Shown here piece by piece: positions 1 to 38,147 of a stretch of 38,147 nucleotides of DNA. Position 1 is the first letter of the stretch; the number at the start of each line of letters is the position of its first letter. The notes below the pieces were generated by a model, which was given only the letters and a program-made list of their open reading frames with translations, was not told where the DNA came from and ran no database searches. The stretch spans positions 1 to 38,147 of the forward strand of contig PHEV01000013.1 in the NCBI GenBank assembly GCA_002843035.1, read 5' to 3'. Both the position numbers and the translations under genes were made by a program. Source of the DNA: Actinobacteria bacterium HGW-Actinobacteria-5. GTDB lineage: Bacteria > Actinomycetota > Actinomycetes > Propionibacteriales > Propionibacteriaceae.

Positions 1-1008
1 ATGGACGCCGACGTGGTCGCCCGGACCGCCGGACGGTACCGGGGCGGGGCCGTCGGCGAGGGCATACCCGAGGTACTCGTGCTCGAGCACTTCGCGGAAG
101 CGCTCCGGGCCCCAGTCGGCGAGCAGGAACTTCAGCCGGGCCTTGTTCCGCAGCCGTCGGTAGCCGTAGTCGCGGAACAGCCGCATCACCCCGTACCAGA
201 CCTCGACGGCCTGGTTCGGACGCACGAACGCGCCCAGTCGCTCGGCGAGCCGCGGCGCCACGCTCAACCCGCCGCCCACCCACAGGTCGTAGCCGGGGCC
301 GAGTTCCGGGTGCACGACCCCTACCAGCGAGATGTCGTTGATCTGGTGCACGACGTCGAGGCTGGGGTGCCCGGTGATCGCCGACTTGAACTTGCGGGGC
401 AGGTTCGCCAGCTCGGGGTCGCCGACGAATCGCTCCACGATCCCGGCGATGGCGGGGCCGGGGTCGATGATCTCGTCCGCGGCGATCCCGGCCACCGGCG
501 AGCCGAGGATCACGCGGGGGGTGTCGCCGCAGGCCTCGGTGGTCTGCATGCCGGACGCCTCCAGGCGGGCCCAGATCTGTGGCACGTCCTCGATCCGGAT
601 CCAGTGGTACTGGAGGTTCTGCCGATCGGAGATGTCGGCAGTGCCGCGGGCGAAGTCGGTCGAGATGCCAGCCAGGGTGCGCAGCTGGCCGGTGGTGACC
701 GCGCCGCCGTCGAGGCGGACCCGCATCATGAAGTAGCGGTCGGAGAGTTCGTCGGGGCCGAGCGTGCCGGTGCGGCTGCCGTCGATGTCCTGGCGGCGCT
801 GGGTGTACAGGCCCCACCAGCGCAGGCGTCCGTGGAGGTCGTCGGCCGGGATCGAGTCGAAGCCCTCGCGGGCGTAGGTGTCCAGCACGCGCTGGCGGAC
901 GCCGAGGCCACCGGCCACGGCCTTGAATTCCTCATTCGGGTTGAGTGGTTCGCGGCCATCGATGGCCCACTGGCCGTGCGTCCGTTGCTGGCGGGGAGTG
1001 CTGGTCAT
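1..1008 (-). CDS. Ferredoxin-dependent sulfite/nitrite reductase, N-terminal part (partial)
   Basis: The first 336 residues are in the window; the 3' end runs off the left edge. The protein belongs to the siroheme/[4Fe-4S] sulfite and nitrite reductase family (SirA/NirA), which carries out six-electron reduction of sulfite to sulfide or nitrite to ammonia with ferredoxin as donor. Seen here: the N-terminal ferredoxin-like half domain (FMMRVRLDGGAVTTGQLRTL), the segment DRQNLQYHWIRIEDV, and the motif ACGDTPRVILGSPVAG that closes the first repeat. The Cys pairs that bind siroheme and the cluster lie in the missing C-terminal half, so activity cannot be judged. The ATG is preceded by GAGGAA. The cysteine-rich leader peptide 96 nt upstream argues for a sulfur (sulfite) role rather than nitrite, but this is inference. 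Confidence 0.9.
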   Translation of the reverse strand, partial: MTSTPRQQRTHGQWAIDGREPLNPNEEFKAVAGGLGVRQRVLDTYAREGFDSIPADDLHGRLRWWGLYTQRRQDIDGSRTGTLGPDELSDRYFMMRVRLDGGAVTTGQLRTLAGISTDFARGTADISDRQNLQYHWIRIEDVPQIWARLEASGMQTTEACGDTPRVILGSPVAGIAADEIIDPGPAIAGIVERFVGDPELANLPRKFKSAITGHPSLDVVHQINDISLVGVVHPELGPGYDLWVGGGLSVAPRLAERLGAFVRPNQAVEVWYGVMRLFRDYGYRRLRNKARLKFLLADWGPERFREVLEHEYLGYALADGPAPVPSGGPGDHVGVH

Positions 1009-1104
1009 GGTTCCTCACTGGGTTCTGGGGATGAAAGGCCCAGCGGGAGCGCGAAGGCAGCCGGGCCAGGGGCCCGACTACCGAAACAGGGAGCTACGGG
1101 CGCG
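1009..1104 (-). promoter_or_regulatory. Leader RNA between cysteine peptide and sulfite reductase
   Basis: This 96-nt spacer separates the leader-peptide stop codon from the reductase start. It contains a compact hairpin, CGGGCC - 3 nt - GGCCCG (1062-1076), and another GGCCC at 1038-1042 that could pair with the GGGCC arm instead. The reductase ribosome-binding site lies at its end. Alternative pairing that exposes or hides this site according to ribosome position on the Cys codons would fit translation-coupled attenuation. The sequence is seen; the switching is inference. Confidence 0.45.
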
Positions 1105-1176
1105 TCAGCACGCGCAACACATCGAACCGGCGCGGTTATTCTCCAGCGCGGTCACCACGAAGGTCGGTTCGAACAT
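1105..1176 (-). CDS. Cysteine-rich leader peptide (attenuator uORF), 23 aa
   Basis: A 23-residue ORF beginning MFEPTFVVTALENN and ending MCCAC lies 96 nt upstream of the sulfite/nitrite reductase and reads the same way. Leaderless short ORFs ending in consecutive Cys codons are established cysteine-responsive attenuators upstream of sulfur assimilation genes in mycobacteria. When Cys-tRNA is scarce, ribosomes slow on the Cys codons and downstream expression rises. Here three of the last four codons before the stop encode Cys. A TAGGGT -10 element sits 7 nt before the ATG, so the transcript probably starts at or near the A of the ATG, as in the mycobacterial cases. No obvious Shine-Dalgarno sequence precedes it, which is consistent. 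The peptide itself probably has no function beyond being translated. Confidence 0.8.
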   Translation of the reverse strand: MFEPTFVVTALENNRAGSMCCAC

Positions 1177-1183
1177 GGGCCGG

Positions 1184-1189
1184 ACCCTA
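1184..1189 (-). promoter_or_regulatory. -10 element for leaderless leader-peptide transcript
   Basis: Read on the minus strand, TAGGGT stands 7 nt before the ATG of the cysteine leader peptide. This spacing puts the transcription start at the start codon. No convincing -35 hexamer is seen. Confidence 0.5.
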
Positions 1190-1245
1190 ACACGCGTGGA
1201 CGCGGAAGCCGGTATCGGCCGTCCGACCCGTGGAACGTCCGGGTA

Positions 1246-1274
1246 TTGGAGGGTTCGGAAGACCGCTCGATAAG
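1246..1274 (+). promoter_or_regulatory. Promoter of the mannosyltransferase gene
   Basis: TTGGAG (1246-1251), a 17-nt spacer and GATAAG (1269-1274) make a good sigma-70-type promoter with a start near 1281-1283. It is divergent from the cysteine-leader promoter about 60 bp away. Confidence 0.55.
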
Positions 1275-1305
1275 CTGGTTTCGTGCCACCATCGGGGGTC
1301 GGCTC

Positions 1306-2823
1306 GTGGCGGTGACCCAGCAGTCGAGACCGTCCGGGATCCGACGCGACTACTGGCGCGCCCGCTTCGCCGGCTGGCGCGCCGATGTGGCGCGTGCCTG
1401 GACCCACCATCCGGTGCGCCGCGGCCTGCTCGGGTCGGCCCTGATCGCCGTCGGGTCGCTGACGCCGGCCTACCTGCCGCAGAACAGTCCGTGGTGGGAG
1501 CCGATGCGGGCGCTCGGCCTGGACAATTGGTGGACGAATGCCTTCGGCACCGCGCTCGTCGTCACCGGAGTGGCGTTGCTGGTGGAGGCCTGGTTCAAGC
1601 TCCGGCCCAGCCTCTACCACGAGGTCAAGCACTGGCCGATCACGTTGTTGTGGAGCCTGCCGTTCCTGCTCGCACCGCCCATCTTCAGCCACGACGCCTA
1701 CGCCTACGCTGCCGAGGGCTGGCTGCTGCGCAACGGGCTGAACCCCTACGACAACGCGATCTCGGTCCTGCCCGGGCCGTTCGCCGATCAGGCGGCCTGG
1801 CTGTGGCGCTACACGACCGCCATGTATCCGCCGCTGAGCCTGGAGATGTTCCACGGGCTGGTCGCGATTGCGGGGAACAACCCCTACTGGTCGGCCGTCG
1901 CGATGCGGATCCCCGCGCTGCTCGGCGTCGGGCTGATCGCCTACTTCCTGCCCCGGATCGCTCTCCGCATGGGCGCCGACGTCCAGATGACCGCCTGGTT
2001 CTCCACCGTGAACCCGCTGGTGATCATCGACCTCGTCGGCGGGGCCCACAACGACGCCCTGATGATGGGCCTGGTCGTGCTGGCGCTGTGGCTGGCGTTC
2101 CAGGGCAGGTTCTGGTGGGCGGCGATCCTCGTCGGCATCGCCGCCTGCATCAAGCAGCCCGCGATCCTTGCGTTCTACCCGGTCGCGCTGATCGGCCACC
2201 CGTGGCGCACGTTCCACTGGCGGGACACGTCCCGGGCGCTGTTGCGACTGACGCTGTCACTGGCCGTCTCGATCGCGACCTTCGTCGCGATCTCGCTGGC
2301 CAGCGGGCTGGGCTTCGGCTGGGTGTACGCGGCGGACGTGCCGGGCAAGGTGGTCACGCTGGCGCCGTTCACCCTGGTCGGCGCGGGACTGAAGCTGCTG
2401 CTGGACTCGCTCGGCCAGCCGGCGGCCGGCCAGGTGGTGATGGACGCGCTGCGCTACCTCGGCCTCGCCCTCACCGTGCTCGGCATCGGCTGGCTCGCGC
2501 TCACCGTGGGTCGCCGGCGTCCGGTCAGCTTCCTGAGCTGGTCGTACCTGATCTTCGCCTTCGGCGGGATCGCGCTGAACAGCTGGTACCTGGTCTGGGG
2601 CGGCCTGCTGCTGCCGCTGACCCGTCCGACCGAGCGGATCGCGGGCACGGCGGTCGCCGTGACCACGGTGCTGCTCGCCTACGAGGCCGGCAACCTGTCC
2701 TGGCGCAACGACGCGGTCGCGCTCGGCTTCGCCGGCCTGGCGGTGATCCTCGTGATGCTCTACCGGCACGACCAGGAGCGCAAGCTGCACCTGGCCGCCG
2801 GCGGAACCGGAGCGGACGGGTGA
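1306..2823 (+). CDS. MptB-like polyprenol-phosphate-mannose alpha-1,6-mannosyltransferase
   Basis: This is a 505-residue polytopic membrane protein of the GT-C glycosyltransferase type. It resembles MptB, which elongates the alpha-1,6-mannan core of lipomannan-type glycolipids with polyprenyl-phosphomannose on the outer membrane face. The first periplasmic loop carries FSHDAYAYAAEGWLLRNG with the acidic catalytic-type Asp. It is followed by NPLVIIDLVGGAHNDALMMG and many hydrophobic helices to the C terminus. The start is uncertain: GTG 1306 follows GGGGG at a 7-nt distance. GTG 1312 is an alternative, because it overlaps the stop of a 10-codon ORF beginning at 1283. The next gene overlaps its stop codon. 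The acceptor is not known; propionibacterial lipoglycans are plausible. Confidence 0.82.
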   Translation: MAVTQQSRPSGIRRDYWRARFAGWRADVARAWTHHPVRRGLLGSALIAVGSLTPAYLPQNSPWWEPMRALGLDNWWTNAFGTALVVTGVALLVEAWFKLRPSLYHEVKHWPITLLWSLPFLLAPPIFSHDAYAYAAEGWLLRNGLNPYDNAISVLPGPFADQAAWLWRYTTAMYPPLSLEMFHGLVAIAGNNPYWSAVAMRIPALLGVGLIAYFLPRIALRMGADVQMTAWFSTVNPLVIIDLVGGAHNDALMMGLVVLALWLAFQGRFWWAAILVGIAACIKQPAILAFYPVALIGHPWRTFHWRDTSRALLRLTLSLAVSIATFVAISLASGLGFGWVYAADVPGKVVTLAPFTLVGAGLKLLLDSLGQPAAGQVVMDALRYLGLALTVLGIGWLALTVGRRRPVSFLSWSYLIFAFGGIALNSWYLVWGGLLLPLTRPTERIAGTAVAVTTVLLAYEAGNLSWRNDAVALGFAGLAVILVMLYRHDQERKLHLAAGGTGADG

Positions 2824-3755
2824 GCTCCGGGGAGCTGCTGGTCGAACGGGTGGACGGGGTCGGGCGGATCCGGCTGAACCGTCCCCGCCAGATCAACGCC
2901 CTCACCGTCCCGATGATGCGCACCCTGCTGCGGGTGCTGGAGGAGCTGGCCGCGGACGACCGGGTGGGATCGGTGGAGCTGACCGGAGCGGGGGAGCGCG
3001 GGCTCTGCGCGGGCGCGGACGTGCGCGCGTTGCGGGAGCGTGCCCTCGGCGGCGGTGACGTGCGCGAGTTCTTCGAAGCCGAGTACGCCGTCGACCTGGC
3101 TGTGGCCGCCTTCCCGAAGCCGTACCGGGCGGTGATGACCGGCATCACGATGGGCGGCGGGCTCGGGCTGAGCGCGCACGGCTCGCAACGCGTGGTGGAC
3201 GCGAGCAGCCGCCTGGCCATGCCGGAGACCCAGATCGGGCTGTTCCCTGACGTGTTCATGACACCGTTGCTGGCCCGGATGCCGGGCGAGGTCGGCACGC
3301 ACCTCGCCCTCACCGGCGCCTCGGTGAACGCGACGGACGCGCTCCGCCTCGGCCTCGCCGACGAGGCGTCCGGGCCGCTGCCCGAGCCCGACCCGGTGCT
3401 CGCCGGGGGCTGGATCGCCGAGTGCTATGCGGGCGACGACGCGTCCGCGATCCTGCAGCGGCTGGAGTCCCACCCCGATCCCTCCGCCCGCGAGACCGCA
3501 GCGGAACTGCGCCGGCGCAGCCCGATCTCTGTGGCGGTCACCCTTGAGGCCCTGCGCCGGGCGGCCGCGATCACGTCCCTGCCCGACCTGCTGCCCCAGG
3601 AACTCACCTTGGCCGTGCGGCTGTCCACCGGTCCCGACTTCGCCGAGGGCGTCCGCGCCCAGCTCGTCGACCGCGACCGCGACCCGCACTGGTCGCACGC
3701 CCGGGTCGAGGACGTCAGCCGCGCGGAGGTGCTGGCCTGCTTCGACCCGCTCTGA
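2820..3755 (+). CDS. 3-hydroxyisobutyryl-CoA hydrolase (crotonase superfamily)
   Basis: 311 residues of the enoyl-CoA hydratase/isomerase fold. It has the features of 3-hydroxyisobutyryl-CoA hydrolase, which frees 3-hydroxyisobutyrate from its CoA ester in valine breakdown. Visible: the CoA-binding start RIRLNRPRQINALT (17-30), GLCAGADVRAL (61-71), the oxyanion-hole glycines GITMGGGLGL (108-117), and RLAMPETQIGLFPDV (131-145) with Glu136 and Asp144 where this subfamily has its catalytic acids. It is slightly shorter than the usual 340-350 residues. The GTG start overlaps the stop of the mannosyltransferase (GTGA), so the two are translationally coupled although their functions look unrelated. 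A general crotonase role cannot be excluded. Confidence 0.82.
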   Translation: MSSGELLVERVDGVGRIRLNRPRQINALTVPMMRTLLRVLEELAADDRVGSVELTGAGERGLCAGADVRALRERALGGGDVREFFEAEYAVDLAVAAFPKPYRAVMTGITMGGGLGLSAHGSQRVVDASSRLAMPETQIGLFPDVFMTPLLARMPGEVGTHLALTGASVNATDALRLGLADEASGPLPEPDPVLAGGWIAECYAGDDASAILQRLESHPDPSARETAAELRRRSPISVAVTLEALRRAAAITSLPDLLPQELTLAVRLSTGPDFAEGVRAQLVDRDRDPHWSHARVEDVSRAEVLACFDPL

Positions 3756-3758
3756 GCG

Positions 3759-3830
3759 GGTGGACCGGATCAGGAACCGTCCCCGATCCGGTCCGGACCA
3801 GATCGGGGACGGTTCCTATTCCGGTCCACC
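3759..3830. repeat. 30-bp near-perfect inverted repeat / bidirectional terminator
   Basis: Arms 3759-3788 and 3801-3830 match at 28 of 30 positions around a 12-nt loop, with core GGAACCGTCCCCGATC. It sits between two convergent genes. Its right arm contains the stop codon and last codons of exonuclease III. It could end transcription from both sides. There is no clear T-run, and the core resembles a palindromic repeat rather than a classical intrinsic terminator. Confidence 0.7.
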
Positions 3831-4646
3831 GTCGGCGTAGTCGACCACTACCGGGGCGTGGTCGCTCAGCCGTGCCTCGTACGACTCCGGCCGGTCGGTC
3901 CCGCCGGTGAGCGCGGCCCTGGCCAGGCCGGGGGTCGCGAGCTGGTAGTCGATCCGCCAGCCGACGTCGTTGGCGAAGGCGTTGCCCATCCAGCTCCACC
4001 ACGAGTACGGGCCGTCGGTGTCGGGATGCAGGCTGCGCACCACGTCCACCAGCGTGCGCGGGCCGAGCACGGAGCCCAGCCACTCCCGCTCCTCGGGCAG
4101 GAAGCCGACGTTCTTCTGGTTCGAGCGCCAGTTGCGCAGGTCGAGCCGGGTGTGGGCGATGTTCACATCACCCATCACCAGGAACTCCCTGCCGTTCGCC
4201 AGCGCAGCCAGCCGCGCCCGCCTCAGGTACGGACGGAAGGAGCGCAGGAAGCGCAGCTTGCGCCGGTAGCGGGCGAGTTCGGCAGGGGTGTCGTCGGCCC
4301 GTCCGCCCTTGGGCAGGTAGAGGGAGCCGACAGTCAACCGCCAGCCGGCCAGGTCGTAGTCGGCCTCGAGGTAGCGGCCCTCTGCGTCGAAGGCGGGGTT
4401 GCCGAAGCCCTCGCGGACAGCGAGCGGAGGGGTGCGGCTGAGCAGGGCAACGCCGTTGCGCCCGGCCCGGTCGCCGGGATGGTAGGCGTAGTGGTAGCCG
4501 GACAGCGCGGAGGGCGGCACCTGGTCCGCAGGGCAGCGCACCTCCTGCAGCGCGACCAGGTCGGGATCGCGGGCTGCCAGCCAGTCGGCGAACCCGCGGC
4601 GTACGGACGCCCGGATGCCGTTCACGTTGACGGTGGCGATGAGCAT
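3816..4646 (-). CDS. xth: Exodeoxyribonuclease III (AP endonuclease family)
   Basis: 276 residues of the exonuclease III/APE1 fold, which cuts DNA at abasic sites in base excision repair and trims 3' ends. Conserved elements in order: NVNGIRAS near the N terminus, LVALQEV with the metal-binding Glu, YLPKG, GDVNIAHT with the catalytic Asp and Asn, NVGFLPEEREW, YSWWSW, GWRIDYQL and the terminal LSDHAPVVVDY with the catalytic Asp-His. Length is normal. The start ATG overlaps the stop of the upstream PLP enzyme (TGATG), so it is the last gene of the yajQ operon. Its 3' end lies inside the inverted repeat at 3801-3830. Confidence 0.93.
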   Translation of the reverse strand: MLIATVNVNGIRASVRRGFADWLAARDPDLVALQEVRCPADQVPPSALSGYHYAYHPGDRAGRNGVALLSRTPPLAVREGFGNPAFDAEGRYLEADYDLAGWRLTVGSLYLPKGGRADDTPAELARYRRKLRFLRSFRPYLRRARLAALANGREFLVMGDVNIAHTRLDLRNWRSNQKNVGFLPEEREWLGSVLGPRTLVDVVRSLHPDTDGPYSWWSWMGNAFANDVGWRIDYQLATPGLARAALTGGTDRPESYEARLSDHAPVVVDYADGGPE

Positions 4647-5671
4647 CAGCTGTTGCGCCCGCGGGCGGCGACCGGCCAGGTGCCGCCGCCGGCGAGGTGG
4701 TACTCCTCGGCCAGGTTCACCGCGTTGCAGACGTGGTTGGGCACCAGCAGCACCTCACTGCCCAGCGAGGGCAGCGGGCCGGGCCACTCGATCGTCGAGT
4801 GGTGCTCGGAGAGGGCGACGATCCGCGCCTCGGGCAGGTCGGGCACCCGTCCGTAGCCGGACGCCCAGGGCGCGCGGTCGGCGCCGAGTGCCTTGCTGCC
4901 GGCGTCGGTGATCACCCGTCCGCCGGCGTGGGAGACAACGGTCGCGGCGACGGTGAGCGCGACCCGCTCGAACCCGATCGTGCCGAGCTCGACCTGCTGG
5001 GCGTCCCCGAACACGTAGACCCCCGGACGCAGCTCGGTCAGCGGCGAGGCGACGAACTCCGCGGACGGCGTGGAGCCCCCGCTCACCACCTGCGCAGGCA
5101 CCCCGGAAGCAGCCATCGACGCCGCGGCCCGGCCGAGGGCAGCCGCCTCATCGGACGCGGCAGCCCGGCGGGCGTCAGGGGAGTAGCTGTGCCCGGGAAA
5201 GGTGAACACCCCTCGCACCCTCTGCCCGAGGCCGGAGATCGCCGCGGCCAGTTCCCCCGCGGCATCCGGGTCCACGCCGCTGCGATGGTGGCCCGAGTCG
5301 ATCTCGACCAGCACCTCTGCCGGCAATCCGGCCAGGTTCGCCGCCGCAGTGGCGGAGTCGCAACCGACCGCCAGCCGGACCCGTTCGCCGAGCGCACGCA
5401 GCCGGGCCGCCGCGTCGGTGTCCACCCACAGCGGGTAGGCGATGAACAGGTCGTCGAAGCCCGCGGCCGCGAACACCTCGGCCTCGCCGATCGTGGCCAC
5501 CGTGAGCCCGACGGCGCCGGCGGCCAGCTGGCGGGCCGCGATCTGCGGGCACTTGTGGGTCTTGGCGTGCGGACGCAGCGCGACTCCGGCCGCACGGGCA
5601 GCGTCGGCCATCACGGCCAGGTTGCGGTCGAGGACCGCGACGTCGAGTCGCAGGTACGGGGTCGTGCCCAC
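4646..5671 (-). CDS. D-serine dehydratase / D-threonine aldolase family PLP-zinc enzyme
   Basis: 341 residues with the alanine racemase-like N-terminal barrel of the D-threonine aldolase/D-serine dehydratase (DSD1) family. TPYLRLD opens the protein. The PLP lysine is in RPHAKTHK (Lys37), as in this family. FPGHSY and VSGGSTPS are cofactor phosphate contacts. The C-terminal half ends with PNHVCNAVNL, where His313 and Cys315 match the HxC zinc ligands of eukaryotic D-serine dehydratase. It probably cleaves a beta-hydroxy-D-amino acid; the substrate is not determined by sequence. I chose the GTG at 5671, 2 nt after the yajQ stop, because TPYLRLD follows at once; upstream in-frame codons lie inside yajQ. 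It is coupled to exonuclease III by TGATG. Confidence 0.8.
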   Translation of the reverse strand: MGTTPYLRLDVAVLDRNLAVMADAARAAGVALRPHAKTHKCPQIAARQLAAGAVGLTVATIGEAEVFAAAGFDDLFIAYPLWVDTDAAARLRALGERVRLAVGCDSATAAANLAGLPAEVLVEIDSGHHRSGVDPDAAGELAAAISGLGQRVRGVFTFPGHSYSPDARRAAASDEAAALGRAAASMAASGVPAQVVSGGSTPSAEFVASPLTELRPGVYVFGDAQQVELGTIGFERVALTVAATVVSHAGGRVITDAGSKALGADRAPWASGYGRVPDLPEARIVALSEHHSTIEWPGPLPSLGSEVLLVPNHVCNAVNLAEEYHLAGGGTWPVAARGRNS

Positions 5672-5673
5672 AG

Positions 5674-6165
5674 TTACCGGTAGTTGTCGAACTGGACGGC
5701 GAAGTCGTAGTCGGCCTCGCGGACCAGCCGCTGCACGGCCTGCAGGTCGTCGCGCTTCTTGGAGAACACCCGCAGGTCGTCGCCCTGCACCTGGGTGCGC
5801 ACGCCCTTCGGCCCCTCGTCGCGGATCAGCTTCGCGATCTTCTGGGCGTTTTCGCGGCTGATCCCCTGCTGCAGGGACGCGGTCAGCTTCCACATCTTGC
5901 CGGACAGCCGTGGCTCGCCCGCGTCCAGTGACTTCAGGTCGACCTTGCGGCGCACCAGCATGGTCTGGAACACATCGAGGATGGCCTTGACGCGCTCCTC
6001 GCCGTTGGCCTCCATCTCGATCACCTCACCGGACCACCTGATCGAGGCGTCAGTGCCCTTGAAGTCGAACCGGTTGCGGACCTCCTTGGCGGCCATGTTC
6101 AGAGCGTTGTCCACCTCCTGGTGGTCGACCTTGCTGACGATGTCGAACGAGCTGTCTCCTGCCAT
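5674..6165 (-). CDS. YajQ family nucleotide-binding protein
   Basis: 163 residues, the exact usual length of the YajQ/UPF0234 family. It starts [21 protein letters not shown], continues with [12 protein letters not shown], and ends FAVQFDNYR. Members bind nucleic acids or nucleotides, and a Xanthomonas member is a cyclic-di-GMP receptor; the role in actinobacteria is open. The ATG is preceded 6 nt upstream by CACAAT, suggesting a leaderless transcript. It heads a three-gene operon with the PLP lyase (2-nt gap) and exonuclease III. Confidence 0.92.
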
Positions 6166-6171
6166 GGCGCC

Positions 6172-6177
6172 ATTGTG
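6172..6177 (-). promoter_or_regulatory. -10 element for leaderless yajQ operon transcript
   Basis: Read on the minus strand, CACAAT lies 6 nt before the yajQ ATG. This is the same geometry as other apparent leaderless starts in the window. Confidence 0.5.
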
Positions 6178-6249
6178 CCCCACCCCGACCGGACCCGATC
6201 CCGGCGAACGCCGTCCTTCCGGCGATCCGGCGGTGCGTCGGGCCGATCG

Positions 6250-6267
6250 GGTGTGTCCGGACACACC
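6250..6267. promoter_or_regulatory. 18-bp perfect palindrome in yajQ/tRNA-Tyr intergenic region
   Basis: GGTGTGTCCGGACACACC is a perfect dyad about 85 bp upstream of yajQ and 9-18 bp upstream of the tRNA-Tyr -35 region. Part of it (TGTCCGG) recurs at 6305-6311 just before the tRNA. It may be an operator; no regulator is evident in the window. Confidence 0.4.
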
Positions 6268-6275
6268 GCTGCCGA

Positions 6276-6305
6276 TTCGTCGGCCGTGGGCTGCTTTGCT
6301 ACAGT
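6276..6305 (+). promoter_or_regulatory. tRNA-Tyr promoter
   Basis: TTCGTC (6276-6281), an 18-nt spacer and TACAGT (6300-6305) lie immediately upstream of the tRNA, placing the start a few bases before the mature 5' end. Confidence 0.5.
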
Positions 6306-6315
6306 GTCCGGGCAC

Positions 6316-6397
6316 GGCAGGTTGCCCGAGTGGCCAAAGGGAGCGGTCTGTAAAACCGTCGGCTAAGCCTACGTAGGTTCGAACCCTACACCTGCCA
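6316..6397 (+). tRNA. tRNA-Tyr (GTA)
   Basis: 82-nt class II tRNA. The acceptor arms GGCAGGT and ACCTGCC pair fully with discriminator A. The anticodon loop is CTGTAAA (anticodon GTA), followed by a long variable arm and the T-arm GGTTCGAACCC. CCA is not encoded. A strong terminator follows. Confidence 0.96.
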
Positions 6398-6403
6398 CGC
6401 GCG

Positions 6404-6445
6404 AGGCCCCTGACCAGGTGAGACCCCTGGTCAGGGGCCTTTTTC
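6404..6445 (+). terminator. Intrinsic terminator after tRNA-Tyr
   Basis: A perfect 15-bp stem (6404-6418 with 6426-6440) and 7-nt loop are followed by TTTTT on the plus strand. It lies between the tRNA and the convergent fumC stop and may also slow fumC readthrough. Confidence 0.92.
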
Positions 6446-6451
6446 ACAGGC

Positions 6452-7837
6452 TCAGTGGCCGGTCATCGCGGCCACGTCGAGCGCTGCGGCGAGCTGCTCC
6501 TCGCTGATCTCGCCCCGCTGAACGTAGCCGAGGTCACGCACCGCATCGGCAACCGTCAGGTTCGCCTTCACCGAGTGCTTGGCGATCTTCGCCGCAGCCT
6601 CGTAGCCGATGATCCGGTTCAGGGGAGTCACGATCGACGGGGAGGACTCGGCCAGCTGCCGGCAGCGGTCGACGTTGGCGACCAGCCCGTCCACGCAGCG
6701 CTCGGCCAGCACCCGGGACACGTTCCCGACCAGCGTGATCGACTCGAGCAGGTTGCGAGCCATCACCGGAAGCATCACCAGCAGGTCGAAGTTGCCCTGG
6801 GCGCCGGCGAAGGCGATCGCCGCGTCATTGCCGATCACCTGCGCCGCCACCTGGACGGTGGCCTCCGGCAGCACCGGATTCACCTTGCCGGGCATGATCG
6901 AGGAGCCCGGTTGCAGGTCGGGCAGCGCGAGCTCTCCGATACCCGTCCGCGGCCCCGAGCCCATCCAGCGCAGGTCGTTCGCGATCTTCACCAGCGACAC
7001 GGCGATCGTGCGCACAGCACCGGAGGTCTCCACCAGCGAGTCCTGCGCTGCCTGCGCCTCGAAGTGGTTGTGGGCCTCCACCAGCGGCAGCCCTGTGTGC
7101 TCCGCGACCAGCTCGATCACCCGGGCAGAGAAGCCGGGCGGGGTGTTGATGCCGGTGCCGACCGCGGTGCCGCCCAACGGCAGCTCGCACAGCCGGGGGA
7201 GTGCGGCCCGGACCCGGTCGATCCCGTAGCGCACCTGGGTCGCGTAGCCGGAGAACTCCTGGCCGAGCGTGATCGGGGTGGCGTCCATCAGGTGGGTGCG
7301 GCCCGACTTCACCACATCGGCGAACGCGGCCGACTTCGCCTCCAGGGACGCCGCGAGAACCTCGAGCCCGGGGATCAGTTCGCTGGTCACCGCCTGCACG
7401 GCGGCGATGTGGATCGAGGAGGGGAACACGTCGTTCGACGACTGGGACGCGTTCACGTGGTCGTTGGGGTGCACCGGCTGCCCGAGGCGCCGGGAGGCGA
7501 GGGTCGCCACCACCTCGTTGGTGTTCATGTTGGACGACGTGCCCGACCCGGTCTGGAAGACGTCGATCGGGAACTGGTCGTCGTGCTGGCCGGCGATCAC
7601 CTCGTCGGCCGCCGCGACGATGGCGTCCGCCACCGGACCGGGCAGGACGCCGAGTTCGGCGTTCGCGATCGCAGCGGCACGCTTGATCTGGCCGAGGGCG
7701 GCGATGTGGTGGCTGGACAGCCCGCGTCCGGAGATCGGGAAGTTCTCGACCGCGCGCTGCGTCTGCGCGGCGTACAGGGCGTCGGCCGGGACCCTCACCT
7801 CACCCATCGTGTCGTGTTCGATCCGGTACTCAGTCAT
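6452..7837 (-). CDS. fumC: Class II fumarate hydratase
   Basis: 461 residues of the fumarase/aspartase superfamily, interconverting fumarate and L-malate in the TCA cycle (and in propionate fermentation where that operates). Seen: [21 protein letters not shown] at the N terminus, [46 protein letters not shown], and the family signature [11 protein letters not shown] around residues 310-320 with its catalytic loop. The FumC-type C-terminal end and normal length separate it from aspartase and argininosuccinate lyase. The ATG follows AAGGGAG. It is transcribed alone, divergent from the alkyltransferase-like gene. Confidence 0.95.
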
Positions 7838-7894
7838 GGAAGGCTCCCTTCTTCTCCTCCACCATAAGTCGCTCCTGCGGCGCCGGACCGCCCG

Positions 7895-7900
7895 TAGAGT
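7895..7900 (+). promoter_or_regulatory. -10 element of the alkyltransferase-like gene
   Basis: TAGAGT lies 6 nt before the ATG at 7907, which points to a leaderless mRNA; no Shine-Dalgarno sequence fits the space. Confidence 0.5.
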
Positions 7901-7906
7901 GCGGTC

Positions 7907-8203
7907 ATGGCACGCACGATGGCCGAGCTCGCCGACAGCATCCTGCTCGCCGCGGACTCGATCCCGCCGGGCCGGGTGAGCACCTACGGCGATATCGCGA
8001 AGGTGGTGGGCTGCGGTCCGCGCCTGGTCGCCCGGGTGCTCGCGACCAGTGGCGGGCAGGCGTGCTGGTGGCGCGTGGTGCGGTCCAACGGCACGATCGC
8101 CGAGCAACTGGTCGCGGAGGGCTCCCGGCGGCTCGCCGAGGAGGGGGTCCCGACCCGGCAGGGACGCGTCGACCTCGCCCGCTATCGCGCCGAGCTCGAA
8201 TGA
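7907..8203 (+). CDS. Alkyltransferase-like protein (MGMT fold, no acceptor Cys)
   Basis: 98 residues matching the DNA-binding domain of O6-alkylguanine-DNA alkyltransferase: [21 protein letters not shown] with the wing and recognition helix. The alkyl-acceptor motif PCHRV is replaced by CWWRV (residues 53-57), so Trp54 stands where the reactive Cys would be. That is the hallmark of alkyltransferase-like (ATL) proteins such as Atl1 of fission yeast, which bind O6-alkylguanine and hand it to nucleotide excision repair instead of repairing it. It overlaps the uracil-DNA glycosylase gene by ATGA, forming a two-gene base-damage unit. Confidence 0.88.
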
Positions 8204-9024
8204 GCCTCCCGCACCCCGTCACCGGCGCGCGGTTCGCCTCGCCCGTCCCGCCCGGCTCGGGCTGGCCGGACGACCCCGGCGCCGCCACCACACCGGTCGC
8301 CCACACGCCGGCAGAGGTGGTCAGCCTGGCCGACACTGGCGACCTCGCCGAACTGGACGCCCGGGTCAGCGTCTGCCGTGCCTGCCCGCGCCTGGTCGCC
8401 TGGCGCGAGGACGTGGCCACGGCCAAGCGTGCCTCTTTCGCCGGCGAGCCCTACTGGGGCCGGCCGATCGCGGGCTGGGGCGACCCGGATCCCTGGCTGG
8501 TCGTGCTCGGGCTCGCGCCCGCGGCCCACGGCGGCAACCGGACCGGACGGGTGTTCACCGGTGACCGCAGCGGCGACTGGCTCTTCGCCGCGCTGCACCG
8601 CGCCGGGCTGGCCGCCTCGCCGACGTCGGTGCACTCCGGGGACGGGCAGCGTCTCACCGGTGTCCGGATCGTCGCGGCCGTGCGCTGCGCGCCCCCGGCG
8701 AACAAGCCGACGCCGGCCGAGCGGGACACCTGCGCGCCCTGGCTGGCCGCGGAGCTGGCGCTGTTGCCCAGCGTCCGCGTGTTGCTGTGCCTGGGCGGCT
8801 TCGCCTGGGACGTCGCGCTGCACCAGCTCGCGCGCACCGGACGGCCGGTACCGCGGCCGCGGCCGAGGTTCGGTCACGGCGTCGTCGCGCCCGTGGGCGA
8901 TCTGTGGCTGCTCGGGTCGTACCACCCCAGTCAGCAGAACACCTTCACCGGCCGGCTCACGCCGGCGATGCTGGACGAGGTGTTCGCCACCGCCCGCGAG
9001 CGGGGCGGGCGGGACGTCCGCTGA
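8200..9024 (+). CDS. Family 5 uracil-DNA glycosylase (UdgB-like, Fe-S)
   Basis: 274 residues of the uracil-DNA glycosylase superfamily, removing uracil and possibly other deaminated bases from DNA. Motif 1 begins [18 protein letters not shown] (about 104-121), where family 5 has Ala rather than a catalytic Asp or Asn. Motif 2 is [13 protein letters not shown] near residue 240. Four Cys, in CRACPRL and in RCAPPANK through DTCAPW, fit the [4Fe-4S] cluster of families 4 and 5. It starts within the stop codon of the ATL gene (ATGA), so the two are co-translated. Confidence 0.88.
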
Positions 9025-9039
9025 GGCCGGTCTGCCGAT

Positions 9040-9069
9040 TTGGGGCGCGCCCGCCCGGTGGGGTAGTGT
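9040..9069 (+). promoter_or_regulatory. Promoter of tRNA-Thr
   Basis: TTGGGG (9040-9045), an 18-nt spacer and TAGTGT (9064-9069) stand 13 nt before the tRNA 5' end. Confidence 0.4.
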
Positions 9070-9082
9070 CATCCCCCGTCCG

Positions 9083-9155
9083 GCCCCTATAGCTCAGTCG
9101 GCAGAGCGTCTCCATGGTAAGGAGAAGGTCTGCGGTTCGATTCCGCATGGGGGCT
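9083..9155 (+). tRNA. tRNA-Thr (GGT)
   Basis: 73 nt. Acceptor GCCCCTA pairs with TGGGGGC (one G-U). The anticodon arm TCTCC-ATGGTAA-GGAGA gives anticodon GGT, and the T-arm has GGTTCGATTCC. CCA is not encoded. This tRNA before rpmG is a usual arrangement in actinobacteria. Confidence 0.95.
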
Positions 9156-9214
9156 CTGCGTCCGGAAAGACGGAGTTACCGCCCGTCGGCCAGGCACACT
9201 GGGTTCCGGGCGGG

Positions 9215-9290
9215 GGCGGGATAGCTCAGGCGGTAGAGCAAGCGGCTCATAATCGCTGTGTCGCGGGTTCAAGTCCCGCTCCCGCTACCA
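9215..9290 (+). tRNA. tRNA-Met (CAT), elongator
   Basis: 76 nt including an encoded CCA. Acceptor GGCGGGA pairs with TCCCGCT (G1-U72 wobble). The anticodon loop CTCATAA gives CAT, and the T-arm is GCGGG-TTCAAGT-CCCGC. Lack of the C1:A72 mismatch and of the GGG/CCC anticodon stem marks it as the elongator species. It lies 35 nt before rpmG and is probably co-transcribed. Confidence 0.94.
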
Positions 9291-9325
9291 GGAGCGAGCA
9301 GTGCTACGTAGGAGAAGAGGAAGCG

Positions 9326-9496
9326 ATGGCCAAGAAGGCAGCCGACGTCCGGCCGAAGATCACCTTGGCGTGCACCCAGTGCAAGGAGCGCAACTACATC
9401 ACCAAGAAGAACCGGCGTAACGACCCGGACCGGATGGAGTTGAAGAAGTTCTGCCCGAAGTGTCACGCGCACACCGCGCACCGCGAGACCCGCTGA
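9326..9496 (+). CDS. rpmG: 50S ribosomal protein L33
   Basis: 56 residues, [24 protein letters not shown] and on to the basic C terminus. Two CxxC pairs (CTQC, CPKC) make a zinc ribbon, so this is the zinc-containing (C+) form of L33; a zinc-free paralog may exist elsewhere. AGGAGAAGAGG precedes the ATG. The tRNA-Thr/tRNA-Met/rpmG order ahead of the MaoC pair is conserved in actinobacteria. Confidence 0.96.
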
Positions 9497-9513
9497 CCTG
9501 ATCCGAGCCCGCC

Positions 9514-9539
9514 GAGCCGTCCGCTGTTGCGGGCGGCTC
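9514..9539 (+). terminator. Hairpin after rpmG
   Basis: An 11-bp stem (one G-U) with loop TGTT, GAGCCGTCCGC with GCGGGCGGCTC, lies 17 nt past the rpmG stop and ahead of the next promoter. It lacks a T-run, so termination may be partial. Confidence 0.5.
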
Positions 9540-9563
9540 TGCTGCGTCCAGGGGGGCGCCCGC

Positions 9564-9569
9564 TAGCCT
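9564..9569 (+). promoter_or_regulatory. -10 element of the MaoC dehydratase operon
   Basis: TAGCCT ends 6 nt before the ATG at 9576, giving a likely leaderless transcript covering both dehydratases and murB. Confidence 0.5.
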
Positions 9570-9575
9570 GTGCAC

Positions 9576-10004
9576 ATGCCGATCAGCGAAGACCATGTGG
9601 GGCGCAGCTACCCGGCCACGGCCCCCTACGAGGTGAGCCGGGCGAAGATCGCCGAGTTCGCCGCAGCCCTCGGTGACGCGGACAACCCGGCCTACGCCGG
9701 CGAGGCGCCCGTCGCCCCGCCCACCTTTGCGGTGGTGCTCGCCGCCGCAGCGTGGGACGCCATGTTCGCCGATCCCGAGCTGGGGCTGAGCCTGAGCCGT
9801 ACCGTCCACGTCGACCAGAAGTTCACCTGGCAGCGCCCGCTGCGGGCCGGCGACGAGGTGACCGCGACGCTCACCATCGAGAAGGTGCGGGCCAGGGGAG
9901 CGACCGCGATCATCACCATCGCCGTCGCACTGTCCACCGCCTCCGGCGAGGCTCTGTGCACCGCCGCGTCGACCCTGATGCACACCAATGAGGAGGCGGC
10001 ATGA
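9576..10004 (+). CDS. MaoC-fold (3R)-hydroxyacyl-ACP dehydratase, HadA-like subunit
   Basis: 142 residues with the FAS1/MaoC N-terminal hot-dog fold: PISEDHVGRSYPATAPYEVSR, AALGDADNPAYAG, APPTFAVVL and DQKFTWQRPLRAGDEVTA. It lacks the hydratase-2 motif with the catalytic Asp-His, which its partner carries, so it should be the structural or substrate-binding half of a HadA-HadB heterodimer. Such dimers dehydrate 3-hydroxyacyl-ACP in type II fatty acid synthesis and, in mycobacteria, mycolate elongation. Nothing here suggests mycolic acids; ordinary fatty-acid synthesis is more likely. The last codons overlap the HadB-like start (ATGA). ATG 9576 is preferred over GTG 9570 by its -10 spacing. 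Confidence 0.85.
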   Translation: MPISEDHVGRSYPATAPYEVSRAKIAEFAAALGDADNPAYAGEAPVAPPTFAVVLAAAAWDAMFADPELGLSLSRTVHVDQKFTWQRPLRAGDEVTATLTIEKVRARGATAIITIAVALSTASGEALCTAASTLMHTNEEAA

Positions 10005-10411
10005 GCGCGCTGGCAGCGGAGGTCGGGCAGGTGCTGCCCTCCTTCTCCCGCACCCTCGAGCGGGCGGACCTGGTCCGCTACGCAGGGGCGTCCGGCGACT
10101 TCAACCCGATCCACTGGTCCGACGGTGCCGCCGCCGCGCTCGGCCTGCCCGATGTGATCGCCCACGGCATGCTCACCATGGGCACTGCCCTGCGCGTCGT
10201 CACCGACTGGTGCGGCGACCCGGCCCGGGTGCGCAGCTACTCCGTGCGGTTCACCAAGCCGGTGGTCGTGCCCGCCGACGGCGGCGCGGTCGTCCGGTTC
10301 GGCGGCACGGTGACAAAGGTTGAGGACGGGGTGGCGACCGTCAGCATCGAGGCCACCTGCGACGGGGTGTTGGTGCTCGGCGCCGCCACGGCAGAGGTGT
10401 TCCTTGGCTGA
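10001..10411 (+). CDS. MaoC-fold (3R)-hydroxyacyl-ACP dehydratase, HadB-like subunit
   Basis: 136 residues with the hydratase-2 motif YAGASGDFNPIHWSD...IAHGMLTMG. The Asp and His of DFNPIH are the expected catalytic pair. It supplies the active site of the HadA-HadB-like heterodimer. It starts within the stop of the preceding gene, and its own end overlaps the start of murB by 8 nt. All three are therefore tightly coupled, linking acyl-chain synthesis with peptidoglycan precursor synthesis, an arrangement also known in Streptomyces. Confidence 0.88.
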   Translation: MSALAAEVGQVLPSFSRTLERADLVRYAGASGDFNPIHWSDGAAAALGLPDVIAHGMLTMGTALRVVTDWCGDPARVRSYSVRFTKPVVVPADGGAVVRFGGTVTKVEDGVATVSIEATCDGVLVLGAATAEVFLG

Positions 10412-11438
10412 ACGACTCGCCGACCACACCACGTTGCGGATCGGCGGGCCGGCGAGGACCTGGCTGGAGCCCGGCACCGAGGCCGACCTGATCGATGTCG
10501 TGCACACCGCGGACGAGACCGGTCAGCCCCTGCTGGTGCTCGGCGGCGGATCGAACGTGGTTGTCGCGGACGCGGGCTTCGACGGCACCGTCGTGCACAC
10601 CGGGGGTCTGCGCGGCGCCCGTGCCGACGACGTCGCCGCCTGCTCCGGAGCCTTCATGACCGTTGCCGCCGGCGAGCCGTGGGACGCCTTCGTCGCGACC
10701 ACGATCGGCGCCGGGCAGGTGGGCATCGAGGCGCTGTCCGGCATTCCGGGCCTGGTCGGCGCGACGCCGATCCAGAACGTCGGCGCGTACGGCCAGGAGG
10801 TGTCCCAGACCATTGCCCGGGTGCGGGTGTACGACCGCAAGGAGCGGCGCGTGGTCACCCGCAGCGCGGTCGAGTGCCATTTCGGCTACCGCACGTCGGT
10901 GTTCAAGGCGTTCCCGGACCGGTTCGTGGTGCTCACGGTCAGCTTCCAGTTCCGGCTCGGCACGCTCTCCGCGCCGGTCCGGTACGCCGAACTCGCTCGC
11001 ACGCTGGGCATCGAGCCGGGGGAGCGTGCCCCGATGGCCGAGGTTCGCGAAGCCGTCCTCGCCCTGCGCCGCAGCAAGGGCATGGTCGTCGACCCCGACG
11101 ACCGTGACACCTGGAGTGCCGGAAGCTTCTTCACCAACCCTGTGGTCGACGGGGCGCTCGCGGACGGGCTCCCTGCCGAGGCCCCGCGCTACCCGCAGCC
11201 CGACGGCAGGGTGAAGACCAGCGCGGCCTGGCTGATCGAGCACGCCGGCTTCAGCCGCGGTTTCGGGTCGGGGCTGGCCCGGCTGTCCACCAAGCACACG
11301 CTCGCGATCACCAACCGCGGCGGTGCCACAGCTGCCGACGTCATCGCTCTGGCCCGCGAGATCCGCGACGGCGTGGAACACGCCTACGGCGTCCGGCTGG
11401 TGCCGGAGCCGGTGCTGGTGGGGCTCGCCCTAGACTGA
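10404..11438 (+). CDS. murB: UDP-N-acetylenolpyruvoylglucosamine reductase
   Basis: 344 residues. MurB reduces the enolpyruvyl ether of UDP-GlcNAc to UDP-MurNAc with NADPH and FAD. Seen: the FAD-binding PLLVLGGGSNVVVAD, GIEALSGIPGLVGATPIQNVG and SAGSFFTNPVV with the catalytic Ser241. The C-terminal Glu335 lies in VPEPVLVG. I chose the TTG at 10404 because it follows AGAGG at 7 nt and leads straight into AERLADHTTLRIGG, the usual N terminus. It overlaps the upstream gene by 8 nt. It looks like a type I MurB, without the extra-loop deletion of type II. Confidence 0.94.
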   Translation: MAERLADHTTLRIGGPARTWLEPGTEADLIDVVHTADETGQPLLVLGGGSNVVVADAGFDGTVVHTGGLRGARADDVAACSGAFMTVAAGEPWDAFVATTIGAGQVGIEALSGIPGLVGATPIQNVGAYGQEVSQTIARVRVYDRKERRVVTRSAVECHFGYRTSVFKAFPDRFVVLTVSFQFRLGTLSAPVRYAELARTLGIEPGERAPMAEVREAVLALRRSKGMVVDPDDRDTWSAGSFFTNPVVDGALADGLPAEAPRYPQPDGRVKTSAAWLIEHAGFSRGFGSGLARLSTKHTLAITNRGGATAADVIALAREIRDGVEHAYGVRLVPEPVLVGLALD

Positions 11439-11479
11439 CCCCCGGCCCGCGACGGACGGGCCGGGAGAGGTGGGCAGCC

Positions 11480-12676
11480 GTGAGCATCCTGACGAACCTC
11501 GAAATGGCGCCGCGTGACCCGATCCTCGGACTGACCGAGGCGTTCGTGGCGGACGATCGCCCGGGCAAGGTGAACCTCGGCGTCGGCGTCTACCTCGGCG
11601 AGGACGGCAGGGTCCCGTTGCTGGGGTGCGTCCGGACGGCAGAGGCGCGGCTGGCCGAGCACCCCGCACCGCGCGGCTACCTGCCGATCGACGGGATGCC
11701 GACCTACACCAAGGCCGTCCGCGACCTGGTGTTCGGGGCCGGCTCCGAGCCGGTCGCCTCGGACCGCGTGGTCACCGTCCAGGGCCTCGGCGGCACCGGG
11801 GCGCTCAGGATCGGGGCCGAGTTCCTGCGCCGCACCGGCGCCCGGCCCACCGCGCTGATCTCCGACCCGTCGTGGGAGAACCACCAGGCGTTGTTCAGCC
11901 GGGCGGGCTACGAGGTGCGCAGCTACCGCTACTACGCCCCCGCCTCGGGCGGGGTGGACGTGGCCGGCATGGTGGCCGACCTGGCCGCGGCCGAGCCCGG
12001 CACGGTCGTCGTGCTGCACGCCTGCTGTCACAACCCGACCGGCTACGACCTCACCGGGGACGACTGGGAGCGCGTGGCCCAGGTCGTGGCCGCGCGCGGG
12101 CTGGTGCCCTTCCTCGACCTCGCCTACCAGGGCTTCTCCGAGGGGCTGGAGGCGGACGCGGCGGTCGTGCGCCGGTTCGCGTCCCTGGGCGTGCCGATGC
12201 TGGTCGCGTCCTCGTTCAGCAAGAGCTTCAGCCTCTACGGAGAGCGGGTCGGCGGCCTCAGCGTGGTCGCGGCGGACGCCGAGGAGGCGGCCCGGGTGCG
12301 ATCCCAGCTGAAGGTCACCATCCGCACCACGTACTCCAACCCGCCCACCCATGGCGCCGCGGTGGTCTCGGCCGTACTCGGCGATCCGGCCCTGCGCCGG
12401 CAGTGGGAGGACGAGCTGGAGGGCATGCGGCTGCGGATCCGCGCCATGCGTTCCGCGCTGGTGGACGCCCTGTCCGCAGCGGGAGCGCAGCGTGACTTCG
12501 GCTTCATCGCCGGCCAGGTCGGGATGTTCAGCTACTGCGGCCTGTCCGCCGAGCAGATGCGGCGGCTGCGCGCCGAGCACGCCGTGTACGGCACGGACGC
12601 CGGCCGGATCTGCGTCGCTGCGCTGAACCCCGCCAACATCGATCGGGTCGCACACGCTGTCGCGTCCGTCCTCTAG
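11480..12676 (+). CDS. Aspartate/aromatic amino acid aminotransferase (class I)
   Basis: 398 residues of aminotransferase fold type I, in the subgroup of E. coli AspC and TyrB. Hallmarks: [12 protein letters not shown] and KVNLGVGVY at the N terminus, [13 protein letters not shown], and the PLP lysine in [16 protein letters not shown] (Lys248). The C-terminal [19 protein letters not shown] carries the arginine that holds the substrate carboxylate. Substrate preference (Asp, Tyr or Phe) cannot be read from the sequence. GTG start with GGGAGAGG upstream. An aspartate aminotransferase between murB and secE is a conserved actinobacterial position. Confidence 0.88.
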
Positions 12677-12731
12677 GTACCCCCGGGGCGAGACGGGGCG
12701 GCCGGGTTGGCGCCCGGGTGGCCCGGGCTTC

Positions 12732-12737
12732 TAGGCT
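12732..12737 (+). promoter_or_regulatory. -10 element of metG (leaderless start)
   Basis: TAGGCT ends 7 nt before the GTG of metG, again implying that transcription starts at the start codon. Confidence 0.5.
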
Positions 12738-12744
12738 TCGAAGG

Positions 12745-14817
12745 GTGAGCCGTACCCTCTTCGTCACCACAGCCCTGCCGTACGCCAACGCGCCGTTCCA
12801 CATCGGGCACATGATGGAGTACATCCAGGCCGACATCTGGGTGCGCTACCAGCGCCTCAACGGCGCCGAGGTGCACTTCGTCGGAGCCGACGACGCCCAC
12901 GGTGCACCGATCATGATCGCGGCGGAGAAGGCCGGGCTGACCCCGCAGGAGTTTGTCGCGGGCATCGCTTCCGGCCGCCAGGCCTACCTCGATGGCTTCG
13001 GCATCTCCTTCGACAACTGGCACTCGACCGACAGCCCGGAGAACACCGAGCTCGCGCAGTCGATCTACCTGGCGCTGGACGAGGCGGGCCTGATCGACGT
13101 CCGCGAGGTCGAGCAGTTCTTCGACCCGGTCAAGGCGATGTTCCTGCCCGACCGCTACATCAAGGGCCAGTGCCCGCGCTGTGGGGCGGCCGACCAGTAC
13201 GGCGACTCCTGCGAGGTCTGCGGCAGCGTCTACGCGCCCACGGACCTGGTCAATCCCTACTCGGCGCTGTCCGGTGCGGTGCCGGAGCTGCGCTCCAGCG
13301 AGCACTTCTTCTTCCGGCTCTCGGATCCGCGCTGCGTGGCCTTCCTGGAGGAGTGGACGCAGGACGGCAAGCTCCAGCCCGAGGTGGCGAACAAGGTGCG
13401 GGAGTGGTTCGTCCGGGACGAGGCCGGCAACCCGGGCCTGTCCGACTGGGACATCTCCCGGGATGCGCCCTACTTCGGCATCGAGATCCCCGGTGTGCCC
13501 GGGAAGTACTTCTACGTCTGGCTGGACGCGCCGATCGGCTACCTCGCGTCGCTGGCCAACCTGTTCGCGAAGCGCGGCGAGGACGTGGACGCGTTCCTGG
13601 CCCGTCCAGACGTCGAGCAGATCCACTTCATCGGCAAGGACATCGTCTACTTCCACACGCTGTTCTGGCCGGCGATGCTGAAGTTCTCCGGCCGCAAGGT
13701 CCCCGACAACGTCTTCGTGCACGGCTTCATCACCGTGAGCGAGGAGAAGATGAGCAAGAGCCGCGGCACCGGGATCAGCCCGCTGCGCTACCTCGAACTC
13801 GGGCTCAACCCGGACTGGCTGCGCTACTACATCGCGGCCAAGCTGAACTCGCACGTCGAGGACGTCGACTTCACCCCCGACGACTTCGTCACCCGGGTGA
13901 ACTCCGATCTGGTCGGCAAGTACGTGAACATTGCCGCCCGACTCTCCGGCTTCCTGGCCAAGCGGTTCGACGGGCGGCTCAGCACCGACCTCGGCGAGGA
14001 CGGGCGGGAGCTGCTGGCGCACCTGCACAGTCGGGTGTCCGTGGTCGGCGAGCTCTACGAGGAACGGGAGTTCGGCAAGGCGCTGCGTGAGGTGATGGCC
14101 CTGGCCGATCGGGTGAACGAGTACGTCGAACGGCACAAGCCCTGGAACCTGGCGAAGGCCGAGGGGGCGGAGCTCGAGCTGCACCAGACCTGTAGCACCG
14201 GGATCGAGGCGTTCCGCGTCCTCACCGTCCTGCTGGCGCCGGTCCTGCCCAAGGTGGCCGACCAGGTCGCGGAGTTCCTTCAGGTGCCCGACTTCACCTG
14301 GGCGGACGCCACCCGTCCCCTCGGTGAGCATTCGATCGGCCGCTATGCGCACCTGATGCAGCGGATCGATCCGGACGTGCTCGCCGAGCTGTTCGTCCCT
14401 TCCCCCGGCGGGGAGCCCGATCCGGAGCCGGCCGCTCCCGAGCCACCGGTCGAGCCGGGCGGTGAGCCGGTGGCGGAGCAGATCACGATCGACGACTTCG
14501 CGAAGGTGGATCTGCGGGTGGCCCGAATCGTCTCGGCGGAGGCGGTCGAGGGTGCCCGCAAGCTGCTGCGCCTGGTCGTCGATCTGGGCGAGGGCCACAC
14601 CCGGCAGGTGTTCTCCGGAATCGCGGGCAGCCACGACCCGGCAGACCTGGTCGGCCGGCTCACCGTGGTGGTTGCGAACCTGGCGCCGCGAACGATGCGG
14701 TTCGGCATCAGCGAGGGGATGATCCTGGCGGCGGCACACGCGGACGAGGCCGCGAACCCCGGCATCTTCCTGCTCGAGGCCGACGCGGGCGCGGCTCCCG
14801 GGCTCCGGGTGCACTGA
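12745..14817 (+). CDS. metG: Methionyl-tRNA synthetase with C-terminal tRNA-binding domain
   Basis: 690 residues. It charges tRNA-Met with methionine. HIGH motif HIGH at 19-22, a zinc knob with Cys143, 146, 156 and 159 (CPRC...CEVC), and KMSKS at 335-339. After the anticodon-binding helices comes a Pro/Glu-rich linker ([18 protein letters not shown]). Then follows an EMAP-II/Trbp111-like OB domain ([19 protein letters not shown] to the end). It is the full-length two-module form, as in E. coli. GTG 12745 is preferred: it leads directly into [15 protein letters not shown] and has a leaderless -10. tRNA-Met lies about 3.5 kb upstream. Confidence 0.96.
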
Positions 14818-14826
14818 GTCGCCCGG

Positions 14827-14857
14827 TTCGACTTCGCCGCCGGTGTCACCGTACAAT
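14827..14857 (+). promoter_or_regulatory. Promoter of tRNA-Trp / secE-nusG
   Basis: The -10 TACAAT (14852-14857) is close to consensus. Upstream TTCGAC (14827-14832) is 19 nt away, a little long. It drives the tRNA-Trp gene and probably secE-nusG behind it. Confidence 0.55.
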
Positions 14858-14928
14858 CCTGTACTTGGTGACCATCACCTGCTCGGCCATGCCCTCAGTG
14901 CGTTGGACGGGCCGGTGGCGGGCACCGG

Positions 14929-15001
<73 letters not shown>

Positions 15002-15064
15002 CTGGGCAGCCGTTTCGACGACCGGCCAGCACCACCCATCGAACGAGAAGTGAAGGACGGCCCC

Positions 15065-15481
15065 GTGGCGGACGAACCGGAGTTGGCAGACGCCGATGTC
15101 CCTCGCGACCCCACCGCCGACCTCGACCTGGCGGCCATGGGGCTGGAGGACGTCGAGCTGACCGAGGAGGAGCAGGTCGCACGGGCGGCCGCCAAGGCCC
15201 GCCCGGCCCGCAAGACCGAGGGGGGCGCGGAGGACGGGCCCGGCAAGGGCCGCGCGACTCCGAAGCAGCGGCGCGGCAAGCCGGGTGAGGAGCACCGGCG
15301 TTCGACGCCTGCGGAGTTCGTCCGGGAGTCCGTGGCGGAACTGAAGAAGGTGGTCTGGCCGACCGGCAACCAGCTGCAGCAGTACTTCGTCGTTGTGCTG
15401 GTGTTCGTCCTGATCATGATCGGCATCGTGGCTGCACTCGACCTCGGGTTCGGCTGGTTGCTGCTGAAGGCCCTGGGCTGA
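15065..15481 (+). CDS. secE: Preprotein translocase subunit SecE
   Basis: 138 residues. SecE clamps SecY in the protein-export channel. The C-terminal part carries the family core TPAEFVRESVAELKKVVWPT, an amphipathic helix, then one membrane span (YFVVVLVFVLIMIGIVAALD). The first 80 residues are an acidic, then Lys/Arg/Gly-rich, probably disordered extension, as usual for actinobacterial SecE. GTG 15065 has AAGGA 9 nt upstream; GTG 15050 is in frame but has a weaker site. It is co-transcribed with nusG 22 nt downstream. Confidence 0.92.
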   Translation: MADEPELADADVPRDPTADLDLAAMGLEDVELTEEEQVARAAAKARPARKTEGGAEDGPGKGRATPKQRRGKPGEEHRRSTPAEFVRESVAELKKVVWPTGNQLQQYFVVVLVFVLIMIGIVAALDLGFGWLLLKALG

Positions 15482-15503
15482 TCACGAAGGAAGCGAGTAG
15501 GCA

Positions 15504-16322
15504 TTGACTGAGAACAACGCGCCCGAGGACGACTTCGGCACGGCGTCGGACGACTTCGAGATCGACCTCGGCCTGCCCGAGGCGACGACCGAGGACGACA
15601 TCGAGCTCAACCTCGACTTCGGCGGCCCGATCGAGGAGGCCGACGACATCGTGCTCAACCTCGGGGTTGAGGACGAGCCCGAACCCGAACCGGTGCCGGT
15701 CGTCTCCGACACCGACGAGGAGGCCGTCCTGGAGGAGCTGCGCCAGCAGCTGCGCAGCCAGGTCGGCGACTGGTACGTCATCCACACCTACTCCGGCATG
15801 GAGAACCGGGTGAAGCAGAACCTGGACAACCGGGTGAAGACCCTGGGCATGGAGGACTACATCTACGAGGCCGTGGTCCCGACCGAAGAGGTCATCGAGA
15901 CCCGCAACGGCGCCCGCAAGTCGGTCACCAGGACGGTGCTGCCCGGCTACGTCCTGGTCCGGATGGACCTCACCGACGCGTCCTGGGCCGCGGTCCGGCA
16001 CACCCCGTCGGTGACCGGCTTCGTGGCGCACGCCAACGCCCCCGTCCCGCTCAGCCTGGAGGAGGTCGAGAAGATGCTCGCCCCGGCCGCGCTGGCCCGG
16101 GCAGCAGCGGCATCGAGTGGCACCAGGCCGCGCAGCAAGAAGATCGAGATCGCCGACTTCAACGTCGGGGACTCGGTCATGGTGGTCCAGGGCCCCTTCG
16201 CGGGAGTGCACGCGACCATCACCGAGATCAATGCGAACAGCCAGCGGCTCAAGGCGCTGGTCGAGATCCTCGGCCGGGAGACCCCGGTCGACCTGACCCT
16301 CGGCCAGATCCAGAAGGTCTAG
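15504..16322 (+). CDS. nusG: Transcription termination/antitermination protein NusG
   Basis: 272 residues. NusG binds the RNA polymerase clamp and links it to Rho or to the ribosome. A very acidic, low-complexity N-terminal extension (about 1-85, rich in Asp/Glu) precedes the NGN domain ([20 protein letters not shown] to VTGFVAH). The C-terminal KOW domain follows ([20 protein letters not shown] to the end). The TTG start is set by GAAGGAAG about 10 nt upstream and the short gap after secE; no ATG or GTG in frame fits better. The ribosomal protein genes it precedes are in the same orientation. Confidence 0.94.
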
Positions 16323-16395
16323 CAGCGTCGCATCGCCGGCGGCCAACCCGGTCGTCCGGCACCAGGGAAAGAACCAACAGAAGGACCCACCACAA

Positions 16396-16827
16396 ATGCC
16401 TGGCAAGAAGAAAGTGGCCGCCATCGTCAAGGTGGCGCTGAACGCGGGCGCAGCCACCCCGGCGCCGCCCGTCGGTACGGCCCTCGGCCCGCACGGCGTG
16501 AACATCATGGAGTTCTGCAAGCGCTACAACGCCGAGACCGAGGCGATGCGCGGCACGATCATCCCGGTCGAGATCACGATCTACGAGGACCGCACCTTCA
16601 CCTTCATCACGAAGACCCCGCCGGCCGCGGAACTGATCAAGAAGGCTGCCGGCCTGAAGAGCGGCTCCGCGCGTCCGCACAAGGACAAGGTGGGCTCTCT
16701 CACGGCCGACCAGGTGCGCGAGATCGCCCTCACCAAGATGCCCGACCTGAATGCCAACGACGTCGACGCGGCCATGAAGATCGTGGCGGGCACCGCCCGT
16801 TCCATGGGCGTCACCGTCGAGAGCTAG
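16396..16827 (+). CDS. rplK: 50S ribosomal protein L11
   Basis: 143 residues, normal length. It binds 23S rRNA at the GTPase centre. The N-terminal domain includes the Pro-rich thiopeptide-contacting loop [20 protein letters not shown], in which the key prolines are present. The position often occupied by Pro in PVGPALG is Thr. The C-terminal rRNA-binding domain ends in [10 protein letters not shown]. The ATG follows a purine-rich stretch (AGAAGGA) in a 73-nt gap after nusG. Confidence 0.97.
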
Positions 16828-16955
16828 GGATCAGCACCACCGAGACGACGACCGCCCGGCCGGCTCACCGGCGGGGAGGAAGAAGTCCCAGCGAGGTCCG
16901 CGCCATCGGACCGAGAAGGAGTGGGAGGGCACGCGCCCGGACCACGACTGGCACC

Positions 16956-16975
16956 GGAGTCCACACGAGGACTCC
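16956..16975 (+). promoter_or_regulatory. Hairpin just upstream of rplA
   Basis: A perfect 7-bp stem, GGAGTCC - ACACGA - GGACTCC, stands 18 nt before the rplA start and 5 nt before its AAGGAG site, at the end of an unusually long (166-nt) rplK-rplA gap. It may modulate rplA translation; L1 autoregulation is a possibility without direct evidence. Confidence 0.35.
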
Positions 16976-16993
16976 CCTGACAAGGAGACCAGC

Positions 16994-17695
16994 ATGAAGC
17001 ACAGCAAGGCCTATCGGGCCGCAACCGAGAACATCGACGAGAACCAGCTCTACAGCCCCGAGGCTGCCCTGGCGATCGTGAAGAAGAACGCGTCGGCCAA
17101 GTTCGACGAGACCGTCGAGGTCGCGCTCCGCCTGGGCGTCGACCCCCGCAAGGCGGACCAGATGGTCCGCGGCACTGTGAACCTCCCCAACGGCACCGGC
17201 AAGACGGCAAGGGTCCTCGTCTTCGCCACCGGTGAGCGGGCGGCGGAGGCCATCGCGGCGGGCGCCGACGAGGTGGGCGCGGACGAGTTGATCGACAAGA
17301 TCGCCGGCGGCTACCTCGACTTCGATGCGGTCGTGGCCACGCCCGACCTGATGGGCAAGGTCGGTCGGCTGGGTCGGGTGCTCGGCCCGCGCGGCCTGAT
17401 GCCGAACCCGAAGACCGGCACCGTCACCATGGATGTCGCGAAGGCGGTGTCCGACATCAAGGGCGGCAAGATCGAGTTCCGGGTGGACCGGCACGCCAAC
17501 CTCCACTTCATCGTCGGCAAGGCGTCGTTCAGCGAGCCGCAGCTCGTCGAGAACTACTTCGCGGCGCTCGACGAGGTGATGCGGCTCAAGCCGAGCGCGT
17601 CCAAGGGCCGCTACCTGAAGAAGGCGACGATCGCCTCCACGATGGGCCCGGGCGTCCCGGTCGACCCGACGAAGGTCAAGCCGTCCGCAGAGTGA
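16994..17695 (+). CDS. rplA: 50S ribosomal protein L1
   Basis: 233 residues, usual length. L1 forms the mobile stalk at the E site and is a translational repressor of its own operon in E. coli. Seen: the N-terminal [31 protein letters not shown], and the signature [25 protein letters not shown] with the rRNA-binding loop, then [22 protein letters not shown] with AAGGAG 9 nt upstream. A strong terminator follows 10 nt after the stop. Confidence 0.97.
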
Positions 17696-17705
17696 CGAGA
17701 ATTCG

Positions 17706-17748
17706 CCAACGCCGGTCCGGGAATGCCCGGACCGGCGTTGGTATTTCT
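17706..17748 (+). terminator. Terminator after rplKA
   Basis: A 16-bp perfect stem (17706-17721 with 17726-17741) with tetraloop AATG is followed by TATTTCT. It separates rplKA from the rplJL leader. Confidence 0.85.
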
Positions 17749-17759
17749 CCGTCCGGATT

Positions 17760-17787
17760 TTGCCGTCCGCCCCGGTACCGGTAAACT
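17760..17787 (+). promoter_or_regulatory. Promoter of rplJL
   Basis: TTGCCG (17760-17765), a 16-nt spacer and TAAACT (17782-17787) lie right after the rplKA terminator and give a start near 17794, at the 5' end of the L10 leader. Confidence 0.6.
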
Positions 17788-17793
17788 GTGTGA

Positions 17794-17954
17794 TGCCGCA
17801 GACCGCTGGTACTCGTCCTGGCTCGCCAGGCAGGCAAATCCCGCGCAGGTGAAACCTGAATGCTCATCCGAGTTGTTCGCCCTGGTTGCCTGCGCTGCAA
17901 CCGGGGTTTTCCTTTTCCAGTGGTCGATGGCACGAACCAGATGGAAGGAGACCC
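17794..17954 (+). ncRNA. Ribosomal protein L10 leader with attenuator
   Basis: This is the 5' leader of rplJ. It contains the local hairpin CAGGT-GAA-ACCTG and a terminator-like hairpin: CCCTGGTTGC (17880-17889) pairs with GCAACCGGGG (17897-17906), followed by TTTTCCTTTT. Upstream GCAGGCAA (17830-17837) is exactly complementary to TTGCCTGC (17886-17893), so an antiterminator pairing would break the terminator stem. L10-L12 binding to such leaders to promote termination is established in Bacillus. The structural elements are read from sequence; control by L10 here is inference. Confidence 0.7.
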
Positions 17955-18542
17955 ATGGCGAGGCCGGACAAGGCAGCCGCCGTCGCGGAGCTTGCTGAGC
18001 AGTTCAACAACTCCGACGCCGCTGTGCTGACCGAGTACCGCGGACTCACCGTCAAGGACCTCAAGGCATTGCGCCGGTCCCTTGGTGACGCCGCCACCTA
18101 CGCCGTGACGAAGAACACGCTGACCATGATCGCTGCCCGCGAAGCGGGCATCGAGGGCCTGGACGACCAGCTCGCCGGCCCTACTGCGATCGCCTTCATC
18201 CGCGGAGACATTGCCTCCGTGGCCAAGGGCCTGCGCGACTTCGCCAAGGCGAACCCGCTGCTGGTGATCAAGGGTGGCGTCATGGACGGTCGTGTCCTCG
18301 ACGCCGAATCGGTCAAGAAGCTGGCCGATCTCGAGTCCCGCGAGGTGCTCCTCGCCAAGCTCGCCGGTGCGATGAACGGAAACCTGGCCAAGGCCGTGGG
18401 TCTGTTCGCCGCGCCGCTGTCCCAGGCCGCTCGCGCCCTGGACGCCCTGAAGTCCCAGAAGCTCGCCGGGGATGCCCCGGCAACCGATGCAGCGCCCGCT
18501 GCTGAGGCCACCACCGACGCGGCTGACGCTGCATCCGAGTAA
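17955..18542 (+). CDS. rplJ: 50S ribosomal protein L10
   Basis: 195 residues. L10 anchors the L12 dimers on the ribosomal stalk. The N-terminal domain begins [16 protein letters not shown] and includes [19 protein letters not shown] and [13 protein letters not shown]. The C-terminal helix that binds L12 is followed by an Ala-rich tail (about residues 170-195: [18 protein letters not shown]). The Ala-rich tail is common in actinobacteria. ATG with AAGGAG upstream, placed at the end of the attenuator leader. Confidence 0.96.
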
Positions 18543-18562
18543 GAAGAGAAAGGACGCCCGAA

Positions 18563-18961
18563 ATGGCGAAGCTCACTACTGACGAGCTCCTTGAGGCCTT
18601 CAAGGAGATGACCCTGATCGAGCTCTCCGAGTTCGTGAAGCTGTTCGAGGACACCTTCGGTGTCACCGCTGCCGCTCCGGTGGCCGTGGCCGCCGCCGCC
18701 GCTCCGGCTGCTGGTGACGGTGGCGCGGCCGCAGAGGCCGAGGAGGAGAGCAGCGAGGTCGACGTGATCCTCGACTCCGCCGGCGACAAGAAGATCCAGG
18801 TCATCAAGGAGGTGCGTGCGCTGACCAACCTGGGCCTGAAGGAGGCCAAGGACCTGGTCGAGGCCGCTCCGAAGGTCGTCCTGGAGAAGGTGGCCCGCGA
18901 GGCCGCTGCCAAGGCGAAGGAGGCCCTCGAGGCCGCCGGCGCCGCGGTCACCATCAAGTGA
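18563..18961 (+). CDS. rplL: 50S ribosomal protein L7/L12
   Basis: 132 residues. The stalk protein recruits translational GTPases. N-terminal dimerization helices ([20 protein letters not shown]), an Ala/Gly-rich flexible hinge near 45-60, then the C-terminal domain [20 protein letters not shown] through [17 protein letters not shown]-type helices ending in VTIK. It lies 20 nt after rplJ. Unlike in most bacteria, rpoB does not follow directly: a terminator and a two-gene module intervene. Confidence 0.97.
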
Positions 18962-18988
18962 TCGGCTGACGCAGCCTGCAACTCATGC

Positions 18989-19022
18989 GGCGGCGATCCC
19001 CTCAGGGGGTCGCCGCCGTTTG
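18989..19022 (+). terminator. Terminator after rplL
   Basis: A 13-bp stem (18989-19001 with 19005-19017, one G-U) with loop TCA is followed by GTTTGG. It should stop most rplJL transcripts ahead of the rpoB region. Confidence 0.75.
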
Positions 19023-19077
19023 GCATGTCCGCGGTCCCGCAACGCAGCGCAGCGGGGCAGTGCGACGCGGGAACAGC

Positions 19078-19112
19078 AGAACGGCGGTAGCCATCGAGGC
19101 TACCGCCGTTCT
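19078..19112. terminator. Second, symmetric hairpin between rplL and peptide gene
   Basis: A perfect 15-bp stem, AGAACGGCGGTAGCC with its complement, and loop ATCGA. It lies 50 nt past the stop of the minus-strand peptide gene and after the rplL terminator, so it may insulate both sides. Neither flank has a proper T-run. Confidence 0.6.
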
Positions 19113-19162
19113 GACTCTACTGGGGGTGGTTGTGTGTGAGGTGAAGCTTGCTATTCAGGCGA

Positions 19163-19309
19163 TCACTTGAGCGGGTAGCTTCCCTGACCACCCATGATGG
19201 TCACGAAGCCACCGGCGTCCTGAACGTTGGTAGCGATCACGCTGATCGGAAGCACGGCGAGGGTTCCGGCAACCGCGGCGGCGGCGATAATCCTACGAAC
19301 GATGGTCAT
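19163..19309 (-). CDS. Small secreted pre-peptide, candidate signalling pheromone (48 aa)
   Basis: 48 residues with the shape of an exported pre-peptide: two Arg at positions 5-6 (MTIVRR), a 20-residue hydrophobic core (IIAAAAVAGTLAVLPISVIA), a signal-peptidase-like V-I-A before residue 27, and a 22-residue hydrophilic tail (TNVQDAGG...GGQGSYPLK). I do not recognise the family. It is transcribed away from the HTH-TPR regulator gene, with 109 bp between starts. Its -35 TTGACA lies in the shared palindrome. PapR, the pro-pheromone of PlcR, has the same length and layout. Weak points: it is very short and has no visible export partner, and a small membrane peptide or toxin is possible. CGGGG precedes the ATG; AAAGG further upstream may be the ribosome-binding site. 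Confidence 0.62.
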   Translation of the reverse strand: MTIVRRIIAAAAVAGTLAVLPISVIATNVQDAGGFVTIMGGQGSYPLK

Positions 19310-19327
19310 TTCCCCGAGGCCTTTCTC

Positions 19328-19387
19328 TTGACTGGCTCTATGGCAAGAACGTAGCCGGTACTTGACTAGCCTGTCAAGTTTTGACAG
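19328..19387. promoter_or_regulatory. Divergent control region with TTGAC/GTCAA dyads
   Basis: Four TTGAC half-sites stand between the peptide and regulator genes: 19328 (+), 19362 (+), 19373 (-) and 19381 (+). Two overlapping perfect dyads result: CTTGAC-N6-GTCAAG (19361-19378) and CTGTCAA-GTT-TTGACAG (19371-19387). The arrangement is what a dimeric HTH regulator would bind, and it overlaps the peptide promoter. Binding is inferred. Confidence 0.6.
19348..19377 (-). promoter_or_regulatory. Promoter of the small-peptide gene
   Basis: On the minus strand a consensus TTGACA (19372-19377), an 18-nt spacer and TACGTT (19348-19353) give a start about 30 nt before the peptide ATG. The -35 is part of both dyads, so a bound regulator would directly affect it. 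Confidence 0.55.
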
Positions 19388-19418
19388 AGTTTTCTGAGAA
19401 CCAAATCTGGGAGGTCGT

Positions 19419-20681
19419 GTGGACACGTCCAATGCTGCGCAGTTCGGCACCCTGCTTCGAGAGGCCCGCAGGCGGAAGGGGCTTTCGCAGGCTGCGCTCG
19501 GCGGTGACAAGTACTCCGGCAGCTACATCTCCCATCTCGAGAGCGGCAGGCGGAGCGCGACTCCGGAGGTCGTGGAGTTCCTGTCCCGCCGCCTGGGTGT
19601 CTCGCTGCTGGAATGGGGGCTCGCGCCCGCGCCGGCTTCGGTTGCCCCGCTCGGGAACACGATCGAGGACCTGCTCGTGGCGGAGCGTGCGCGCGCCGAA
19701 CACGACTGGGCGGCTGCGATCACTCACGCGACCGAGGCTGCGTCCCGGGCTGAGGCGGTCGGCGACACCGGCCGGCACTGGGAGGCCCTCTACGTTGTGG
19801 CCCAGGCCAAGTTCTCCTCGGGGGAGTTCGCCGAGGCCGCGAGGCGTGCCGAGGTGTTGTCGGCGCACGAGGTCGCCCGTCGGTTCGCGGTCGCGCGTGC
19901 GCAGGCGCTGAGCCTGGCATCGGTCGCGAACCGGGCCTCGGACCATCTCGGCTGGGCGGTCGCATACGGGGCCCGGGCGGTTGAGGCCGCCGACACTGCG
20001 CCTCCGATCATCCTCGCTGAGGCACTGATGGCCCTTGTCACAGCCATGACCGAGGCGGGGCACTCGTTGGTGGAGAGCGCTCCGTTCATGCGCAGGCTCA
20101 CCGAGCTCAGCCCCAGGCTCACCTCGGACCACTCGCGAGGGATGATCGCCTGGACGATCGGTTCGGTGTCCTTCAACGGTGGCGACATCGAAGAGGGCAT
20201 CCGCCAGCACGATCTCGCCAAGGACCTGCTCGATCGTCGGCGTGACCTCCGGATGTGGCTGCGCTACAACAGCACAGCCGCCCGGTGGCGACTGAACTGC
20301 GGCATCACCGAGGGCGTGGACGACATGCTCAAGACGGCGTCGCTGGGGCTGCAGATCCTCGGCAACAACTACGACGTCGTTGAGCTGCGCCAGGTGGAGG
20401 CCATGTACGCCATCCGCAGGGGCGAACCGCTCGAGGCGGCCCGGATCATGACCGAGGTCCTGGAGGATCCGGTTCTCGGCGCCGAGGGCATGTCGCGAGG
20501 CAACTCGGAGATGGTGCTCGCGCACGCGTTCCGGGCCCTCGGCCAGGTTGAGGCCGCCCGCCGGCGCTACGAGCTCGCGGCTCTGCAGTTCGAGGAAGAA
20601 GGGCGCCTCAGGGCCGCCGTCAACGCCTGGCGGCGAAGCGTTGGAGAAGAAGTTTCAGGAGATTTCTTGACAGTGGGTTGA
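19419..20681 (+). CDS. XRE-family HTH regulator with TPR-like C-terminal domain
   Basis: 420 residues. An N-terminal XRE/Cro HTH domain spans about 8-62 (FGTLLREARRRKGLSQAALG, then SGSYISHLESGRRSATPEVV). From about 75 to the end the protein is all-helical with repeating Ala/Leu/Arg helix pairs (AAITHATEAASRAEAVG, GEFAEAARRAEVL, GDIEEGIRQHDLAKDLL, GEPLEAARIM, GQVEAARRRYELAALQFEEEG). This is the pattern of tetratricopeptide repeats. HTH plus TPR is the architecture of RRNPP regulators, which bind a re-imported short peptide; other HTH-TPR proteins work without peptides. GTG start with GGAGG 4 nt upstream. The divergent neighbour encodes a secreted pre-peptide. Its stop codon lies within further TTGAC half-sites. 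Confidence 0.85.
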   Translation: MDTSNAAQFGTLLREARRRKGLSQAALGGDKYSGSYISHLESGRRSATPEVVEFLSRRLGVSLLEWGLAPAPASVAPLGNTIEDLLVAERARAEHDWAAAITHATEAASRAEAVGDTGRHWEALYVVAQAKFSSGEFAEAARRAEVLSAHEVARRFAVARAQALSLASVANRASDHLGWAVAYGARAVEAADTAPPIILAEALMALVTAMTEAGHSLVESAPFMRRLTELSPRLTSDHSRGMIAWTIGSVSFNGGDIEEGIRQHDLAKDLLDRRRDLRMWLRYNSTAARWRLNCGITEGVDDMLKTASLGLQILGNNYDVVELRQVEAMYAIRRGEPLEAARIMTEVLEDPVLGAEGMSRGNSEMVLAHAFRALGQVEAARRRYELAALQFEEEGRLRAAVNAWRRSVGEEVSGDFLTVG

Positions 20682-20696
20682 CAAGTCCGAGTCAAG
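20666..20696. promoter_or_regulatory. Second cluster of TTGAC/GTCAAG half-sites
   Basis: CTTGAC (20666-20671), TTGACAAG (20678-20685) and GTCAAG (20691-20696) lie across the stop codon of the HTH-TPR gene and match the half-sites of its own promoter region. TTGACA with TGGAAT 18 nt downstream could also be a promoter into the rpoB leader region. Confidence 0.45.
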
Positions 20697-20752
20697 TCTG
20701 ATGGAATCTACTTGTCGGCGCCCCCCTAATGCGTCGGATGAGTACACCACTT

Positions 20753-20810
20753 GGGCCGGTGTTCTGCAGCGTATGGATACCCCTCCCGTGCCTGCCGCAG
20801 ACACCGGCCC
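20753..20810. repeat. Imperfect inverted repeat upstream of rpoB
   Basis: GGGCCGGTGTTCTGC (20753-20767) pairs with GCAGACACCGGCCC (20797-20810) with one bulged T, enclosing a 29-nt loop. It is downstream of the HTH-TPR gene and could act as part of its terminator. No gene is supported within. Confidence 0.6.
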
Positions 20811-20866
20811 CGTGGCGTCCCGGGACGGTTCGCCGGCAGGAGTCGGCACCCGATCTCGACACCGCT

Positions 20867-20931
20867 AATCGGCCGGTCGGACCCGGCTCCCGCCTCCCCC
20901 TCCGGCGGGCAGCAGATCCGACCGGCCGATT
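20867..20931. repeat. 15-bp inverted repeat with nested hairpin, abutting rpoB promoter
   Basis: Arms AATCGGCCGGTCGGA (20867-20881) and TCCGACCGGCCGATT (20917-20931) are perfect. The 35-nt loop holds a second hairpin, CCCGCC with GGCGGG. The right arm overlaps the first base of the rpoB -35 box. It could terminate incoming transcripts or be a protein-binding dyad. Confidence 0.7.
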
Positions 20932-20959
20932 TGCGAGCCAGTGGACGTCGATGTAAGCT
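20931..20959 (+). promoter_or_regulatory. Promoter of rpoBC
   Basis: TTGCGA (20931-20936), an exact 17-nt spacer and TAAGCT (20954-20959) predict a start near 20966 and a 5' leader of about 95 nt before rpoB. Confidence 0.6.
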
Positions 20960-21059
20960 AACGCTTTGCCCATTGCCATCGACGACCCGTGAACTTGACG
21001 CGGGCCGTTCTGCGTGCAACGACACCGGTAGCAGCCGGGTTTTGCGGAAGGACTCCACC

Positions 21060-24533
<3,474 letters not shown>

Positions 24534-24599
24534 GAAGAGCTCCGGCTCCCCAACAACATCCTTCTAGGGATTCCTGGCAACAGGAGAAAGAGAAGCAAC

Positions 24600-28481
<3,882 letters not shown>

Positions 28482-28490
28482 GCGGCTCAG

Positions 28491-28952
28491 ATGCGGATCG
28501 TCATTGCCTCCGACCACGCCGCCGTCGAGTTGCGGCAGGAGATGGCTGACGAGGCCCGGTCGCTGGGACACGAGGTCACCGACCTCGGCCCGGCGCCGGG
28601 CGAGGCCGTCGACTACCCGGTGAACGGCGCGAAGGTCGGACGGCTCGTCGCCTCCGGCGAGTACGACCTCGGCCTGCTCGCCTGCGGCACCGGCGTCGGC
28701 ATCTCGATCGCGGCGAACAAGGTGCCGGGGATCCGGGCAGTGGTCTGCTCCGAGCCGTATTCGGCGAAGCTGTCCCGGCAGCACAACGACTCGAACGTGC
28801 TGGCCGTAGGGGCCCGCGTGGTCGGGCCCGGGCTGGCCCGCATGATCGTCGCCGAATGGCTCGCCGCCGAGTTCGAGGGTGGCCGGCACGCTCGCAGGGT
28901 CGGCCTGATCACCGATCTGGAAACGGTCACGCGGGACGCCTCGGTGTCCTAA
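28491..28952 (+). CDS. rpiB: Ribose-5-phosphate isomerase B
   Basis: 153 residues of the RpiB/LacAB family, interconverting ribose 5-phosphate and ribulose 5-phosphate in the pentose phosphate pathway. Seen: MRIVIASDHAAVELR, DYP, and GLLACGTGVGISIAANK with the catalytic Cys65 typical of true RpiB. Also SRQHNDSNVLAVGARVVG and the C-terminal RRVGLI. The start lies 9 nt past rpoC, so it is likely co-transcribed with rpoBC, an unusual partner. The stop codon overlaps the promoter of the next gene. Galactose-6-phosphate isomerase is a less likely reading. Confidence 0.92.
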   Translation: MRIVIASDHAAVELRQEMADEARSLGHEVTDLGPAPGEAVDYPVNGAKVGRLVASGEYDLGLLACGTGVGISIAANKVPGIRAVVCSEPYSAKLSRQHNDSNVLAVGARVVGPGLARMIVAEWLAAEFEGGRHARRVGLITDLETVTRDASVS

Positions 28953-28955
28953 ACT
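28950..28955 (+). promoter_or_regulatory. -10 element of the ABC importer operon
   Basis: TAAACT, starting in the rpiB stop codon, ends 6 nt before the GTG of the lipoprotein gene, suggesting a leaderless transcript. Confidence 0.5.
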
Positions 28956-28961
28956 CCATTT

Positions 28962-29996
28962 GTGAGGACATTTTCGGGCGGAACTGCCCTTCGTCGCGGG
29001 GCGACCCTGCTGGCCGCGTTGGTCGCCGTTACCGCCCTGCTGGCTGGCTGTGCGGGCAGCACGGGGACGCCGGCGGCGACCGGCTCGGGCCAGGCGCAAC
29101 GCACCCCCGTCCGGATCGCGACGCTGAAGGGCCCGACCGGCGTCGGCATGGTGCACCTGATGCAGGCCCAGGGCGAGGGCACCAGCGCCAACGACTACAC
29201 CTTCACCGTCACCGATGCGCCCGATGACGTGGTGGCCAAGGTCGCCAGCGGTGACGTGGACATCGCCGCGGTCCCGACCAACCTCGCCGCGGCCCTGTAC
29301 GCGAAGACCTCCGGCGCGGTCCAGATGCTCGCGGTGAACACGCTCGGCGTGATGTACATCGTCACGGACGGCACCCGGGTGACGAGCGTGGCGGACCTGA
29401 AGGGATTGACGATCTACGCCTCGGGCCAGGGCTCCAACCCCGAGTACGTGCTGCGCTTCCTGCTGCAGAAGAACGGCCTGGCCCCCGACACCGACGTCCA
29501 CATCGTCTGGAAGAGCGAACACGACGAGGTCGCCACGCTGGTCGCCAGCGGAGTGGCCAAGGTGGCGCTGCTGCCCGAGCCGTTCGTGACCGCCGTGACC
29601 GTGAAGGACCCGAAGCTGAGCGTCGCCCTCGACCTCACGACGGAATGGGCGAAGGTCGTCACCGACGGCAGCCAGCTGATGATGGGCGGCGTGATCGTCC
29701 GCAGGGACTTCGCCCGGCAGCACCCGGACGCGGTGAAGGCGTTCCTCGCCGAGTACTCCGCGTCGATCGACGAGGCGAAGAGCGATGCGGGGGCCACGTC
29801 GGAGCTGTGCGCGCAGTACGGGATCATCCCGAGCGCCGCCGTGGCGAAGCAGGCGCTGCCGCGACTCAACCTGACCTTCCTGACCGGAGCGGACCTGAAG
29901 GCAGGCCTCGAGGGCTACTTCCGGGTGCTCTACGACGCGAACCCCAAGGCCGTGGGAGGATCGCTCCCTGATGCCGGGTTCTACTACACGACCTAA
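28962..29996 (+). CDS. ABC transporter substrate-binding lipoprotein (NitT/TauT type)
   Basis: 344 residues. The signal peptide ends in a lipobox, LLAGC, with the lipidated Cys at residue 30. The mature protein is a type II periplasmic-binding fold: TPVRIATLKGPTGVGMVHLM at the start, then DVDIAAVPTNLAAALYAKT, LGVMYIVTDG, LKGLTIYASGQGSNPEY, and KVALLPEPFVTAV. SIDEAKSDAG and NPKAVGGSLPDAGFYYTT follow at the end. It is related to the NMT1/SsuA-like proteins that bring in sulfonates, nitrate or pyrimidines, but the ligand cannot be assigned. The permease gene overlaps its end by 26 nt. Confidence 0.85.
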   Translation: MRTFSGGTALRRGATLLAALVAVTALLAGCAGSTGTPAATGSGQAQRTPVRIATLKGPTGVGMVHLMQAQGEGTSANDYTFTVTDAPDDVVAKVASGDVDIAAVPTNLAAALYAKTSGAVQMLAVNTLGVMYIVTDGTRVTSVADLKGLTIYASGQGSNPEYVLRFLLQKNGLAPDTDVHIVWKSEHDEVATLVASGVAKVALLPEPFVTAVTVKDPKLSVALDLTTEWAKVVTDGSQLMMGGVIVRRDFARQHPDAVKAFLAEYSASIDEAKSDAGATSELCAQYGIIPSAAVAKQALPRLNLTFLTGADLKAGLEGYFRVLYDANPKAVGGSLPDAGFYYTT

Positions 29997-30789
29997 CCAG
30001 CGGGGCCACCAGCCCCTGCTCGGTGTTGCCGCGCTGGCATTCTGGCTGGCGGTCTGGCAGCTGGTGAGCATGGCCGTGGGCCAGGAACTCCTCGTGCCCT
30101 CGCCCGGGACGGTGCTGGTCACGCTCGCGCAGCTCGCCGTGACGCCGGCGTTCTGGCAGACCACGGCCACGTCCCTGCTCCGGGTGCTGCTCGGCTTCCT
30201 TGCCGGTGTGCTCGGCGGTGTGGTCGCCGCGGTGCTGACGACCCGCTACCGGCTGGTGGACGCGCTGGTCTCCCCGTTGCTGCGGGTCGTGCGCGCTGCG
30301 CCGGTCGCGTCCTTCATCATCCTCGCGCTGGTCTGGATCCCGACCGGCCGGCTGCCGGCTTTCATCTCCTTCCTGATGGTCGTCCCGGTCGTCTGGGAGA
30401 GCATGGTGCAGGGCATTGCCCGGCAGGACCGTGACCTGCTCGAGGTGGCCGAGGTCTTCGGGTTCGGCTGGTGGCACACGCTGCGCCGGATCCGGATCCC
30501 GCTGCTGCTGCCGTTCTTCGCCGCCGCCTGTGCCACCGGGATGGGGCTGGCCTGGAAGTCGGGCATCGCGGCGGAGGTGATCAGCCGGCCACCGATCGCG
30601 GTCGGGTCGCAGCTGCAGGACGCCAAGATCTACCTGGAGACGCCGCAGGTGTTCGCCTGGACGATCACGGTGGTGGTGCTCAGTCTGGCTCTGGAGGGGA
30701 TCCTGCGCTGGGCCGCCGGCCGGGCGACGACCTGGCTCGCGGTCGGGACCGCTCCTGCGGGGGAGGGGGGCACCAATGCCGAGGCTTGA
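29971..30789 (+). CDS. ABC transporter permease (NitT/TauT type)
   Basis: 272 residues with about six membrane helices of the BPD_transp_1 type. The cytoplasmic EAA loop reads EVAEVFGFGWWHTLRRIRIPLLLPFF, where the coupling helix meets the ATPase. PSPGTVLVTL near the N terminus and AWKSGIAAEVISRP are typical of the SsuC/TauC group. The ATG sits in the last 26 nt of the lipoprotein gene, next to a GGGAG...CTCCC hairpin that holds its own ribosome-binding site. Translation therefore probably depends on ribosomes opening it. Confidence 0.88.
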   Translation: MPGSTTRPNQRGHQPLLGVAALAFWLAVWQLVSMAVGQELLVPSPGTVLVTLAQLAVTPAFWQTTATSLLRVLLGFLAGVLGGVVAAVLTTRYRLVDALVSPLLRVVRAAPVASFIILALVWIPTGRLPAFISFLMVVPVVWESMVQGIARQDRDLLEVAEVFGFGWWHTLRRIRIPLLLPFFAAACATGMGLAWKSGIAAEVISRPPIAVGSQLQDAKIYLETPQVFAWTITVVVLSLALEGILRWAAGRATTWLAVGTAPAGEGGTNAEA

Positions 30790-31375
30790 GCAGGTCGGGT
30801 TCGGCTACGACCTCTCGCGTCCGGTGCTGTCCGGCTTCTCCCTCGACCTGCCGGAGGCGGGCACGGTCTGCCTGCTCGGACCCTCCGGCTGCGGCAAGAC
30901 GACGCTGCTCCGGCTGCTCGCGGGGTTGGCGGTGCCGCAGTCCGGCCGGATCGTCGGGCTGGACGGGCGTCCGGCGGCAGTGGTCTTCCAGGAGGACCGG
31001 CTGTTGCCATGGGAGACCGCCTGGCAGAACGCCGTCACCCGCCCTGACGACGGCCAGCGGGAACGGGCCCGGGACTGGCTGGTCCGGCTCGGGCTCGGCG
31101 AGAGCCTGCACCGGCGTCCCGGCGAACTCAGCGGTGGAATGAAGCGCCGGGTGGCGATGGCCCGGGCGCTCGCGTCCGACGCCGAACTGCTCCTCCTCGA
31201 CGAACCGTTCACGGGGCTGGACGAGACGGCCTGGCGGCAGGCCGCGGACCTCCTCTCGGGCGCGACGGACGAGAACCGGCTGACCGTGCTGGTCACCCAC
31301 CTGCCCGAGCAGGCGGCGGCGCTGGGCGCCGCGGTCGTTCGGCTGGACGGCCCGCCGCTGCGCCGGCTCAGTTGA
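30776..31375 (+). CDS. ABC transporter ATP-binding protein (NitT/TauT type)
   Basis: 199 residues, short for the family (usually 240-260). Walker A GPSGCGKTT near residue 35, Q-loop VVFQEDRLLPW, signature LSGGMKRR, Walker B LLLLDEPF, and the H-loop Thr-His in LVTHLPEQA are all present, so it should hydrolyse ATP. The missing length is mostly after the H-loop and in the helical domain. It overlaps the permease by 14 nt. Its last codons overlap the last codons of the convergent hydrogenase gene by 8 nt. Together with the two preceding genes it forms a complete importer. Confidence 0.9.
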   Translation: MPRLEQVGFGYDLSRPVLSGFSLDLPEAGTVCLLGPSGCGKTTLLRLLAGLAVPQSGRIVGLDGRPAAVVFQEDRLLPWETAWQNAVTRPDDGQRERARDWLVRLGLGESLHRRPGELSGGMKRRVAMARALASDAELLLLDEPFTGLDETAWRQAADLLSGATDENRLTVLVTHLPEQAAALGAAVVRLDGPPLRRLS

Positions 31376-34300
31376 TCGGCATCGTGACCGGGACGGCAGC
31401 CTTCTCCCTGTAGGGCTGGTAGGTCGTGTGCAGCAGGTGGTGCGCCTTCTCCGAGTTCGGCTCGCCGTAGAACTCGTCGTAGAGCCGCTGGATGTCGGGG
31501 TTGTCCTGGGAGCGGCGGTACTTGCTGGACCGGTCAATGTCGAAGAGCACTTCGGTGCGCTGGCGGAGCTCGCCGACCTTGGCCGGTGCGGGGTTGCCGG
31601 CGCCGTCGATGCAGCCGCCGGGGCAGGCCATGATCTCGATCAGGTCGTAGCCGACGTCCTCACCGGCGACCACGCGCTGGACCAGGGGCTCGGCGTTGCC
31701 CAGCCCGGAGATCACCGCCACCCGGACGGTCTTCCCGCCGGCGGTGATGGTCGCGTCCTTGATCCCCTGCAGTCCTCGCACCGCCTGGAACTCCAGGTGG
31801 TCGGGGTGCGCTTCGCCGGTGAGCTTCTCGACGGCCATCCGCAGGGCGGCCTCGGCCACGCCGCCGGAGGCACCGAAGATCACGCCGGCTCCGGTGACCC
31901 GGGAGTAGGGGTCGTCGAACCGGTCGGGCGCGATCTGCTTGGGGTCGAGCCGCACCATGTTCATCATCTCGATGAACTCGCTGGTGGTGACGACGGCGTC
32001 GACGTCGCGGATCCCGTCGGTGGCGAACTCGGGCCGGGCCGCTTCGTACTTCTTGGCCAGGCACGGCACGATCGAGACCACGTACAGGTCGTCCAGCGAG
32101 ATCCCGTAGGTCTGCGCGAAGTGCGTCTTGACCGTCGTGCCCATCATCTGTTGCGGCGACTTGCAGCTGGACAGGTGCGGGATCAGTTCGGGGTAGCGCT
32201 TCTCGACGAGGTTCACCCAGCCGGGGCAGCAGGACGTGAACTGGGGCATCACGCCGCCGGCGCTGACCCGGTTCAGGAACTCGGTGGTCTCCTCCATGAT
32301 GGTCAGGTCGGCGGCGAAGCTGAAGTCGAACACCTTGTCGAACCCGATCGCGCGCATCAGCCCTGCGACGAACGGGGACGCCTCTTCCGGTGTCTTGCCG
32401 TACTGGGCCGCGATCACGCTTCGCGGCGCGGGCGCGACAAAGCCGACCACGACCTTGGTCGGGTCGTTGATGGCGTGGAACACCTCGGGACGCTCGCGGA
32501 CGTAGTCCAGTGCGCCGCAGGGGCAGGCCGTGACGCACTGGCCACAGGAGACGCAGTCGGTCTCGATCAGTGGCCGGCCGTCGTGGGTGCCGACCCTGAG
32601 CTGGCCGCCACGGAACTGGAAGGCCAGGACGCCGGGTCCCTCGATCTCGGCGCAGGCAGCGACACAGCGTCCGCACGAAATGCACTTGTTGTGGTCGCGG
32701 ATGATGAAGGGGTGATCGCGCACGATCAGGGAGTGCGGCCGCAGGTGCAGTGGCTCGACGTAGGTCACCGCAGCCTTGGTCGCCACCTGGCGCAGGTCGC
32801 AGTCGAACCGCTCCTTGCAGCCGCACTTCATGCAGCGCGCCGCCTCGGCCCGGGCATCCGCCGCCGTGTAGCCGAGTTCGACCTCCCGGAAGTCGGTGAG
32901 CCGCGCGCTGACGGACTCGGCCGGCATCTCGTGGCGGAGCAGCGTGGGACGTGCCTCGAACTCGTCGCGGGGGAGGTCCTCCAGCGATCCGCGGCTGCAG
33001 TTGTAGGAGGCCGGCTCGCCCCGGACGTAGCCCTTGGTGACGAATTGGTCCATCGCCCAGGCGGCCCTGCGACCCGCGGCCACGGCCTCGATCACAGTGG
33101 CGGGCCCGGTGACGCAGTCGCCACCGGCGAAGACCTTGGACTCCGATGCCTCCATGGTGGAGCCGTCAATCTCGATGTCGCCCCACTTGTTCAGCCGGAC
33201 CGGCAGGTCGTTGTAGAGGAACTGGGTGTTGGTGCTCTGACCGATCGCCCCGATGATCAGGGAGGCCTTGATCGCGAAATCGCTGCCCTCCACCGGCACC
33301 GGGCGCCGACGGCCGGACCGGTCGGGCTCGCCCAGCACCATCTCCATGCACCGCAGCACCAGACCGCCGTTCTCACGCACGATCGAGGTCGGCGCGGCGA
33401 GGAACCGCAGTTCGACGCCCTCGGCCTCCGCATCGACGACCTCGTGCGGTTGCGCCGGCATCTCGTCCCTGGTGCGCCGGTAGAGCAGCACGACCCGCTT
33501 CGCTCCGCGACGGATCGCGGTGCGCGCGCAGTCGATCGCGGTGTTACCGCCGCCGACCACCACCACCGAGTCTCCGGGTGCCGGGTCGGTGCCCTTGGTG
33601 ACCTCCCGCAGGTAGCCGATCCCCGTCCACACGCCCTCGGAGTTCTCGCCGGGCAGGTTCATCGGGGTGGCCGTCCACGACCCGATGGCCAGGTAGACCG
33701 CGTCGAAGTCGTGCTGGAGGTCCTCCAGGTGCAGGTGCGTGCCGAGCGCCTTGTTGCAGATGATCCGCACGCCGAGCGCGGTGATCGTGGCGATCTCGGC
33801 GTCGAGGACGGCCTTGGGCAGCCGGTACTCCGGGATTCCGTAGCGCATCATGCCGCCCGGGTGCGGCATCGCCTCGAACACGGTCACCTCGTGGCCGGAC
33901 GCGGCGGCGTAGAAGGCCGCGCTCAGCCCGGAAGGGCCGGCGCCGATGATCGCGATCCGCTTGCCGGTCGGACGGGCGACGGTGGGAAGCCAGGGCTGCT
34001 CGCGGCCGAGGTCCCAGTCGGCGGCGAACCGCTTCACGTTGTTGATCGCCACCGCGCTGTCGACCAGGTTGCGCCGGCACTGTGCCTCGCAGGTGTGCGG
34101 GCAGACCCGGCCACAGGCGGACGGGAACGGGTTGCGGTCCTTGATCACCCGGACAGCCGCCTCGAAGTTCCCGTCCGCGACCAGGGCGAGGTAGCGCTGG
34201 ATGTCGATGTGGGCCGGGCAGGTCTGCTGGCAGGGCGGCTCGCAGTCGGCGTTGTGGTCGCACAGCAACTGCTCCACGCGCACCTTGCGGTAGGCGTCGA

Positions 34301-34562
34301 TGGTGGCCGACCGGGTCTGGATGACCATGCCCGCCTCGACCGGGGTGATGCACGACTTCACCTCTCGGTGCTCGCTGCCCACCTCCACCACGCACAACCC
34401 GCAGTTGCCGTTGGCGCGCTCCAGGCGGACGTCATTGCAGAGCGCAGGGACGTCGAAGCCCTCCTTCTGCAGCGCGCTCAGGATGGTGAGCCCGGACTCG
34501 ACCTCGACGTCGCGTCCGTCGACGGTGATGGCAACGCTGGTGCGTTCGGACAACTCCTGCAT
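31368..34562 (-). CDS. [FeFe]-hydrogenase fused to NuoG-like Fe-S and GltD-like flavoprotein modules
   Basis: 1064 residues. Order: [2Fe-2S] domain (Cys42, 54, 57, 71); NuoG-like His/Cys cluster (Cys101, His103, Cys107, Cys111); GltD-type 4Fe-4S region (CPAHID at 115, SACGRVCPHTCEAQC at 148-162); FAD fold GAGPSG (207-212); NAD(P) fold VVGGGNTAIDCA (335-346). Two ferredoxin clusters follow (CISCGRC 627-633, DCVSCGQC 669-676). The H-cluster domain has L1 TSCCPGW (776-782), L2 PCLAKKYE (Cys834) and L3 MACPGGC (Cys980, Cys984). All four H-cluster ligands and the proton-relay Cys778 are present, and a small-subunit tail ends it. It should couple NAD(P)H and H2, like glutamate-synthase-linked group A2 enzymes. 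L3 continues DGAGNP rather than GGGQP. No HydEFG maturases are in the window. Start by GGGAGG 5 nt upstream. Confidence 0.9.
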   Translation of the reverse strand: MQELSERTSVAITVDGRDVEVESGLTILSALQKEGFDVPALCNDVRLERANGNCGLCVVEVGSEHREVKSCITPVEAGMVIQTRSATIDAYRKVRVEQLLCDHNADCEPPCQQTCPAHIDIQRYLALVADGNFEAAVRVIKDRNPFPSACGRVCPHTCEAQCRRNLVDSAVAINNVKRFAADWDLGREQPWLPTVARPTGKRIAIIGAGPSGLSAAFYAAASGHEVTVFEAMPHPGGMMRYGIPEYRLPKAVLDAEIATITALGVRIICNKALGTHLHLEDLQHDFDAVYLAIGSWTATPMNLPGENSEGVWTGIGYLREVTKGTDPAPGDSVVVVGGGNTAIDCARTAIRRGAKRVVLLYRRTRDEMPAQPHEVVDAEAEGVELRFLAAPTSIVRENGGLVLRCMEMVLGEPDRSGRRRPVPVEGSDFAIKASLIIGAIGQSTNTQFLYNDLPVRLNKWGDIEIDGSTMEASESKVFAGGDCVTGPATVIEAVAAGRRAAWAMDQFVTKGYVRGEPASYNCSRGSLEDLPRDEFEARPTLLRHEMPAESVSARLTDFREVELGYTAADARAEAARCMKCGCKERFDCDLRQVATKAAVTYVEPLHLRPHSLIVRDHPFIIRDHNKCISCGRCVAACAEIEGPGVLAFQFRGGQLRVGTHDGRPLIETDCVSCGQCVTACPCGALDYVRERPEVFHAINDPTKVVVGFVAPAPRSVIAAQYGKTPEEASPFVAGLMRAIGFDKVFDFSFAADLTIMEETTEFLNRVSAGGVMPQFTSCCPGWVNLVEKRYPELIPHLSSCKSPQQMMGTTVKTHFAQTYGISLDDLYVVSIVPCLAKKYEAARPEFATDGIRDVDAVVTTSEFIEMMNMVRLDPKQIAPDRFDDPYSRVTGAGVIFGASGGVAEAALRMAVEKLTGEAHPDHLEFQAVRGLQGIKDATITAGGKTVRVAVISGLGNAEPLVQRVVAGEDVGYDLIEIMACPGGCIDGAGNPAPAKVGELRQRTEVLFDIDRSSKYRRSQDNPDIQRLYDEFYGEPNSEKAHHLLHTTYQPYREKAAVPVTMPIN

Positions 34563-34691
34563 GGCAGCCTCCCCGATGAGACCGGGCCGGCGACTGTGAG
34601 TGACTCCGGCGACCAGCTGTAAGTACATTCTCTCATAGACAACCGGCGTGCTTGGTTCCCTTGCGCCTATTCTGGCTCATCCGGAGGCATT

Positions 34692-34720
34692 TTGACGCTC
34701 GCGGAGCCATCAAGTAGCCT
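34692..34720 (+). promoter_or_regulatory. Promoter of the str operon
   Basis: TTGACG (34692-34697), a 17-nt spacer and TAGCCT (34715-34720) lie about 130 nt before rpsL. The stretch 34563-34858 otherwise holds only the upstream region of the divergent hydrogenase gene, in which I see no clear promoter. Confidence 0.65.
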
Positions 34721-34858
34721 TGACCGTTGTGTTCGGGCGACCGAACCATGCGTGCGTGCGCCGCGTCCGGCCGCCGTCTCCGAGGTTTGCTCGAAGAGCG
34801 GGGGCTGGTGGCGCTCGGCGCGCGCCCCGCCATCATCAACGGAAAGAGATAGCAGCCG

Positions 34859-35230
34859 GTGCCCACTATCCAGCAGTTGGTCCGCAAGGGCCGCACGGAC
34901 AAGGTCAGCAAGAACAAGACCCCTGCGCTGAAGGGTTCCCCGCAGCGCCGCGGCGTGTGCACCCGCGTGTACACCACCACCCCGAAGAAGCCGAACTCGG
35001 CCCTGCGCAAGGTCGCCCGCGTCCGGCTGTCCTCCGGTGTCGAGGTCACGGCCTACATCCCGGGCGTCGGTCACAACCTGCAGGAGCACTCGATGGTGCT
35101 GGTCCGCGGTGGTCGTGTGAAGGACCTCCCGGGCGTCCGCTACAAGATCATCCGCGGCTCCCTGGACACCCAGGGAGTGAAGAACCGCAAGCAGGCGCGC
35201 AGCCGCTACGGCGCGAAGAAGGAGAAGTAA
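34859..35230 (+). CDS. rpsL: 30S ribosomal protein S12
   Basis: 123 residues. It sits at the decoding centre. [14 protein letters not shown] opens it; [19 protein letters not shown] carries the conserved Lys at the main streptomycin-resistance position in its wild-type state; [20 protein letters not shown] closes it. GTG start with GGAAAGAG upstream. Its stop overlaps the rpsG start (TAATG). Confidence 0.97.
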
Positions 35231-35700
35231 TGCCTCGCAAGGGTCCCGCCCCGAAGCGTCCGGTCGTCGTCGATCCGGTCTACGGCTCGCCGCTGGTTTC
35301 CCAGCTGGTCAGCAAGATCCTGCTGGACGGCAAGAAGACCACCGCGCAGAGCATCGTCTACGACGCCCTCGAGGGCACCCGGTCGAAGACCGGCGTCGAT
35401 CCCGTGCAGACCCTCAAGAAGGCGCTGGACAACATCCGTCCCGCCCTCGAGGTGAAGAGCCGTCGGGTCGGTGGCGCCACCTACCAGGTGCCGGTCGAGG
35501 TGAAGCCCGCGCGGGCGAACACCCTGGCACTGCGCTGGCTGGTCAGCTTCTCCCGGCAGCGTCGCGAGAAGACCATGACCGAGCGGCTGATGAACGAGCT
35601 GCTGGACGCCTCCAACGGCCTCGGCGCCTCCGTGAAGCGGCGCGAGGACACCCACAAGATGGCCGAGGCGAACCGCGCGTTCGCCCACTACCGCTGGTGA
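35230..35700 (+). CDS. rpsG: 30S ribosomal protein S7
   Basis: 156 residues, normal. It nucleates the 30S head and contacts the E-site t[33 protein letters not shown] starts it, [11 protein letters not shown] and [15 protein letters not shown] end it. Translationally coupled to rpsL through a 1-nt overlap. Confidence 0.97.
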
Positions 35701-35723
35701 CCAGCACCAACGACTGACCCAAC

Positions 35724-35755
35724 GCAGGGCACGGCAGACCCACGCCGTGCCCTGC
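35724..35755 (+). terminator. Strong hairpin between rpsG and fusA
   Basis: A perfect 12-bp stem, GCAGGGCACGGC with GCCGTGCCCTGC, and an 8-nt loop. There is no T-run, so it may be a processing site or a partial stop that sets the ratio between rpsLG and fusA messages. Confidence 0.55.
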
Positions 35756-35817
35756 ACACTGACCGGGGCGTCCAGGACGGGACGTCGAGACTGAGTAGAA
35801 CGGAAGGTTGAGCCCCC

Positions 35818-37929
<2,112 letters not shown>

Positions 37930-37931
37930 GT

Positions 37932-37960
37932 TTGACTCAGGCACCACGGTAGAGAAAACT
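37932..37960 (+). promoter_or_regulatory. Candidate tuf promoter
   Basis: TTGACT (37932-37937), a 17-nt spacer and AAAACT (37955-37960) lie in the 129-nt fusA-tuf gap, just past the fusA stop. A separate tuf promoter is common in bacteria. Confidence 0.45.
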
Positions 37961-38058
37961 TGGCGTGGTCCGTGCCCAGCGCGGACCGTGACCAGGCAGT
38001 CAATCAACCAGTAACGCCCCGCGACCCGCGTGGCGACTATTCCGAAAGAGGAGCCCAA

Positions 38059-38147
38059 GTGGCAAAGGCCAAGTTCGAGCGGACCAAGCCGCACTGCAAC
38101 ATCGGCACCATCGGGCACATCGACCACGGCAAGACCACGCTCACCGC
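38059..38147 (+). CDS. tuf: Elongation factor Tu (N-terminal fragment)
   Basis: Only the first 29 codons are in the window; the gene runs off the right edge. It reads [16 protein letters not shown] and on to the P-loop GHIDHGKTT, diagnostic of EF-Tu, which carries aminoacyl-tRNA to the ribosome. GTG start with AGGAG 7 nt upstream. Confidence 0.96.

What the first reader, a model, noticed from the sequence alone, without database searches (positions are those of the whole stretch)
19163..20696. Candidate RRNPP-type peptide quorum-sensing module in an actinobacterium
A 48-residue pre-peptide (Arg pair, hydrophobic core, signal-peptidase-like site, 22-residue tail ending GSYPLK) is divergent from an XRE-HTH regulator with a TPR-like C-terminal half. 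This is the pairing of PlcR-PapR, Rgg-SHP and ComR-ComS, established mainly in Firmicutes. I know of no characterised actinobacterial member. The peptide's -35 box lies inside two dyads the regulator would be expected to bind. The proposal is that the tail is processed outside the cell, re-imported and bound by the TPR domain. The pairing is seen; the signalling is inference.
Basis: partly seen in the sequence, partly recalled or inferred. Interest (0 to 1): 0.88.

Follow-up and report, generated by a model that had tools for sequence, protein, structure and literature searches.

The report
Actinobacterial peptide-signal receptor and small RNA
A small exported-looking peptide, a regulator built to sense it, and a hairpin RNA behind the same kind of DNA switch form a conserved three-part module that looks like a peptide communication system in actinobacteria.

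Summary
A 48-aa precursor (19163-19309, -) and a divergent XRE regulator (19419-20681, +) lie between rplL and rpoB. All 16 of 30 congeners with the regulator have the peptide ORF beside it, tail GQGx[W/Y]P; in the 14 without, no hit at E<0.01. Related regulators occur over the class Actinomycetes. In 76 of 99 fetched loci a signal-sequence ORF with a Trp-Pro-type or Cys-Cys tail adjoins them, some with 2-5 tandem cores. AlphaFold2 predicts HTH plus TPR superhelix.

New here: a TTGAC...GTCAA dyad overlaps the putative peptide promoter and another follows the regulator, ahead of a conserved RNA with C-rich hairpin loops (20709-20811). In the genus the RNA model matches in 16 of 16 genomes with the regulator and 0 of 14 without.

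Best reading: an RRNPP-like circuit in which a re-imported peptide tail controls an XRE-TPR receptor that switches the peptide gene and a C-rich sRNA. Architecture and conservation are shown. Export, binding, promoters, transcription and quorum behaviour are inferred. Descent from RRNPPA is unproven. The rows listed by ten searches of an open-access library showed no prior description.

The parts
19163..19309 (-). 48-aa peptide precursor: signal sequence plus 22-residue tail ending GGQGSYPLK
   Evidence: ORF in the same divergent place in all 16 regulator-bearing genus loci with GQGx[WY]P tail
19348..19377 (-). Putative peptide promoter: -35 TTGACA (19377-19372), spacer 18, -10 TACGTT (19353-19348)
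   Evidence: TTGACA-N17/18-TAnnnT in 14 of 16 genus loci; not found by the stricter consensus scan (0 promoters)
19362..19377 (.). Operator-like dyad TTGACT-N4-TGTCAA between peptide and regulator
   Evidence: 16 of 16 genus loci, 12 of 16 other family loci; only exact copy of TTGACWN4WGTCAA in the genome
19371..19387 (.). Second overlapping dyad CTGTCAAGTTTTGACAG
   Evidence: TGTCAA followed by TTTGACA in 16 of 16
19419..20681 (+). 420-aa XRE-family regulator: HTH (about 8-66) plus predicted TPR superhelix (about 81-407)
20678..20695 (.). Downstream dyad TTGACA-N6-AGTCAA, overlapping the regulator's stop codon; may overlap the -35/spacer of a promoter reading towards the RNA
   Evidence: 16 of 16 genus loci, 8 of 16 other family loci, 0 of 2020 shuffles; promoter itself inferred
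20709..20811 (+). Structured RNA element (model R1): hairpin 1 loop with CCCCCC, hairpin 2 loop with CCCCUCCC
   Evidence: 97.1% of cells paired, 9 pairs (all in hairpin 2) with changes on both sides; matched in 18 of 195 family genomes, all regulator-bearing
20863..20935 (+). Third, long GC-rich hairpin with loop UCCCCCUCC; possible end of the RNA
   Evidence: 20704-20945: MFE -133.2 kcal/mol, z -6.35; conservation of this hairpin not established

Best explanation
A peptide-responsive regulatory module that works like the RRNPP systems of Bacillota. The precursor is exported by Sec and cut near VIA|TN. Its tail, or a fragment centred on GQGSYP, re-enters through an oligopeptide permease and binds the TPR superhelix of the XRE regulator. 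The regulator sits on TTGAC/GTCAA operators that overlap the -35/spacer of two promoters: that of the peptide gene (feedback) and that of a C-rich-loop RNA just downstream of the regulator gene, the likely output. The operator position suggests repression relieved by peptide. The C-rich loops could pair with G-rich ribosome-binding sites of target mRNAs. SHOWN HERE: gene pairing, conserved and constrained tail, the same dyad half-sites at both places, conserved RNA fold, co-occurrence of the parts. PREDICTED: TPR fold. INFERRED: both promoters, regulator binding to the dyads, export, re-import, peptide binding, direction of control, transcription of the RNA, its targets, quorum dependence.
For: Co-occurrence: peptide hits at E<0.01 in 14 of 30 genus genomes, all adjacent to the regulator, none in the 14 genomes without it; the remaining 2 regulator-bearing genomes (G018, G021) were missed at that threshold but show the ORF in place. 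Tail constraint. Class-wide pairing: 64 signal-sequence ORFs with W[PY] or CC tails in 45 strand-kb beside the regulator against 12 in 757 strand-kb elsewhere in the same 99 loci. Tail type follows the receptor tree (22 changes, shuffled mean 54.0). Tandem cores inside one precursor fit a cleaved signal. TPR model, mean pLDDT 86.3, with TPR neighbours that include Rap-pheromone structures. Dyads UP in 28 of 32 and DOWN in 24 of 32 family loci. Hairpin 2 of the RNA covaries, and the RNA co-occurs with the regulator. Eight SBP_bac_5 substrate-binding proteins in the genome.
Against: No binding, expression or peptidomics data; no complex could be predicted. In 23 of 99 loci no peptide was called by the motif rule; the window itself, L035 and the frame-broken L025 are among these, and L103 and L108 have signal ORFs in place without the motif. 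Similarity to RRNPPA receptors is confined to the HTH, the best folds are generic TPRs and MalT, and TM-scores are modest. Some close peptide pairs have dN/dS near 1 over the whole ORF. The downstream dyad has variable spacing (6-8 nt between TTGAC and GTCAA), unusual for one operator. The consensus scan found no promoter in 18900-21100 and no T-run terminator after the RNA. Hairpin 1 shows no compensatory pair, and one of five measures (further pair types) does not exceed shuffles. RNA-bearing copies lie at rplL-rpoB wherever context was visible, so a role as rpoBC leader is not excluded.
Confidence: 0.72

Rival explanations
1. Self-sensing only: the peptide or its signal-sequence remnant acts on the regulator in the producing cell (a secretion-status or feedback ligand) and is not a signal between cells.
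For: Nothing here shows extracellular accumulation; the genetic architecture would look the same.
Against: Conserved tails beyond the signal sequence, often after AxA-type sites judged by eye; importer-type proteins present. None of this separates the two readings decisively.
Confidence: 0.13
2. The peptide is a secreted effector (bacteriocin, RiPP or surface peptide) and the regulator merely controls its gene.
For: Secreted short peptides with Cys-Cys or Trp tails could be bioactive; tandem cores also occur in some RiPP precursors (recalled).
Against: In the window no modification, transport or immunity gene was recognised between rplL and rpoB (the ORF list shows peptide and regulator as the supported genes there); tail type follows receptor clades, as expected for ligand-receptor pairs; HTH-TPR regulator.
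Confidence: 0.07
3. Toxin-antitoxin-like unit: short hydrophobic peptide toxin, XRE antitoxin-like regulator and C-rich RNA.
For: Short hydrophobic ORF beside an XRE regulator; weak HTH similarity to TIGR03070 Y4mF-type antitoxin, 21.6 bits against a cut-off of 71.65, E<=0.01 in 23 of 31 relatives.
Against: Signal-sequence layout with a tail; repeated tail cores; TPR ligand-type domain; the strongest conservation is in the tail, not the hydrophobic segment.
Confidence: 0.03
4. For the downstream part only (a partial rival, so the odds do not add to the others): the dyad and hairpins are a regulated extra promoter and 5' leader of rpoBC rather than a separate sRNA, so the peptide would tune RNA polymerase synthesis.
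For: The element ends about 250 nt upstream of rpoB on the same strand, and the RNA-bearing copies sit at rplL-rpoB wherever context was visible; no terminator with a T-run found.
Against: Six genus genomes without the regulator keep rpoB but have no dyad within 420 nt upstream (in that same 420 nt, 12 of 16 with the regulator do, the other 4 lie further up); the RNA model matches 0 of 14 such genomes; two rplL-rpoB-located relatives (L027, L031) show no dyad downstream; a long GC-rich hairpin follows the element in the window.
Confidence: 0.25

Closest known systems
RRNPPA receptors (PlcR-PapR, NprR-NprX, Rgg-SHP, ComR-ComS, PrgX, Rap-Phr, AimR)
   Same: XRE HTH plus TPR superhelix; adjacent short ORF with export signal and conserved C-terminal tail; importer-type proteins in the genome; Rap-pheromone structures among Foldseek hits. 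Propeptides with several pheromone copies are known there too (PMC11343458, abstract and passages).
   Different: Actinomycetota instead of Bacillota; TPR half without detected sequence similarity; W-P or Cys-Cys tails; dyads overlap the putative core promoter of the peptide gene; an RNA follows a second dyad. Three surveys describe the family in Bacillota/Firmicutes (PMC10075063, PMC9765709, PMC12700828; passages); PMC9765709 says it set out to measure prevalence among Firmicutes, so it does not show absence elsewhere.
Staphylococcal agr-RNAIII (recalled)
   Same: Circuit logic: peptide gene and regulatory RNA with C-rich loops under one control.
   Different: agr uses a membrane kinase and a modified cyclic peptide; here a cytoplasmic XRE-TPR protein. 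Analogy only.
Actinobacterial 6C RNA (Rfam RF01066; its description with six-C loops is recalled)
   Same: Hairpins with runs of C in the loops.
   Different: The Rfam 6C model lists no match at this locus and exceeds its cut-off in 0 of 30 genus genomes; not found at E<=5 in 20640-21070.
NsdA-family TPR regulators (NCBIfam NF053720)
   Same: Actinobacterial TPR-type regulator; 8 of 31 relatives match, best E 5.2e-7.
   Different: The window protein does not match at E<=0.01.

Membership tests
RRNPPA | N-terminal XRE-type HTH | tested here: met
   HTH_31 42.3 bits (cut-off 27), HTH_3 39.9 (23); 31 of 31 relatives match at E<=0.01
RRNPPA | C-terminal TPR superhelix | tested here: met
   By prediction only: AF2 on 5 sequences, pLDDT 86.3, pTM 0.71, helix pairs 81-407; Foldseek TPR hits; Pfam TPR_2 in 10 of 31 relatives, not in the window protein; profile match to engineered TPR chains
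RRNPPA | Adjacent propeptide gene with export signal | tested here: met
   16 of 16 genus loci; 76 of 99 loci over the class. Signal judged by hydrophobicity rule, not by a signal-peptide program
RRNPPA | Conserved, constrained pheromone segment | tested here: met
   GQG.[WY]P in 16 of 16 with synonymous changes
RRNPPA | Homology of the TPR half to RRNPPA receptors | tested here: inconclusive
   Profile hits to ComR and PlcR cover only the HTH; Rap is among TPR folds, but LGN has lower E-values and MalT a higher TM-score (TMt 0.68); no AimR is named among the 50 viral hits shown, the top one being unnamed
RRNPPA | Mature peptide binds the TPR groove and changes DNA binding | not testable with these tools
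   No complex prediction or assay available
RRNPPA | Import by an oligopeptide permease | tested here: inconclusive
   8 SBP_bac_5 proteins over cut-off in the genome; use by this peptide unknown
6C RNA (RF01066) | Reaches the Rfam covariance-model threshold | tested here: not met
NsdA family (NF053720) | Match of the window protein to the NCBIfam model | tested here: not met
   No match at E<=0.01 for P0002

The most novel reading that the evidence does not exclude
Actinomycetes have their own large, undescribed class of peptide-pheromone/XRE-TPR receptor pairs with two receptor groups and two tail types (W-P, often in tandem copies, and C-terminal Cys-Cys). In the Propionibacteriaceae lineage the receptor, peptide and a dedicated C-rich-loop sRNA form a three-part circuit wired through one operator type, an agr-RNAIII-like logic built from RRNPP-like parts.
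Probability: 0.6. Interest if true: 0.93.

Novelty: new variant of a known kind. Interest (0 to 1): 0.86.

Why it matters
Signals described in Actinobacteria are typically small molecules made by enzymes (passage in PMC10075063); a 2016 review also speaks of cyclic or modified peptides and gamma-butyrolactones (PMC4748050, passage). A genome-encoded linear-peptide language with cytoplasmic TPR receptors across the class would open signalling in these organisms to synthetic-peptide experiments. The conserved tails name the candidate ligands directly. The dyad-linked RNA gives a concrete output to measure.

Tried and rejected
Arrest/leader peptide: rplL, the next gene on that side, is convergent with the ORF, and repeated tail cores do not fit; rejected. 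6C RNA: model does not match. rpoB leader as the explanation of the RNA: weakened, kept as a rival. Viral contigs: 4 stretches matched a pattern, none a relative. Plasmids: 11 records, 1 covering at least 80% of the query; not pursued. Genome-wide targets: one further place with one mismatch to the upstream operator (C177), not pursued; dyads of other spacing were not scanned genome-wide. One search used the wrong orientation for minus-strand loci and one search lacked its query file; both were replaced. The motif rule needs Trp or Cys-Cys and so labels the window itself 'none'; two of 101 loci (L017, L075) were dropped there for short regulator reads. In one search the W and CC counts of the class set (16 and 28 of 69) are not exclusive.

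Full report
WHERE IT IS. The window is contig C254 of a 3.84-Mb draft genome. The named close relatives include a Propionibacteriaceae MAG and a Propionicimonas sp. MAG; NCBI lists Propionicimonas under Nocardioidaceae. The module lies between rplL (18563-18961) and rpoB (reading from about 21060).

THE OBSERVATION. The HTH is unambiguous. Sequence alone hardly reveals the second half of this protein (Pfam TPR_12 at E 0.067). Among 31 relatives, Pfam TPR models do match (TPR_2 in 10). AlphaFold2 on five related sequences gives mean pLDDT 86.3 and pTM 0.71, with antiparallel helix pairs from residue 81 to 407. Foldseek's 50 listed PDB hits are TPR and similar repeat proteins: LGN (best E 1.6e-5), MalT domain III (TMt 0.68) and Rap proteins, some with bound pheromones; TM-scores are modest, 0.17-0.61 by query length.

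CONSERVATION IN THE GENUS. Of 30 genus genomes, 18 have a hit at E<=1e-3; two of these (G026, G028) are weak partial hits, so 16 carry the regulator, one of them (G017) in two pieces. All 16 have, in the same divergent place and 104-122 nt from the regulator, an ORF with Lys/Arg, a hydrophobic core and a tail with GQGx[W/Y]P. A direct search with the peptide gives hits at E<0.01 in 14 genomes, always beside the regulator, and none at that threshold in genomes without it; the test missed G018 and G021, whose ORF is nonetheless in place, and weaker hits up to E 1 occur elsewhere. Both invariant G and the P are encoded by several synonymous codons, Q always by CAG; tail median pN is 0.12 against pS 0.44. 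For the whole ORF the medians are 0.36 and 0.52, and some close pairs have dN/dS near 1, so the constraint is concentrated in the tail. The window is the only one of 16 with Tyr instead of Trp.

BEYOND THE GENUS. Regulator relatives at E<=1e-20 occur in 34 of 198 family genomes (9 of 29 genera). With the 31-row profile at 1e-10 they occur in 104 of 394 class genomes drawn evenly (40 of 138 genera; many of the weaker hits cover only the N-terminal part). I fetched 101 loci for counting. Of 99 with a usable regulator, 76 have a short signal-sequence ORF whose tail contains W followed by P, Y, K or T, or Cys-Cys at or near its end: 68 divergent upstream, 7 convergent downstream, 1 co-directional. 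Controls: in dinucleotide shuffles the W criterion was met 0 of 320, 0 of 320 and 7 of 1380 times for genus, other family and other class loci, the CC criterion never. Observed were 15 of 16 and 11 of 16 (W), and 16 (W) and 28 (CC) of 69, not exclusive. Within the same loci, 64 such ORFs lie in 45 strand-kb beside the regulator and 12 in 757 strand-kb elsewhere; some of the 12 may be the downstream peptides. The motifs were first noticed in part of these data, so the counts are descriptive; the shuffles and the elsewhere count are the controls. On a quick maximum-likelihood tree the tail types are clustered (22 changes, shuffled mean 54.0, 0 of 200 as low); near-copies add to such clustering. 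One side of the midpoint split holds all 38 CC-bearing rows and 2 W rows, the other 36 W rows, with 23 unlabelled rows spread over both. Several precursors hold tandem cores: five AGGGIWPK units in L031, three GEGIWY in L027, three GNWPDPM in L044, three DISWP in L055, three GGSWP in L073.

OPERATORS. Between peptide and regulator all 16 genus loci carry TTGACTNNNNTGTCAA followed by TTTGACA. On the peptide strand this embeds TTGACA, 17-18 nt and TAnnnT in 14 of 16; a stricter consensus scan of the window found 0 promoters. The upstream dyad is present in 28 of 32 family loci, and a TTGAC-N6-8-GTCAA dyad lies at the regulator's end in 24 of 32; shuffles over all 101 loci give 2 of 2020 and 0 of 2020. 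In the 69 loci of other families these motifs are rare (3 and 1). In the window's genome the upstream pattern has one exact place, this one, and one further place with one mismatch; the reversed control pattern has 7.

THE RNA. Just after the downstream dyad, 15 of 15 genus loci examined carry a conserved element of about 100 nt: hairpin 1 with a C-rich loop, a linker (GATGAGTACACC exactly in 11 of 15), and a longer hairpin 2 whose loop holds CCCCUCCC or CCCUCCC. On this alignment 97.1% of cells pair; 9 pairs have changes on both sides (10 of 500 shuffles as high); the covariation score is 0.338 (shuffled mean 0.197, 0 of 500 as high); further pair types do not exceed shuffles (19 against 18.4); slid structures pair at 32-42%. 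All 9 compensated pairs are in hairpin 2; hairpin 1 is supported by conservation only. The structure was derived from the same alignment, which favours it. The window stretch 20704-20945 folds at -133.2 kcal/mol, z -6.35. A covariance model built from the 15 matches in 18 of 195 family genomes: the 16 genus genomes with the regulator (15 of them the model's own sequences, the 16th, G017, independent) and two others, G141 and G151, where it also follows the regulator. It matches in none of the 14 genus genomes without the regulator, of which four (G024, G025, G026, G028) are at least 95% complete with at most 1% contamination. Sixteen of the 34 regulator-bearing family genomes thus give no match at E<=0.01. 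One further weak match in the own genome, on C146, E 0.008, was not followed. L021-L024 give weak matches in the same place (E 0.006-0.03). L032, L033, L035 and L036 carry different hairpins with runs of five C after the regulator (L035 by sequence, L033's dyad has one mismatch). L027, L028, L030, L031 and L034 show no downstream dyad. Rfam 6C does not match.

MECHANISM. The economical reading is an RRNPP-like circuit with feedback on the peptide gene and an RNA output. The dyads cover the putative -35 and spacer of both promoters, which favours repression relieved by peptide, but activation cannot be excluded. C-rich loops commonly act on G-rich ribosome-binding sites (recalled); targets were not sought.

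PRIOR WORK. I ran ten searches of an open-access library (two of them on 6C RNA and NsdA). Judged by titles and abstract beginnings of the rows listed (lists are capped), none describes such a system in Actinobacteria. RRNPP surveys, of which I read passages, place the family in Bacillota/Firmicutes (PMC10075063, PMC9765709, PMC12700828); at least one of them looked only there. A 2016 review of actinobacterial quorum sensing has no occurrence of 'RNPP', but its table lists 'TPR' among quorum-sensing proteins of several genera and its text speaks of cyclic or modified peptides (PMC4748050, passages). Preprints and most subscription papers are not held, so 'not in print' is limited to this.

CAVEATS. 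All evidence is comparative. Several genomes are incomplete drafts. In the family, 27 of 32 loci show both rplL and rpoB around the module, 2 one of them (at contig ends) and 3 neither; the RNA-bearing copies are among the first 29, so the leader rival stands until transcripts are mapped.

Noticed in passing
L031, L027, L037, L038, L044, L045, L052, L054, L055, L073 (upstream of the regulator): Precursors with 2-5 tandem copies of the W-P/W-Y core, reminiscent of multi-copy pheromone precursors; on the tree (8 such rows) the multi-copy label needs 6 changes, at least 4 forced by starred branches.
   Followed up: partly
L056-L105, e.g. L057, L070, L088, L099: A second class of precursors ends in Cys-Cys, sometimes WPxMCC; some lie convergent downstream of the regulator. 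Possible vicinal disulfide or other modification.
   Followed up: partly
window 19163-19189 (-): The window's own tail has Tyr-Pro where the 15 congeners have Trp-Pro: a possible change of signal specificity.
   Followed up: no
L090 and L092, downstream of the regulator: A second CC-tailed signal-sequence ORF downstream in addition to the divergent one: possibly two ligands per receptor.
   Followed up: no
L025 upstream region: The peptide frame is interrupted in this draft sequence (the locus also contains Ns); N-terminal signal and GEWP tail lie in different frames.
   Followed up: partly
G000:C177:48443-48458 and G000:C146:10900-10993: One near-match to the operator (one mismatch) and one weak extra match of the RNA model elsewhere in the genome; possible further regulon members or chance.
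   Followed up: no
L046-L050, L053, L059, L061, L069, L085, L086: Regulators of the family without a recognised neighbouring peptide: orphan receptors or precursors of another type.
   Followed up: no
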